From Bacteroidota bacterium (GTDB taxonomy: Bacteria; Bacteroidota; Bacteroidia; Cytophagales; Cyclobacteriaceae): DNA of 56,857 nt. The notes below the pieces were generated by a model. It worked only from the letters and a program-made list of their open reading frames with translations. It was not told the DNA's origin and did no database searches. The first letter of the stretch is position 1. Every line of letters starts with the position of its first letter. Where the stretch lies: positions 1 through 56,857 of the forward strand of contig JAQCJI010000008.1 in assembly GCA_027593175.1 (NCBI GenBank), written 5' to 3'. Positions 1 through 56,857 of the stretch are shown here, one piece after another. Position numbers and translations under genes: made by a program.

Positions 1-2
1 CT

Positions 3-566
3 CGGCCCTTTGTAGTTGTCTTTCTGATATCTAGTATCATTTCTCAAGTTTTCGCTCAAGAAAAAGCGCCTTCTCAGCATTTTTGGGAGACTTTGGCTAG
101 CCATTGTGGGAAAGCCTACGAAGGGAAATTGGTTTCTCCTGACTCCGATCCCCGGTTTGCTGGAAAGTTGGTCATGCATGTGCGCAGCTGTGAGGATGTG
201 CGCTTGCGGATTCCCTTTTTTGTTGGGGAAGATTTATCTCGTACTTGGGTGTTGACTAGGGATGAGCAGCAGTTGATCCAGCTCAAGCACGATCACCGCC
301 ATGCCGATGGGTCTGAGGATGCAGTGACCCAGTATGGGGGTAAGGCTACGAATACAGGTTCAGTCAGCACGCAATTTTTCCCTGCAGACGCCTTCACTGC
401 GGGTCTACTTCCTGCTGCGGTGGGCAATGTGTGGTGGATCACGGTGGACGAAACCTCCTTTACTTACAACCTGAGAAGGCTGGGATCGGCTACTTTATTC
501 TCGGTAAAGTTTGACCTGACCCAACCCATCGATACCCCTTCTGCCCCTTGGGGTTGGGTAGATTGA
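3..566 (+). CDS. Secreted protein of unknown function (5' end cut by window edge)
   Basis: The reading frame is open to the left edge of the window, so the start codon lies outside. The first visible residues form the hydrophobic core of a signal peptide ending in a probable cleavage site (SQVFAQ/EKA), so the protein is exported. A TTG at 93 could be mistaken for a start, but the frame and the signal peptide continue upstream of it. The mature part (about 170 residues) is rich in His and Trp, has two Cys near its N-terminus (SHCGK and RSCED), and has no domain I can name; I recall similar conserved hypothetical secreted proteins in Bacteroidota. There is no visible operon partner downstream; a repeat element follows the stop codon. 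Function unknown. Confidence 0.75.
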   Translation, partial: RPFVVVFLISSIISQVFAQEKAPSQHFWETLASHCGKAYEGKLVSPDSDPRFAGKLVMHVRSCEDVRLRIPFFVGEDLSRTWVLTRDEQQLIQLKHDHRHADGSEDAVTQYGGKATNTGSVSTQFFPADAFTAGLLPAAVGNVWWITVDETSFTYNLRRLGSATLFSVKFDLTQPIDTPSAPWGWVD

Positions 567-607
567 TGGAGAGGCTCCGCGTCTCTTCGAGAATAAAAGG
601 AAGTAAT

Positions 608-752
608 CGCACAAAGACGCTAAGACGCAAAGGTTTATCTCTTTGCGCCTCTGAGCCTTTGCGCGCAAAAAAATATTCACACCAAGCCAGCCTGCGGGGG
701 GCAGGCCGCCAAGGGGTTTCAACTCTTTGCGTCTTCCCTTCTTTGCGAGAGT
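608..752. repeat. Intergenic inverted-repeat element of the GCAAAGACGC type
   Basis: The gap between the first gene and wecB holds short words in both orientations: CAAAGACGC and GACGCAAAGG on the left, then CTTTGCGCCTCTG, CCTTTGCGCGC, CTTTGCGTCTT and CTTTGCGAGAG on the right. Left and right arms are imperfect reverse complements, so the RNA or single strand could fold. A second perfect hairpin, GCCTGC-GGGGG-GCAGGC, sits inside at 690-706. Related words recur at 34175-34226 and 42992-43043. Open frames here on both strands are by-products of the repeat and are not called as genes. Confidence 0.7.
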
Positions 753-778
753 AAATTTTTTTTTGTTAAATAAAAAGT

Positions 779-1873
779 TTAGCTGTAATGCTTTAGCAAG
801 ATATCCACAATGCGCTCCGCAGTTTGGCCATCCCAAAGAGGAATCCCTTTATACTGCTTCCAGTTTCCTTGTAAGATTTTTGCGAGGTAGGGCCCTAGAT
901 TTTTTGGATCGGTGCCTACCAATTCGTTGGTACCGAGGTGGATTGTCTCTGCGCGCTCCGTACTATCTCTTAGAGTCAGGCAAGGCACATTCATCACCGA
1001 AGCTTCTTCCGTCACTCCTCCCGAGTCGGTGATTATCCCCTTGGCATGCTGCACGAGGTGGTTAAATTCCAAGTAGCCTAGCGGGCTAATCAGGAGGAGA
1101 TTCGGAGCAGAGATACCTAAACGTTCTAAGTTTTTGGCAGTTCGCGGATGCACAGGGAAAACTACCGGCAACCCGGCAGTCCCATCCAAGATAGCTTCCA
1201 TTAGCTCCCGTAAGGATTCTTCATTATCCACATTGGCTGGGCGATGAAGTGTCATGACAAAGTATTCACCTGCCTGCAACTGGTCGAAGGGCTTTCCAGC
1301 TGGCTTTTTGAAGTTCGGCATCTGTGCCAGCAGGGTATCAATCATGGTGTTGCCCACAAAGTGAATCCGGTCCTCCGGCACCCCTGCGGTGCGCAAGTTG
1401 GTGTTTGCAATTTCTGAAGTAGTAAAAAAGTGATCTGTGATCGAATCCGTCACCATGCGGTTGATCTCCTCTGGCATGCTCAAGTCTCCAGAGCGGATAC
1501 CTGCTTCCACATGCGCGACATCGATTTGTAATTTTTTGGCAGAGATGGAGCAGGCCAAGGTACTGGTGACATCGCCAACTACAAGAACAAGATCTGGACG
1601 ATGGGCCATCAATTCCTGTTCGAAAGCCACCAATATCGCTGCAGTTTGCTCCGCTTGAGTTCCGCCTCCCCCTCCGAGGGTTGCATTTGGAGCGGGGATA
1701 TTCAGTTGCTCAAAAAAGTCCCCCGACATGTTTTTGTCGTAATGCTGCCCGGTATGCACAAGCCGAAATTCCACCGCTACTCCTTCCGCTTGCTTTTTTT
1801 GCAAGGCATGAATCAGCGGAGCGATTTTCATAAAGTTGGGCCGGGCACCGGCTACTAGTGTAAAAAGAGGCAT
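779..1873 (-). CDS. wecB: UDP-N-acetylglucosamine 2-epimerase (non-hydrolysing)
   Basis: At 364 residues this matches the usual length of WecB/MnaA, which interconverts UDP-GlcNAc and UDP-ManNAc in the cytoplasm to supply ManNAc units for surface polysaccharides. Visible family features are the N-terminal GARPNFMK loop, the HVEAGIRSGD stretch, the VGNTMIDTLL segment, the TLHRPANVDN motif and the late ITDSGGVTEEA nucleotide-binding loop. The ATG at 1873 is the natural start, with the fold beginning at once (MPLFTLVAGARP). It is transcribed away from the lipoprotein/Wzi pair at 2098-4451; the shared polysaccharide theme suggests all three serve the cell envelope, but the rest of such a locus is not in the window. 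Confidence 0.93.
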   Translation of the reverse strand: MPLFTLVAGARPNFMKIAPLIHALQKKQAEGVAVEFRLVHTGQHYDKNMSGDFFEQLNIPAPNATLGGGGGTQAEQTAAILVAFEQELMAHRPDLVLVVGDVTSTLACSISAKKLQIDVAHVEAGIRSGDLSMPEEINRMVTDSITDHFFTTSEIANTNLRTAGVPEDRIHFVGNTMIDTLLAQMPNFKKPAGKPFDQLQAGEYFVMTLHRPANVDNEESLRELMEAILDGTAGLPVVFPVHPRTAKNLERLGISAPNLLLISPLGYLEFNHLVQHAKGIITDSGGVTEEASVMNVPCLTLRDSTERAETIHLGTNELVGTDPKNLGPYLAKILQGNWKQYKGIPLWDGQTAERIVDILLKHYS

Positions 1874-2097
1874 AGCAAAAGCGAATGAACAAGTAAAAGT
1901 AAAGGATTATCCCTTATTTTTTGATTCAAAAATCGGGAGGGATGATTTCCATGAAAATGCCTTCTTTATTTTCTATTTAAATCAAAATCAAACTTTTTTT
2001 TCACGGGTCGAGGGATGACATTGTATGGCTTTAATTGGAAGAAGTGCCTTGTTTTTTGTTTCTTTGTTAAATTATATTTTTAATCCCCCCTTTTTCC
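1874..2097. other. Divergent intergenic region between wecB and the lipoprotein gene
   Basis: AT-rich 224-bp spacer that must hold both promoters. I see no exact TAnnTTTG element, no clear operator and no convincing small gene. A run of T and C precedes the ATG at 2098. Confidence 0.4.
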
Positions 2098-2760
2098 ATG
2101 GGAAAGTTGCTGCCTAGTCTTTGCCTTTTTGCTTTTTTTCTGCTTATTGGAATGGCTTCCTGTGTGGAATCTGTTGAAAATCAAGTTCAAATCTACAACA
2201 ACAATTTCTCAAAATTGGACCTAGCGAATTTTGAAAATGGGCGTTTACTCATCTGGAGAAACGATACCATTGCAGGATGGTACAACAACGAGGAGGTGGC
2301 GGTGACACTCTATGACTTGCCCAAACACAATTACCTCAAGCTCTCCGTAGAGCTGCTAATTCACGATAGCTGGGATGGTAATCGAGACGATGGGATATCT
2401 GGGCCAGATTACTGGTTTATGGGAATAGACGGTAGAGACGTGGTTCGTACGACCTTTTCCAACAGCCCATGTGAATCCCTTTATTGTTTGTATCAATCCT
2501 ATCCCAATGATTTTTTTAGACAGAACTATCCTAAAGCAAGTGCGATTGAAACCAATATGCCCGGATTATGCCTTTTTGGGCGAACAGAAAATTACACTTC
2601 TCGCTATCGGGTAGAAAAATTGATTGAGCATACCCAGTCGGACTCCATCCGGTTTTATATGCGCGATGAATTGAAGCAGACCAATAGCCCTTGGCCGCGT
2701 TGTGATGAGTCTTGGTCTATTGCCAAAATTTCTATTTTAGTCATCCAAACCAACTCTTGA
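2098..2760 (+). CDS. Lipoprotein of unknown function, coupled to a Wzi-like protein
   Basis: The 220-residue product starts with a type II signal peptide whose lipobox is GMASC, so it should be cleaved and lipidated at Cys22 and sit in the envelope. The mature region has a beta-rich, Trp/Tyr/Asp-rich sequence (for example HDSWDGNRDDG and GPDYWFMGID) that suggests an extracellular beta-sandwich, but I cannot name the family. Its TGA stop shares a base with the ATG of the next gene (TGATG at 2758-2762), so the two are translationally coupled and probably work together, plausibly at the outer membrane in polysaccharide handling. That role is inferred from the neighbour only. Confidence 0.82.
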   Translation: MGKLLPSLCLFAFFLLIGMASCVESVENQVQIYNNNFSKLDLANFENGRLLIWRNDTIAGWYNNEEVAVTLYDLPKHNYLKLSVELLIHDSWDGNRDDGISGPDYWFMGIDGRDVVRTTFSNSPCESLYCLYQSYPNDFFRQNYPKASAIETNMPGLCLFGRTENYTSRYRVEKLIEHTQSDSIRFYMRDELKQTNSPWPRCDESWSIAKISILVIQTNS

Positions 2761-4451
2761 TGCACCTACGTCAACTACTAGCGGTACTTGGGTTTTTGGG
2801 GATGCTTGCACTGCCCCAAGTTGGCTATGGGCAAAGCATCGCGGTAGGGGCCCCATCTTTGGAGGACTACCTCCGTAGGCTGCAATTGACGGGGAAAATT
2901 GATTCAGCCTCTTCCTGGATGATTCGTCCCTTGATTCCTACAGCAGCTTTTGGCTTACCCCATGGATTTGACTTGGATGGAGGTTTGGTGGATTTGGACT
3001 CTTCCAGTTTCCACCATCGCCTCGGGAAGCAAGGCAAATTTTTATTGCTCCCTGCCCTGTATAAAAGTCAATACACCTCCAATTATCCCTTTGCTACGAA
3101 CGATGGCGCCATGATTCCAAATCGAGGGCTGCAGCAGGTAATTAGCTTGGGGGTTTTTTTGGAGTGGTGGAAATTCAGCTTGCAGGTGCAGCCCGAACTG
3201 GTAATGGCCCAAAACAAGGAATTTATAGGCTTTCCAATTGAGCAGCAAGCGACTATCCTTTTTTATTACGAATACTTTAATCGAATTGATCTGCCCGAGC
3301 GCTTTGGGGAGAGCGCCTATCAAAAGTTGGTTCCAGGACAATCCAGCTTCCGTCTGAATTTGGATGCCATTTCCTTGGGAATATCCACAGAAAATCTCTG
3401 GTGGGGACCGGGAAGACGAAATTCTTTACTGATGGGGAATTCTGCCCCAGGTTTTTTGCACTACACGATGAATACGCGTCGACCGGTCAAGTCTGCTATT
3501 GGTTCATTTGAAGGGCAAGTGATGACTGGAAGGCTAGAAGCATCAAATTTTCTTCCCCCACATGCAGATTACAACATTCAGCAAAACGGCGTGTATATTC
3601 CAAAAAAGAAAGATGGGCAGCGTCAACTTTCAGGGCTTATATTCACCTACCAACCCAAGTGGGTGCCTGGCTTATTTTTTGGTTATGGGTCGGTCAATAA
3701 TGTCTACCGATCGGAAATATCCATCCTAGAAGATTTACTGCCCGCATTTAATGGAAGAAAAAAGAACCAACAGGTGCTGGATACTATCCAATCCAAGCGG
3801 CAGCAGTTTAGTGCAGGCTTTTTCCGATGGATGGATCCAAAGGGGCGCTTTGAGTTTTATGGGGAATTCGGTACCCGTGACAATGACCGCCCATTCATTG
3901 ATTTTATCACTACCCCCGAATCAGGTAGAGCTTTTACCTTTGGGTTTTCGCACTTGATGGATTTGAAAAAGGAAAATCGATTTTTGGAATTGAGCTCTGA
4001 AATGACCTTTTCTGGACAAACCATCAGAGAGGACATCAGACAGCTACAAACTTGGTACATTCATGATCACGTGAGGCACGGCTACACGCATAGGGGACAA
4101 ATGCTCGGCTTAGGCAATGGGCCTGCCAGCAATCAAATCTTTGCCGGCATTGCTTGGGTGGAAGGAATGAAAAAAATTGGGATCGAGCTCGAGCGTATTG
4201 AGTACAACAATGACTTTTACTATTACCGCTATGAGGAGGTGAAGGATTTCCGTAACAAATACGTGGATCTGGTCTTCTCACTTGCCCCAGAATGGAAGTT
4301 TGGAAACTTGCTCATCTCTGGAAAATTCCAATACGTGAATACCTTGAATTACAAGTGGTACTTGGAAAACAAACCTGAAAAATGGTTTATACCAGGCTAT
4401 GATCGTACCAATTTTGTAGGACAGCTTGGCCTGACCTATCTCTTTAATTAA
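2760..4451 (+). CDS. Capsule assembly Wzi-family outer-membrane protein
   Basis: The 563-residue product has a signal peptide ending near VGYGQS and belongs, by length and sequence feel, to the Wzi-like family of Bacteroidota outer-membrane beta-barrels. Supporting stretches are SLGISTENLWWGPGRRNSLL, the following GNSAPGFLHYTMNTRRP, alternating strands rich in aromatic residues, and an ending LGLTYLFN with a C-terminal aromatic residue. In enterobacteria Wzi helps anchor capsule to the surface; in Bacteroidota the family is widespread and its exact role is less clear. The start at 2760 was chosen because it overlaps the upstream stop and begins the signal peptide; an upstream in-frame start at 2712 would add a non-signal extension inside the lipoprotein gene. 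Confidence 0.85.
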   Translation: MHLRQLLAVLGFLGMLALPQVGYGQSIAVGAPSLEDYLRRLQLTGKIDSASSWMIRPLIPTAAFGLPHGFDLDGGLVDLDSSSFHHRLGKQGKFLLLPALYKSQYTSNYPFATNDGAMIPNRGLQQVISLGVFLEWWKFSLQVQPELVMAQNKEFIGFPIEQQATILFYYEYFNRIDLPERFGESAYQKLVPGQSSFRLNLDAISLGISTENLWWGPGRRNSLLMGNSAPGFLHYTMNTRRPVKSAIGSFEGQVMTGRLEASNFLPPHADYNIQQNGVYIPKKKDGQRQLSGLIFTYQPKWVPGLFFGYGSVNNVYRSEISILEDLLPAFNGRKKNQQVLDTIQSKRQQFSAGFFRWMDPKGRFEFYGEFGTRDNDRPFIDFITTPESGRAFTFGFSHLMDLKKENRFLELSSEMTFSGQTIREDIRQLQTWYIHDHVRHGYTHRGQMLGLGNGPASNQIFAGIAWVEGMKKIGIELERIEYNNDFYYYRYEEVKDFRNKYVDLVFSLAPEWKFGNLLISGKFQYVNTLNYKWYLENKPEKWFIPGYDRTNFVGQLGLTYLFN

Positions 4452-4805
4452 TCCTTAGAATTGGGTTTTCATTCATGCTATAAAAAATAGGATTGTTGCT
4501 TTTTCTTAGACTCTGAAAGTGGGTCATGGGGAGACGGGATTCCGATGGTATGAAACGGTGACTGAAGCAGATCCTTCTTACCCTGTTTAATTGCAACCAG
4601 CAGCGAGATGAAGTGCGCAAGGTAGATTACATGGGGGAGGATACGGGTTTAAATCCCCTTAGGCAGGCCTAGACCTTCAGTTTTAACTAAAAAAGTGAGC
4701 ATATGTTAAGCATTACCTGTAGAAAATGAGCAAGGACATGCCCATGGTCCGGATGGACATCATTACCATCATTAAGGTTCACCAATTTTTCAAGAGGGCT
4801 GGGAC
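4452..4805. other. 354-bp intergenic region with no recognisable gene
   Basis: No start-to-stop frame of useful length is coherent with a known family on either strand. The part at 4520-4680 looks less AT-rich than normal spacers here and contains short phrases such as GGGTTTAAATCCCC that recall a tRNA T-arm or a structured intron, but no complete tRNA, group II domain V or terminator can be built. It may be the remains of a decayed gene or mobile element. I cannot identify it. Confidence 0.35.
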
Positions 4806-5618
4806 CTATTTCCGGATATCTATGCCGTAGCTATGGTAGGCAAGGTCGATGCTGAGCGCTTTCAGCCCTTCGATTCGTTCCGAAGGATACCTTGTGTAGG
4901 CCTCTGTAAGCAATTCAATGGCCTGCTTGTAGTTTTGCTTGTTGAAGTGTACAATCGCCTCATTGTAATGTTGTAAGCCTGCCAACTCGCTCAAGTTGAC
5001 TTTTCTGAAGATGGTATTGTCAGTAATATTTACTTTTGTACCAGACAAGCCCTCGCTGATGTCCCGTGTTACAGGTGCACCCTCTTTGAGGTAAGCGGCT
5101 AGGTATTTACTTACTTCAGAAGGGGAGGTGATCATGCCGCCTACGGGTAGTGTGCTTTCAAGTATAAGCGTTTTTCCAGCTAGGTACACTTGAATAAAGA
5201 CATGGTAATCTGTTTCTACTATATCAAAGGAGTATCCATAGCGTTCCAATAGAAGTCCAAGTGCAGCGGAGCCACTTACACAGTCATAAGCGCCATTCTC
5301 CAATAGGTCAGCGAATGAGGAATGCTGCTTGTAATCTTTCAATAGGCGCTTGTGTGTTTTTTGAAAAATTACACGCAAAAGGGAGAGGGAATCCAGTTTT
5401 TTGAAGGCCTTGGCATCAAGTTCCTGCTGAAGTACTTCCCAATTTAATAGTGCACTGGTCTTTTTAGTTTCATCCAAAAAAAGAAAAATTGATGCCGGAT
5501 GAACCGCCTGATTTTGATCAGAAAAGCGACTAATAGCAGCCTGAGGGTCATTTTCTTGGCTAAAACCAAGAGATGCGATTCCTAGGAAAAAGAGCAAGAA
5601 AGGGAGTATTTGTTTCAT
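4806..5618 (-). CDS. Secreted transglutaminase-like protein with C-terminal TPR-like repeat
   Basis: The 270-residue product has a signal peptide (cleavage near GFSQ/EN). The centre resembles the transglutaminase-like/papain-type fold: a candidate nucleophile Cys113 in YDCVSGSAAL, then His139 in TDYHVFI and an acidic residue at 154 in LILEST, in the usual Cys-His-acid order. The end (about 215-250) has a tetratricopeptide-like helix pair, HYNEAIVHFNKQNYKQAIEL. Such proteins are often periplasmic peptidases or structural accessory proteins; the substrate is unknown. It is a single gene, separated from rlmH by about 100 bases. Confidence 0.72.
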   Translation of the reverse strand: MKQILPFLLFFLGIASLGFSQENDPQAAISRFSDQNQAVHPASIFLFLDETKKTSALLNWEVLQQELDAKAFKKLDSLSLLRVIFQKTHKRLLKDYKQHSSFADLLENGAYDCVSGSAALGLLLERYGYSFDIVETDYHVFIQVYLAGKTLILESTLPVGGMITSPSEVSKYLAAYLKEGAPVTRDISEGLSGTKVNITDNTIFRKVNLSELAGLQHYNEAIVHFNKQNYKQAIELLTEAYTRYPSERIEGLKALSIDLAYHSYGIDIRK

Positions 5619-5721
5619 AGCCCATCAAGCAAATGTTAACTGAATGGGCGAAAGTTAACAATTTGTTAACATTGGACAAAAAAAATACTAAAAAATTAAC
5701 ATTGGGGTAATTTGAAGCTCG

Positions 5722-6189
5722 TTACTCGTGGTGGTAGGGCTCGTTCCGCAAGATGGTCATGGCCCGGTACACTTGTTCGATAAGGAAGGGGCGAATCATC
5801 TGGTGCGAAAGGGTCATTTTGGAGAGGGAAATCTTTCCATGGGCACGCGCATACACTGACTTGGAAAATCCATAAGGACCCCCAATTACTAATACAAGTT
5901 GCTTAAGGCCACTATTCATCTTCTTCTGTAAAAAGTCAGCAAATTCAATGGAAGAGTAGGATTTACCTCGTTCGTCCAATAAAATAAGCTCATCGGAGGG
6001 AAGAAGTTTTTTGAGGATGAGCTCCCCTTCTTTTTGAAGCGCTTCGGAGAGGGATTTACTCTGTTTGATTTCAGGGATTACATCCAATTCAAAACGAATG
6101 TAGTGTTCAAGCCGAGCACTGTAGTCGTTGATAAGTTCCTGGATGGATTTACTGTCTGTTTTGCCTAAGACCACTAATTTGATTTGCAT
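5722..6189 (-). CDS. rlmH: 23S rRNA pseudouridine1915 N3-methyltransferase
   Basis: The 155-residue product has the SPOUT-fold signatures of RlmH: LLDERGKSYSS in the middle and LVLVIGGPYGFS with the following KMTLSHQMIRP near the C-terminus, plus the terminal NEPYHHE seen in the family. RlmH methylates pseudouridine 1915 of helix 69 at the 70S stage. The start was placed at the ATG at 6189 (MQIKLVVLG); a TTG two codons upstream is less likely. The downstream end is about 100 bases from the transglutaminase-like gene. Confidence 0.95.
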   Translation of the reverse strand: MQIKLVVLGKTDSKSIQELINDYSARLEHYIRFELDVIPEIKQSKSLSEALQKEGELILKKLLPSDELILLDERGKSYSSIEFADFLQKKMNSGLKQLVLVIGGPYGFSKSVYARAHGKISLSKMTLSHQMIRPFLIEQVYRAMTILRNEPYHHE

Positions 6190-6249
6190 AAGCAAGCTTG
6201 AAAAAAGGGTGAAAAAAAAGATCGGCTCAATTAGGCCAGCCTCAGGGCA

Positions 6250-6720
6250 TTAGATCAACTCTTTTCTTTTTAAAATAGTCTCCAAGAATTTTTTATCGTT
6301 GTCGGAATTTAAAATTCGGAAAGGGAGGTGGATAAACTGTGCCTTCGAAAGGTAAAGGACAAAGGAGTCTTTGGTCACTGCTACTCGCTTGATCATGTTC
6401 CACTGTATTGGCATGCCTTCTTTTGCATTTATTTTCATCAAGATCTGTCGGCTGTCGATTTCGTAGGCCATCTTTTGAAAGATAGGTTTGTTTTGTTCCA
6501 GCTGCGTTACGCCTGTAAACTGAATTGCCCAAAATAAGACATACAAACCATAGGCGATGAGTGCGCCAAAAATCCACCACAGGGAAGCAATCCAGAAATA
6601 GCCACAGCAAATGGCCAAGGCGATCAAAATAACCCACCACTGTTCTTTGAGAATAGATACTAATCCCATTTTGATATAGGTTCCTGTGGGGAGTTGGTAT
6701 TTTTTGGTTTTGATAATCAT
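6250..6720 (-). CDS. YcxB-like membrane protein
   Basis: The 156-residue product has two adjacent transmembrane helices at about residues 30-70, followed by a soluble domain. The pattern of an N-terminal sequence, a helical hairpin, and then YEIDSRQILMKIN, a Trp-Asn-Met segment and FVLYLSKAQFIHLPFR matches the YcxB-like family, whose function is unknown. It lies 60 bases upstream of rlmH on the same strand and could share its transcript. The ATG at 6720 is the only good start. Confidence 0.7.
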   Translation of the reverse strand: MIIKTKKYQLPTGTYIKMGLVSILKEQWWVILIALAICCGYFWIASLWWIFGALIAYGLYVLFWAIQFTGVTQLEQNKPIFQKMAYEIDSRQILMKINAKEGMPIQWNMIKRVAVTKDSFVLYLSKAQFIHLPFRILNSDNDKKFLETILKRKELI

Positions 6721-6854
6721 GGCATCGGATGTTTCGCGAGCAAATATCTACCTATCCCATTGATTAAGCAAATACATCCCAGTCAAACTCGATTCTTCCC
6801 GTCTCTAGGCCTTGATTTTTTTGGTATATCCTGTATCTTTTCTAAAAAAATAGA

Positions 6855-7070
6855 ATGAGCTCCACCTTGATTGACCTGCTGCTTTGCGGATTAGCCTATG
6901 TATTGATTAGTTATTTCTTAGGGGTATGGACCAAGTCTCGGCGTGAATCCTCTTGTAATTCAGATGACTCGGAGGGAGGAGAATTTGATCATCAACCTCC
7001 AGTACTTGATTTGCCACCTGGGATTAGTTGGCCAGAGGAAGAATTAGTAGACTCGGAAACCTATCAATGA
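6855..7070 (+). CDS. Small single-pass membrane protein, unknown function
   Basis: A 71-residue product with one N-terminal transmembrane helix (about residues 5-24), a short basic stretch (TKSRRE) that would keep the rest in the cytoplasm, and an acidic, Pro-rich tail. The stop lies inside the end of the convergent Fur-family gene, with a 7-base overlap. A near-match promoter element (TATCTTTT) lies about 13 bases upstream. The coherent composition supports a real gene, but I know no homologue. Confidence 0.55.
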   Translation: MSSTLIDLLLCGLAYVLISYFLGVWTKSRRESSCNSDDSEGGEFDHQPPVLDLPPGISWPEEELVDSETYQ

Positions 7071-7477
7071 CATTTTTCGCAAATTCCTTGCACGAGTAGG
7101 CTCATTTCTTTTTTTTCAAAGCCCTTTGGTAGGGGGATTGAAGGCAAAGAGATATCTTCTAAGCAAATGGTTTCCTCACATTTTTCACATTTGAAGTGCA
7201 CATGTTCGTGGTTATGTACATGCGCTTCTTCTCCATGGCTGCAAAAGGCATACTTGGTAGCCCCGCTGTCATCAAGGACCTTGTGGATAAGATCTTTCTC
7301 CAAAAAAGTTTTAAGCGTACGGTAGATGGTTACTCGGTCAAACTTGTTGTTGAGCGTGTCTTCTAGATCCGCATGAGAGAGAGCGACATTCTTATCTAGG
7401 AACTCTTTAATAATCACCAATCGGCAATCCGTGATCCGCAAGCGATGCGATTGTAAGATTTGGAGAGGAGTAGCCAT
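7064..7477 (-). CDS. Fur-family transcriptional regulator (Fur/Zur/Per type)
   Basis: The 137-residue product has an N-terminal winged helix (LQSHRLRITDCRLVII, then FDRVTIYRTLKTFLEKDLIH) and a C-terminal dimerisation domain with a His-rich loop (HVHNHEHVHF) and two CEKC pairs that should bind structural zinc. The family senses metal or peroxide and represses uptake or stress genes; which ligand applies here cannot be read from sequence. The ATG at 7477 is chosen over a TTG seven codons upstream because the conserved domain starts soon after MATPL. A COG0523 metal-chaperone operon lies 7 kb away and is a plausible target. Confidence 0.9.
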   Translation of the reverse strand: MATPLQILQSHRLRITDCRLVIIKEFLDKNVALSHADLEDTLNNKFDRVTIYRTLKTFLEKDLIHKVLDDSGATKYAFCSHGEEAHVHNHEHVHFKCEKCEETICLEDISLPSIPLPKGFEKKEMSLLVQGICEKCH

Positions 7478-7487
7478 GATTGAATTA

Positions 7488-7498
7488 TTGATTATCAA
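7488..7498. promoter_or_regulatory. Possible autoregulatory operator upstream of the Fur-family gene
   Basis: TTGAT-T-ATCAA is a perfect 5-1-5 inverted repeat 10 bases before the Fur-family start codon, in an AT-rich setting typical of Fur/Zur boxes. The match to the classical 7-1-7 box is only partial, so this is a weak inference. Confidence 0.3.
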
Positions 7499-7554
7499 AG
7501 TAACAAAAAATCAGGTAGAGAAAAAAAGAGCACCAATTTTGCGCCCTTTCTAAG

Positions 7555-10098
7555 TTACTCTCCAGAAGTTTCCTTCAGGATTTTGTTTGTGCGTTCTGCA
7601 GCATCTTCGAGGTGAAGTTTGCTCATGCGATCGGATGTTCTGCCGATGGCCGATCTGATTTGGCTTTGAAGCGTTTTCAATTCACCACGTGCCATCGGAC
7701 GAATATCTGATTGAGCCGCATTGATTTGAGGGCCTGCAAAAGCTCTAAACTGGGCAGGTAGCGCAGCAACGCTTCCTGTCAATAGGAGTTCCAATCGCTC
7801 GATGTGCGCGCGTTGCAAGGCTCTGCGATGTACGTCGATGGTTTTTCCAGCCGCAAGTTCTGTCCAGATGCCTTTTCTCAAGTCATCGAAAAATTCGGTC
7901 ATTTTGTAGGCTTCTGTGCCGTTCAACGCTTCATTTTCGATCATTCTACCCAGTCTACCCCACTCCAAAATTCCATTGAGGGTACTTACCTGGATTCCAC
8001 GAATACGCTCTAGCGCACCGAAATCTTCTATTCTGGCGATGATGGTTTCGTCCATCAACCAGCTTGGGGTGGTGAATAGCTGCTTGTTAACAAAGTCAAC
8101 AGCCGCCTTCTGCATTTCTTTGGTTTGGTGCGTGTACACCGCTTCTCCTTGACCTGCAGACTTGTAGATTTCGGTAACACCACCCACGTGATTGCGTACG
8201 TGGCCCATGTAGCGGCTAAACTGACTAATTACCTGACTATACATTTCTTCTAGGTCTTCGTAATTTTTGGAAGGCTTATCCTTTTCAGTTGTCCACTCGA
8301 GTAGGTTGGGAAGGATACGCTTCAAGTTCTTGATTCCATACTCGGAAGCAGTTACTGAATTGTCTCCCAAATCTTCCGATTGGGTAGTAGGGTCGTAGCT
8401 ATTGCCCTGGCGACCGTAACGGTACACAGGATCACCCTTCTTGTCCAGAATCCACTGGTTCAAGGTAGCAACTTCCTCTTCTGGGCTTTTGGCATTTAGA
8501 ATGGGCTTGTATCCCCACATGATTGCATACTTGTCGTAAGGCCCTATATCAGGCATCAAACTCACGCCCTTGTCTTCTGGCTGAGCCACATAGTTGAATC
8601 GGGCATAGTCCATGATGGATGGAGCCGTTCCAAACTCCTTGGTGAAGGCGGGATCACGCAATTTTTCTACTGGGTAGGCTACCGAAGAAGCAAAGTTGTG
8701 AGGCAATCCAAGCGTATGTCCTACCTCGTGGGCAGATACAAAGCGGATCAATCTACCCATTACCTCGTCATCAAACTTGACGGATCTTGCATCTGGGTTG
8801 ATCGCAGCAGTTTGGATGAAGAACCAGTTTCTCAAGAGGTTCATCACATTATGGTACCATCCGATATCGGATTCTAAGATTTCTCCCGATCGGGGATCGG
8901 ATACGTGTGTTGCGTACGCGTTCTGAATGTTAGAAGCAAAGTAGCGGATTACAGAATAACGGGCATCTTCTGGACTCCAGGTTGGATCTTCAGCTGGGGT
9001 AGGGGCTTCTTTGGCGATAATCGCATTTTTAAAGCCAGCAGCTTCAAAACCTTTCTGCCAATCTTCCACCCCTTGCTTCAAGTAAGGAACCCATTTGCTG
9101 GGCGTAGCAGGATCGATGTAGTACACGATAGGCTTTACAGGCTCTACCAATTCACCACGAGCAAATTTCTCGCGATCCTCTGGCTTCACTTCCAATCGCC
9201 AACGGTCCAAAAATCGTCTAGATGTGGCTCTTTGCTCATCGGCACCATAGTCTACATAGGATCTAGCAAGCCAGCCTACACGCTGATCGGCAAGACGCTG
9301 CTGCATCGGTACCTTAGGAAGGAGGATCATGGAGGTATTCATCTCCAAGGTGATCAAACCGGTTACGCTGTTGGAAGGGGGCTCAGCAGCAGCATAGGTA
9401 AGCACATATCGCGCTTCCACATTGATGGGGTAGCTATTGATGTGCTGGATGTAAGAGCGCTCGTTGTCTAGACGAGTCACCCGATACTGAGTTCTTCGGT
9501 TACGCTGTAATCCCAACGCTTGATTGTCCTTCGTGAATAGGTCTGTAGCATCAATCACGATTCCCGTAGAATCAGTTTTTCTGGATTTGATGGGAAATTT
9601 CTGAAGGATAGGCTCGAGATTCGAGGCCTCAACTGCCTTTGAAATGGGTAAGGAATCAGCAGCATAGTTGTTTAAAGACACAACCTTAAGCAAGATGTCG
9701 TCTTTATTTTTTCCCCAACGTACCATCATGTTGGTGGTATTTTCTCCACCATAGCCGATACCGTCGGCAGTTTTTGCAATACGGACCACCATTAGCATGT
9801 CTCTGCCTAAAAGTGAATCAGGGATTTCGTAAAAATATTTTTCGTCTACTTGGTGTACTTTAAAGAGTCCAGCTTTGGTCTTTGCCTTGGCAGTAATGAC
9901 TTCTTTGTAGGGTTTGGGTCCATTGGCAGGAGCACCTGGACCTGCAGGTCTAGCCGGTGCGGGTGCTGCAGGAGCAGGAGTTTCTGCGCCTTTTTTCTTT
10001 TTTTTCTGTGCAAAGGAATCCTCCGCTTGTAGCATAGCGCCCATGAGGCCTAGCACAAATGCGGTTCTCCTCAGCAACTTGGGGAAGGGTGTATTCAT
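7555..10098 (-). CDS. Secreted zinc-dependent metalloprotease (DUF5117/DUF5118 type)
   Basis: The 847-residue product starts with a signal peptide (ending near DSFAQ), followed by a KKKKK run and a Pro/Ala-rich linker. The zinc site is HEVGHTLGLPH at residues 457-467, the extended HExxHxxGxxH metzincin motif, followed by a Met-turn candidate SIMDYARF. Long N-terminal domain, central catalytic domain and helical C-terminus fit the large secreted metalloproteases of Bacteroidota carrying DUF5117/DUF5118. It probably degrades external or envelope proteins. The ATG at 10098 (MNTPFPK) begins the signal peptide; the upstream TTG at 10137 is rejected. The downstream neighbour is the Fur-family gene, 77 bases away. 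Confidence 0.9.
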   Translation of the reverse strand: MNTPFPKLLRRTAFVLGLMGAMLQAEDSFAQKKKKKGAETPAPAAPAPARPAGPGAPANGPKPYKEVITAKAKTKAGLFKVHQVDEKYFYEIPDSLLGRDMLMVVRIAKTADGIGYGGENTTNMMVRWGKNKDDILLKVVSLNNYAADSLPISKAVEASNLEPILQKFPIKSRKTDSTGIVIDATDLFTKDNQALGLQRNRRTQYRVTRLDNERSYIQHINSYPINVEARYVLTYAAAEPPSNSVTGLITLEMNTSMILLPKVPMQQRLADQRVGWLARSYVDYGADEQRATSRRFLDRWRLEVKPEDREKFARGELVEPVKPIVYYIDPATPSKWVPYLKQGVEDWQKGFEAAGFKNAIIAKEAPTPAEDPTWSPEDARYSVIRYFASNIQNAYATHVSDPRSGEILESDIGWYHNVMNLLRNWFFIQTAAINPDARSVKFDDEVMGRLIRFVSAHEVGHTLGLPHNFASSVAYPVEKLRDPAFTKEFGTAPSIMDYARFNYVAQPEDKGVSLMPDIGPYDKYAIMWGYKPILNAKSPEEEVATLNQWILDKKGDPVYRYGRQGNSYDPTTQSEDLGDNSVTASEYGIKNLKRILPNLLEWTTEKDKPSKNYEDLEEMYSQVISQFSRYMGHVRNHVGGVTEIYKSAGQGEAVYTHQTKEMQKAAVDFVNKQLFTTPSWLMDETIIARIEDFGALERIRGIQVSTLNGILEWGRLGRMIENEALNGTEAYKMTEFFDDLRKGIWTELAAGKTIDVHRRALQRAHIERLELLLTGSVAALPAQFRAFAGPQINAAQSDIRPMARGELKTLQSQIRSAIGRTSDRMSKLHLEDAAERTNKILKETSGE

Positions 10099-10186
10099 AG
10101 CTTGATTATAATTTTTCGAAAATATATTAACTTCCAAAGGATGATGTTAAGTCTCGAAAAAAACTTATTTTTTGATAGGCGGGTTC

Positions 10187-11323
10187 ATGATAAAATTAGA
10201 GGCCTTGAAAACTAGTAAACAGGACGTTGTAATTGTTGGAGGAGGGCTTGGAGGCTTGATTGCCGCGTTACTTCTAGTAGAGCAGGGACACCCAGTTACC
10301 CTTATTGAAAAAAAAGTGTACCCCTTTCATCGGGTATGTGGTGAATATGTTTCCAACGAGGTCCTCGGATTTTTGAAGCGCCACCAGCTTTTTCCTGATT
10401 TTTTGGACTTGCCACTCATGGAGACATTTGAATTTTCGGATACCCAAGGTAAGGCGACACGACTTCCATTAGATTTGGGAGGATTTGGCATCAGCAGGTA
10501 TTTGCTAGACGACTGGCTCTACCGCCTAGCCTGTGAGCGAGGAGTAGAGGTGATCACCGGCATGCACGTGACTGATCTTCATTTTGATTCTTTGGAAGAT
10601 CGCTTTCGGGTAGCCCTTTCTGATTTTACCTATCGGGAAGCCTATTTTGTACTGGGAGCCTTTGGCAAGCGGAGCAAGCTAGATCAGGTGTTGGAGCGCC
10701 CTTTTTTCTCCAAGCGTAGCCCCTACATCGGGGTCAAATACCACATCAAAACTCAGGGATCAAGGAATACGGTGGCGCTACATAATTTTGATGGAGGCTA
10801 CTGCGGCATCAATGCGATTGAAGGGGACACCTTCAACTTGTGCTATCTCGGTAGCCGTGAGCAGCTTCGGGAGCACGGCTCCATCCCAGAGATGGAAAAA
10901 AACGTGCTTTGGAAAAACCCCATCCTCCATCGTATTTTTCAAGAGAGTGACTTTTTATGGGAAAAGCCCGAGGTGATTACGGAAATAAATTTTGAGCGAA
11001 AGCTACCTGTCGAAAATCACCTGCTCCTATTGGGAGACGCCGCTGGCCTGATCACTCCACTCTGTGGCAATGGAATGGCCATGGCTATCCACTCGGCCAA
11101 ACTTGCCGCTGAGGCCCTCCAAAGAGGAACAACACGCCAAGAGGTGGAGGAGTATTATGCCTCTAGCTGGAATGAACAGTTTTACAAGCGACTCGGTGCA
11201 GGCAGAGCTATTCAGCGGCTTTTTGGTTCAGGCCGTGGATCTGTTATCGCTAGAAATCTGATTGAACATGTTCCTTTTGTAGCCCGTACCCTACTCAAAA
11301 ATACGCACGGACAGCCTTTCTAA
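10187..11323 (+). CDS. FAD-dependent oxidoreductase (geranylgeranyl reductase/hydroxylase-like) of the type III PKS locus
   Basis: The 378-residue product has the Rossmann FAD motif VVIVGGGLGG near its start, a VCGEYVSNEV segment typical of the geranylgeranyl reductase/aromatic hydroxylase flavoprotein group, and the second FAD motif LLLLGDAAGLITPLCGNGM at about residues 280-298. Members either reduce isoprenoid double bonds or hydroxylate aromatic rings. Here it sits beside a UbiA prenyltransferase, a type III PKS and a methyltransferase, so the two plausible jobs are saturating the prenyl chain or oxidising the phenol ring. It ends 4 bases from the convergent ubiA-like gene. The start is the ATG at 10187. 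Confidence 0.88.
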   Translation: MIKLEALKTSKQDVVIVGGGLGGLIAALLLVEQGHPVTLIEKKVYPFHRVCGEYVSNEVLGFLKRHQLFPDFLDLPLMETFEFSDTQGKATRLPLDLGGFGISRYLLDDWLYRLACERGVEVITGMHVTDLHFDSLEDRFRVALSDFTYREAYFVLGAFGKRSKLDQVLERPFFSKRSPYIGVKYHIKTQGSRNTVALHNFDGGYCGINAIEGDTFNLCYLGSREQLREHGSIPEMEKNVLWKNPILHRIFQESDFLWEKPEVITEINFERKLPVENHLLLLGDAAGLITPLCGNGMAMAIHSAKLAAEALQRGTTRQEVEEYYASSWNEQFYKRLGAGRAIQRLFGSGRGSVIARNLIEHVPFVARTLLKNTHGQPF

Positions 11324-11326
11324 TGC

Positions 11327-12220
11327 TCAATTAAACACCTGCAAAATCTGGGTGTTTTCCAGGAAATAGTAAATGAAAAAGGCATTTAGGGATATTGCTG
11401 AGAGGAAATTCATGCCCATGGCCCAGCTGTAGGTCGCGTATTTTGTAGGTTCACGAAGGATCATCCCCATCCAAATCAGAAAGAAGAGTGCAATGGGTGC
11501 CATAGCGGCCAAGTAGTATCCGACGATAGGCGTTTGGCCTTTGTCCACAAAATACCAGACAAAAGCAGAGGCAGTCAGGGCAAAAAATAGCGCAGAAAAT
11601 GCAAAGGTGCCCTTGATCCCAAGAAGCAGGCTCAGCGTGCGGTCCCCTCTACGGGCATCCTCTCCATGCTGGTACACTTGGGTCAGGGGATAATTGCCCC
11701 AGAGCATCAGGCTGGTAAGGAATCCCGGAAGAAGCACATGCGGCTTGAAGAATACCTCCCAACCGAGGTTGCTCAGCCCGGAATAGGCCATGGCAAAGGT
11801 GAAGTAACCTTGGAAAAGGCCTGCAATCACCCAACTAGTCCAGGCGTATTTTTTTAGGCGGATGGAAGGATGGCTATAGGCCATGCTGACTAATCCATAC
11901 AGGCCAAGCATACTAGCAAGCTCCCAGTTGATCCATGCGCCAAAACCCAATGCAATGCCAAAAAAGACCAGAGACCAACCGAGTAGGTCTTTGGTCACTT
12001 TGGGTGGCCGCTCCAGTCCGCCAATACTTTCTTCGTCTTTGTCAAAGTAACTATTGTACCCATTGCTGCTTGGGTAGAGAAAAAGGTGTAGGGTCAAAAA
12101 AACAAGAAGCATGCGTGCCCCGTCGTGATTGGGCGTCAAGGCCAAGGCAAATAAGAAAACAGGCATCAGAAAAAACGAAAAGGGGATGCGAAGGTGCAGG
12201 AGTGTGGAGCGAGTGATCAT
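11327..12220 (-). CDS. UbiA-family prenyltransferase of the type III PKS locus
   Basis: The 297-residue product has about eight or nine hydrophobic helices and both Asp-rich motifs of the UbiA superfamily: N56-x3-D60-x-D62 in NSYFDKDEE and D188-x4-D193 in GEDARRGDRT. These bind the diphosphate of a prenyl donor through magnesium. UbiA enzymes transfer prenyl chains to aromatic or quinone acceptors in the membrane. The acceptor here is likely the product of the neighbouring type III PKS. The gene is oriented against its neighbours: convergent with the flavoprotein (4-base gap) and divergent from the PKS (about 90-base gap), so its expression may be set by a shared divergent promoter region. 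Confidence 0.9.
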   Translation of the reverse strand: MITRSTLLHLRIPFSFFLMPVFLFALALTPNHDGARMLLVFLTLHLFLYPSSNGYNSYFDKDEESIGGLERPPKVTKDLLGWSLVFFGIALGFGAWINWELASMLGLYGLVSMAYSHPSIRLKKYAWTSWVIAGLFQGYFTFAMAYSGLSNLGWEVFFKPHVLLPGFLTSLMLWGNYPLTQVYQHGEDARRGDRTLSLLLGIKGTFAFSALFFALTASAFVWYFVDKGQTPIVGYYLAAMAPIALFFLIWMGMILREPTKYATYSWAMGMNFLSAISLNAFFIYYFLENTQILQVFN

Positions 12221-12309
12221 GGAATGTGGTTCTTGAGGGCCAATGTACAGCTATTTCGAAAAGGGTCCTTCGACAATTTAAATTAGAACTATTTCCTTAA
12301 CTTGAATCT

Positions 12310-13389
12310 ATGAATTCCAGTATCGTAAGTATCGGCCTTTCCAATCCAGGAGCGCCTGTACCCCAAGCTGAAATCTTGCGCTTCATGCAGGTAGTCCATC
12401 AACTGGATGCCCAAGAGCGAAGAAAGCTTGATTTTTTATATCGAAAGTCTGGGATAGATTCACGCCACAGTGTCTTGGAAGATTTTCAAAAGGAGGAGGT
12501 CAATGACTTCGCCTTTTTCCCGAAGAATAAAGAATTACATCCTTTTCCTGGTACAGCTGCCCGCATGCAGGTATTTGAAGAAAAGGGCCCCGAACTCGCT
12601 GAGCAGGCCGTTCGATTGGCCTTGCAGCAGGCGGAGGTTGAAGCCAACTCCCTTACCCATTTAATTTTAATTTCCTGTACGGGCATGGTCGCCCCAGGTC
12701 TTGAATTAGACCTGATGCGTCAACTGGACATCCCGAGTTCGGTGGAGCGCTATTGCATTCATTTTATGGGTTGCTACGCAGCCTTTACGGGTCTGAGGCT
12801 AGCAGATCAACTGGTAAAAGCCAATCCAAAAGCCCGAGTTTTAGTGGTATCCGTAGAACTCTGCACACTGCATTTTCAAAAAGAATACACCGAGGACAAT
12901 CTATTGGCCAATTCCCTCTTTGGGGATGGGGCCGCCGCCGCACTCGTGATGCATTCTGAGAAAGGCCTGCAGATCAAAAATTACTTAAGCGAGGTCCTCT
13001 GGGAGGGAGAAAAAGACATGGCCTGGAAAATCGGCGATTTTGGATTTGAGATGCGGCTCAGTCAGTATATTCCCTCGCTGCTAAACCAAGGCATTCGGCG
13101 ATTGCGCGATCTTTTTGAAGCCAAGTTCAACTTTTCTCAGATACAGCATGTGGCGATACATCCTGGGGGCAAACAAATTTTGATTCAAGTGCAGGACGCC
13201 TTTGGACTTTCTCCAGCCGTGAATCGACATGCTATGGAAGTGTTGCGTTCCTGCGGCAACATGTCCTCAGCCAGTATCTTATTTGTCTTGGAGCGGATGC
13301 TGCATGATCCCAGCATTCAAGGAGATATTCTTGCCTTGGGCTTTGGCCCTGGATTAACTTTGGAAACCACCCACTACGATAAACGATGA
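12310..13389 (+). CDS. Type III polyketide synthase (chalcone/stilbene synthase superfamily)
   Basis: The 359-residue product has the complete catalytic triad of the family in order and spacing: Cys123 in ISCTGMVAPG, His284 in VAIHPGGKQ and Asn317 in SCGNMSSAS, plus the C-terminal LGFGPGLTLE loop. Such homodimers extend an acyl-CoA starter with malonyl units and cyclise it to a resorcinol, phloroglucinol or pyrone. The bacterial branch often uses fatty acyl starters, but the starter and ring type cannot be read from the sequence. Its stop overlaps the methyltransferase start (ATGA at 13386-13389), so the two are translationally coupled. Confidence 0.95.
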   Translation: MNSSIVSIGLSNPGAPVPQAEILRFMQVVHQLDAQERRKLDFLYRKSGIDSRHSVLEDFQKEEVNDFAFFPKNKELHPFPGTAARMQVFEEKGPELAEQAVRLALQQAEVEANSLTHLILISCTGMVAPGLELDLMRQLDIPSSVERYCIHFMGCYAAFTGLRLADQLVKANPKARVLVVSVELCTLHFQKEYTEDNLLANSLFGDGAAAALVMHSEKGLQIKNYLSEVLWEGEKDMAWKIGDFGFEMRLSQYIPSLLNQGIRRLRDLFEAKFNFSQIQHVAIHPGGKQILIQVQDAFGLSPAVNRHAMEVLRSCGNMSSASILFVLERMLHDPSIQGDILALGFGPGLTLETTHYDKR

Positions 13390-14090
13390 GTATTTTTTCA
13401 CAGCGCTCCTGTGAAAAGGAAATCATGGATGACCTGAACTGCTCAGGTCCTGTTTTGGAGCAGACGCTTCGGGAGTTGAAGACCATCAACCGCTGGTTGG
13501 GGGGAAACAAAGTGACCACGCAGGGATTGAGGGAGGTGGTACAACGCTTTCCCCAAGAACAGTACAGTTTGGTAGACCTGGGCTGTGGAGGGGGAGATAT
13601 GCTTGCCGTGATGCAAAACTGGGCCCAGCAACAGCACCTCTCAATTCAACTGATCGGGGCGGATGCCAATGCGCATACCATCGGACTTGCCAAGCAGCGA
13701 CAGCAGCAGCTCAAGGGAATCCGCTGGCAAGTAGCCAACGTGTTTGACCAGGCTTTCTTTGAAGAGCAAGTGGATATTGCTACCTGTACGTTGTTTACCC
13801 ATCATTTTACGGACGAGGAACTCGTGCAACTTTTTCAAGGCTTGAAGCAAAAGGTGCGGCTCGCCATTGTCATCAATGACCTCCATCGCCATCCGCTTGC
13901 CTACTACTCCATCAAGTGGTTGACGCGCTGGTTTAGCAAGTCGCCCATGGTGCAAAACGATGCAGCCTTGTCGGTACTTCGAAGTTTTAGGAGAAACGAT
14001 TGGGAGTCAATTTTCAAACAGGCTGGCCTGAGTCAGGTACACATTCGCTGGCGCTGGGCATTCCGATGGCAGATTTGTGTGTATGTCTGA
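13386..14090 (+). CDS. Class I SAM-dependent methyltransferase of the type III PKS locus
   Basis: The 234-residue product has motif I VDLGCGGGDML (about residues 59-69), a following acidic residue in LIGADANA, and an ATCTLFTHHF segment, all as in class I methyltransferases. Coupling to the PKS by a 4-base overlap suggests it methylates the PKS product on oxygen or carbon, as in bacterial PKS-methyltransferase pairs such as Bacillus BpsA-BpsB and Streptomyces SrsA-SrsB. The C-terminal WRWAFRWQICVYV is hydrophobic and aromatic, perhaps for lipid substrates. It ends 4 bases from the convergent small gene. Confidence 0.88.
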   Translation: MSIFSQRSCEKEIMDDLNCSGPVLEQTLRELKTINRWLGGNKVTTQGLREVVQRFPQEQYSLVDLGCGGGDMLAVMQNWAQQQHLSIQLIGADANAHTIGLAKQRQQQLKGIRWQVANVFDQAFFEEQVDIATCTLFTHHFTDEELVQLFQGLKQKVRLAIVINDLHRHPLAYYSIKWLTRWFSKSPMVQNDAALSVLRSFRRNDWESIFKQAGLSQVHIRWRWAFRWQICVYV

Positions 14091-14094
14091 GGAC

Positions 14095-14274
14095 TTACTT
14101 TTTTGAATTTGGAGAATCTGAATTGTTTGGTTTGGGCTCTTTTTTAGCAGAAGGAGAGCGTACGCAGCCTAAGTTGTGCGTTAGAGAGAGGTCTTGAGGA
14201 AGTACCCCAAACGGCTCGCTGAGATTCCATTCGACGGGCTCGGGAGGAAGTTGTTTGGGCGGTTTGGGTTTCAT
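14095..14274 (-). CDS. Small Pro/Lys-rich protein at the end of a metal-homeostasis operon
   Basis: A 59-residue product, rich in Pro and Lys at both ends, with a central PFGVLPQDLSLTHNLGC segment that looks conserved and a single Cys. It follows the COG0523 GTPase gene by 18 bases on the same strand and is probably co-transcribed. I recall similar short proteins next to COG0523 genes in Bacteroidota but cannot give a name. The ATG at 14274 is used; a TTG one codon earlier is less likely. Function unknown; a small client or metal-binding partner of the GTPase is conceivable. Confidence 0.5.
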   Translation of the reverse strand: MKPKPPKQLPPEPVEWNLSEPFGVLPQDLSLTHNLGCVRSPSAKKEPKPNNSDSPNSKK

Positions 14275-14292
14275 CAAAAGAGGGGGCTAGCA

Positions 14293-15492
14293 TTAGAATG
14301 GCCAGGGATCACGAAACGATTTTCCTGCAAAGAAATCCTTCAATTCCTGGTCTGTAAGTAGACAGGAAGTTAATTCTGCTAAAATCGATTTTTCTTCTGG
14401 ATATTGGCCTATCAGGACCAATTCATTTACATGATCTCCAAAATTTTTATCCCACTTGGATTCAATTTCTTTTTGATTTTCCTGATAGGATGCAGAGCGA
14501 ATTCTATCCTTGAAAGGCATGGATGCCCACCAGACACCTACAGGATCAGCTTTTAAACTACCGCCCGCCTGGGACCAAGAAATAGCCTGGTCTTTTCGAG
14601 AGGCGATGTAAAATAAGCCTTTACTGCGAAGGATTGACTCCGGCCAGGAATCACTAACGTAATCCCAGAAGCGTTGGGGATGGAAAGGTCTGCGGTCTCT
14701 GAAAACAAAACTTTTGATGCCATATTCTTTGGTTTCGGGCACATGTGTTTTTTGGAGTTCCTCCTGCCAGGCTTCTGTACCTTCTAGGTCAGCCGAATCG
14801 TATAAACCTGTATTCAACAGTTTTTGCGGATCAATTTTTCCATGCGCGATTTCCAAGATTTTTGCTTTGGGGTTCAATTTTTTCAGTATGGCCTTGAGTT
14901 CGGCCGCCTTTTCAGGTCTTACCAGATCTGTTTTGTTAAGTAAAATAATATTGGCAAACTCAATTTGATCCGTGAGTAAGTTGACCAGTGTTCGCTGGTC
15001 TTCTTCGTCGGAATTCAAGCCTGCCGAGTAAATAGTTTCTCCACTTCCAAACTGTTTTGGGAAGTTAAATGCGTCTACGACTGTGACCAACGTGTCTAGT
15101 CTGCTAAATTGAGAAAGGTCAATACCTTTTTCCTCGTCCACGAAGCTAAACGTCTGTGCAACAGGCAAAGGCTCAGAAATCCCTGTACTCTCAATGAGTA
15201 AGTAATCGAAGCGATTTTCCTTAGCGAGTTGCTCAATTTCAATCATTAGGTCCTCACGCAAGGTGCAACAGATGCAGCCGTTACTCATTTCAACTAGTTT
15301 TTCTTCTGTTTTGGAAAGGGTATTTCCTTCAGCGATTAGTCGGGCATCTACGTTGATCTCTCCCATGTCGTTGACGATGACAGCTACCTTCAATCCTTGT
15401 TTATTGTGAAGAATATGGTTCAATATCGTAGTTTTGCCTGCTCCTAAAAATCCACTCAGGACTGTAACAGAAAGTTTATTAGCGTTGTTCAT
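14293..15492 (-). CDS. COG0523 (CobW/ZigA-like) GTP-binding metallochaperone
   Basis: The 399-residue product has the P-loop GFLGAGKT (residues 14-21), the CICC metal site at 73-76 in [11 protein letters not shown], the [10 protein letters not shown] switch-like segment, the LNKTDL guanine-specificity motif, and a C-terminal CobW_C domain ([12 protein letters not shown]). COG0523 proteins deliver metals, often zinc, using GTP. The start overlaps the stop of the upstream gene (ATGA at 15489-15492). Together with the DUF3299-like protein and a Fur-family regulator nearby, a role in zinc limitation is the best inference. Confidence 0.92.
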
Positions 15493-15950
15493 GAGGTGAT
15501 TACTGCGTTTTTAAGGATAAAAGTCATTTCTTCTACATTCGTTGCATTCAATTGGAGGATGCCGCGAATTTGGACGATTTGATCAAGTTTGGGTCTTTTG
15601 CTGGGTGGGGTGCTGAGGTAAACCACAGCTACGGATTCTGGCCCTGCACCTCCACAAAAAAAGCAAGCCTCCATGGGGTATTTGGATAAGATCAAGGTCT
15701 TGCTGTTGCTGGTTTCTAAAGGGATGTAAAATCCTTTTAGGGTTACCGATTTTCCTTGAAGGGCGAGTAATTCTGTACCGAATTGGGGATAATAGAAGTA
15801 GGCTCCAAACTGCTTATTTAGCTTTTGTTCAAACTTAGTCTTTCCAAATAGAGTCCATAAAGTAGGGGTAGTATCAAATGATGATATCCCTAGGGATAAA
15901 ACCCCCCAACTGAGCGAGACTAAGATTTTTGAAGGAATAAAAGTGTTCAT
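15489..15950 (-). CDS. DUF3299-like exported protein of the COG0523 operon
   Basis: The 153-residue product has an N-terminal hydrophobic export signal or anchor (residues 5-24), then a compact domain with the hallmark [19 protein letters not shown], a CxxC pair that I associate with the DUF3299 family. Such proteins are found with zinc transport and chaperone genes. The stop overlaps the start of the GTPase gene by 4 bases, so they are coupled. The ATG at 15950 is chosen since it begins the hydrophobic segment; an ATG at 16004 or a GTG at 16010 would add a polar extension. Confidence 0.75.
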
Positions 15951-16052
15951 GGGACGCCTTTCTGGAAATTTGGAAAACTGCTCTGAATCAATCGTGGCAA
16001 ACATTAACACGATTCGTAACTCTTCCCGAAGTATTTGTTGCTTATTACAAAT

Positions 16053-16062
16053 AAATGCATTT
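16053..16062. promoter_or_regulatory. Palindrome in the divergent region before the COG0523 operon
   Basis: AAATGCATTT is a perfect 10-bp palindrome, followed at 16066-16070 by a second TTGCA, giving a TGCA-N7-TGCA arrangement. It lies about 100 bases upstream of the operon start and 50 bases upstream of the mutS-like gene. It is a candidate Zur-type operator, with no independent support. Confidence 0.3.
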
Positions 16063-16103
16063 AAGTTGCATATAAATTCTAATTATCAACTTCTAGCAAT
16101 TCC

Positions 16104-16111
16104 TATCTTTG
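16104..16111 (+). promoter_or_regulatory. TAnnTTTG promoter element 3 bases before the mutS-like start codon
   Basis: TATCTTTG matches the -7 consensus TAnnTTTG of the Bacteroidota primary sigma factor. The ATG begins at 16115, only three bases later, where the transcription start itself is expected. Confidence 0.6.
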
Positions 16112-16114
16112 TTT

Positions 16115-17881
16115 ATGGTTCAATTTGATTTTTCCCCAGAGCAACTGGAACTCAAGCAAAATACTAACAAGCGAAGCATTGCTCAGCTGAGCATCTTTCG
16201 TATTTTTTCATTTTTTGCATTGTCGGCAACTCTTATTTTGACCCTCTCCGAGAACTTCTGGTGGGCTCTCCCCTGCCTTGTTTGTCTTTCCCTTTTTGTT
16301 TGTTTGATCAACCGATTCAACCAACTCAAAGACCAGAAACGCATTTACCTTTCCCTGCAGCAGCTCCAAAGCCAAAAACAGGCTCGTCAGGAAAGGAAAC
16401 TGGGCGAATTGGGTGCAGGAACCGAATTTGCAGATAAAGAGCATCCCTTCTCGGGGGACCTGGATTTGTTTGGACCCCACTCACTATTCCAACTTCTGAA
16501 TCACTGCACCTCCGCTGGTGGGAAACTGCAACTTGCCTCACTCCTGAAGAGTGCGGTCGATCCGAAAGCAGCCCAGCAACGCAGGGAAGGGGCAGCTGAA
16601 CTCCAACAAAAGCCTGATTTTCTACGCGCTATGGAGGCAATTGGTTTGGCCTTCCCGCAAGGAAAGTTGGGCCCTTGGAAGCATTGGCTGGAGCAACAAG
16701 AAACTCAACCCAATCTACTACATTTGGTCCTTGCTATCCTAGGTCCTATAGGGGGTGTTCTCGTCCTCCTCTTGACTTCCCAAGGGATCTTCCCCCAAGC
16801 CTTTCTGGGACTTTGGTTTATGCTTGGGGTGCTACTGCTCGCATTGGTATTTGTGCCCCTTAAACGTGCTACTGAAGCCATTCCTGTTGCTTCTTATCTC
16901 AATTCTTTACGCTTGCGAGCAGCACAAATAGAGGATAATTCCTTCCAATCGGATCTGCTAAATGCGGAGCAGTCTCGTCTTCATGCAGGCAGTAGCCCGG
17001 CCTCCAAGCAACTGCAAGAACTAGATCGCTTAGGCCTTTGGACCCAAAACCGACTCAACCTGCTTTACCTTCCCATCAATCTGCTCTTTTGGACTGATTT
17101 TATCCTTTTTCTCTGGCTTGCTACCTGGAAAAAACGGGTGGGCAACTCCCTTGCCCAACTTCCAGAAACGCTTGAAAATTGGGAAGTTTGGGTATCCTTA
17201 GGAAGTTTTGAGGTGGAGGTGGGTCATCCCGGAATCTCGGCCTGGAGTCAAGAACCAATCTTGGAAGCCGAAAATGTCTTCCATCCACTCCTGCTTCCCG
17301 CCAAGGCGGTGGCGAATTCCCTCATCTTGAATAAGGATCGGAAACTGGTGCTGCTCACCGGATCCAATATGAGTGGCAAAACTACCTTTATGCGTACCCT
17401 AGGCATCAATGCCGTCCTGCTCAACTTAGGTCTTCGGCCTTTTGCGGATAGCATGACTCTAGGACCCTTGCAAATCTTTACGAGCATGCGCAATACCGAC
17501 AACCTTGGGGAAAGCATAAGTTCTTTTTATGCCGAGCTTTCTCGCATCCGTACGCTTCTGCAGCGTTTGGAACAGGGTGAACTCGTCTTTTTTCTCCTCG
17601 ACGAAATCTTGAAAGGAACGAATACCCAAGATCGGATTTCTGGATCCGAGGCCTTGGTGGCCCAACTTTTACCTTCCCAAGGGCTTGGATTGATCAGTAC
17701 GCATGACATTGAATTGGCCGCGTTGGGATCACGCGAGGCGCGAGTTCAGAATTATTCCTTCCACTCCGAAATCCAAGATCAAGAGATCCTCTTTGACTAC
17801 CGCTTGAAAGAGGGGGCCTGCCCTAGTTTCAATGCACACAAATTGATGGAGTTGATGGGAATTAAGTTTGTCCCCAAGTAG
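16115..17881 (+). CDS. Membrane-anchored MutS-like ATPase
   Basis: The 588-residue product ends in a MutS-type ATPase: Walker A GSNMSGKTT (about residues 416-424), NTDNLGESISSFYAEL, Walker B FFLLDEILKGTN and STHDIELA. The mismatch-recognition domains of true MutS are absent. The N-terminal half instead has two hydrophobic helices at about 28-70, two more at about 205-255, and another near 325-345, so the ATPase is probably tethered to the cytoplasmic membrane. This architecture is known in Bacteroidota as uncharacterised MutS-related proteins. A role in classical mismatch repair is unlikely. The start is the ATG at 16115, immediately downstream of a promoter element. Confidence 0.85.
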   Translation: MVQFDFSPEQLELKQNTNKRSIAQLSIFRIFSFFALSATLILTLSENFWWALPCLVCLSLFVCLINRFNQLKDQKRIYLSLQQLQSQKQARQERKLGELGAGTEFADKEHPFSGDLDLFGPHSLFQLLNHCTSAGGKLQLASLLKSAVDPKAAQQRREGAAELQQKPDFLRAMEAIGLAFPQGKLGPWKHWLEQQETQPNLLHLVLAILGPIGGVLVLLLTSQGIFPQAFLGLWFMLGVLLLALVFVPLKRATEAIPVASYLNSLRLRAAQIEDNSFQSDLLNAEQSRLHAGSSPASKQLQELDRLGLWTQNRLNLLYLPINLLFWTDFILFLWLATWKKRVGNSLAQLPETLENWEVWVSLGSFEVEVGHPGISAWSQEPILEAENVFHPLLLPAKAVANSLILNKDRKLVLLTGSNMSGKTTFMRTLGINAVLLNLGLRPFADSMTLGPLQIFTSMRNTDNLGESISSFYAELSRIRTLLQRLEQGELVFFLLDEILKGTNTQDRISGSEALVAQLLPSQGLGLISTHDIELAALGSREARVQNYSFHSEIQDQEILFDYRLKEGACPSFNAHKLMELMGIKFVPK

Positions 17882-17963
17882 CATTTTGGGCTGGCTCAGC
17901 CACTATTTTGAGGAAGGGCCTGCTTTCTAGAATGGGATTGCTCCGAATTCAGGTTTAATCTGT

Positions 17964-17971
17964 TAATTTTG
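17964..17971 (+). promoter_or_regulatory. TAnnTTTG promoter element before purK
   Basis: TAATTTTG matches the Bacteroidota -7 consensus and ends 9 bases before the purK ATG at 17981, which leaves room for a leader of only a few bases. Confidence 0.55.
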
Positions 17972-17980
17972 ACCTAATCT

Positions 17981-19126
17981 ATGGCTTCCACAAATCCACA
18001 TCCAATTTTAGGCGTACTCGGAGGAGGGCAGTTAGGCCGAATGCTGATTCAGTCTGCCGTCAGCTATAACCAGGATATTCACATCTTAGACCCTGATCCC
18101 AATGCGCCTTGCAAAGACCTCGCTCAGCAGTTTACAGTTGGATCCTTAAAGGATTTTGATCAGGTCTATGCCTTTGGGCAGCAATGCGATGTGATTACCG
18201 TAGAGATTGAGGCGGTCAATACCGAGGCCCTTCAAAAATTAGCAGATGAAGGCAAAAAAGTATATCCCCAGCCCCATCTGTTGGCCTTGATTCAAGACAA
18301 GCGCAAGCAAAAGCAGTTTTACCAAGAGCATGGAATTCCTACCGCTGAATTTATTCTAACGGAAAAAAAGGCTGAGGTCTTTGCGAATGCCTCCTTTTTG
18401 CCAGCGGTAAACAAACTCGGAATGGAAGGCTACGATGGAAGAGGAGTCCAAGTGTTGCGCACTGCTGCTGATTTGGATCTGGCGTTTGATGCCCCAGGGC
18501 TACTTGAAAAGTTGATTGACTTTGATAAAGAAATTGCCGTCACCGTTGCCCGCAACGAGCGAGGAGAGGTTGTCGCCTATCCTGCAGTGGAATGTGCATT
18601 TCATCCTACTGCCAACCTGGTGGAATTTCTTTTTGCGCCAGCAGGCATTTCTCCAGAAATCGAAAAGAAGGCCCAGGCCATAGTCAAGGACCTTATCTTG
18701 AAGTTGGACTTGATCGGCATCCTTGCCGTAGAACTTTTTGTAACCCGCAGTGGTGAGGTGCTCGTCAATGAAATTGCTCCCCGGCCGCACAATAGCGGAC
18801 ACCATACCATCGAGGCCAACTTTACCTCTCAGTTTGAGCAGCACCTCCGTGCCGTGATGAATTGGCCCTTGGGCAATCCGAGCTTACGCTGCCCAGCTGC
18901 CATGATCAACTTGCTTGGTGAAGTAGGCCACGAAGGACCTGCAGTGGTGGAGGGATTGGCTGAGGCCATGTCCGAGTCGGGAGTTTACCTGCACCTCTAT
19001 GGAAAGAAATATACCAAACCTTTCCGGAAGATGGGCCACGTGACCCTCTTGGGTGAGGATATTCAGGAAGTAAAAGCCAAAGCGCAACGAATTAAAGCAC
19101 TCATCAAAATCAAATCGCAGCTATGA
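17981..19126 (+). CDS. purK: 5-(carboxyamino)imidazole ribonucleotide synthase
   Basis: The 381-residue ATP-grasp enzyme carboxylates AIR with bicarbonate and ATP to N5-CAIR in purine synthesis. Visible features are the N-terminal GVLGGGQLGRML, the central AVNKLGMEGYDGRGVQ, and the active-site EIAPRPHNSGHHT that is diagnostic for PurK. The start ATG at 17981 places the N-terminal motif normally. Its stop overlaps the start of purE (ATGA at 19123-19126), giving translational coupling of the two consecutive enzymes, whose intermediate N5-CAIR is unstable. Confidence 0.96.
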   Translation: MASTNPHPILGVLGGGQLGRMLIQSAVSYNQDIHILDPDPNAPCKDLAQQFTVGSLKDFDQVYAFGQQCDVITVEIEAVNTEALQKLADEGKKVYPQPHLLALIQDKRKQKQFYQEHGIPTAEFILTEKKAEVFANASFLPAVNKLGMEGYDGRGVQVLRTAADLDLAFDAPGLLEKLIDFDKEIAVTVARNERGEVVAYPAVECAFHPTANLVEFLFAPAGISPEIEKKAQAIVKDLILKLDLIGILAVELFVTRSGEVLVNEIAPRPHNSGHHTIEANFTSQFEQHLRAVMNWPLGNPSLRCPAAMINLLGEVGHEGPAVVEGLAEAMSESGVYLHLYGKKYTKPFRKMGHVTLLGEDIQEVKAKAQRIKALIKIKSQL

Positions 19127-19638
19127 ATCCACAGGTAGGAATAATCATGGGAAGTCAATCGGATCTTCCTGTAATGGCCGAAGCGGCTCAGTTTTTGGAA
19201 GACATGGGCATTGCCTTTGAACTCACCGTTGTGAGTGCACACCGTACTCCCAAGCGGATGATTGACTATGCCGAATCCGCTCGTGCCCGTGGCATCAAAG
19301 TAATCATTGCGGGTGCTGGCGGAGCCGCTCACCTCCCGGGGATGGTGGCTTCCTTGACTAGCCTTCCTGTAATTGGGGTGCCTGTACACAGCTCCAACTC
19401 CATTGATGGCTGGGATAGCATCCTTTCTATTTTGCAGATGCCTAGTGGCATTCCCGTGGCTACCGTAGCCTTGAATGGGGGGAAAAATGCGGGGATTTTG
19501 GCCGCTTCCATCCTTGGCGCTTACGATGATGCTGTGGGTAAGCAAATGGATGAATTTAAAAAAGGACTTCGTGAGAAGGTGGAGGAGTCTGCCGCTCAAT
19601 TGGAAGAAAAAGGCTGGAAAGGTGTCCTAAAAAAATAA
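19123..19638 (+). CDS. purE: N5-carboxyaminoimidazole ribonucleotide mutase
   Basis: The 171-residue class I PurE converts N5-CAIR to CAIR. Signatures are GSQSDLPVM near the start, the VSAHRTP loop with the catalytic His, and AGAGGAAHLPGM. It directly follows purK with a 4-base overlap. The C-terminal tail is Lys/Glu-rich and probably helical. A 48-residue membrane protein gene follows 17 bases later. Confidence 0.96.
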   Translation: MNPQVGIIMGSQSDLPVMAEAAQFLEDMGIAFELTVVSAHRTPKRMIDYAESARARGIKVIIAGAGGAAHLPGMVASLTSLPVIGVPVHSSNSIDGWDSILSILQMPSGIPVATVALNGGKNAGILAASILGAYDDAVGKQMDEFKKGLREKVEESAAQLEEKGWKGVLKK

Positions 19639-19655
19639 CTTGCCATCCCAATCGA

Positions 19656-19802
19656 ATGAACTGGAATAAGCCTGTAAAATTTAAGCTGGGAGACGTGGAT
19701 TGGGAAATGCCCCTTTCTACCCTAGTACTTGTACTTTCGCTGACCCTAGTACTTATGGTTGCTGGGGGTTGGCTGGGTTACCAATTTGGATCAGGAAATT
19801 AA
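19656..19802 (+). CDS. 48-residue single-pass membrane protein downstream of purE
   Basis: ATG at 19656, stop TAA at 19800-19802. The product starts MNWNKPVKFKLGD, has one strong transmembrane helix (about residues 20-42, rich in Leu, Val and Gly) and ends YQFGSGN. It lies 17 bases after purE on the same strand and just before a shared terminator, so it is probably the last gene of the purK-purE transcript. The helix, good start and tight spacing support a real small protein. I know no homologue. Confidence 0.6.
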   Translation: MNWNKPVKFKLGDVDWEMPLSTLVLVLSLTLVLMVAGGWLGYQFGSGN

Positions 19803-19817
19803 TCGAGTTACGAAATA

Positions 19818-19860
19818 AAAAATTAGAGGCTGTCTCCTTTCGGGACAGCCTCTAATTTTT
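19818..19860. terminator. Bidirectional rho-independent terminator
   Basis: A 17-bp perfect stem (19818-19834 with 19844-19860), with a T-rich run on each side. It ends the purK-purE transcript on the plus strand and the M1 peptidase transcript on the minus strand, whose stop codon abuts the stem. Confidence 0.9.
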
Positions 19861-22187
19861 TATTTTTTATTTGCCTTTTTCATTGGATTATCGCCTTGAG
19901 TGGCTCCTCGAACTGCTGAGCCTCCTTTGTACATTTCAAATCGGGTAGGCTGGTATTGTCTAGGCCAGTAGTTGCTGCTTTCGTCGATATCGGCTGTTTC
20001 TCGCTTCGGATCGAGGACAAACTTGACCACTTCTTTTTCCTTGGAAAACACCTTAGTCACCTGAGATTCATTTCTTCTCCAGATCTCTGCTGGAATGTAT
20101 TCTGTTTCCTTGCTGCCATCGGCATAGTGAAACTCAATGATCAAGGGCATTACCAAGCCTCCCACGTTTTGGAAAGTCATTTCATAGAAGTTTAAGTTGC
20201 TTTTTAACAGACTCTGATCCTTTGCTGAAAGACTATCAAGGAAGGTTTTATACGTCTCCTCATCTTCTGGAATTACCGTAAATGGATTGTAACTGTTGTA
20301 GAAATCTCGAGTAGCAGGATCTGCTTCCACTACCGTTTGTGAGATTTCCTTTTTGTTCAACTCCTTGGATACATAAGTCTCTTCTGTAACGAAGTTGGCC
20401 TTGGCATCTGCCTTCTTCTGTGCTTGAGTTCGGTTGTCCAACTTGTACCAGGACACATTTTCAATGGAGATGTCAACAGGCTCAGTTCCATAGAACCACC
20501 CTCTCCAGTACCAATCCAAGTCGACTGCAGAAGCATCTTCTAGGGTACGGAATAGGTCGTCTGGGGTTGGGTGCTTAAACATCCATCTTTTGGAGTACTC
20601 TTGGAAGGCGAAGTCAAACAAGTCTCTGCCCATCACCGTCTCACGGAGGATATTCAATGCAGTTGCTGGTTTGGCGTAAGCATTGGATCCAAAATCGATG
20701 ATGTTTTCTGAATTGGTCATGATTGGCTCCAGCAAGTGCTTTTCGCTTTTCATGTACGGTACGATTTTATGGGCTGGACCACGTCTAGAGGGATAGTTTC
20801 TATCCCATTCCTGCTCGGCCATAAACTGCATAAAGGTATTCAATCCCTCATCCATCCAAGTCCACTGGCGTTCGTCTGAGTTGACGATCATCGGGAAGTA
20901 GTTGTGTCCTACCTCGTGGATAATCACGGAGATCATACCGTATTTGATGGCATCTGAGTAGGTGCCGTCCGCATCTGGTCTGCCGTAGTTGAAGCAGATC
21001 ATGGGGTACTCCATGCCGTTGTCGCCTTCCACCGAAATCGCTGTTGGGTAGGGATAGTCAAAGGTATGCGAGGAGTAAGATTTGAGGGTGTGTGCGACTA
21101 CACGGGTGGAATATTGCTCCCAGAGTGGATTGCCTTCCTTGCCGTAGTAAGACATGGCCATGACGTCCTTGCCGCCCTGCTTTACTGCCATGGCATCCCA
21201 GATAAACTTGCGGGAAGAAGTCCAGGCAAAGTCACGCACGTTTTCGGCTTTGAATATCCAGATTTTCTTTCCAGGGGCCTTTTTCTTTTCCAAGGCTTCT
21301 GCCTCTGCTTGCGTACGGATGATGACCGGGGCATCGTAGGTCTGCTTGGCCTTGTTCCAACGCTGAAGTTCGGTGTCAGAAAGTACTTGTTCTGGATTCT
21401 GAAGGATGCCAGTAGCGCCAACCATGTGGTCCGCCGGAACCGTGATGCGTACTTCGTAGTCCCCGAAGGTGAGCGCAAATTCGCCTTTACCCAGGAACTG
21501 CTTGTTTTGCCAACCTTGAAAGTCAGAATAGACTGCCATTCGTGGAAACCATTCTGCCATGGTGTAGAGGTAGTTGCCATCCTTTGGGAAATACTCGTAG
21601 CCAGGTCGACCGCCAATGAAACCTACGCGGTCGGTAATGTTGAACTTCCAGTCAATGCTAAACTGGACTGTTTCTCCAGCCTTCAAAGGCTTGGGAAGGT
21701 CGATGCGCATCATGGTCTTGTTGATGGCTACGTTGAGCGGCTTTCCAGAGGCATCCTGGATAGAGAGGATCTTCACGTCGTAGTCGTCCGAATGCCAGAG
21801 TATGCCTTCCAAGGTCTGAAGCGACATGCGAGGGGTAATGCTGGATTCGGCCACTTTTGGGGTGTCTGAATCCTTGCCTCGGTTATTTTGGTCTAGCTGT
21901 AGCCAAAGGTAAGTCAGCGCATCTGGGGAGTTGTTGATGTAGGTGACGGTCTCCTTGCCTTTAATGGATTGGTTGGCATCGTCCAGTTCTACGTCGATGA
22001 CGTAGTTGGCTTGCTGCTGCCAGTACAAATGTCCAGGTGCACCTGAAGCGGTGCGGTACACATTGGGTGTACGAAGTAATGGGCCTAATTGCTCAAAGCG
22101 GATCCCATGATTTTGCTCTGTATGCTGCGCTAGGGCTGGAAAAATTCCAGCGCAAGCGAGAAGGGCGAGGGCAAGTATTTTTTTCAT
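19860..22187 (-). CDS. Secreted M1-family metallopeptidase
   Basis: The 775-residue product has a signal peptide (ending near FPALAQ) and the gluzincin zinc site HEVGH at residues 424-428 with the third ligand Glu447 in WMDEGLNTF, at exactly the 18-residue spacing of M1 aminopeptidases. The N-terminal domain is beta-rich, as in the family; the usual GAMEN exopeptidase motif is replaced by a GDNGMEYPM stretch before the zinc site. It probably acts in the periplasm or outside the cell on peptides. The gene is monocistronic, ending at a strong terminator. Confidence 0.93.
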   Translation of the reverse strand: MKKILALALLACAGIFPALAQHTEQNHGIRFEQLGPLLRTPNVYRTASGAPGHLYWQQQANYVIDVELDDANQSIKGKETVTYINNSPDALTYLWLQLDQNNRGKDSDTPKVAESSITPRMSLQTLEGILWHSDDYDVKILSIQDASGKPLNVAINKTMMRIDLPKPLKAGETVQFSIDWKFNITDRVGFIGGRPGYEYFPKDGNYLYTMAEWFPRMAVYSDFQGWQNKQFLGKGEFALTFGDYEVRITVPADHMVGATGILQNPEQVLSDTELQRWNKAKQTYDAPVIIRTQAEAEALEKKKAPGKKIWIFKAENVRDFAWTSSRKFIWDAMAVKQGGKDVMAMSYYGKEGNPLWEQYSTRVVAHTLKSYSSHTFDYPYPTAISVEGDNGMEYPMICFNYGRPDADGTYSDAIKYGMISVIIHEVGHNYFPMIVNSDERQWTWMDEGLNTFMQFMAEQEWDRNYPSRRGPAHKIVPYMKSEKHLLEPIMTNSENIIDFGSNAYAKPATALNILRETVMGRDLFDFAFQEYSKRWMFKHPTPDDLFRTLEDASAVDLDWYWRGWFYGTEPVDISIENVSWYKLDNRTQAQKKADAKANFVTEETYVSKELNKKEISQTVVEADPATRDFYNSYNPFTVIPEDEETYKTFLDSLSAKDQSLLKSNLNFYEMTFQNVGGLVMPLIIEFHYADGSKETEYIPAEIWRRNESQVTKVFSKEKEVVKFVLDPKRETADIDESSNYWPRQYQPTRFEMYKGGSAVRGATQGDNPMKKANKK

Positions 22188-22255
22188 CTTTAGGTAAAAT
22201 CTAAATTTTAGAATAGGAAATTACTGATTTCTAAAAAGAAAGGAAATGCGTCGAG

Positions 22256-22834
22256 TTACCAAAATTTAGTTTGAAGCATCAGCATGCTTGCGACGCCCAA
22301 AATAAATGCAGAGACAATCAAAGTCCACTCCTTGCGGTTCATTCCCGCCAGATGGACCAAAGTGGTGAGTAGTAGAAATGCCGCTACAATGACCAGTTGC
22401 CCCACTTCCAAACCCACATTGAAGGCGAGTAGTTGCTGCCAAATGGAGGCCTCTTTACCCAAGAGAGAGCGGAGGTAATTGGAAAATCCCAACCCATGGA
22501 TTAAGCCAAAGAAGAGGGCCAAGAGGTAGTGGAGTTGAATTCCTTTGCCGCTATTCGTTTTGGGTTTGACTAGGGTCACTAAGGCGGTAAAAGCGATGGT
22601 AATAGGAATCAAAAACTCAATGACTTCCGAACGAATCTGGATAATCTGAAAAGTAGCGAGGGCTAAGGTTAGGGAGTGCCCCAATGTAAATGCGGTGACT
22701 AGCAGCAGGATTTTTACCCAATCTCGAGCCACATAAACTGCACATATCGCGATGATAAACAAGATATGATCAAACCCATGGAGGTCTAAAATATGCTTTA
22801 ATCCAAGCTTAAAATAGAGTTCAAATGAAGTCAT
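22256..22834 (-). CDS. HupE/UreJ-like membrane protein
   Basis: The 192-residue product has about six transmembrane helices. The features GFDHILFII and FTLGHSLTLALA, with conserved His and Asp in the first helices, are those of the HupE/UreJ family, thought to transport nickel or other metal ions. In Bacteroidota these proteins often stand beside DUF6702 proteins, as here, where the partner is divergent at 22918. The metal and direction are not known. A near-match promoter element (TATTTTTA) lies close to the start codon. Confidence 0.85.
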   Translation of the reverse strand: MTSFELYFKLGLKHILDLHGFDHILFIIAICAVYVARDWVKILLLVTAFTLGHSLTLALATFQIIQIRSEVIEFLIPITIAFTALVTLVKPKTNSGKGIQLHYLLALFFGLIHGLGFSNYLRSLLGKEASIWQQLLAFNVGLEVGQLVIVAAFLLLTTLVHLAGMNRKEWTLIVSAFILGVASMLMLQTKFW

Positions 22835-22917
22835 ATTCGTAAAAATACTTCGAAAAGAAATAAATAAAATCCAATATTACAGCATAATTCCTACAAACGG
22901 CACTATTGGATTAGCAA

Positions 22918-23409
22918 ATGCACCTCAGCGTATTTTCATGGGCACTTTGGGCCTACCTCTCTTTCGCACATCCTTTTTATATTTCACTTACCGAATTGCG
23001 GTACAATCCCACTTCCAAAAAGATGGAAGTTGCACAGAAAATTTTTTGGGACGACCTGGAAGTAGCGCTGAGCAAGAAGGCAGGATCCAAGGTAGATTTC
23101 CTTAATCCTAAGGACAAAGCCAAACTAGAGACTCAGGTCAAGCCCTACCTGCTCGGGCATACCCAAGTATGGGTCAATGGGAAGTTGGTTCCACTCACCT
23201 ATGTCGGCTATGAGGTAGAGGAGGATGCCGCTTGGTTTTACTTAGAATCGACTGCCACACCAATCCCTAAGACCGTGGAGGTACAAAACACGCTATTGAT
23301 TCAAGAATTTGACGGGCAGCAAAACATCGTGCACGTGTACGTCAACTCCAAGTCCCCCAAGAGCCTTATGTTAAGGGAAGGAAAGGAGAGGGGGAAAGTT
23401 AGTTTTTAG
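22918..23409 (+). CDS. Exported DUF6702 family protein
   Basis: The 163-residue product begins with a hydrophobic export signal ending at AHPFYISLTELRYN, the characteristic start of the DUF6702 family, and continues with VAQKIFWDDLEVAL and a beta-rich domain. The family is of unknown function and is commonly next to HupE-like genes, here divergent with an 83-base spacer. I infer that the pair works in metal handling at the envelope. A repeat region follows the stop codon. Confidence 0.82.
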   Translation: MHLSVFSWALWAYLSFAHPFYISLTELRYNPTSKKMEVAQKIFWDDLEVALSKKAGSKVDFLNPKDKAKLETQVKPYLLGHTQVWVNGKLVPLTYVGYEVEEDAAWFYLESTATPIPKTVEVQNTLLIQEFDGQQNIVHVYVNSKSPKSLMLREGKERGKVSF

Positions 23410-23418
23410 TAGAAAGTC

Positions 23419-23696
23419 TGTACGAAGTACCAAGGAAAATGTACCAAGATCCTTTGGAAGCAGAATTCCGATCCTAATGTGAATCCCTACTTCGACATTC
23501 CTCGATCAGCGTTTGACATTCGACAATAAAAAATAGTTTCAAGAAGGCTTAAGAAGCAAGAGCCGAGAACCAAGAGGCAAGAAAAATCCTACTTATGGAG
23601 CAGGATTTGTGTATCAGCAGGATTGGATGTCTAATCTCCTGCCTCTTGGTTCTAATAGTCTTTTATAATTCGTCTTTCCTACCTCGTATTTCCTAT
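23419..23696. repeat. Composite intergenic repeat (AAGTAC, CAAGAGCC and TTCGACATT words)
   Basis: The gap before glyS contains a 30-base block (23419-23448) that resembles the left arm of the element at 40208 (TGTACGAAGTACCAAG then ATGTACCAAG), then TTCGACATTCCTCGA and GACATTCGAC, then an inverted pair of CAAGAGCCGAGAACCAAGAGGC-like words (23543-23580) with CTGCCTCTTGGTTCT (23640-23654). No gene is present. The arms could fold into a long imperfect hairpin. Confidence 0.6.
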
Positions 23697-25163
23697 TTAC
23701 AATTTTTCAAAAAGCCTCCTAAAACTAGTTGCCTCGGAGATGCGGCCATTTAGTTCGGAGATGGCAACGCGTTCCTGATCTGTGCTGTCGCGGTGACGGA
23801 TGGTGACGGTGTTGTCTTCCAAGGTTTGGTGATCCACGGCGATACAGAAAGGCGTTCCGATCAAGTCCTGACGGGTGTAGCGCTTGCCGATGGATCCAGA
23901 GTCTTCGTAGATGATGTTGAAATCGTACTTGAGCAATTCCACGATTTCTTGCCCTTTTTCCGGTAGTCCATCTTTTTTGATGATGGGAAGGATGGCGGCC
24001 TTCACTGGTGCAATGGCCGGGTGCAATTTCAAATACGTTCTGCTTTTCTCTTCCGAATGCTCCTCGGTATAGGCATTACAGAGGGTCAGTAAGAATAGTC
24101 GATCTGCACCGATGGAGGTTTCAATCACGTACGGGATGTAGTTCTGGTTAATCTCCGGATCAAAGTACTGCTGCTTCTTTTTGGAGTACTCCTGATGGCT
24201 TTTCAAGTCAAAGTCAGTACGGGAATGTATGCCTTCCACTTCCTTGAATCCAAACGGAAATTCGTATTCAATATCCATGGCGGCGTTGGCGTAGTGAGCC
24301 AACTTTTCATGGGGGTGCTTTCGGAGTTTGTCAGCAGGTGTACCTAAGGCCAAGTGCCAAGCCATTCGGGTGGCGGCCCACTTTTCGTACCACTCCAGTT
24401 CGGTGCCAGGGCGTACGAAAAACTGCATTTCCATCTGTTCAAACTCCCGCATACGGAAGATAAACTGACGGGCCACAATCTCGTTACGGAAGGCTTTTCC
24501 GATTTGGGCGATGCCAAAAGGCACCTTCATGCGGGCGGTCTTTTGCACGTTGAGGAAGTTGACAAAGATCCCTTGGGCTGTCTCAGGCCGTAGGTAGATG
24601 GTAGAAGAGTCTTCCGCCACCGATCCTACCTGAGTGGAAAACATCAGATTAAACTGACGTACATCCGTCCAGTTAGAGGTACCGGAGATGGGGCATTTGA
24701 TGCCTTCGTTCGTGATCAAGTCACGCACGCCTGCAAGGTCTTCGACTTCAAGCATTCTCGCCAAGGCAGCGGTCAGTTCCTTGCCTTTTTCGGCTTGACC
24801 TGCCTTTTCTAGTGCTGCTGCATGTTCCTCTACCAATACATCGGCCCGGTAGCGCTTTTTGCTGTCCTTGTTGTCGATCATGGGATCATTGAAGGAATCC
24901 ACGTGGCCAGAAGCTTTCCAGGTGGTGGGGTGCATAAATATCGAAGCATCTATGCCAACGATATTGTCTTGTACCCGAGTCATGGTTTCCCACCACAGAC
25001 GCTTGAGGTTATTTTTCAGCTCTACCCCATAGGCGCCATAATCGTAAACTGCCTGCAGGCCATCGTAGATTTCGGAGCTAGGATAGACAAACCCGTACTC
25101 TTTGGCGTGGGAGATGATATCTTTCAATTTGGCGTTTTCGCCTGGACTTTCTGTTTTTGCCAT
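23697..25163 (-). CDS. glyS: Glycine--tRNA ligase (single-chain type)
   Basis: The 488-residue class II enzyme is of the homodimeric type found in eukaryotes, archaea and many bacteria rather than the alpha2beta2 type. Features include YGFVYPSSEIYDG, the YDYGAYGVELKNNLK motif 1 region, the QIGKAFRNEI motif 2 and FREFEQMEMQFF-like stretch, and the C-terminal anticodon-binding domain. It charges tRNA-Gly. The ATG at 25163 gives the expected N-terminus. Expression appears monocistronic. Confidence 0.96.
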   Translation of the reverse strand: MAKTESPGENAKLKDIISHAKEYGFVYPSSEIYDGLQAVYDYGAYGVELKNNLKRLWWETMTRVQDNIVGIDASIFMHPTTWKASGHVDSFNDPMIDNKDSKKRYRADVLVEEHAAALEKAGQAEKGKELTAALARMLEVEDLAGVRDLITNEGIKCPISGTSNWTDVRQFNLMFSTQVGSVAEDSSTIYLRPETAQGIFVNFLNVQKTARMKVPFGIAQIGKAFRNEIVARQFIFRMREFEQMEMQFFVRPGTELEWYEKWAATRMAWHLALGTPADKLRKHPHEKLAHYANAAMDIEYEFPFGFKEVEGIHSRTDFDLKSHQEYSKKKQQYFDPEINQNYIPYVIETSIGADRLFLLTLCNAYTEEHSEEKSRTYLKLHPAIAPVKAAILPIIKKDGLPEKGQEIVELLKYDFNIIYEDSGSIGKRYTRQDLIGTPFCIAVDHQTLEDNTVTIRHRDSTDQERVAISELNGRISEATSFRRLFEKL

Positions 25164-25236
25164 AGGGCATAAAATTAGGGAAACAAATTGATTTGACGAG
25201 GGAGGAAGGTGGGCATATTTCTATCCCCGAACGCAA

Positions 25237-26283
25237 TTACCACTTTCCTTCCGACTGGGTAATTTTTCTTCCCTCAAGCGAAGAGGTAAAGGCTGCCTGA
25301 ATGATGCGAAGTACAGGGATGGCCTGTTCTAGTTGAACGAGTAATGTGGCTTTTCCCATTATCGCATCGGCTACATTTTGATAAAATACCCGGTAATCTC
25401 CTCGAAGCGTGGGGTATGCTTGCGTTTCATTCGTATCATGGATGTTGCCCCAGCGCTCTTCGGGTTCCATTCCCCAAGCGTCTCCTTCTGGGGGTTTTCC
25501 CTCTTTAAATGCCTGTTCCTGCACATCTAAGAAGAATTTTTGGTAGGTGCCTTTTTCGCCTAATAGCATGAATTTGGGTGTGGGGACATTGACCAAAGCC
25601 CCAGCAGTCACCCGTGCTTTAAAGCCGGAGTAATCCAAAGCAATGTCGAAGTAGTCGTCCGCGACGGAATCGGTACGCTGCTTACGAATGTCTGCCCAGA
25701 TGGCAGTAGGCTTTCCAAAAAGAAGGACTACCTGGTCGATCAAGTGTGAGCCTAGATCATAGGTGATGCCGTTTCCAGGACAATCTTTTTCTCTCCAGTT
25801 TTCCGATACCTGTGGACGGAAGCGATCAAAATGAGACTCGAGATAGACTAGTCTGCCGAGTAATTTTTTGGCTACGATTTCTTGGAGGGTTTTGAAATCT
25901 CCATCGTAACGGCGGTTGTGAAAAATGCTACACACCAAGCCTTTGGAAATTGCGAGGGCTAACAGCTCCTCTGCCTCTTCGGCCACAAGGGTTACGGGCT
26001 TATCCACCACCACATGTTTTCCGGCGTGGAGGCATTGCTTAGCCATAGAAAAATGGAGTTCGTTGGGAGTTGTGATGCAGATCAAGTCGGCAGCATCGGA
26101 GGCTAGTAGATCTTCTAAACTCGTAAAAGTCTGCACTCGAGGGTATCGCTGCTGGCAGCGAATACCATTTCGCTCGATAACAGCAATAAAATCTAGGGAG
26201 GGGCAAACTTCCAACAGGGGGGCATGCATTTTTTCAGCAACGGATCCATAGCCAACTAAAGCTGCACGAAGAAGAGTAGACAT
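25237..26283 (-). CDS. Gfo/Idh/MocA-family NAD(P)-dependent oxidoreductase
   Basis: The 348-residue product has an N-terminal Rossmann fold (LVGYGSVAEKMHAP), the family EKP-like motif VVDKPVTL at about residue 95, and a C-terminal alpha/beta domain with GSHLIDQVVLLFG, where the GxxxxD/H segment lines the active site. The family oxidises or reduces sugars and related compounds. The substrate is not readable from the sequence and the neighbours (glyS, secDF) give no hint. Confidence 0.88.
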   Translation of the reverse strand: MSTLLRAALVGYGSVAEKMHAPLLEVCPSLDFIAVIERNGIRCQQRYPRVQTFTSLEDLLASDAADLICITTPNELHFSMAKQCLHAGKHVVVDKPVTLVAEEAEELLALAISKGLVCSIFHNRRYDGDFKTLQEIVAKKLLGRLVYLESHFDRFRPQVSENWREKDCPGNGITYDLGSHLIDQVVLLFGKPTAIWADIRKQRTDSVADDYFDIALDYSGFKARVTAGALVNVPTPKFMLLGEKGTYQKFFLDVQEQAFKEGKPPEGDAWGMEPEERWGNIHDTNETQAYPTLRGDYRVFYQNVADAIMGKATLLVQLEQAIPVLRIIQAAFTSSLEGRKITQSEGKW

Positions 26284-26391
26284 ATGACAAAAAGGTACTA
26301 TTAGTAAAAAACAAATAGAATTTCAATCGAGCATCTCTTCCTTAAATTGAAGGGCTCGATTTCGCCTCCAAGGTAAGCAGCCGGAGGGGAC

Positions 26392-26424
26392 AAAAAAAGA
26401 GCGGGATAAAATCCCACTCTTTAA
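26392..26424 (-). terminator. Rho-independent terminator of secDF
   Basis: On the minus strand an 11-of-12 bp stem (AAAGAGTGGGAT with ATCCCGCTCTTT) and a 3-base loop are followed by a T run, 19 bases after the secDF stop codon. Confidence 0.85.
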
Positions 26425-26442
26425 ATAAAGTACCTATAAGAT

Positions 26443-29424
26443 TTATCCTTTTTTGGATTCCTTTTGTGAACCTTCTTCTTCGACCTCCTTCTTCATCAAA
26501 TCCACCACCAATGGGGTTGCAATGTAGATAGAGGAGAAAGTACCTACCGTAATTCCTACAAAGAGCACAAAGGAGAAACCTCTCAATACCTCGCCACCAA
26601 AGAATAGGAGTACAATTACCACGATAAGGGTAGTGAAGGATGTGATCAAGGTACGGCCTAGGGTCTGGTTAATGGAGTCATTAAACACCTTCACGAGTTT
26701 GGCAGATCCTCTATTTTCAATATTCTCACGAATACGGTCAAACAAGACCACGGTATCGTTGATGGAGTAACCAATTACTGCCAAAATAGCTGCAATAAAT
26801 ACTTGGTCGATTTCAAAGGATGCCCCAAAGAGACTTGCAATCGCAAAAGCAGCGAACACAAATAAGGTGTCGTGGGCTAAGGCAATGATAGCTCCTAGAG
26901 AGAATTGCAACTTGCGGAATCGGATCAAAATGTATAAGAAGATGGCGATAAGTGCAGCAATCATTGCTTGGAACGAAGAAGCTTTGATGTCATCTGCAAC
27001 AGTTGCACCTACCTTGGAGGAACCGGTGATTGAAAACTGTTTTTCCCCAAGTTGAGCAGTGTTTTCCACAAAAGTAAATCCAGTTACAGCTGTAATTCCT
27101 TCTTTCATTTTACTTTCTACCTCTTTGTTGGAAGCATCATCATCTTCGTTAATTAAGTAGGAGGTGGTTACTTTCAAGGTATTATTTGATCCGTAGGTTT
27201 TCACTTCTACAGAACCGTCAAACTGTCCATCTAGTCCAACTTTCAAATCTGAAGGCACCACCGGCTGGGTGAAGGCAACTACATAAGACCGGCCGCCAGT
27301 GAAGTCTACGCCGAACTTTAACCCATTAACTAAAGCGATGCCCAAACCAATAACAATGATGGTACTGGAAGCGATGTATGCTAGTTTACGCTTACTCAAA
27401 AAGTCGATATTTAAGCCAGTAAGTCCATATTTTGCAAATGGAGAAGTAAAATTAATACTACTCTTATCGCCCTTCTTGGTCATCCAAGAAACCATCACAC
27501 GGGTGATGAATACGGAAGAGAAGAAGGAGCAGGCGATACCGATCATCAAGACAACGGCAAACCCTTTTACAGGCCCTTGACCTAAAGCATACAAAATTGC
27601 CCCTGTCATAAAGGTAGTCATGTTACCATCTATGATGGCTGAGAAGGCTTTGTTATATCCTTTTTCGATAGCAGCCATTAAGTTTACCCCATTTCGCATT
27701 TCTTCTTTGATACGTTCAAAAATTAATACGTTGGCATCAATACTCATACCGATGGTCAATACAATACCTGCTATACCAGGAAGGGTCAGGGCGGTGCCTA
27801 ATTGAGCCAAGATTCCTAGGATGAAGAAGATGTTGAAAACTAGAGCGGCAATAGCCACCAGGCCACCTTTTGCGTAGTAGGCCACCATAAATAAGACTAC
27901 AAGGGCAAGACCGGCAATCATGGAGATTATACCTTGGCTTTGCGCTTCTTTACCCAAGGTTGGGCCAATGATGCTCTCTTCTACAATTTGTGTTGGGGCT
28001 GGCAAAGAACCAGACTTTAAAATATTTGCCAAATCTTGTGCTTCAAGCAAAGTAAAGTTGCCTGAGATTTCTGATTGGCCATTCGGAATCTCTCCATTTA
28101 CCATTGGAGCAGTATATACATAGTCATCAAGTACTACGGCAATTCTTCTGCCCACATTTTCAGCAGTTAAGTTTCTCCATTTTCTAGCGCCATCGGCATT
28201 CATTTGCATGGATACCGCAGGCTGAGAAGTTTGGTCTAGGGTCTGACGCGCATCTGTTACGACATCTCCTTCCAAAGGAGCTTGGTCAGAACCTTTTCTC
28301 AATTTGATGGCGTATAATTCCAAAACCTCTGTACCATCTTCAGCTTTGGTGGGCTTCACTCCCCAAAGTAGACGTAGATCTTTAGGAAGGAAGGACTTGT
28401 AGCGTTCATTTTTCAGAATTCGATTTACAATTGTTGTGTCAAGCACATCATATACCAATCCATAGTCTACTTTTCTTAAAGTGATCAGTGGAGATATACT
28501 AGCATTGGCGTTGTTGAGGGGGTCAATCTGCTCCAACTGTTTTTCCAAAACATTTCTTAAGGAGTCTTCAACAGACAAGGAATCGGTAGCGGTAGAGTCG
28601 GTTACGGTGGAATCAGCTGCATCAGCCCCATTTTTTTGGTCAGCCACCCAGGCCTGGTTGACTTCTTCTATGGATCCACCGTACTCGTTCAGTTCAAGCA
28701 CTTCCCAGAACTGTAGTTTGGCGACGCCTTGAAGCAAGTTGCGCACACGTTCCTGGTTGTCAGCACCCGGAAGTTCGATTTGAATTCTTCCTGATCCAGC
28801 GATACGCTGAATGTTAGGCTGTGAAGTACCAAAACGGTCGATACGCGTTCTTAAAATATTGAAAGAACGGTCGATTGCATTTTCAACCTCTGTATCGATG
28901 ATATCTAAAATCTCAGCGTCTGTCGACTCCAAGGAGATTTTACCTCTGTTAGCTGCAGTTGCGAAAACGGAGCTGAGGGCCTTACCTGGGTTGTTTTTTT
29001 GCCAAGCGGCATAAAATAAATCTACAAACTTCGCATTAGAGGTTTTTGCAGCCTCTTTTGCTTGATCCACTGAAGTATTAAAGAGCTCATTTTTAGGGTT
29101 TCCAGCGATACCTTTGACAATTTCTACAGGAGAAACTTCCAGGGTTACATGCATCCCCCCTTGAAGGTCAAGGCCAAGTCCTAACTCGGTTTCTTTAATT
29201 TCTTGGTAGGTATAGCTAGCGCCTAGAAAATTGTACACCGGTTGTCTCCAAACCGAATCTAAGTAGGCTCTTTTTTTGGAAAAGTCAATGTTGCCGGAGG
29301 CGTCTGTTGCATAGGCCGTAGCCTTTTCTTGCACTCCACTCGATATAAGAGTGAATGACAGGTAGTACAGGCAGAGCGCTGTAACGATCACTGTCAAAAA
29401 TACGATTCCACCTTTGTTTTGCAT
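26443..29424 (-). CDS. secDF: Fused protein translocase subunit SecDF
   Basis: The 993-residue product joins SecD and SecF in one chain. The N-terminal helix is followed by GLGLDLQGGMHVTLEV, the SecD signature; the large periplasmic domain follows; then the first six-helix block with IGMSIDANVLIFERIKEE. A second half contains GVDFTGG, the SecF signature, and its block with IGYSINDTVVLFDRIREN. The protein uses the proton gradient to pull exported proteins out of SecYEG. Fusion is normal in Bacteroidota. An insert in the periplasmic domain (about residues 268-290) is rich in Asp, Ser and Thr. The C-terminal tail is Lys/Glu-rich. It is monocistronic with a terminator. Confidence 0.96.
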   Translation of the reverse strand: MQNKGGIVFLTVIVTALCLYYLSFTLISSGVQEKATAYATDASGNIDFSKKRAYLDSVWRQPVYNFLGASYTYQEIKETELGLGLDLQGGMHVTLEVSPVEIVKGIAGNPKNELFNTSVDQAKEAAKTSNAKFVDLFYAAWQKNNPGKALSSVFATAANRGKISLESTDAEILDIIDTEVENAIDRSFNILRTRIDRFGTSQPNIQRIAGSGRIQIELPGADNQERVRNLLQGVAKLQFWEVLELNEYGGSIEEVNQAWVADQKNGADAADSTVTDSTATDSLSVEDSLRNVLEKQLEQIDPLNNANASISPLITLRKVDYGLVYDVLDTTIVNRILKNERYKSFLPKDLRLLWGVKPTKAEDGTEVLELYAIKLRKGSDQAPLEGDVVTDARQTLDQTSQPAVSMQMNADGARKWRNLTAENVGRRIAVVLDDYVYTAPMVNGEIPNGQSEISGNFTLLEAQDLANILKSGSLPAPTQIVEESIIGPTLGKEAQSQGIISMIAGLALVVLFMVAYYAKGGLVAIAALVFNIFFILGILAQLGTALTLPGIAGIVLTIGMSIDANVLIFERIKEEMRNGVNLMAAIEKGYNKAFSAIIDGNMTTFMTGAILYALGQGPVKGFAVVLMIGIACSFFSSVFITRVMVSWMTKKGDKSSINFTSPFAKYGLTGLNIDFLSKRKLAYIASSTIIVIGLGIALVNGLKFGVDFTGGRSYVVAFTQPVVPSDLKVGLDGQFDGSVEVKTYGSNNTLKVTTSYLINEDDDASNKEVESKMKEGITAVTGFTFVENTAQLGEKQFSITGSSKVGATVADDIKASSFQAMIAALIAIFLYILIRFRKLQFSLGAIIALAHDTLFVFAAFAIASLFGASFEIDQVFIAAILAVIGYSINDTVVLFDRIRENIENRGSAKLVKVFNDSINQTLGRTLITSFTTLIVVIVLLFFGGEVLRGFSFVLFVGITVGTFSSIYIATPLVVDLMKKEVEEEGSQKESKKG

Positions 29425-29516
29425 TTGATTAAAATTTAAGGAATTGAATTAATAAATAATGTACTCGATACCTGTCCGGAACGAGGAAATGAATTGGAAC
29501 GAAATTGTGGATGCTT

Positions 29517-29861
29517 TTAAGGTCCTTGAGGGGAAATAATTCGCTCAAAAAGGATTTCTGTAAATGAATTTACATAAGAAGCTGCACCTACTTGAGGCAG
29601 AGGTAGAGAAAAATCAACTCGAAAAAACTGCGAAATAAGGTAAAAAACAGTGTTTGCTACTTCTAGTGCAAAAGGAACCAGTGCATCTATCGCAACATCC
29701 AAAAAGCGCTGCCCAGGTTGTTCAGAGGATTGCTCAGTTCGGGACTGATTTGCTTCTGAGGGGAAGTATTCTATGCTAGAAACAAATAGGCAAAAGAATA
29801 ACACCAAAGCCCACGAAAATCGCTGCTTGCTCGTGTTGTAGTATGTGTTCCTATTTTTCAT
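29517..29861 (-). CDS. Small exported or single-pass membrane protein, unknown function
   Basis: The 114-residue product starts at the ATG at 29861 (MKNRNTYYN), has one hydrophobic helix (about residues 17-33) and then a polar Gln/Ser/Glu-rich stretch, followed by a second amphipathic region (VPFALEVANTVFYLI). It has no domain I know. A perfect TAnnTTTG element lies six bases upstream of the ATG, which supports both the start choice and the reality of the gene. It lies between udk and secDF. Confidence 0.6.
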   Translation of the reverse strand: MKNRNTYYNTSKQRFSWALVLFFCLFVSSIEYFPSEANQSRTEQSSEQPGQRFLDVAIDALVPFALEVANTVFYLISQFFRVDFSLPLPQVGAASYVNSFTEILFERIISPQGP

Positions 29862-29867
29862 GCGCGA

Positions 29868-29875
29868 CAAATATA
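29868..29875 (-). promoter_or_regulatory. TAnnTTTG promoter element before the 29517-29861 gene
   Basis: On the minus strand TATATTTG precedes the ATG by six bases (TCGCGC). It lies in the short gap after the udk stop, so the small gene has its own promoter and a very short or no leader. Confidence 0.6.
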
Positions 29876-29912
29876 GAAAATATTTGAAAATCACCTGCTA
29901 GGGCTTGATTTT

Positions 29913-30539
29913 TTATGCCTGTCCAGCGGATTTAGTACGAAGATAGGTGCGGATTACATCCATGGCTCGTTCAAAATTGAGATTATTAGGAATGATTAAG
30001 TCCACCTCATTTTTGAAGGGTTTGATATATTTTTCGTAGGTCGGCATTACGTGATTCTCGTAGCGGTACAGCACATCGTCTAGGTCATAACCCCGCTCCA
30101 CCTTGTCACGGATAATACGCCGCTTCAGCTTAATGTGATCCTTGGCATCAATAAAAATCTTTAGATCCAAGAGATCGGCTAGCTCTGGATAGTAGAGCAC
30201 AAAAATTCCTTCCACAACAACCACCGGAGCTGGTGCGATGGTGAGCATTTTAGGTGTTTTGGCGGCATTATTGAAGGTATACTCCTCACGAATGACCGTT
30301 CCCCCGCCCTGAATGATGCGGATGTCTTGGGCATATTGCTCAAAGTCGATGCTATGGGGGGTGTCAAAGTTGGCAATCCCCTGCTCGTCCACAGGCTGTA
30401 AGTTTCTTGGCTTGTAGTAGTTGTCCTGCGAGATTAAACACAATTCCTCGGGGGAGAAGCTGCGCAGTAAATGTTCTAAAAACAAGGTTTTTCCTGAAGC
30501 AGATCCTCCAGTGATTCCGACGGTAAAGGGCTTAGTCAT
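29913..30539 (-). CDS. udk: Uridine kinase
   Basis: The 208-residue product has the P-loop GGSASGKT, the QDNYYKPR motif, the FDTPHSIDF segment and the C-terminal region ending EKYIKPFKNEVDLIIPN, all as in bacterial uridine/cytidine kinase. It phosphorylates uridine to UMP in pyrimidine salvage. The ATG at 30539 (MTKPFTVGI) is chosen over a TTG three codons upstream. It follows rdgB by about 30 bases on the same strand, so the two are probably co-transcribed. Confidence 0.93.
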   Translation of the reverse strand: MTKPFTVGITGGSASGKTLFLEHLLRSFSPEELCLISQDNYYKPRNLQPVDEQGIANFDTPHSIDFEQYAQDIRIIQGGGTVIREEYTFNNAAKTPKMLTIAPAPVVVVEGIFVLYYPELADLLDLKIFIDAKDHIKLKRRIIRDKVERGYDLDDVLYRYENHVMPTYEKYIKPFKNEVDLIIPNNLNFERAMDVIRTYLRTKSAGQA

Positions 30540-30571
30540 GGAGGGCAAATTAACTAATTTTTATACGCATC

Positions 30572-31153
30572 TCAGAATTTTCCATCTCGTAGAAAATTTA
30601 TTAGCGCCCTAACAGCCTTGCCACGATGGGATATTTCGTTTTTCTCCCCCAAAGTGAGCGAGGCAAATGTCTGGTTATATCCAAGGGGTTGGAAGATAGG
30701 GTCGTAGCCAAATCCCCCCTCTCCGCTAAGTTCAGTAGTAATTTTCCCTTCTGCAATTCCCTCAAACTGGTATTCTTTTCCGGCTAAAATTAAGGCGATG
30801 ACGGTTCGAAATCGGGCTCTTCGGTGCTTTTGCCCTTGCATTTTTTCTAGCAGAAGACTCATATTTCGGGCATCACTGCGGGGCTCCCCCGCAAATCTCC
30901 CTGAATATACCCCTGGCTCGCCCTGTAAGGCCTCCACTTCTAGCCCAGTATCGTCAGCAAAGCAGCTTACACCAAAATGATGATTTACATAACGCGCTTT
31001 TTCAAAGGCATTGTACTCCAAAGTGTCCCCCGTTTCGGGAAGTTCTACCTGACAGCCAATCTCTTGCAAGGATACTATCTCCACCTGTCCGGCAAGTGAA
31101 GCAGCTACCTCTTCAATTTTTTTAACGTTGTTGGTGGCAAAACAGATTTTCAT
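30572..31153 (-). CDS. rdgB: XTP/dITP diphosphatase (Ham1/RdgB)
   Basis: The 193-residue product has the family signatures FATNNVKKIEEV at the start, SCFADDTGLEVEALQG in the middle and GGFGYDPIF with the SHRGKAVRAL end. It hydrolyses non-canonical purine nucleotides (ITP, XTP) to monophosphates and keeps the nucleotide pool clean. It starts a short operon with udk and is divergent from the LOG-family gene. Confidence 0.95.
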   Translation of the reverse strand: MKICFATNNVKKIEEVAASLAGQVEIVSLQEIGCQVELPETGDTLEYNAFEKARYVNHHFGVSCFADDTGLEVEALQGEPGVYSGRFAGEPRSDARNMSLLLEKMQGQKHRRARFRTVIALILAGKEYQFEGIAEGKITTELSGEGGFGYDPIFQPLGYNQTFASLTLGEKNEISHRGKAVRALINFLRDGKF

Positions 31154-31254
31154 AGTATCGGGCTTTCACCCCAAAAATGGGTACTAAGATCTTTCGCTGC
31201 AAACCTTCTTTCAAATTCTTACCTTGGAATCGCGTGAAATCTTTATTTTTCGTC

Positions 31255-31818
31255 ATGAAAAAGATAACCGTCTACTGTGGTTCAAAAAAAGGGCACCATT
31301 CCATCTACGAAGCAGGGGCTAGGTACCTGGCTCAGGAAATGATTTTGCGTGACCATAGCCTTGTCTATGGAGCGGGACATGTGGGATTGATGGGGGTGAT
31401 CGCGGACGAGCTACTTGCTGCGGGGAAGGAAGTGATTGGTATTATTCCTCAAAAGCTCGTAGATCGCGAAGTGGCACATAAAGAGTGTACAGAATTGATC
31501 ATCGTAGAGACCATGCGGGACCGAAAATGGCTGATGGCTGAAAAAGGAGATGGCTTTATCGCCATGCCTGGAGGTATTGGAACTTTGGAGGAGCTTTTTG
31601 AGGTCATGACCCTCAACCAGCTGCATTACATCCAAAAGCCTTTGGCGCTTTACAATGTCCATGGCTACTACAACAAGCTGATCGACTTTCTCAACCATGC
31701 CATGGAGGAGGGATTTCTCTATCCCGAGCAAGAGGAGATGCTGATTATCTCCGATGACCCAGTAGATCTTTTGGATCAGATGGCCGCATATCAGGCCAGA
31801 AGGCCGGCGGATTGGTAA
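31255..31818 (+). CDS. LOG-family (TIGR00730-type) Rossmann-fold protein
   Basis: The 187-residue product has the motif PGGIGTLEELFE of the LOG family, with the preceding METMRDRK-like stretch. LOG proteins hydrolyse nucleoside monophosphates such as cytokinin riboside 5'-monophosphate; in bacteria the role is usually in nucleotide turnover. The ATG at 31255 (MKKITVYCGS) is chosen because the family starts there; upstream in-frame starts would add unrelated sequence. A TAnnTTTC near-match lies just upstream. Confidence 0.9.
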   Translation: MKKITVYCGSKKGHHSIYEAGARYLAQEMILRDHSLVYGAGHVGLMGVIADELLAAGKEVIGIIPQKLVDREVAHKECTELIIVETMRDRKWLMAEKGDGFIAMPGGIGTLEELFEVMTLNQLHYIQKPLALYNVHGYYNKLIDFLNHAMEEGFLYPEQEEMLIISDDPVDLLDQMAAYQARRPADW

Positions 31819-31821
31819 TAA

Positions 31822-31846
31822 AAAAAGGCACTTAAAAAGTGCCTTT
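31822..31846. terminator. Bidirectional terminator between LOG gene and nitroreductase gene
   Basis: Perfect 10-bp stem AAAGGCACTT/AAGTGCCTTT with a 3-base loop, with A and T runs at its borders. It serves the two convergent genes. Confidence 0.85.
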
Positions 31847-31858
31847 CTGATGCTTAAT

Positions 31859-32467
31859 TTACTCCCTTACCCAACTCACTTTTTCTGCAATCAGCTCACG
31901 CCTACCTGCTGGCCATTGATCGGTAGCAGGCTTGGCTACATAGAAAAATCCCATTAGCATGTCCTCGCCTTCGAGTCCGAAGTCTTCACGAGCTTCTGCC
32001 CAGAAAGTAGGTCCGCCGGTGCCCCAGTAGCATGCTAGCCCATGGGCACAGGCTGTCAAGTACATGTTTTGCACCGCCATCGCTACGGCGGAGATCTCTT
32101 CCATCACTGGAATACCAGAGCCTTCAGTCCGCTTCAACAACAGGGCGATCATATGAGAAGCTTTTGAGGGATTTTCTTTAAATTTTTGGTAGGTACCCTC
32201 CAAAAAGGGAGTTCCATTTTTTTCTGCCCTTAGCTTGTATAGCTCGGCCTGGTAGTCCCCAAAGGTCTTCAAGCCTGCTCCTGTGTACACAATAAAGCGC
32301 CAAGGTTGGGTGAGCTTGTGGGTAGGAGCCCAGTTTGCATTTTCTAGGATTTCCTCGATGATGGACTCGTTTACAGGGTCATTTTCTTTAAACTGGGCAG
32401 GAAACATGGACCTGCGTTCACGAATAATTTTGGTCACTGCTTCTGGATTGAATTTGGGTGTTCCCAT
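31859..32467 (-). CDS. Nitroreductase-family FMN oxidoreductase
   Basis: The 202-residue product has the FMN-binding IIRERRSMFPAQF start, NANWAPTHKLTQPWRF, an AVAMAVQNMYLTA segment and GMGT-like LACYWGTGG, all features of nitroreductase fold enzymes. These use NAD(P)H to reduce quinones, nitro or other substrates. The physiological substrate is not known. It is on the same strand as the S10 peptidase gene, 24 bases away, and may be co-transcribed. Confidence 0.88.
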   Translation of the reverse strand: MGTPKFNPEAVTKIIRERRSMFPAQFKENDPVNESIIEEILENANWAPTHKLTQPWRFIVYTGAGLKTFGDYQAELYKLRAEKNGTPFLEGTYQKFKENPSKASHMIALLLKRTEGSGIPVMEEISAVAMAVQNMYLTACAHGLACYWGTGGPTFWAEAREDFGLEGEDMLMGFFYVAKPATDQWPAGRRELIAEKVSWVRE

Positions 32468-32490
32468 TATAGATTTTTCATTTAGTTGGT

Positions 32491-34017
32491 TTAATTTGAT
32501 TTTTTGTTGATTATCCCTTCCAAAAACTTCCGCACATCTTTTGCCAAGGCATCAAAATCTTCCTGGCGGTTGTACATCATGTGCCCCGCCTCGTAGTAAG
32601 TCATGGCCACGCGGTCTTGCGGGAAATTATGACGTGCAAAAGTAAACTCCGCATCAAAGAATGGTGTGATCAGATCGTAGTACCCATTGGCTACCATCAC
32701 TTGCATCTGGGTATTTCGGTGCATGACCTCGCTTAGCGCCCGAGCAGTGCTTACATAGCTTGGCTCGTAGTAGGCCCCATCCGATACCGGCTTCCAGTTC
32801 CAACTTCCGCCCATTCCATTGGCAGAAGTGAGGTAGGGGCGATCCAAACTGACCTTCAGGTCGCGCATCAAGTAATCGTTGAAAACTGCGGTATAGGCTG
32901 ATCCGGTCATGTAGCTTGCTGGATCTCCTAGAACAGGCCCTCCTGCGGATTTGTCGGTTTCTCGAGCCAAATACCGTCCATCCAAGGTGCCAATGGCCTT
33001 TCCTTCGGTTCGGAGCAATTCTTTCTTAAACCGATCCATCAAAAGCTGGTTGTCGGAACGTAGGATGTAATTTTTGTCCAAGCCAGTAAAATAGGCCAGT
33101 TTGGTAGCAATGGTCTCTTTTTGGGTCTCACTTTGCTTTTCTCCCAAAAACAAGGCCCTTAAGTAGTCCCCATAGGCAAAGTCTCGGGCTTCTTGGGTAA
33201 AGGCCTTCAAGGTTTTCCCTTGGCCCGCCTTGCCGTGGTACCAGGCCGTGGCCGCTTGGGAAGGGAGATAGGTGAAAAAAGAAGTGAGGTTGTCCGCCCA
33301 ACTGGACGAACCAGCATAGTCTAAAGCTTGAGAAATCAAGACCAGCCCATTTAACGCCATACTTTGTCCGCCCTCTTCCAAGACCTCCGATACCTTTGCA
33401 GCGCGGGTGGTGCCAAAGCTTTCTCCAGCAATAAATTTGGGTGCTTGCCACCTGCCATGCTGCGTTACCCAGATGCGGATAAATTGCGCAATCGAGGAAG
33501 CATCTTCGTTGAGTCCCCAGAAATCAGCCGTTTTCCCCTCCCCTTCTACCTGACTAAATCCAGTTCCAATTGGGTCAATAAACACGAGATCTGTCAAGTC
33601 AATCAGTGCTTGTTTGTTTTCCTCAAATCGGTAAGGGGCAGCACCATCGTCTTGGCTAGCTTCTGAGTCAGTTTTCACCACCTTGGGACCAAAAAAACCA
33701 ACATGAAGCCAAATACTTGCCGATCCAGGGCCTCCGTTGAAGATAAATAGCACGGGTCTTTTGGGAGGATCTAACACCCCTTCTCGGAGGTAGGCGGTGG
33801 ACCAGAGCGCACCGGTCACATCACCTTTTCTATTTCTTAGGAAAGTCTCTCCAACAACGGCTTTATAGTTAATTTTCTGCCCATTGAAGGTGCCCGAATG
33901 CATGGATTCGAATTTTTTAGGTTCCCGAGGCACCCACTTAGATTCGGTGCTACTCTCTTGTGTGAAGCCAGAAAAAGCAATAAAAAATGTGAGGAAAAGG
34001 AGAGAGATCTGTTTCAT
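32491..34017 (-). CDS. Secreted S10-family serine carboxypeptidase
   Basis: The 508-residue product has a signal peptide (ending FSGFTQ) and the peptidase S10 signatures: FNGGPGSASIW as oxyanion region, the nucleophile Ser200 in AGESFGTT, the Asp in ANGYYDLITP and the His in EAGHMMY near the C-terminus. S10 enzymes remove C-terminal residues from peptides at acid pH. The ATG at 34017 starts the signal peptide; the long upstream in-frame stretch has no signal and is rejected. It is probably periplasmic or secreted. Confidence 0.92.
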   Translation of the reverse strand: MKQISLLFLTFFIAFSGFTQESSTESKWVPREPKKFESMHSGTFNGQKINYKAVVGETFLRNRKGDVTGALWSTAYLREGVLDPPKRPVLFIFNGGPGSASIWLHVGFFGPKVVKTDSEASQDDGAAPYRFEENKQALIDLTDLVFIDPIGTGFSQVEGEGKTADFWGLNEDASSIAQFIRIWVTQHGRWQAPKFIAGESFGTTRAAKVSEVLEEGGQSMALNGLVLISQALDYAGSSSWADNLTSFFTYLPSQAATAWYHGKAGQGKTLKAFTQEARDFAYGDYLRALFLGEKQSETQKETIATKLAYFTGLDKNYILRSDNQLLMDRFKKELLRTEGKAIGTLDGRYLARETDKSAGGPVLGDPASYMTGSAYTAVFNDYLMRDLKVSLDRPYLTSANGMGGSWNWKPVSDGAYYEPSYVSTARALSEVMHRNTQMQVMVANGYYDLITPFFDAEFTFARHNFPQDRVAMTYYEAGHMMYNRQEDFDALAKDVRKFLEGIINKKSN

Positions 34018-34174
34018 GATTTGATGGAATGGAATCAGAAATATAGTAGAAATACGGTGGAAATACTCTTGAAATAGGACAGAAATAAACTGAGTGCCCC
34101 GGTGAAAAAATGGTCCAGAATACATCTTAAATGTAGTTCATGCAGAAAAGCTTGAGTCGCATACTAGTATTTTT

Positions 34175-34226
34175 CTTTGCGGCTCTGTGAGACTGGTATT
34201 CATGCAAAGACGCAGAGGTACGAAGG
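34175..34226. repeat. Degenerate GCAAAGACGC-type inverted repeat
   Basis: CTTTGCGGCTCTGTGA on the left is answered by GCAAAGACGCAGAGG on the right, with a short spacer. It is the same word family as 608-752 and 42992-43043 and lies between the S10 peptidase and TonB receptor genes (34018-34356), where no gene is visible. Confidence 0.55.
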
Positions 34227-34356
34227 GAGGTATAATCCAAAAAAATACGATGAGAATTCAATAGAAAAAAGCTGAACAAGTTCGGAGATATAGGCTGGAG
34301 CGGGTATTTCAACCTATTTCACCGAGCCTGCTCGGTTTATTTTTACCCATTTCCAT

Positions 34357-36588
34357 TTAATACCTCAATCCCAACTTAATCCCTCCATACCCATTGCGGG
34401 TAGGAGCAGGCTGGTAAAATCTCCCAGCAAAGGCATTCAAGTCGTTGCCCAAGGAATACTGCTCATCCAAGAGGTTGTCCAGCCCTGCAAAAATCTCGAG
34501 GTTCCAGTTGCCGAGCTGCTTGACCCAGCCTAATCTCAGGTTAACTAGGGAATAGGCGTCTTGGTAGATGGTATTCGCATCGTTGAGGGGGATTTCCTCT
34601 GTAAACTGATGCGTAAAATTAAGGTAAAGGCCAGCAGTAGTTCTCACATCCATACGGCTCACTATATTGTGTGCAGGAACACCAGTCAAGGAATTTCCCG
34701 AGAAATCTTGTCCACGCTTCTGGTAATTGTCAAAGGTGAAAAACTGCCCCGTGTAGGCGGTGCCAAACAAGAGATCCCGTACAAATCCCTTAGAATTTCG
34801 AAGGACTGCATAATCAATGCTGGCCTCAATTCCTTTCTGATCCGTAGCACCAGCATTCTGAAAGAGCACAACTCCGTTGGCGTTTGCATAGGTGGTGATG
34901 GTCTCCTGAAGCTTGAAGTAATAGGCGATCACTTCCATTGTGAACCCCTCCTTGCCCAAGCGGTACCCCATCTCGTAATTTATTCCCTTCTCTGCTTCCA
35001 GGTCAAGGTTCACACTTCCTTCATTGGTGCGTACCTCATCGATGGTGGGCGGAGAAAAGCCCGAACTGATGGATCCATATACGGTCATGCTTGGGTTGAG
35101 CTCGAAATTGAGCGCCACTCTCGGCACGAGGATAGGCGCAAAGGTGCGGGTTTGTAGTCCTGTTTTTCTCCTTCCAGCATCCACCTGTCGGTCGATCTCG
35201 AAGCCAGAAAAGTTTTCACTCAGCCCCAAGGTGAAAAGTAGTTTTGAGTTTAGCTGCAGCTCCGCTTGTTGAAATAGGAAGCCTTGGGATGCGGTTAACT
35301 GGTCTGCAAATCGTACCGTATCTGCTTTCCCCGCTCGGTTCCCAAAATTCTGAGCTTGGGTTTGACTCTGCTGCCATTCCCCACCTGCAAGCAAGCGCAA
35401 GGATTTACCGCCCAGCTGGGTGTCGTACTTGATCTTAGTCCGGGTTCCGTAGCCAAAGCCCAACTCTTTTTTGTAGTCCAGAATAAAGGGGTTCTCAAAG
35501 GCATTGGTATTCAGGTAAACGGTCGTGGTGCTGCTCAGCTGTTCCGAATAACGGTAGCTGTGTCCCAAGGAGAGGAGGAATGCTTGCTGGTCGATGGAGC
35601 TGTTTTGACCTACCGAACCAGGCCTAGCCTGCTTGGGATTACTTGCCCGCTGCTCAGCCGTTAGGGCTCCAGGGATTTGGTACTGCAGGTCCGATATCAA
35701 TAGCTGGGTTCGAAGCTCCTGCTTTTCAGAAACGGGAAAGTAGCCACTCAATTGGATCACCTGACGCTTGGCGCCTGAGTGATCTCGATAGCCATCCGAT
35801 TCTTGACGTACATAGGAAGCCTCAATTCCACCGTCTCCAAGTTGTTGGGAAATACCCAACCGGTAGCGAGAAAGCCCAAAATCTCCCAGTAAGTAGTCCA
35901 TGGAAAGTCGATTTTCATCGACTTGGGCTTGGCTAAATAGGGAAATGGCGCCTCCGTTTCCTGCACCAAAGACGCTTCCAGAAGGACCCTTGATCACTTC
36001 AGCGGTACGGATATTACTCAAGTCAAGCAGGTTGAGGGCGGTAGTACCTTCTGGAGCCGTGAAGGGAACCTCATTCCAGTACACCTTTACATTACGAACA
36101 CCAAAAGGAGAACGCAAGGAACTACCGCGGATGGAGATGCGGTAACTCGCAGGAGCCCGTTCCTCGATTCGGATGCCCGCTTTCTGATTAAACGCTGGGA
36201 CTGGGGAACTCTCATTGAAGCGCATCAAATCTTGCTCCGTCAATCTTGATACACTAGCCGCCTGCCGTAGGATAGGACGCTCCGAGTCAAATGCCCTGAC
36301 CGTGACCCCCAAGAGGTTAACCACGCTTGGAACTAGCTGCACTGAAAATTCTCCTGCAGGAAAAACTTTTTCCATCCGCTCATACCCTTCCAAGAGGAAG
36401 ATGAGACGCAGATTTTCTCCTACAAAGCTAAGTTGACCTGCTGCATTACTTTTTTGAAGCAGCGTTCCAGCGCTTACACGAACATTTTCTAAGGGAAGTC
36501 CAGTGAGCTGATCGCTAACTTTCAGTTGAATCTGGGCTTGCAAGCCCATACTTAAAAGAAAAAAGAAAAAGGAAAGCCGTGTTTTCAT
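34357..36588 (-). CDS. TonB-dependent outer-membrane receptor
   Basis: The 743-residue product has a signal peptide (ending GLQAQ), an N-terminal carboxypeptidase-regulatory-like domain (about residues 22-100: LKVSDQLTGLPLENVRV), a plug domain (about 115-225 with GIRIEERAPASYRISIRGSS) and a beta-barrel ending in IKLGLRY with the terminal aromatic residue required for barrel insertion. These proteins import siderophores, vitamins, sugars or metal complexes using the TonB system. The substrate is not indicated. No SusD partner is adjacent, so it is not a polysaccharide utilisation pair. The ATG at 36588 begins the signal peptide. Confidence 0.93.
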   Translation of the reverse strand: MKTRLSFFFFLLSMGLQAQIQLKVSDQLTGLPLENVRVSAGTLLQKSNAAGQLSFVGENLRLIFLLEGYERMEKVFPAGEFSVQLVPSVVNLLGVTVRAFDSERPILRQAASVSRLTEQDLMRFNESSPVPAFNQKAGIRIEERAPASYRISIRGSSLRSPFGVRNVKVYWNEVPFTAPEGTTALNLLDLSNIRTAEVIKGPSGSVFGAGNGGAISLFSQAQVDENRLSMDYLLGDFGLSRYRLGISQQLGDGGIEASYVRQESDGYRDHSGAKRQVIQLSGYFPVSEKQELRTQLLISDLQYQIPGALTAEQRASNPKQARPGSVGQNSSIDQQAFLLSLGHSYRYSEQLSSTTTVYLNTNAFENPFILDYKKELGFGYGTRTKIKYDTQLGGKSLRLLAGGEWQQSQTQAQNFGNRAGKADTVRFADQLTASQGFLFQQAELQLNSKLLFTLGLSENFSGFEIDRQVDAGRRKTGLQTRTFAPILVPRVALNFELNPSMTVYGSISSGFSPPTIDEVRTNEGSVNLDLEAEKGINYEMGYRLGKEGFTMEVIAYYFKLQETITTYANANGVVLFQNAGATDQKGIEASIDYAVLRNSKGFVRDLLFGTAYTGQFFTFDNYQKRGQDFSGNSLTGVPAHNIVSRMDVRTTAGLYLNFTHQFTEEIPLNDANTIYQDAYSLVNLRLGWVKQLGNWNLEIFAGLDNLLDEQYSLGNDLNAFAGRFYQPAPTRNGYGGIKLGLRY

Positions 36589-36718
36589 ACTGCGAACATA
36601 GGGGAAAATATACATCTATAAGTAGGAATTGGGAGCAAAGGTTTGCTTTTGGGAAGATCGATTGCATTTTGTTTTCAGATACGACTTATTATAGCTAGGT
36701 TTTCGAAAAAATAAGACC

Positions 36719-36853
36719 ATGAGATCGTTCTTGTTTCTATTTTTTCGGTCTATGGCAATGCTGCTACCTTCGGGGAACTGGGTACAATTACCCAATAAGT
36801 TTAAACCTCCTAGAATTCAGGTAGCATTTCTTGAAAAAAAATCGCAATTTTAA
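36719..36853 (+). CDS. Possible 44-residue peptide, low support
   Basis: ATG 36719 to TAA 36851-36853. The start MRSFLFLFFRSMAMLLPSG is hydrophobic, like a signal or membrane segment, then the sequence becomes basic. It lies in the 303-base gap between the TonB receptor and the Tat-lipoprotein gene. There is a near-promoter TAGGTTTT upstream. It could be chance, and I recognise no family. Confidence 0.22.
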   Translation: MRSFLFLFFRSMAMLLPSGNWVQLPNKFKPPRIQVAFLEKKSQF

Positions 36854-36891
36854 TCTCTCAAAACCGAACACCCAAATTTTAACCTGTTTCT

Positions 36892-37467
36892 ATGAACAGA
36901 CGTCATGCGTTACGGCATATCGCCCTGATTTCTGGAGGGCTAGCACTGATCCCCTCCTGCGATTTTAGCAAGGAAGACATCCTTGCCGCCTACGAGAACC
37001 TCAAAATCACTGCCACTCAAAAAGCCCTACTAGCAGCCATTTCTGACAGCATTATTCCTGCGGGAGAGATCAAAGGCGCCTTGGACCTAGAGGTACCTGA
37101 TTTTATCCTCGTGATGGTCAACGATTGCTTTACCAAAGAAAATCAAGAGAAGTTCACTGCCGGATTACAGGCATTTCCTGATTACGCAGAGAAAACTGCC
37201 GGAAAGAAATTTACGGACTTAAGCACCAAAGAAAAGGAAACCCTATTGCTTCAAGGAGTTACACTTACGGGAGATGAAAACACCTCCGATGGGAAGTTGC
37301 TCACCCAAATAGGCTATTTCCTAAGCAGCATCAAGCGCTTTACCATCCAAGGCTACATGGCCTCCGAATACATTCAAACCGAAATCATTCCCTACTCCCT
37401 AAACCCCGGAGAATACAATGGGGCAGTCCTGATTTCAGACCTTCAAAAACCACGAGTAAATGGCTAA
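36892..37467 (+). CDS. Gluconate 2-dehydrogenase subunit 3-like Tat lipoprotein
   Basis: The 191-residue product begins with a twin-arginine type signal (NRRHALRH followed by a hydrophobic core) and a lipobox LIPSC, so it should be exported folded and lipidated at Cys23. The mature part resembles the small subunit 3 of gluconate 2-dehydrogenase, with the ISDSIIPAGEIKGALDL segment typical of the family. Its end overlaps the start of the GMC enzyme by 8 bases. The GMC subunit has no signal of its own and is likely carried across the membrane as a complex with this subunit. Confidence 0.88.
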   Translation: MNRRHALRHIALISGGLALIPSCDFSKEDILAAYENLKITATQKALLAAISDSIIPAGEIKGALDLEVPDFILVMVNDCFTKENQEKFTAGLQAFPDYAEKTAGKKFTDLSTKEKETLLLQGVTLTGDENTSDGKLLTQIGYFLSSIKRFTIQGYMASEYIQTEIIPYSLNPGEYNGAVLISDLQKPRVNG

Positions 37468-39172
37468 TCTTAACTTGCGCAGTACACAGGAGCGTACCTA
37501 TCAGGCCATTGTGGTCGGCTCTGGCATCAGTGGCGCCTGGGCAGCAAAAGAACTCTGTGACCTTGGGATAAAAACCCTGATGATTGAACGAGGTCCAGAC
37601 GTGACCCACCTCAAGGACTACCCGACTACCAACATGCTTCCACACGAGTTTCCCCATCGGGGACAGCTCACCGAGAAGATCAAAGAGGAGAATCCCGTCA
37701 TCAGCAAGTGCTATGCATTCCGAGAAGATGCCATGCACTTTTTTGTCAAGGACGTTGAACATCCCTATGTACAAGAAAAGCCATTTGACTGGATTCGGGG
37801 ATACCAAGTGGGAGGAAAGTCACTAATGTGGGCGAGACAGGTTCAGCGCTGGTCCGACTTTGATTTTGAGGGACCTGCTCGAGATGGATTTGCAGTAGAC
37901 TGGCCGATTCGTTATAAGGACATCGAAAAATGGTACAGCCATGTCGAAAAATTTGCTGGCGTATCTGGATTCAAGGATGGCATCGCCCACCTACCCGATG
38001 GAGAATTTCTTCCCGGCTACGATCTCAATGTGGTTGAGAAGTACTTTGCCGAGACGATGAAGAAGCACTATGGAGGAGAACGGCACGTGATTTCGGCACG
38101 ATGTGCCCATATTCATGGGAATGCAGATGCCTTTGCTGCACAAGGCCGAGGATCTTGCCAAAACCGCAACCTATGCCAGCGCGGCTGTCCTTTTGGAGGC
38201 TACTTCAGCTCCAACTCGTCCACCATCCCTTGGGCTTTGAAGACCGGCAACCTCACCATCCGTCCTGATGCGGTGGTGCAGTCTGTGATTTATGACGAGC
38301 AAAAAGGGAAGGCTACAGGCGTGCGGATCATCGATCGTTTGACTAAGGAAGTCGAAGAATTTTACGCAGACTTGCTCTTTATCAATGCAGCTGCTTTGAA
38401 TACCAATGCCATCCTACTCAACTCTACCTCCACCCGCTTCCCGAATGGATTGGGCAATGACAGTGGGGTATTGGGCAAGTATGTGGCCTTCCACAACTAC
38501 CGCGCTCGCGTGTCGGGAGAGTACGAGGGTCATTCTGAGTACACTACCTCAGGAGGTAGACCTACCAGTGGGTATTTCCCACGATTCCGAAATGTGTACA
38601 AGCAGGAAACCGACTTTCTACGGGGCTATGCAGCAGGCTTCTCCGCTGGCCGTGGGGTAAGACCAGATACGAGTGGCATCGGAATGGAACTGAAAAACAA
38701 CCTGCTCAATCCAGGGCAATATGGACCTTGGCATGTAGGATCGCACATGATGGGCGAGACGCTGCCGAAGGAAAGCAATTACGTGGCGCTAGATGCCCGC
38801 CTGAAGGACGAGTGGGGCATTCCTCAACTCAAGGTGAGCATGGACTACGACGACAACGACGAGAAGATGGTGAAAGACTACCTCGAGCAGATGACGGAGA
38901 TGTTTACCAAGGCGGGCTTCACCAACATCCAAACTTCCGATAGCAAGCAGGCGCCGGGCTTGGATATCCACGAGATGGGCGGGGTGCGTATGGGTAAAGA
39001 TCCCAAGACCTCGATGTTGAATGCCAACCATCAGTTGCACGCCGTGCCTAACGTGTACGTGACCGACGGATCATCCATGACCTCGACCTCTACCCAAAAC
39101 CCTTCGCTCACCTACATGGCCTTTGCCGCTCGTGCTGCACATCATGCGGTAGCGGAGAGTAAAAAGAAGTAA
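37460..39172 (+). CDS. GMC-family FAD oxidoreductase
   Basis: The 570-residue product has an ADP-binding motif AIVVGSGISGAWAAKEL near the start, an active-site region DIHEMGGVRMGKDP, and a C-terminal VYVTDGSSMTSTSTQNPSLT, all as in glucose-methanol-choline oxidoreductases with a dehydrogenase subunit. It probably oxidises a sugar or polyol in the periplasm. There is no signal peptide, consistent with export in complex with the Tat subunit encoded 8 bases in overlap upstream. No cytochrome subunit is visible in the window. A strong terminator follows. Confidence 0.92.
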   Translation: MANLNLRSTQERTYQAIVVGSGISGAWAAKELCDLGIKTLMIERGPDVTHLKDYPTTNMLPHEFPHRGQLTEKIKEENPVISKCYAFREDAMHFFVKDVEHPYVQEKPFDWIRGYQVGGKSLMWARQVQRWSDFDFEGPARDGFAVDWPIRYKDIEKWYSHVEKFAGVSGFKDGIAHLPDGEFLPGYDLNVVEKYFAETMKKHYGGERHVISARCAHIHGNADAFAAQGRGSCQNRNLCQRGCPFGGYFSSNSSTIPWALKTGNLTIRPDAVVQSVIYDEQKGKATGVRIIDRLTKEVEEFYADLLFINAAALNTNAILLNSTSTRFPNGLGNDSGVLGKYVAFHNYRARVSGEYEGHSEYTTSGGRPTSGYFPRFRNVYKQETDFLRGYAAGFSAGRGVRPDTSGIGMELKNNLLNPGQYGPWHVGSHMMGETLPKESNYVALDARLKDEWGIPQLKVSMDYDDNDEKMVKDYLEQMTEMFTKAGFTNIQTSDSKQAPGLDIHEMGGVRMGKDPKTSMLNANHQLHAVPNVYVTDGSSMTSTSTQNPSLTYMAFAARAAHHAVAESKKK

Positions 39173-39188
39173 GGAGGAGTGCTAACTT

Positions 39189-39224
39189 AAAAAAACCCGA
39201 ATCAGTCCTGATTCGGGTTTTTTT
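39189..39224 (+). terminator. Rho-independent terminator after the GMC gene
   Basis: Stem AAAAACCCGAATCAG/CTGATTCGGGTTTTT followed by a T run, 16 bases after the stop codon at 39172; also serves the convergent dehydratase gene. Confidence 0.9.
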
Positions 39225-39245
39225 GTGCCGATTAGTTGCTGGGGA

Positions 39246-40190
39246 TTAAAATGGCAATTTCCCCAAATCCACATTTCCTCCGGAGAGGATGATGCCGACT
39301 TTTTTTCCGGCAAAGCGCTCCTTATTGACCAGTAATGCTGCTAGGGGAACTGCGCAAGAGGGCTCGATGATGATTTTCATGCGCTCATAAACCAGGCGCA
39401 TTGCTTCGATGATTTGCGGATCTGTAGCGAGTAAGATATCCCGTACATGGGCTTGGATTATCGCAAAGTTGATTGTACCCAAAGAGGTCAATAGTCCATC
39501 GGAAATGGTGTTTGGGCCTGTTTGCGGGATAAGGTAACCTGCATGAAAGGAGCGGTAGGCATCGTCTGCCCCTGTAGGTTCCCCGGCGATAACTTCAATC
39601 TGGGGATTCAAGTAATGTGCTGTCAGGGCCGTGCCACCGAGCAGTCCTCCTCCACCGACGGGGGCCATTAGGATATCCAGATCCGATTGGTCTTCTAAGA
39701 ATTCGAGCGCGCAAGTAGCCTGCCCCTCGATCACGTCCAGGAAGTCGTAGGGAGGAATGAAGGTGGCCCCGGTACGGGCAACTACCGCCTCCAAGGTGCT
39801 TTCTCGGGCTTTGAGATTGGGTTCGCATTCGATGATTTCTCCTCCATAGCCTTTGACCGCCTTCTTCTTGATTTCGGGGGCATTGGAAGGCATGACGATG
39901 TAGGAGGGGATTCCTGCTACCGTGGCGGCTCGGGCAAGGGCAGCGGCATGATTGCCCGAACTGTGCGTTGCCACACCTTTCTCGCGTTCGCTGGGGGTAA
40001 GTTTCATGACCGCATTGGCAGCCCCTCGCGCCTTAAATGCGCCGACCTTCTGAAAGTTTTCGCACTTAAAAAATAGTTGACATCCAGCGATCTGATCGAT
40101 AGCAGTAGAGGTCATCACCGGAGTGCGGTGGATAAAAGGCTGGATCCGGGCATGCGCCGCTCGGATATCGGAGAGGGTAGGAAAATTCAT
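39246..40190 (-). CDS. PLP-dependent threonine/serine dehydratase or serine racemase
   Basis: The 314-residue product has the PLP lysine in VGAFKARGAANAV, the SGNHAAALA substrate loop, and a Gly-rich GGGGLLGG phosphate-binding loop, as in biosynthetic threonine deaminase-like and serine racemase enzymes. Its length fits the single-domain enzymes that lack the ACT regulatory domain, which suggests a catabolic dehydratase or racemase; the exact reaction is unclear. The ATG at 40190 (MNFPTLSDI) is the natural start, not an upstream in-frame start that would translate the neighbouring repeat. Confidence 0.9.
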   Translation of the reverse strand: MNFPTLSDIRAAHARIQPFIHRTPVMTSTAIDQIAGCQLFFKCENFQKVGAFKARGAANAVMKLTPSEREKGVATHSSGNHAAALARAATVAGIPSYIVMPSNAPEIKKKAVKGYGGEIIECEPNLKARESTLEAVVARTGATFIPPYDFLDVIEGQATCALEFLEDQSDLDILMAPVGGGGLLGGTALTAHYLNPQIEVIAGEPTGADDAYRSFHAGYLIPQTGPNTISDGLLTSLGTINFAIIQAHVRDILLATDPQIIEAMRLVYERMKIIIEPSCAVPLAALLVNKERFAGKKVGIILSGGNVDLGKLPF

Positions 40191-40207
40191 GAGGTAAAGA
40201 TAAATAT

Positions 40208-40331
40208 TTGTACGAGGTACTGGGTAAAATGTACTAAGTACCAAGTACAAGGTACAAAGTAGGGATTCGCATTTGAACTGGAATTCTGGTATTGAAGAAT
40301 CTTGGTACATGGTACTTAGTACTTCGTACAA
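40208..40331. repeat. AAGTAC-type element with terminal inverted repeats
   Basis: The 124-bp interval between the dehydratase and the deformylase-like gene is bounded by TTGTACGAGGTACT (40208-40221) and AGTACTTCGTACAA (40318-40331), which are reverse complements except for one base. Inside, the left arm repeats AAGTACCAAGTACAAGGTAC-like words and the right arm repeats their complements. The whole could fold to a long hairpin. There is no gene inside. This is the cleanest copy of a family of repeats in this window. Confidence 0.75.
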
Positions 40332-40335
40332 TCTT

Positions 40336-40821
40336 TCAGTTCTTCCACTTAAACGATTTTTCATCTACCGCTCGCATGGTGCAGAGGACCCCGTCCAGGT
40401 GGTCGTACTCGTGTTGGATGAGTTCGGAGATCGCTCCTTCTACCTGCCAAACCTGAGGTTGCCAATTCGCATCGAGGTAGTGGAGGCTGAGAGACTGGTG
40501 GCGCTTGACCCGCACCAGTAGGTTGGGAAAGCTCATGCAGTCGTCCCAGAGTTCAAATTTCTCTTCGCTCAATCCTTTCAGCTCTGGATTGATTACCACA
40601 TAGGGGCGGTCGAGCTGTAGGTAGAACATGCGTTTCATGATGCCGAGCTGAGGGGCAGCAATGCCTCGGCCAAAACCATATATCCGGCGTACATCTCCCA
40701 TGGCCTCGTGAAGCTGCTGAATCCAGCTAGGGACTTTTACTAGTTCTTCCCGAAGCACAGGTGTACATTCTTCATAAAGTCTAGAATCCCCTAATTTGAG
40801 GATGTCGTGGATGGTTTTCAT
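40336..40821 (-). CDS. Peptide deformylase-like protein with variant motif 2
   Basis: The 161-residue product has the deformylase layout: GRGIAAPQLG (motif 1, residues 51-60), motif 2 region WDDCMSFPN with Cys95, and HEYDH (137-141) that binds the metal with Cys95. The second motif is normally EGCLS; here it reads DDCMS, so Glu-Gly is replaced by Asp-Asp. The metal ligands are all present, so it may be active, but the change sets it in a divergent subgroup of deformylases. The substrate could still be formyl-Met peptides. A second canonical gene may exist elsewhere in the genome. Confidence 0.85.
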   Translation of the reverse strand: MKTIHDILKLGDSRLYEECTPVLREELVKVPSWIQQLHEAMGDVRRIYGFGRGIAAPQLGIMKRMFYLQLDRPYVVINPELKGLSEEKFELWDDCMSFPNLLVRVKRHQSLSLHYLDANWQPQVWQVEGAISELIQHEYDHLDGVLCTMRAVDEKSFKWKN

Positions 40822-40969
40822 GGTTGGAAAGGTAGAAAAATTGAGAAAGGAAATAAAATTGAAGTAAGATTTACGAAATACGATAATGAAATAAATATCG
40901 CAGGTTGATTTTTGAATGAGGAAGTGGAAGAAATTGGATCGGACAGGAATTTTTCTTCGGAGGGTCTTG

Positions 40970-41010
40970 GTACTTTATACCTGGTACAACCTTCGAAACG
41001 TCTAGCGACT
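40970..41010. repeat. Partial AAGTAC-type repeat upstream of the ABC-F gene
   Basis: CTTGGTACTTTATACCTGGTACAA resembles the right arm of the 40208-40331 element. It lies in the 227-base gap before the ABC-F gene and may be a decayed copy. Confidence 0.4.
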
Positions 41011-41036
41011 TGTTACTGTTTCTACCTGTTTTCCCG

Positions 41037-41044
41037 TACTTTTG
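41037..41044 (+). promoter_or_regulatory. TAnnTTTG promoter element before the ABC-F gene
   Basis: TACTTTTG matches the -7 consensus and ends 4 bases before the ATG at 41049, where the transcription start should fall. A TTG at 41010-41012 could be the upstream -33 element, though the spacing of 24 bases is long. Confidence 0.6.
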
Positions 41045-41048
41045 CGCC

Positions 41049-42971
41049 ATGAATTACCTTTCAGTAGAAAATCTAAGCAAGGCCTTCGGAGAGCGAAAAC
41101 TTTTTTCCAACATCTCTTTCGGTATTGCCCAAGGTCAAAAAATTGCCCTCGTGGGGATCAACGGAGCAGGGAAGTCCACCTTGATGAAGATTATCATGGG
41201 ACTAGAAATTCCAGATAGGGGTCAAGTGGCGCTCAACCAGGCTGTGAAAATCGCCTATGTGCATCAGAATCCGGTTTTTGAGGGCAACCTAAGTATCTAT
41301 CAGACGATTTTTGACCAAAGTAATTCCGAAATCCTCCAAGTCATTGAGGCCTACCACAAGGCCATGATCGATGCTGAGCGAGGGTTGGACAACTCCGAAC
41401 AAATGTCTAAGCTCTTTGAAAAAATGGATGCGCTTCAGGCCTGGGACTTTGAATATCAAGTCAAAGAAGTGTTAGGTAAACTTGGTCTTCACGATACCGA
41501 ACTTCCTATAGGCAACCTGTCTGGAGGGCAGCGTAAACGAGTAGCCCTTGCCAAAGCCATCTTGGAAAAGCCAGACCTATTGCTTTTGGATGAGCCCACC
41601 AACCACCTGGATTTGGAGACTATCGAATGGCTTGAAGACTATTTATCCAAGGCCAATCTCGCCCTATTTATGGTAACCCACGATCGCTATTTCCTAGAAA
41701 AAGTGACCAACGAGATCCTAGAATTGGACCAAGGAAACATCCATCGCTACCAAGGCAACTATGGCTATTTTCTAGACAAAAAGTCAGCGCGCATGCAGAT
41801 TGAGGATATTGAAATTGAGAAAGCCAAAAGTCTCTACAAAAAGGAGCTAGATTGGATCCGCCGCCAGCCCAAAGCAAGAGGAACCAAAGCCAAGTACCGC
41901 GTGGATGCCTTCGAAGAAACCAAGGAAAAGGCCTTTACCAAAAGGGAGGAGCGCGACATCGAACTGACCGTATCCACACAGCGTTTAGGAAATAAGATTC
42001 TCGAGATTGAAAAAATAGGGAAGTCTTTTGACGGTTTAACCCTCTTAAAAGACTTTTCTTATATCTTTAAAAAGAAAGATCGTATTGGAATCATTGGCCC
42101 AAATGGGGCAGGAAAAACCACTTTTCTGAAGATGATTACCGGCCTGCTCGATCCCGATGAAGGGAAAGTGACGGCTGGACAAACTACTGCTTTTGGCTAC
42201 TACCGACAGGAAGAGGATCGCTTTGAAGAGGAAAAGCGACTGATTGACGTAGTGAAAGATATTGCAGAAGTGGTGGTCCTAGACAAAGGCCAAACAATCA
42301 CGGTCAGCCAATTTTTGACTCAGTTTGGATTTCCCCCTAAGCAACAGTTTACTCCCATTGGGAAAATGAGTGGAGGTGAACGAAGACGACTTCAGTTGCT
42401 CCTAGTGCTTATCAAAAATCCCAATTTTTTGATCCTCGACGAACCTACTAACGACCTGGATTTGATGACCCTGAATATCCTGGAAGAATTCTTGGACACA
42501 TTTCCTGGTTGCTTGATCATCGTGTCTCACGACCGTTACTTTATGGATCGCCTGGTTGAACACCTCTTTATCTTTGAAGGCGAAGGTAAAATCAAGGACT
42601 TCCCCGGAAATTACACTGATTTCAGAGAATGGGAACAAGAAAATGAAGACCGGAGAACGAAAACCAATGATTCTGGCCAACAGAAAGTTGATACCAAAAA
42701 TGGGGGGTCAGTAACCATAGTAAGTAAGAAGGAAACTTCACCAAAGATCAAAGCTAGCTACAAGCAAAAGCAGGAGTTCAAGCAGATCAACGAATTGATC
42801 GCTAAACTAGAGGGGGAAAAATCAACGATCACAGATCAAATTGCTTCGGGTACATCCGATGTAAATCAATTACTTACTTGGACGAACAAGCTTCAAGACA
42901 TGGATAGACAATTGGAAGAATTGGAATTGTCTTGGTTGGAATTGAGCGAATTGGATGGAATAGCCGATTGA
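41049..42971 (+). CDS. ABC-F family ATPase (Uup-like)
   Basis: The 640-residue product has two nucleotide-binding domains with Walker A GINGAGKST and GPNGAGKTT, ABC signatures LSGGQRKR and MSGGERRR, Walker B LLLLDEPTNHLDL and LILDEPTNDLDL, and no membrane helices, so it is a soluble ABC-F protein. A linker with the P-site-tRNA interaction motif (about residues 240-310) lies between domains. A C-terminal coiled coil (about 570-635) makes it Uup-like. ABC-F proteins bind ribosomes and resolve stalled elongation. The start was chosen at the ATG at 41049, since upstream frames are before the promoter. Confidence 0.92.
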   Translation: MNYLSVENLSKAFGERKLFSNISFGIAQGQKIALVGINGAGKSTLMKIIMGLEIPDRGQVALNQAVKIAYVHQNPVFEGNLSIYQTIFDQSNSEILQVIEAYHKAMIDAERGLDNSEQMSKLFEKMDALQAWDFEYQVKEVLGKLGLHDTELPIGNLSGGQRKRVALAKAILEKPDLLLLDEPTNHLDLETIEWLEDYLSKANLALFMVTHDRYFLEKVTNEILELDQGNIHRYQGNYGYFLDKKSARMQIEDIEIEKAKSLYKKELDWIRRQPKARGTKAKYRVDAFEETKEKAFTKREERDIELTVSTQRLGNKILEIEKIGKSFDGLTLLKDFSYIFKKKDRIGIIGPNGAGKTTFLKMITGLLDPDEGKVTAGQTTAFGYYRQEEDRFEEEKRLIDVVKDIAEVVVLDKGQTITVSQFLTQFGFPPKQQFTPIGKMSGGERRRLQLLLVLIKNPNFLILDEPTNDLDLMTLNILEEFLDTFPGCLIIVSHDRYFMDRLVEHLFIFEGEGKIKDFPGNYTDFREWEQENEDRRTKTNDSGQQKVDTKNGGSVTIVSKKETSPKIKASYKQKQEFKQINELIAKLEGEKSTITDQIASGTSDVNQLLTWTNKLQDMDRQLEELELSWLELSELDGIAD

Positions 42972-42991
42972 TTGCTTGAGCGCCTATTTTT

Positions 42992-43043
42992 CTCGCAAAG
43001 GCGCAAAGCAATTTAACTCTTAGCCTCTCTCCATCTTTGCGAG
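42992..43043. repeat. GCAAAG-type inverted repeat next to a GxxExxY remnant
   Basis: CTCGCAAAG (42992-43000) and CTTTGCGAG (43035-43043) are perfect inverted repeats. The interior repeats GGCGCAAAGC and AACTCTTAGCCTC. It lies 23 bases from the GxxExxY gene remnant and belongs to the same word family as 608-752 and 34175-34226. Confidence 0.65.
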
Positions 43044-43065
43044 ATTTACTTTTTTATAATTAACC

Positions 43066-43161
43066 CTATAAATTATTAACCATCCGAGTAATTCCATTTT
43101 TGATTAGCGCTTCGTTGAAATTAATTCGCAGCCCCAGTTTGAGATCAGTCAGGTTCAAAAA
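43066..43161 (-). pseudogene. C-terminal remnant of a GxxExxY-type protein
   Basis: A 31-codon stretch ending at a stop codon reads FLNLTDLKLGLRINFNEA then LIKNGITRMVNNL. This pattern (leader, LKLGLxINF, LIKxGIxRxVN) is what I recall for the C-terminus of GxxExxY proteins, the PDDEXK-like small nuclease-fold family often found in multiple copies in Bacteroidota. The N-terminal three quarters are missing and the frame upstream of it belongs to no known family, so it is a remnant. Confidence 0.6.
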
Positions 43162-43216
43162 GGTCAGACCCAAGTCCGATATGAATATGAAAACAGGTAT
43201 CTACGATGATTTTGTT

Positions 43217-43365
43217 AATTTTCCGCTGCTCTGGTACTGTCACGCCCAAGAAGAGATCTCCTTCGACATAACCTCTAGTTTGAAGTAAATTTGAAGATTG
43301 CCAGCCTTTGCGGGAAGAGACTTTTGCTGGAGGCTTAGGAGTATCTGTTCACAAAAAGTACTCAT
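43217..43365 (-). pseudogene. Frameshifted N-terminal remnant of an AlkD-like DNA alkylation repair gene
   Basis: The start is the ATG at 43365, which overlaps the phosphorylase stop (ATGA), so the gene was once coupled. The first frame gives ILLSLQQKSLPAKAGNLQ and IYFK, typical of AlkD-like N-termini, but ends in a stop after 41 codons. A shift of one base restores GYVEGDLFLGVTVPEQRKI, a highly characteristic AlkD-family segment (HEAT-like helices that act on alkylated DNA). After RKI the family sequence ends and unrelated sequence and the GxxExxY remnant follow. So this is a truncated pseudogene with at least one frameshift. Confidence 0.75.
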
Positions 43366-44219
43366 GCTGTAAAGGTGGCTAATGCGAGCTGAATGGCTTT
43401 TTCTATTGTTTTTTCACCAGTTGCATCAAATTTTTTCAGCGGTCTATTTGCCAGGATGGCGTTGAGGCTGAGTACTTCGTGGCTGAGGAGCTCTCCCAGT
43501 GCATAATATCCTGCCGTCTCCATCTCAAAGTTGGTCAAGTTGCGGCCCTGCACGCGAAGTGCGGCAAGTCGTTCGATCATCTGCTCAAAACGAGGCTTTA
43601 GTCGTACTTCTCGGCCTTGAGGCGCATAAAATCCGGGACAGGTAAGCGTCACTCCCCGTAGAATCTCTGGGTCAAGTTTTGCCAATAATAGGGACGAAGC
43701 TGCAGTTTGGTAGGGACAAAACGAAAGACCAAGTTCGGCTTGAATCGCTTGCCCAAAGTCCTGTGCTCCTGATAGCTCTGGGTAATACGCCATCAAGGTG
43801 TCCATCCCGATAGCGATCTCGGAGGCAAGCAAGGTGCCCGTTGGGATGGCTTCGTGGAGACTTCCAGAGGTACCTATACGGATGATTTGGAGGCTCCTTT
43901 TGTCTGTTTTAACCTGGCGGGAGTCTAAATCTATGTTGACTAGTGCATCGAGCTCGGTCATCAAGATCTCGATGTTGTCTGTCCCTATCCCAGTACTGAT
44001 GGCGGAGACGTGCTGTCCGTTTTTCCAACCCGTGTGAGTAATGAATTCTCGGTTTTGGCCTTTGAAGTCTATCTGGTCAAAGTGACGAGATACCGTCGAC
44101 ACCCGATCTGGGTCTCCCACCGTAAACACAATATTTCCTAGCTGTTGGGGCTGCAGGCGCAAATGGTAAACGCTACCATCTGGGTGAAGGATGAGTTCCG
44201 TTTCAGGAATTTGACGCAT
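43362..44219 (-). CDS. Nucleoside phosphorylase (uridine phosphorylase type)
   Basis: The 285-residue product has features of the PNP/UDP phosphorylase superfamily: FTVGDPDRV near the N-terminus, ISTGIGTDNIEIL, IRIGTSGSL and the substrate-binding FEMETAGYY. The FEMETA motif is found in uridine and purine phosphorylases. It cleaves nucleosides with phosphate in salvage. The start overlaps the end of the trhO gene by 17 bases on the same strand, so it is probably in one transcript. The stop overlaps the start of the alkD remnant. Confidence 0.88.
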   Translation of the reverse strand: MRQIPETELILHPDGSVYHLRLQPQQLGNIVFTVGDPDRVSTVSRHFDQIDFKGQNREFITHTGWKNGQHVSAISTGIGTDNIEILMTELDALVNIDLDSRQVKTDKRSLQIIRIGTSGSLHEAIPTGTLLASEIAIGMDTLMAYYPELSGAQDFGQAIQAELGLSFCPYQTAASSLLLAKLDPEILRGVTLTCPGFYAPQGREVRLKPRFEQMIERLAALRVQGRNLTNFEMETAGYYALGELLSHEVLSLNAILANRPLKKFDATGEKTIEKAIQLALATFTA

Positions 44220-45204
44220 CTCCAGAATTTTTTTTTGCCCATTCTTTGGAAAGACTTCGGTGGAGGCTCAGAAAGGGGTTGTAGCCGTTGGAAGTTTTTT
44301 GGTAGGCACCTGAACCGTCGTAGTGCCGCTTTTTGGGGTGTTCCTGGCACTCGGTAGAGCAGGCTCCTTGTAGCTTCCAGCCACAGGCTTCACAGATGGC
44401 GAGGTGATCGTTGCAACTTGGATTCGCACAGTTGACCATACGGTCACTGGCTGTTCCACAAATATGGCAGGAGGAGACAATGCTCGGATTAACGGTATTG
44501 ACTTCCACTGCGATGCGATTGTCAAATACGTAGCATTTTCCCTCAAAATCCTCCCCTCCAGCTACCATGCCGTACTTGATAATGCCTCCATGGAGTTGGT
44601 AGACGTCTTCAAATCCCTGTTCCAACAAGAAGGCAGAGGCTTTTTCGCACTTGATACCTCCTGTGCAGTAGGTCAGTACTTTTTTGTTTTTAAGGGGAGT
44701 CAGTTCCTTGACCTTTTCAGAGAAATCTCGGAAGTTATCTATGTCAAGGGTAATAGCATTTTTGAAGCGTCCCAGTTCGTGCTCGTATTTGGAGCGCACA
44801 TCAAGGATGACAACATCCTCTTGGTCCTTCATTTTTTTAAATTCTTTCGGCTCCAGGTACTTACCTGTTTTTACATTGGGGTTTAGGTGGCGGAGCGAGG
44901 AATGGACAATTTCTGGTTTATAGCGTACATGAATCTTTGCAAAAGCATGAGTCTCGTGGCTATCGATTTTAAATTCTGTCTTTACAAAGCGCAGGTCTGC
45001 TTGGATGTAGGCTATGTACTTTTCGCAATCCGAAGGGAGGCCTGATACCGTTCCGTTGAGCCCTTCGTCAGAAATGATGATTCGGCCTCGGATATTGTTG
45101 GCTACGCAGAAAAGGTGGTGTTCTTCTCGGTATTCTTCTGGCTTGTAAATGTCTGCGTAGCAGTAGTACAGCAGAATACGATAGGGTTTGTTTGTTTTTT
45201 CCAT
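44203..45204 (-). CDS. trhO: tRNA uridine(34) hydroxylase (TrhO), rhodanese family
   Basis: The 333-residue product has an N-terminal ferredoxin-like domain and a rhodanese domain with the active-site CTGGIKCEKA (Cys180 and Cys186) that is diagnostic for TrhO, followed by a Cys-rich zinc-binding-like C-terminus (CHICGTASD and CANPSC). TrhO hydroxylates uridine 34 of tRNAs using oxygen, the first step to 5-oxyacetyl uridine-type modifications. The ATG at 45204 (MEKTNKPYRI) is chosen; upstream in-frame starts read through repeat sequence. The 3' end overlaps the phosphorylase gene. Confidence 0.92.
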   Translation of the reverse strand: MEKTNKPYRILLYYCYADIYKPEEYREEHHLFCVANNIRGRIIISDEGLNGTVSGLPSDCEKYIAYIQADLRFVKTEFKIDSHETHAFAKIHVRYKPEIVHSSLRHLNPNVKTGKYLEPKEFKKMKDQEDVVILDVRSKYEHELGRFKNAITLDIDNFRDFSEKVKELTPLKNKKVLTYCTGGIKCEKASAFLLEQGFEDVYQLHGGIIKYGMVAGGEDFEGKCYVFDNRIAVEVNTVNPSIVSSCHICGTASDRMVNCANPSCNDHLAICEACGWKLQGACSTECQEHPKKRHYDGSGAYQKTSNGYNPFLSLHRSLSKEWAKKNSGDASNS

Positions 45205-45269
45205 AACTGATGCCCTGTTTCGGCAGGGTGTTTGGGTGTTGATTGGCATTTTTATTTGACAGATGCAAA

Positions 45270-45541
45270 AGCCGAGATACAAGAGCCATGACCCACTGTA
45301 CCAAGATTTGTTAGTATCAAGGCTAGTATCAAGTATCAAAACGCGAAAAGAATCCTAGACCATACTTTGTACTTCGTACTTTGTTCTATCCTCCACTTTT
45401 TCCTTCAACATTATCCGTTCGATATTCGACATTAGTTAGATGTCGTATTTCGTACGTTCACTCACTTCTTTATTCTACACTCAGCGTTCAGTATTCGTTA
45501 TTAATTTTAAATCCGTATTTCATGTTTCGTAGCTCAAATTC
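45270..45541. repeat. Composite intergenic repeat (AAGTAC, AGTATCAAG, TTCGATATT words)
   Basis: The region between the trhO start and the NeuD-like gene holds GTACCAAG, repeated AGTATCAAG words, TTTGTACTTCGTACTTTG (45367-45384), TTCGATATTCGACATT and a run of TTCGTA/TTCAGTATTCG-like words. It is the same vocabulary as at 23419-23696 and 40208-40331. No gene is present in this 337-base gap. Confidence 0.55.
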
Positions 45542-46177
45542 CTACTTTATTTTCGTCGCTGGATTTCCAAACACGGTCTCGTTTTTTTCCAAAGAGGAGA
45601 TGACCACTGATCCAGCTCCCACGCGGGCACCTTTGCCGATGCGGACGCCAGAGACTATGGTAACCCCCGAGCCGATAAATGCACCTTCCTCTACAATAAC
45701 TTCAGAGTTGATAATCGTGCCAGCACCAATTTGAACATAATCTTCAATGGTTACCTGGTGGTCGATAATGGCTCCTGTGTGAAAAATACAGTGACTACCC
45801 ACCTTTGCTCCTGCTCCCAGGGTTACTTGCGCATTGATAAAATTGCCATGACCCAGGCTAGCATTGGTGGCGATGTATGCGCGTTCATGAATGGCATTGA
45901 TCGGCTGCATTTTTCTATTTTCAAGAAGAAGCTCCACCAAAAATTTACGGTATTTGGTGTCATCAACTGCCACAAAGGCCTCGGTTTTTTTACCGATTAG
46001 TTTCAAGAACCCCTCGTCTTCGGTACCACCAAGTATGGGGATGTTGTTGATCTCCGTACCATGTAGCTTTGCGTCTTCGTCTAGTAATCCATAGACGACT
46101 ACCTGATTGCTATTGAAGATCTCAAGTGCAGGATGGGCAATGCCTTTTGCACCGAGTATGATCACAGGTTTTTCCAT
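45542..46177 (-). CDS. NeuD/PglD-family hexapeptide acyltransferase
   Basis: The 211-residue product has an N-terminal Rossmann-like nucleotide/substrate domain (VIILGAKGIAHPALEIF) and a left-handed beta-helix built from hexapeptide repeats (about residues 95-200; for example GAGTIINSEVIVEEGAFIG). The catalytic His lies in HTGAIIDHQ. NeuD and PglD acetylate sialic acid or UDP-amino sugars for glycoconjugates, so a sugar acetyltransferase role is likely. The ATG at 46177 (MEKPVIIL) is chosen over a longer frame that runs into the neighbour. Confidence 0.88.
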   Translation of the reverse strand: MEKPVIILGAKGIAHPALEIFNSNQVVVYGLLDEDAKLHGTEINNIPILGGTEDEGFLKLIGKKTEAFVAVDDTKYRKFLVELLLENRKMQPINAIHERAYIATNASLGHGNFINAQVTLGAGAKVGSHCIFHTGAIIDHQVTIEDYVQIGAGTIINSEVIVEEGAFIGSGVTIVSGVRIGKGARVGAGSVVISSLEKNETVFGNPATKIK

Positions 46178-46230
46178 TGCGTAGGGGTTGATTTGCAAAA
46201 ATACAGGAATTGTGGCGTTTGCACAACGAT

Positions 46231-47526
46231 TCATTTGGCAGGACCCCGAAGTAGGCTTTGTCCAATTTTGCAGGACAGGCATTTTTGTGCACTGCAGTAC
46301 TTTCGGTACAGTTCAAGCATTCCTTGGGAATCAAAGGCTGTTTTAGGGATCCATGCATGGCGAACAAACTTTCGGAGGATGTAATTTTGCTCTGCTGGGA
46401 GGGTTTGAAGAATTGAAAAGCAGCGTTCTTTCCATATTTCTAGGTCGTTGTATTCCCCATAGGCAAACCAGATAGGGAGCACAAAATTGATTGCTAATAG
46501 TTGGATGCTCTGTTCTGAGAGTCCATTTGAAGTGATTTTGCTACTTGGCTTCCCAAAGGTGTAGTGCTTTCGCCAATAGGGAGAGGGCGGTGTTTGAAAA
46601 ATTTTTTTGAAGGAAATCAGATTCCCAGATTCTTCTAATAGGGTGGAGAGCAAGTGTGGAGCTTGTACCAATACTGTTGCCAGTTGCGCTAGCCGTAGGG
46701 TAGGGAAATTAGCCGGACGGGCACCAAGAAAAGTCCAATGTTGTCGGGAAAGCCCATTGGCCCAACCGTATTTTTTCTGATAAAAATCATGGTCTTTTTT
46801 GAGCTGCAAGACATAGGGTTCTTCCGAATTATCTGGAAGTAAGCCTGCTTGTCCCAGTAGCATGGCTTCCAAATGCTGAAGCTGTTCTCGGTGTCTTTTG
46901 AGAAGGGAGTAAGGCAGGAGCTGTCCCAACTCTTCCATGGGTAGTCGGTTGGTATGGTAACCAAAACACTTAAAAAGCCATCGGTAGGCAGCCTCTTCCC
47001 AATCCCCCTGAGTAGCCTGAAGTATGGCAAGCACCCCCTTTGACTTTTCGTGGAGGCGTTCGACCAGTGCTTTTTCTGAAGCTGAAAAGCGTAGGATTTC
47101 AGGGACAGTGGTTAGGGCATGTTCACAGGGAAGATCTATTTTGAAATCAAGGAGATGTTGGTAATTGCGCCAAATGTCTAGGTAAATTTTGTCCTTTAAC
47201 TCCACCGTCGGCATAGCGGTACCATCCTGACGAAAGACCTGCCGGTCGTTTTCCCAAACCAGATGTAAGACTACTGCATTGTAGCCAAGGTCCTTATCGT
47301 GCGTATGCTGTACCCATTCTGAGGATTTCCGGTGAACTTCCACATGGCCATGCAGCGTGATTCCCCCGATAATCAAGGCGGCATTTTGGAAGTCAGGACC
47401 TTCGAGGGAATTGTGAAAGCCAACCTGCAAGATTTGGAGTTCCTCCCCCGCTGCAGTGAGGAGGTTTTTGCGGTCGAAATATTGGTATTTCCATACCAAC
47501 TGTAAAAAGTCTTCTTTAAAATCCAT
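46231..47526 (-). CDS. DUF2851 family protein
   Basis: The 431-residue product is full-length for the DUF2851 family, common in Bacteroidota. The N-terminal EGPDFQNAALIIGG and HGHVEVHRKSSEWVQHTHD show acidic and basic residues in a pattern that resembles a PDDEXK nuclease-like core. The C-terminus has two Cys-containing turns (AQKCLSCKIG). Function unknown. It is 53 bases upstream of the NeuD-like gene on the same strand and may share its transcript. Confidence 0.85.
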   Translation of the reverse strand: MDFKEDFLQLVWKYQYFDRKNLLTAAGEELQILQVGFHNSLEGPDFQNAALIIGGITLHGHVEVHRKSSEWVQHTHDKDLGYNAVVLHLVWENDRQVFRQDGTAMPTVELKDKIYLDIWRNYQHLLDFKIDLPCEHALTTVPEILRFSASEKALVERLHEKSKGVLAILQATQGDWEEAAYRWLFKCFGYHTNRLPMEELGQLLPYSLLKRHREQLQHLEAMLLGQAGLLPDNSEEPYVLQLKKDHDFYQKKYGWANGLSRQHWTFLGARPANFPTLRLAQLATVLVQAPHLLSTLLEESGNLISFKKIFQTPPSPYWRKHYTFGKPSSKITSNGLSEQSIQLLAINFVLPIWFAYGEYNDLEIWKERCFSILQTLPAEQNYILRKFVRHAWIPKTAFDSQGMLELYRKYCSAQKCLSCKIGQSLLRGPAK

Positions 47527-47629
47527 AAAAAATAAGTCTAAAAAGTAATCGGAATATAGCTAACAACTCGCTAGGATGCAAGGGATTAGGGGCTACTTTA
47601 AAAAATTGGAATCTGAAACTTGGAGTTGC

Positions 47630-48448
47630 TTACTTCAAATAGCGATCGAGGAGTTCGCGCATTTCCTCCTGAAGTTTCTGCGCTTCTTTTCGCGCTTCTT
47701 TTGCAAAATCTTTTTCCTTGGAAGCATAGATGATTCCTCGGCTGGAGTTGACGAGTAGCCCGCAATTGGAGTTCATTCCAAATTGGGCCACATCGGCCAA
47801 ACTGCCTCCTTGAGCTCCTACGCCTGGCACGAGCAAGAAGTGGTCTGGCACTGTTTTCCGTACTTCTCCGATAAGCTCTCCTCGGGTGGCACCGACCACG
47901 TACATGAGGTTTTCGGGGCTTCCCCATTCCTGACTTTTTTCAAGAACGGTTTGGTAGAGCGCTTTGCCAGAAGTGTCTTGAAGGAGTTGGAAGTCCAACG
48001 ACCCTGGGTTGGAGGTCAGCGCAAGAAGGATCGCCCACTTGCCCTCAAATTCCAAAAAGGGACTGACCGAATCCTTGCCCATGTAAGGAGCAACCGTAAT
48101 GGAATCGAAGTTCATGTTCTTAAAAAATGCCTCAGCGTAGCGTGTGGCCGTATTGCCAATGTCGCCGCGCTTGGCATCTGCAATCGAAAAGATGTGCTTT
48201 GGAATCAATGCCTCTACCTTGGCGAGCGTTTCCCATCCTTTGGCGCCATGTGCTTCAAAAAAAGCCGTGTTTGGCTTGTAGGCTACGGCAAAGTCGACCG
48301 TCTCCTCGATGATTTGCTGGCAGAAAGAGAAAATTGGATCGATCTCATTTTTTAGGTGGGATGGGATTTTTTCAAGGTCTGGATCCAGTCCTACACAGAG
48401 GAAGGAGGATTTTTGTTGGATCTGGGCAAAAAGCTTGGCTCGGGTCAT
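47630..48448 (-). CDS. pyrF: Orotidine-5'-phosphate decarboxylase
   Basis: The 272-residue product is of the long PyrF type. Signatures: FLCVGLDPDLEKIP, the catalytic DAKRGDIGNTA (with the Lys/Asp network), and LLVPGVGAQGG near the phosphate-binding site. It makes UMP from OMP in pyrimidine synthesis. The ATG at 48448 gives the normal start. No partner gene is adjacent. Confidence 0.95.
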   Translation of the reverse strand: MTRAKLFAQIQQKSSFLCVGLDPDLEKIPSHLKNEIDPIFSFCQQIIEETVDFAVAYKPNTAFFEAHGAKGWETLAKVEALIPKHIFSIADAKRGDIGNTATRYAEAFFKNMNFDSITVAPYMGKDSVSPFLEFEGKWAILLALTSNPGSLDFQLLQDTSGKALYQTVLEKSQEWGSPENLMYVVGATRGELIGEVRKTVPDHFLLVPGVGAQGGSLADVAQFGMNSNCGLLVNSSRGIIYASKEKDFAKEARKEAQKLQEEMRELLDRYLK

Positions 48449-48662
48449 AGTCGGGAAGAATATGCGTAAAGTTAGAAATTAATCGGATCAACCTTCTTTT
48501 GAGCGCTGCAGTCTTTGTGGAACTAGGTACTCTAAACAAATTTATTTTTTGGCTTCTATTTTCCACTTGGATTCCAACGCTCTCCCTGATTTACTTCGAG
48601 CAAGCACTTCACCGGAGCGGTAGCAAGTGTGGAAAAAGCAGAGTAGAAATTATTATTTGCTC
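48449..48662. other. Intergenic region between pyrF and hpf
   Basis: AT-rich 260-base gap containing only the terminator at its end. No tRNA or small gene was seen. In other Bacteroidota I recall a tRNA-tuf cluster after hpf; nothing like it is here. Confidence 0.4.
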
Positions 48663-48694
48663 AAAAAAATAAACCCGAAGAGTAGTCCTTCGGG
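48663..48694 (-). terminator. Terminator of hpf
   Basis: Perfect 7-bp stem CCCGAAG/CTTCGGG (48674-48694) followed on the minus strand by TTTATTTTTTT, just after the hpf stop. Confidence 0.8.
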
Positions 48695-48709
48695 AACGCT
48701 TCGAGTGAA

Positions 48710-49003
48710 TTAGTTGGTTTTCTCTTTGTGCTTTTCCAGCTGCCGTCTTAGGCCTTCTACCGCCTCGTCCGTAGCTGCCTCAAAGGAATCATCTTGGTAT
48801 TTGGCAAAAAACTGTTTTCCAGGAACGTTCAGTTTGATTTCTACGAGTTTGTTTTGGTTTTTCTCATTTTTATCCAACCTCAAAAACACCTCCCCATCCA
48901 AAATACTGTCGTAGAATATGTCCAGTTTGTCGGCCTTTTTCTGAATAAAATTGATCAGCTTTTGATCGGCGTCGAAGTGAATGGAATGCATCTGTAGTTT
49001 CAT
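48710..49003 (-). CDS. hpf: Ribosome hibernation-promoting factor (HPF/YfiA short form)
   Basis: The 97-residue product has the S30EA/HPF core: MHSIHFDADQKLINFIQKK, EVFLRLDKN and AKYQDDSFEAATDEAV. It binds the 30S decoding centre in stationary phase and helps to inactivate ribosomes. It has the short form without the C-terminal dimerisation domain. It is 33 bases downstream of the xerC-like gene on the same strand, so it may be co-transcribed. Both lie downstream of rpsU. Confidence 0.9.
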   Translation of the reverse strand: MKLQMHSIHFDADQKLINFIQKKADKLDIFYDSILDGEVFLRLDKNEKNQNKLVEIKLNVPGKQFFAKYQDDSFEAATDEAVEGLRRQLEKHKEKTN

Positions 49004-49036
49004 AATTGAAAGGGTTTAGGGTTAAACAAAAAGTAC

Positions 49037-49921
49037 TTATGCTTTGGGGTGTGCTTGTTCAAACACCGCCTTGAGTTTTTCCATAGAGTTATGGGTATAT
49101 ACTTGGGTAGCGGCCAGATTGGCATGGCCGAGCAAATCTTTCACTGCATTCAAGTCTGCCCCTTTGTTTAATAAGTGCGTGGCAAAGGTATGGCGTAGCA
49201 GGTGAGGACTTCTTTTGGAATTTTGTGCAAATAGGTCCAAATAGTGCTTGACAATACGGTAGATAAGCATGGGATAGGCTTTCTCTCCCTTTTGGCTTCG
49301 AATAAAATAATCATCTCCCTCCACCTTGTTGAAATGTGCTTCGACTACCTTTTTGTAGTTCGAAATGTGGACGAGTAGGGATTTAGTGAGGGGGATGATG
49401 CGCTCTTTTTGTCTTTTCCCTAAGACCTTTACCTGTTCTTCGTACAGTTGGATATCCTTCCATTTTAGTGAGGTGAGTTCGGAGAGCCGCACACCAGTGA
49501 GGTATAGGAATTCCAGCACCATGCGGTCCCGTTGTCCCTCAAAGGTGGGGGCATAGACTTCTTCCTCTAATACAGATTCGATGGTTATTTCTTGCAAAAA
49601 CTCGGGAAGCTTTTTTGGGCTTTTTAGTGATTTTAATTTGTAGGTAGGGTCTTTGTGGATGATTTTGGACCGCATCAAAAATTTGTAGTAGGAGCGAAGT
49701 GTGGCTAGCTTTCTATTGACTGTAGTCTGGCTTAGTCCTTGTTCCACCAAGTCGATGATCCAAGCTCGAAGGTCAGGATGGCTGCATTGGGAGAGGTCAT
49801 CTATCGAAAAGGACTGGCTGACAAAGTCTTGGGCTTGTTCCAGATCTTTGCGGTAGGCCAGTACGGTGTGTATGCTGCTCCTTTTTTCGTATTCCAAATA
49901 GTTGATAAAAGAATCAATCAT
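49037..49921 (-). CDS. Tyrosine recombinase, XerC-like
   Basis: The 294-residue product has a SAM-like N-terminal core-binding domain and a catalytic domain with all expected residues: Arg145 (TGVRLSEL), Lys169, His240, Arg243 (HLLRHTF), His266 (LGHANL) and Tyr275 (QVYTH). It looks like a chromosomal XerC/XerD-type recombinase that resolves chromosome dimers. It lies in the conserved rpsU-xerC-hpf order of Bacteroidota and not in a mobile element. Confidence 0.9.
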   Translation of the reverse strand: MIDSFINYLEYEKRSSIHTVLAYRKDLEQAQDFVSQSFSIDDLSQCSHPDLRAWIIDLVEQGLSQTTVNRKLATLRSYYKFLMRSKIIHKDPTYKLKSLKSPKKLPEFLQEITIESVLEEEVYAPTFEGQRDRMVLEFLYLTGVRLSELTSLKWKDIQLYEEQVKVLGKRQKERIIPLTKSLLVHISNYKKVVEAHFNKVEGDDYFIRSQKGEKAYPMLIYRIVKHYLDLFAQNSKRSPHLLRHTFATHLLNKGADLNAVKDLLGHANLAATQVYTHNSMEKLKAVFEQAHPKA

Positions 49922-50042
49922 GGGATTAATTTGCTACTTAAGATACGTGGAATTTTCGAATTGGTTGGTGTAAAAAGTCAGGGATGTGAAACAAGATCTG
50001 GGTCTCTGTGGATAAAAAAATCGAGGAGGATCGCATAGGGAG

Positions 50043-50074
50043 CAAAAAAAAGCACCAGCCGGATGACTGGTGCT
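50043..50074 (-). terminator. Terminator of rpsU
   Basis: On the minus strand AGCACCAG/CTGGTGCT (8-bp stem) with an 8-base loop is followed by TTTTTTTT, so rpsU ends in its own terminator before the xerC-like gene. Confidence 0.9.
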
Positions 50075-50101
50075 CTATATTTGGAGCAAATGCCAATGCA
50101 A

Positions 50102-50296
50102 TTACTTCAGGAATTCGTTTTGAAGTTTTTGCTTGTAAGCTGCCTTGATGACTTGTTCTCTTCTTTTCACAGAAGGCTTGGTGAACGCCTGACGGGCTCT
50201 CAATTCACGAACCGCACCGGTTTTGTCAAACTTCTTTTTAAAGCGTTTTAGCGCCTTATCGATTGATTCGTTTTCTTTAATGTTGATTATAATCAT
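50102..50296 (-). CDS. rpsU: Ribosomal protein bS21
   Basis: The 64-residue product has the bS21 signatures: MIIINIKENESIDKALKRFKKKF and VRELRARQAFTKPSVKR. It sits on the 30S platform next to the 3' end of 16S rRNA. In Bacteroidota ribosomes bS21, together with bS6 and bS18, sequesters the anti-Shine-Dalgarno tail. The ATG at 50296 is the correct start and is preceded by a perfect Shine-Dalgarno sequence, unlike every other gene in the window. It is monocistronic, with its own terminator. Confidence 0.95.
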   Translation of the reverse strand: MIIINIKENESIDKALKRFKKKFDKTGAVRELRARQAFTKPSVKRREQVIKAAYKQKLQNEFLK

Positions 50297-50303
50297 ATCT
50301 GTA

Positions 50304-50314
50304 CACCTCCTTTC
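50304..50314 (-). promoter_or_regulatory. Extended Shine-Dalgarno sequence of rpsU
   Basis: On the minus strand GAAAGGAGGTG pairs with 11 bases of the universal 16S rRNA tail (CACCUCCUUUC), with 7 bases between it and the ATG. No other start in the window has a comparable sequence. In Flavobacteriia published work links such a strong rpsU SD with autoregulation by bS21. Confidence 0.9.
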
Positions 50315-50434
50315 GGGGAACGAATTTACAGCTAATCTTTTTAATTCCAAGGTAAAATCAAAAAAGGGAAGGTTTAAAACAAAAAAAGCCCAACAAGATG
50401 TACTGGACCTTTACTGTAAAAAGTGAGAGGAAAT

Positions 50435-50680
50435 TTAGTCGAGGACTTTTTCAGCCAGGACTACGATGGTATTTTGCTTTACCTCTACCACACCTCCCTC
50501 CACTTGAAGGGATTGTGTGCCTTCCGCTGTAGTGAAGGAGACCAAACCTTTGGCCAAAGCAGACACAATTGGGGCGTGATTAGTCAGTACTTGAAATTCT
50601 CCCAAAGCTCCAGGAAAGGTAGCCTCACTCACTTCTCCCTGGAAAACTTTTTTATCTGGCGTAACGATTTCTAAGTACAT
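50435..50680 (-). CDS. atpC: ATP synthase epsilon subunit, short form
   Basis: The 81-residue product covers the N-terminal beta-sandwich of F1 epsilon (LEIVTPDKKVFQGEVSEATFPG and GEFQVLTNHAPIVSAL). It lacks the C-terminal two-helix domain that inhibits ATP hydrolysis in longer forms. It is downstream of atpD with 83 bases between, in which a hairpin lies. The other atp genes are not in the window. Confidence 0.92.
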   Translation of the reverse strand: MYLEIVTPDKKVFQGEVSEATFPGALGEFQVLTNHAPIVSALAKGLVSFTTAEGTQSLQVEGGVVEVKQNTIVVLAEKVLD

Positions 50681-50706
50681 AGCGTATTCGATTTTCGGTA
50701 AATGAA

Positions 50707-50756
50707 CTCATCTTCTACCCTAGGAATTACTAATTCCTTGTTTAGGCTAAGATGAG
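50707..50756. other. Intercistronic stem-loop between atpD and atpC
   Basis: CTCATCTT (50707-50714) pairs with AAGATGAG (50749-50756), enclosing CCTA/TAGG and GGAAT/ATTCC stems. There is no long T run, so it is not a clear terminator. It may attenuate or protect the mRNA and set the atpD:atpC ratio (3:1 in the enzyme). The function is inferred. Confidence 0.5.
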
Positions 50757-50763
50757 AAAGGAT

Positions 50764-52299
<1,536 letters not shown>

Positions 52300-52415
52300 T
52301 TAATTCGCCCGCAAAATTAGTGAGAAAAGGCTTAAACCAAAGGATATTTGGAAAAATTAATTTCAATTGATTAAGGAAATTGGGGGTTAGCCCAATTTTT
52401 GGGGAGTACTTAAAA

Positions 52416-52931
52416 TTACTTTGACCTCAATCGTTTGGCGAATAAAAAAGCCTTGGTCCAATAAGAGTTCCTAAGGTAATCTTCGGTTACTCCAAGAGAC
52501 GTGGATGCATGGATAAACCGCACCTCGTTTTTTCGTCCTTCGGTGACAATCCCTGTGTGTGTCACCTCTTTTTTCTTTTTCCCAGTGGCAAAAAATAAGA
52601 CATCACCAGGCGTAATCTTGTGTTCAGGGATTTTTTTACCCATCTTACTTTGGTCTGTAGAAGTTCTTGGAAGTTTGACCCCTACGGAAGCAAAGGAATG
52701 GTAGACCAAAGCGGAGCAGTCTATTCCTGCCCTTGTGGTGCCACCATAGCGATAGGGTGTTCCGCGGTAAGATTTGGCCGTTTCGATGATGGTAAATTCT
52801 GGGGAAGAATTGGCTACCCTCCGTTTACTGCCGCAACTGCCCAATACAAAAAGAGCAATAAAACAAAGAAAGAAGGAGGTCGTGGAGGGGGAATAAATTC
52901 GTTTCAATGGAATTTGTTTAGGCTGTTTCAA
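52416..52931 (-). CDS. NlpC/P60 (C40) lipoprotein, TTG start
   Basis: The 171-residue product has a hydrophobic signal with lipobox VLGSC (Cys33) and an NlpC/P60 domain with Cys in GIDCSALVY, His in VTHTGIV and His in FIHAST, so it is a cell-wall peptidase at the envelope. There is no ATG in frame before the signal; an in-frame stop is just upstream. The start must be TTG at 52931, or TTG at 52907, or a rarer codon. The choice at 52931 gives a basic n-region. Confidence 0.85.
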   Translation of the reverse strand: MKQPKQIPLKRIYSPSTTSFFLCFIALFVLGSCGSKRRVANSSPEFTIIETAKSYRGTPYRYGGTTRAGIDCSALVYHSFASVGVKLPRTSTDQSKMGKKIPEHKITPGDVLFFATGKKKKEVTHTGIVTEGRKNEVRFIHASTSLGVTEDYLRNSYWTKAFLFAKRLRSK

Positions 52932-53052
52932 GTTTAACTCTCAAACGAATAAATTCAAAAGATTCTTCACATTAAATAAATCCATACCGTTTCAGGCGCA
53001 CTCTTTCATGCGGGAGTGTATCTTTACCCTATTCTAATCCCTTTTTTCTTTT

Positions 53053-54399
53053 ATGCACATTCAGCAATTTTATGACGAAGGCTTGGCACATGCCAGCTAT
53101 GCCATTTTGAGTCAAGGAAAAATAGCCTTGGTCGATCCAGGAAGAAATCCAAAACCTTACTATGACTTTGCTTCAGCTCATGCTGCTCAGATTGTGGCCG
53201 TCATTGAAACCCACCCCCATGCGGACTTTGTTAGTTCTCACCTAGAATTTCACATAAATGAGGGAGCTACGATCTATGTATCCAAGCTCGTCGGAGCGGC
53301 CTATCCCAATGTAGGATTTGACCAAGGAGATTCCTACTCACTGGGTGCAGTTACTATCCATGCTTTACATACACCTGGGCACTCCCCCGATTCCATAAGT
53401 ATCCTGTTGAAGAATCCACAAGGTAAAGACCATGCCCTCTTCTCGGGAGATACCCTCTTTATTGGGGATGTTGGACGCCCTGACCTTCGTGAAAAGGCGG
53501 GTAACCTGACCGCCCAGCGTGAGGAGCTAGCCCGAATGATGTACCACACGGTGCAGCAAAAGTTAAAGCCCTTGGCAGATGAGGTACTCGTATTCCCTGC
53601 CCACGGAGCAGGCTCACTATGCGGTAAAAATATCAGCGATGCCCGTCGATCTACCATTGGAGAGCAACAAGCCACCAACTGGGCCTTTTCAGCGCCTGAT
53701 GAAGCAACCTTTATGGAAACCCTACTTCAAGGACAGCCGTATATTCCCAAGTATTTTGAATACGATGTAGACTTAAACAAACAAGGGGCTCTTGCCTATC
53801 AGCGATCGCTCGCTCAAGTAAGTAGCTGGCCAGAAGGGGCTAGCCTTCCTGCCGGTGCATTGGTGATTGATACACGCAAGCAGGATCAATTTGCAGCAGG
53901 CCATATTCCAGGTGCAATCAACATCATGAATGGGGGAAAATTTGAAACCTGGTTGGGTTCTATTGTGGGCCCTGAAGAGCGTTTTTTCCTCGTTGCGGAA
54001 ACTGCCGATGAACTAGAGACTCTTATTCACAAGGTCGCAAAAATCGGGTATGAGGCAGGGATTGAGGGCGCGGTAGTAAACCCTGCTGGGATGACAGCAA
54101 AAGGAACTGCCTTCGATCTGTCGTCCTTTATTTCTAACCCCGAAGACTTTACCCTAGTCGATATTCGCAGCTGCGATGAACATGCGTCGAGTCCTATTTT
54201 TGAGGGAGCCGTGAATATTCCCTTGCCGGAGTTACGAGAAAGAGCAGGAGAGATTCCGGTCTCCAAACCTATTCTGATCCACTGTGCAGGAGGTTACCGG
54301 TCGGCGGCAGGAAGTAGTATCGTGGCACAACAGGTTAAGCAAGTGCCGGTGATAGACTTTAGCGAAGCCATCAAAGACTTCCAAACTGCCGCAGACTAA
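53053..54399 (+). CDS. Metallo-beta-lactamase/double rhodanese protein
   Basis: The 448-residue product has an N-terminal metallo-beta-lactamase domain with ETHPHADF (His54, His56, Asp58) and later HTPGHSPDS, GDTLFIGDVGRPDL and PAHGAG, as in persulfide dioxygenase-like enzymes. The DH pair of dinuclear enzymes is replaced by Asp-Phe, consistent with a mononuclear iron site of the ETHE1 type. Two rhodanese domains follow (about residues 265-350 and 355-445). Only the second has the catalytic Cys411 (IHCAGGYRS). A role in sulfur or persulfide detoxification is the best inference. Confidence 0.88.
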   Translation: MHIQQFYDEGLAHASYAILSQGKIALVDPGRNPKPYYDFASAHAAQIVAVIETHPHADFVSSHLEFHINEGATIYVSKLVGAAYPNVGFDQGDSYSLGAVTIHALHTPGHSPDSISILLKNPQGKDHALFSGDTLFIGDVGRPDLREKAGNLTAQREELARMMYHTVQQKLKPLADEVLVFPAHGAGSLCGKNISDARRSTIGEQQATNWAFSAPDEATFMETLLQGQPYIPKYFEYDVDLNKQGALAYQRSLAQVSSWPEGASLPAGALVIDTRKQDQFAAGHIPGAINIMNGGKFETWLGSIVGPEERFFLVAETADELETLIHKVAKIGYEAGIEGAVVNPAGMTAKGTAFDLSSFISNPEDFTLVDIRSCDEHASSPIFEGAVNIPLPELRERAGEIPVSKPILIHCAGGYRSAAGSSIVAQQVKQVPVIDFSEAIKDFQTAAD

Positions 54400-54517
54400 C
54401 CGCAAAAAAGAAAACAAGAAGGCTCTCCGAAAGAGGGGTTTTTGTGGGACTTGGCTGAATTATAAGCCAAAATCTTTCCTGTTTTGTGTAGATTTCAGTC
54501 TAGTTTATCGAGCGAAG

Positions 54518-54754
54518 ATGCGAAAAGAAGAGTTTAGCGGCTTGCCAATCCAACAAAAAATAAAAACCCTCTATCTGGAGGGCAGCTTTGTTGTGGCCAT
54601 TCGCTACTATCGCCACAAGGTGAATCTTTACCTTCTTGGAGATGAGTATGTGGAGGTATTTTACAACCATAAACTAGACAAAATAGATAAAATTGAATTT
54701 TTGGCCAGAAAGCATAGCCGCATGAAGTTTTACTTGGATCAGATAAAATTGTAA
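54518..54754 (+). CDS. Small conserved-looking protein, unknown function
   Basis: A 78-residue soluble basic protein, rich in Tyr and Lys, with predicted helix-strand-helix character (TLYLEGSFVVAIRYYRHKVNLYLLG then VEVFYNHKLDKIDKIEFL). It has no motif I know. It lies on the same strand 119 bases after the MBL/rhodanese gene and before a bidirectional terminator. The coding character looks real. Confidence 0.6.
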   Translation: MRKEEFSGLPIQQKIKTLYLEGSFVVAIRYYRHKVNLYLLGDEYVEVFYNHKLDKIDKIEFLARKHSRMKFYLDQIKL

Positions 54755-54786
54755 TCCAAAAAATGGTGGATGTTACTGTAGTAAAA

Positions 54787-54819
54787 AAAATATCCGAAAG
54801 AGCCACTTTCGGATATTTT
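54787..54819. terminator. Bidirectional terminator
   Basis: Perfect 14-bp stem AAAATATCCGAAAG/CTTTCGGATATTTT with a 5-base loop, flanked by A and T runs. It ends the 54518-54754 gene and the convergent S9 peptidase gene. Confidence 0.88.
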
Positions 54820-54825
54820 CATTTT

Positions 54826-56857
54826 TTACAATTTCCTTTTCAAGAAATCCGTCATCTGCGTGTACAGGTGCCAAGTGGTATTGCCCCCGTAGATGCCGTG
54901 GTTTCTATTGGGGTAGTAAAAGGATTCAAACTGCTTGTCGGCAGCAATTAAGGCATTTACCAAGTCCACCGAATTTTGGAAGTGGACGTTGTCATCCCCT
55001 GTGCCATGAATCAATAAGAAATTTCCCTTCAGCTTGTTGACATGCGTAATCGGCGAATTATCATCGTAGCCAACAGGATTTAGCTGAGGTGTCTGCAAGT
55101 AGCGCTCCGTGTAGACGGTATCGTAGTTCCTCCAGGTGGTCACGGGAGCAACCGCAATGGCAGCTTTAAACACATTGTTTCCAATCATCAACGAAAGTGA
55201 GGACATGTAGCCCCCATAAGACCAGCCCCAGATTCCGATTCTTGAGGGATCTACGTAGGGTAACTTACCTAAGAACTTCGCTCCTTCGATCTGGTCGATG
55301 GTTTCGAGTTTGCCTAGATTCGCATAGGTGGAATGCTTGAAGTCACGGCCTCGAGCACCCGTACCGCGGTTGTCAATACTTGCTACAAGGTATCCTTCGA
55401 TAGCCAAATGCTGATGCCAAAAGTCTCGAGTTCCTCCCCAGGAGTTGAGTACATTTTGAGAGCCAGGACCTCCGTAAACGTATACTAATACGGGATATTT
55501 TTTATTGGGATCAAAGTCTGCTGGTTTGATCAAGTACCCGTTGAGTGTGGTGCCATCTACCGTAGGAAAGGTGAAAAACTCTTTTTCTCCAAGTGCAAAG
55601 GTGGCCAAGAGATTCTTTAGCGGCTGATTGTCTTCCAATACCTTGAGCATTTTACCTCCGGCTTCGTTGAGGGTGACGGTCACTGGGCTGTTGGAACTTG
55701 AATGAAAGGCGATAAAAAACTGATGGTCTGGACTCATGTTGATGCTATAGGTGCCGGCTAGCTGACTCAGCATTTTCTTGCCTTTTCCATCCAATTGGAT
55801 CACATAAAGGTGCCGCTCCAAGGGAGATTTTTCCGTTGACAGGTAGTAGAGTTTCTTACCCTTTTCATCCAGGCCTACCAAGGAACTTACCTCCCAAGGG
55901 CCTGCTGTAAGTTGTCGAATAAAAGAACCATCCAGTTGGTGGTGGTAAATGTGCTTGTATCCATCCTTCTCTGAAGTGCGGATAAAGGACTTGCCATCGC
56001 TAAGGTAGTGTAGGTCGTTGTTGTAGTTCAGATCCACATAAGTAGCAGAAGTTTCCGAAAGCACTAGCTTACTTTCTCCCGTACTTGCGTTTGCCTGCAG
56101 AAGGTCCAATTGATTTTGAAGTCTATTGAGGCGAATAAAAGCCAATTGGTTGGGGTCTTGGGTCCAATAGAGCCGGGGCAGGTACTGGTCTGTTTCGAGC
56201 CCAGCATTTATTTTCTGTACTTTTTTCGAGGTAAGATCGACCACATGAATACTCACTAGCGCATTTTTTTCTCCGGCTTTTGGGTACTTAAACTTGTAGT
56301 CTTCTGGGTAGAGAGGTCCCCAAGTTTGCATGTTAAACTCAGGAACTTCGCTTTCGTCAAATCGGATGAAAGCAATTTTCCCTCCACTAGGGGACCATTT
56401 GAATGCTTGGGCCATGGAAAATTCCTCTTCATAGACCCAGTCTGCAGCCCCGTTGATGATGCGGTTTTTTTCCCCATCAAAGGTAAGCTGGGTGTCGGTG
56501 TTGGTTGCCAGATCAGTTACATAGAGGTTATTGTCTTTGACAAAAGCTACCTGATTGTTATTCGGAGAGAGGGTGGCATAGGAGACTTTCTCCCCCTTCA
56601 TCAGCTGAAGCTTTTGCCCTGTGCGTAGATCTACTACATAAAAAATACCTTTCGAGGAGCGTCGGTAAATGGGCTCTATATCGGTAGCCAACAGTGCTTT
56701 TGATTCGTCAGCAGAGAAACGATAGTCTGAAAAATCGATTCCAAGTGCTTGTCCATCAAGAAGAACTCCGACCTCTTCTCCAGTAGTTACTTTTATTTTA
56801 ACTACTGCAGGGGCTTCATTTCGTTGGACTAAGGAACTGTAAAAGCCCCCGTCCTTC
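54826..56857 (-). CDS. S9-family prolyl oligopeptidase-type peptidase (5' end cut by window edge)
   Basis: The frame is open to the right edge, so the N-terminus (probably including a signal peptide) is outside; a TTG at 56691 is internal and not a start. The visible part (677 residues) has a beta-propeller, typical of DPP IV N-terminal regions (repeated blades), and a C-terminal alpha/beta-hydrolase domain: the nucleophile in GWSYGGYMS, an Asp in HGTGDDNVH and the His in NRNHGIYGG. It belongs with dipeptidyl peptidase IV-type enzymes that release dipeptides after proline. It is probably exported. Confidence 0.93.
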   Translation of the reverse strand, partial: KDGGFYSSLVQRNEAPAVVKIKVTTGEEVGVLLDGQALGIDFSDYRFSADESKALLATDIEPIYRRSSKGIFYVVDLRTGQKLQLMKGEKVSYATLSPNNNQVAFVKDNNLYVTDLATNTDTQLTFDGEKNRIINGAADWVYEEEFSMAQAFKWSPSGGKIAFIRFDESEVPEFNMQTWGPLYPEDYKFKYPKAGEKNALVSIHVVDLTSKKVQKINAGLETDQYLPRLYWTQDPNQLAFIRLNRLQNQLDLLQANASTGESKLVLSETSATYVDLNYNNDLHYLSDGKSFIRTSEKDGYKHIYHHQLDGSFIRQLTAGPWEVSSLVGLDEKGKKLYYLSTEKSPLERHLYVIQLDGKGKKMLSQLAGTYSINMSPDHQFFIAFHSSSNSPVTVTLNEAGGKMLKVLEDNQPLKNLLATFALGEKEFFTFPTVDGTTLNGYLIKPADFDPNKKYPVLVYVYGGPGSQNVLNSWGGTRDFWHQHLAIEGYLVASIDNRGTGARGRDFKHSTYANLGKLETIDQIEGAKFLGKLPYVDPSRIGIWGWSYGGYMSSLSLMIGNNVFKAAIAVAPVTTWRNYDTVYTERYLQTPQLNPVGYDDNSPITHVNKLKGNFLLIHGTGDDNVHFQNSVDLVNALIAADKQFESFYYPNRNHGIYGGNTTWHLYTQMTDFLKRKL

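Follow-up and report, generated by a model that had tools for sequence, protein, structure and literature searches.

Three-gene cassettes in which a type III polyketide synthase (PKS) is encoded together with a methyltransferase (MT) and an oxidoreductase are reported from cyanobacteria, Planctomycetota, mycobacteria and Streptomyces in the excerpts used here (PMC8086630, PMC10896814, PMC9927152). The cyanobacterial hidABC genes for hierridin, a product derived from resorcinol according to the excerpted text, encode the same three functions as the locus described below, and so does the MT-oxidoreductase-type III PKS operon of Planctomycetota. In the excerpted part of that report, the operon accounts for 58 of 96 PKS genes and gives alkylresorcinols heterologously, the role of the oxidoreductase being left unresolved (PMC10896814). 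In pkqABC of Mycobacterium smegmatis and srs of Streptomyces griseus, a PKS, an MT and an oxidoreductase or hydroxylase lead to quinones, again as excerpted (PMC9927152). Type III PKS clusters are also reported in genomes of Bacteroidota (Flavobacteriaceae, Reichenbachiella and Marivirga), and the excerpts name no product of a PKS together with a UbiA protein; a described product of such a set from Bacteroidota was not found in the open-licence PMC literature.

Here, genes for a PKS, an MT and an FAD-dependent enzyme were observed within 3.9 kb (10187-14090) together with a gene for a UbiA-superfamily membrane protein (Table 1). They lie in the window (the whole analysed stretch of 56,857 nucleotides), which is contig C14 of a host assembly of 2.49 Mb in 117 contigs, 83.5% complete. 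The source bacterium is known from metagenome DNA alone. Among named relatives, it is closest to metagenome bins under the labels Cyclobacteriaceae, Algoriphagus, Spirosoma, Cytophagales or Bacteroidetes, with Algoriphagus strains next, and the locus is present in named Algoriphagus, Belliella and Cecembia strains. On balance, we favour the reading that the four genes form one pathway to a prenylated, methylated polyketide lipid.

Table 1. Features of the PKS-UbiA locus (positions in the window).
Feature	Position	Strand	Basis or remark
FAD-dependent oxidoreductase, probable ring hydroxylase, 378 aa	10187..11323	+	motifs VCGE, GDAAGLITPLCGNGM; Pfam, AlphaFold model, Foldseek
UbiA-superfamily membrane protein, probable prenyltransferase, 297 aa	11327..12220	-	PF01040, predicted fold
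UbiA motif 2, Q181..Q184-H185..D188..G192, non-canonical	11645..11680	-	alignment
UbiA motif 1, N56-S57-Y-F-D60-K-D62, non-canonical	12035..12055	-	alignment
UbiA/PKS divergent intergenic region	12221..12309	.	block TAAATTAGAACTATTT, kept in closest relatives
Type III polyketide synthase, 359 aa	12310..13389	+	triad C155-H284-N317
Class I SAM-dependent methyltransferase (MT), 234 aa	13386..14090	+	4-base overlap with PKS

All four frames are open and free of stops and have fitting Pfam matches, which bears out the first-pass annotation's count of four biosynthetic genes: FAD_binding_3 at 38.8 bits (cut-off 22) for the FAD gene, PF01040 at 62.4 bits (cut-off 34.2) for the UbiA gene, Chal_sti_synt_N and Chal_sti_synt_C at 99.8 and 58.7 bits for the PKS, and Methyltransf_25 at 42.7 bits for the MT, which also matches PRK06202 at 142.6 bits, under its cut-off of 243. 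The coupling of the MT to the PKS that had been read at first is likewise found, as an overlap of four bases (13386-13389). The FAD and UbiA genes stand tail to tail, 3 bp apart, and the UbiA and PKS genes head to head over 89 bp, so the set is not a single operon. The block between the latter two is retained in 11/16 relatives. Rfam and ARAGORN scans of the whole window gave no matches. Purifying selection was observed on all four genes by comparison with L003 and L006 (dN/dS 0.045-0.110), the dS of 2.98 for the FAD gene against L003 being near saturation.

The PKS has both the N- and C-terminal Chal_sti_synt domains and the Cys-His-Asn triad of a type III enzyme, and its best match among solved structures is Steely1. 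For the triad, C123, H284 and N317 had been proposed; H284 and N317 hold (71/71 PKS rows each), whereas the nucleophile is C155, which lies in FMGCYAAF, is present in 71/71 rows and aligns with C175 of Pks18 (1ted), which we take to be the nucleophile there. C123, rejected in this function, sits in SCTGM and is invariant among the 25 PKSs of alignment A2. Residues T124, A128 and C185 correspond to T144, A148 and C205 of Pks18, to which we attribute a role in the acyl tunnel, and their identity is compatible with an open tunnel in the window PKS. A separate PKS clade in nine loci (L108, L110, L111, L119-L123 and L153; family codes f3, f4 and f7, the last of which is probably Flavobacteriaceae by our guess) has Ile, Pro and Phe at the positions of A128, C185 and W239, and in the other 62/71 rows positions 185 and 239 are Cys and Trp. 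Next to the PKS, these nine loci carry FAD and MT genes belonging to the window families, and no UbiA gene was found there.

In the excerpted text, W281 of ArsB is reported to favour resorcinol (PMC9927152), and its equivalence to Trp239 is unproven because ArsB and ArsC appear in none of the alignments inspected. Trp239 was dropped as a resorcinol marker, since the residue that aligns with it in Pks11, which is named as an alpha-pyrone enzyme, is also Trp. Thus, Trp239 is not diagnostic of the ring, the type of which is left undecided by this residue, and we consider a resorcinol-type ring likelier than a pyrone. That the PKS makes an alkylpyrone instead, which the UbiA protein would then prenylate, is somewhat unlikely. 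It would agree with the presence of Pks18, the product of which is presumably a pyrone, among the best solved matches of the window-type PKS family, and with Pks11 (an alpha-pyrone synthesis enzyme by its record), which has the Trp in common and is the best-matching solved structure for two further PKSs from Bacteroidota. However, the published PKS-MT-oxidoreductase cassettes yield resorcinol derivatives as far as the excerpts go, and a ring hydroxylase would fit a phenol better.

Ring hydroxylation is the probable function of the FAD enzyme, with reduction of a prenyl chain as the main rival. The VCGE motif pointed out by the first-pass annotation is present, and C51-G52-E53 is invariant in 90/90 FAD proteins. 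With the AlphaFold model (pLDDT 88.3), Foldseek ranks 1-5 were 3-hydroxybenzoate 6-hydroxylase and ranks 6 and 7 halogenases. Flavin-dependent halogenases carry the motif WxWxIP, which was found in 0/90 FAD proteins, window protein included; a halogenase is therefore disfavoured, although halogenases are the best matches by sequence among solved structures. The fold thus matches hydroxylases first, and the family models favour geranylgeranyl (GG) reductase or QhpG, with the window protein below the cut-offs. Its best NCBIfam match is the GG-reductase model TIGR02032 (89.8 bits, under the curated cut-off of 158.8); the GG-reductase and QhpG models match 24/24 FAD members of A3, the window protein being under both cut-offs, and the MenJ and BchP-ChlP models likewise match 24/24. 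These matches would suit an enzyme that reduces the UbiA-added prenyl chain, like geranylgeranyl reductase or MenJ, and does not hydroxylate the ring. We regard this as unlikely, because none of the NCBIfam matches listed for the window protein attains a cut-off, aromatic hydroxylase heads the Foldseek matches with no GG reductase among the best 50 listed, and the same FAD family occurs in the nine loci of the other PKS clade, in which no UbiA gene was found within ~7 kb on either side. In two loci (L128 and L185) another flavoenzyme group occupies the same slot and fits best with the monooxygenase-type models PRK08244 and PRK06184 (UbiH/PRK08244 hydroxylases), which we count in favour of ring hydroxylation. 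As for the likeness to the Srs set suggested earlier, the chemistry is plausible, with hidABC, the Planctomycetota operon and pkqABC as further analogues, whereas the window flavoprotein goes best with the GG-reductase and QhpG models and not with UbiH/PRK08244.

The UbiA protein belongs to its superfamily by the PF01040 match and by a UbiA fold (Foldseek 7bpu, 4tq4 and 4od4); the predicted model (pLDDT 93.3) matches DGGGP synthase, AfUbiA, UBIAD1 and ApUbiA. The canonical motifs of the superfamily are NDxxDxxxD and DxxxDxxxG. The statement that both Asp motifs are present had to be given up: S57 and Q184 replace D, position 64 is variable (D in 3/91), and the motifs read N-S-x-x-D-x-D and Q-x3-D-x3-G in 91/91 sequences, with N56, S57, D60, D62, Q181, Q184, D188 and G192 in all of them and H185 in 90/91. 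Thus, PF01040 and the predicted fold are shared with ChlG, DGGGP synthase, UBIAD1 and MenA, whereas the motif residues differ and sequence similarity is weak. Two paralogs from the same genome (L063 and L064) have the canonical Asp pattern, ND..D and D...D...G, and would be MenA by our own reading. MenA and CtaB were rejected as identities of the window UbiA, as separate paralogs exist (L062, L063, L064, L066 and a weak L067), all named by our reading of sequence and neighbours.

Because the canonical Asp residues are missing, catalysis by the window UbiA is not certain. It could act in the pathway without being a polyketide prenyltransferase, either as an inactive protein, as a cyclase or with another donor, and both the non-canonical motifs in 91/91 sequences and the weak similarity to known UbiA families point that way. 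The altered residues are invariant, however, D60, D62 and D188 are retained, and the predicted fold is UbiA-like, so we consider such a role unlikely and prefer a prenyltransferase. In any case, the subfamily lends itself to testing how much change is tolerated in prenyltransferase Asp motifs.

The reading of one pathway relies on the genome-level distribution of the PKS and UbiA genes. In the survey, genomes were coded, not named, with f1 for the family of the window. A phylum sample of 395 Bacteroidota genomes was searched with the degenerate UbiA pattern YPxTQxYQH and its reversed form as control; the pattern matched in 26/395 genomes, and the control in none of the rows listed. The PKS profile (A2) reached at least 465 bits in the same 26/395 genomes, followed by G321 with 440 bits and no pattern match; A2 includes some of the PKSs of the 26 genomes, which makes this cut partly circular. 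Two further checks suffer less from this circularity. An HMM built from the window and the named loci alone gave at least 400 bits in 20/59 coded loci, each of which belongs to a genome with the UbiA pattern (the PKS of one, L102, is identical to that of named L039), and at most 388 bits in the other 39/59, all without the pattern. In a quick tree of the 71 PKS rows, the 32 UbiA-associated rows fell on one side of one branch and the 39 others on the opposite side, with moderate support (SH-aLRT 83, no bootstrap). The family codes in which both states occur (f3, f4, f5, f8 and f13) comprise 14 genomes with both genes, 21 with neither and 0 discordant. UbiA lies away from the PKS in 6/26 genomes (G072, G146, G158, G166, G190 and G387), and the window's own family code has the pair in 9/9 sampled genomes, the window's genome included.

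A second sample, partly overlapping the first, covered the class of the window, which we take to be Bacteroidia in GTDB, with 375 genomes. The UbiA pattern was found in 72 genomes and the PKS profile (1e-90) in 72, with 69 common to both; the UbiA counts are lower bounds, as a UbiA profile was applied to 6 genomes of this sample. By that profile, the three PKS-only genomes (G474, G600 and G708) have an adjacent UbiA gene, so UbiA accompanies the PKS in 72/72 PKS-positive genomes. Among the three UbiA-only genomes, the UbiA gene of G590 lies at a contig end next to the beginning of a PKS. In G635 (61% complete) and G666 (67% complete), UbiA is likewise at a contig end, and the PKS matches elsewhere in these genomes are weaker or partial; the UbiA match of G635 contains one stop. 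The two genes are at most 10 kb apart in 62/69 genomes. Thus, the link between PKS and UbiA is strong, persists across several gene orders and extends to co-occurrence of the two genes where they are not neighbours, which strongly supports the earlier view of UbiA as an added step in one pathway, although the match may trace to one gain and the genomes are not independent draws. A neighbourhood accident, in which unrelated genes were inherited vertically, is highly improbable: flanking Fur-family, DUF4953, PurK and PurE genes are also kept in many named Algoriphagus-type loci, but the PKS-UbiA pair persists in different orders in other family codes and also occurs where the two genes are unlinked.

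By comparing the neighbourhoods of relatives, as had been suggested, UbiA was found with the PKS in 58/59 named loci, the MT in 59/59 and the FAD gene in 53/59. Related loci lacking the UbiA and FAD genes, which would have spoken against the first-pass annotation, were thus not the outcome. The UbiA exception (L059) is a stretch that begins inside the PKS. The FAD gene was undetected in L044, L049, L052, L054, L057 and L059; L044 and L057 are full-length stretches with no FAD gene found nearby, and there it may lie elsewhere. The gene order of the window predominates in Algoriphagus-type loci. Other orders are UbiA>PKS>MT>FAD (L113-L118, L124, L191, L194 and L195), PKS>MT>FAD>UbiA (L196-L198) and divergent UbiA and PKS, the PKS being followed by MT and FAD (L055, L109 and L200), and G703 has two full gene sets. 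The FAD gene was detected in 11/11 genomes checked, including all six with unlinked PKS and UbiA, and the MT in 9/11, with no match in G190 and G371; near the PKS of G600 and G708 an MT was not found either, nor was a convincing match to the FAD gene. Methylation is thus not universal. One stop each occurs in three partner matches (FAD in G387 and G072, MT in G166). UbiA and PKS are seen to be the tightest pair among the partners.

As the PKS and UbiA genes are almost always together in relatives, their products probably make one molecule. The proposed pathway is based on the observed gene content, protein families, predicted folds, purifying selection and PKS-UbiA co-occurrence, and for its substrates, step order, prenyl donor, product and role we infer the following. 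The PKS would be loaded with an acyl starter, extend it with malonyl units and cyclise the chain to a ring, a resorcinol more likely than a pyrone. The FAD enzyme would hydroxylate this ring, the soluble MT would add a methyl group at C or O, and attachment of a prenyl chain would fall to the UbiA-family membrane protein, so that a membrane lipid or quinol results. More specifically, we tentatively suggest a membrane meroterpenoid quinol, widespread in Bacteroidia, with fatty-acyl-derived and prenyl tails, made via a UbiA subfamily with a remodelled diphosphate site (N-S..D.D / Q...D...G), which may serve beside menaquinone as a second quinone pool or as a structural lipid. Since the pair occurs in at least 72/375 genomes of the class and in 9/9 of the window's family, the product is probably a common trait of the lineage and not a rare metabolite. 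The question of which compounds are produced by orphan type III PKSs in Bacteroidota would thereby become testable, and the predicted oily ring compound, so far undescribed, could now be isolated.

As in the hid, pkq and srs cassettes, PKS, MT and flavoenzyme are encoded together in the window. The same three functions, with no annotated UbiA, are present in four plasmid loci (Psychrobacter, Deinococcus, Falsirhodobacter and Microbacterium), hand-picked from 192 matching plasmid records; the Microbacterium PKS is unannotated and matches in two pieces, and the GG-reductase model scores highest for the flavoenzymes of Psychrobacter and Falsirhodobacter. No other UbiA protein was found near the PKS in 43 UbiA-less loci, with weak controls (the sequence scan recovered 7/8 loci, four as self-matches, and the motif scan 5/8), so that an unrelated UbiA could be missed. 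Among hid-like clusters, the excerpted text names a prenyltransferase in one only, that of Raphidiopsis mediterranea, with an uncharacterised product (PMC8086630). The text on the Planctomycetota operon mentions neither UbiA nor prenyltransferase (PMC10896814), and that on pkqABC and srs has 0 occurrences of 'prenyl' (PMC9927152). For the losA locus of Micromonospora endolithica, the gene table places UbiA and MT genes close to a type III PKS, with an acyl-CoA dehydrogenase in between, and the text uses neither oxidoreductase nor monooxygenase as a word (PMC7587189). The PKS domain of Steely1 and Pks18 are distant homologues of the window PKS, and a UbiA partner was seen for neither. By this comparison, we rate the PKS-MT-flavoenzyme cassette as known and its dedicated, lineage-wide UbiA partner as new.

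Among the nine homologous loci L003-L011 of named relatives, the gene for the FAD enzyme falls into two allele classes by protein identity to the window. The FAD protein of the window is 96-98% identical to those of L006, L009, and L010, and 74-76% identical to those of L003-L005, L007, L008, and L011, and dS for the gene is 0.18 against L006 and 2.98 against L003. The UbiA, type III polyketide synthase (PKS), and methyltransferase (MT) proteins show 81-94% identity to the window across all nine loci. Because the identity of the FAD protein is split in this way and that of its partners stays in its range throughout, the sequences suggest an allelic replacement that was confined to the FAD gene.

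The block TAAATTAGAACTATTT in the UbiA/PKS intergenic region was exact in 10 of the 16 relatives compared and had one mismatch in another. An additional, weak UbiA-family protein (20.4 bits, below the cut-off) was observed on contig C95 of the window's own genome (L067).

Features in and around the locus
Feature	Positions	Remark
Fur-family regulator gene	7064-7498	two genes upstream
FAD gene	10187-11323	+ strand
Intergenic region with TAAATTAGAACTATTT	12221-12309	upstream of PKS
CobW/ZigA-like GTPase gene and 155-aa gene	14293-16010	between MT and MutS-like gene

The CobW/ZigA-like GTPase gene scored 535 bits, under the cut-off of 600, and the gene beyond the pair is presumably MutS-like. Neither gene of the pair was found at the corresponding place in L003-L010; both are present in the MT/MutS-like interval of L018, L019, and L058. 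The Fur-family gene was seen in synteny with the locus in many named loci.

In the alignment of 71 PKSs, the position of C185 (window numbering) is occupied by Pro in nine proteins (L108, L110, L111, L119-L123, and L153) and by Cys in the other 62, and the same nine have Phe at the position of W239. The genome G703, from the sample of the window's class, contains two full, diverged four-gene sets (L194 and L195; PKSs of 408 and 296 bits, respectively), a hint that two products may be made.
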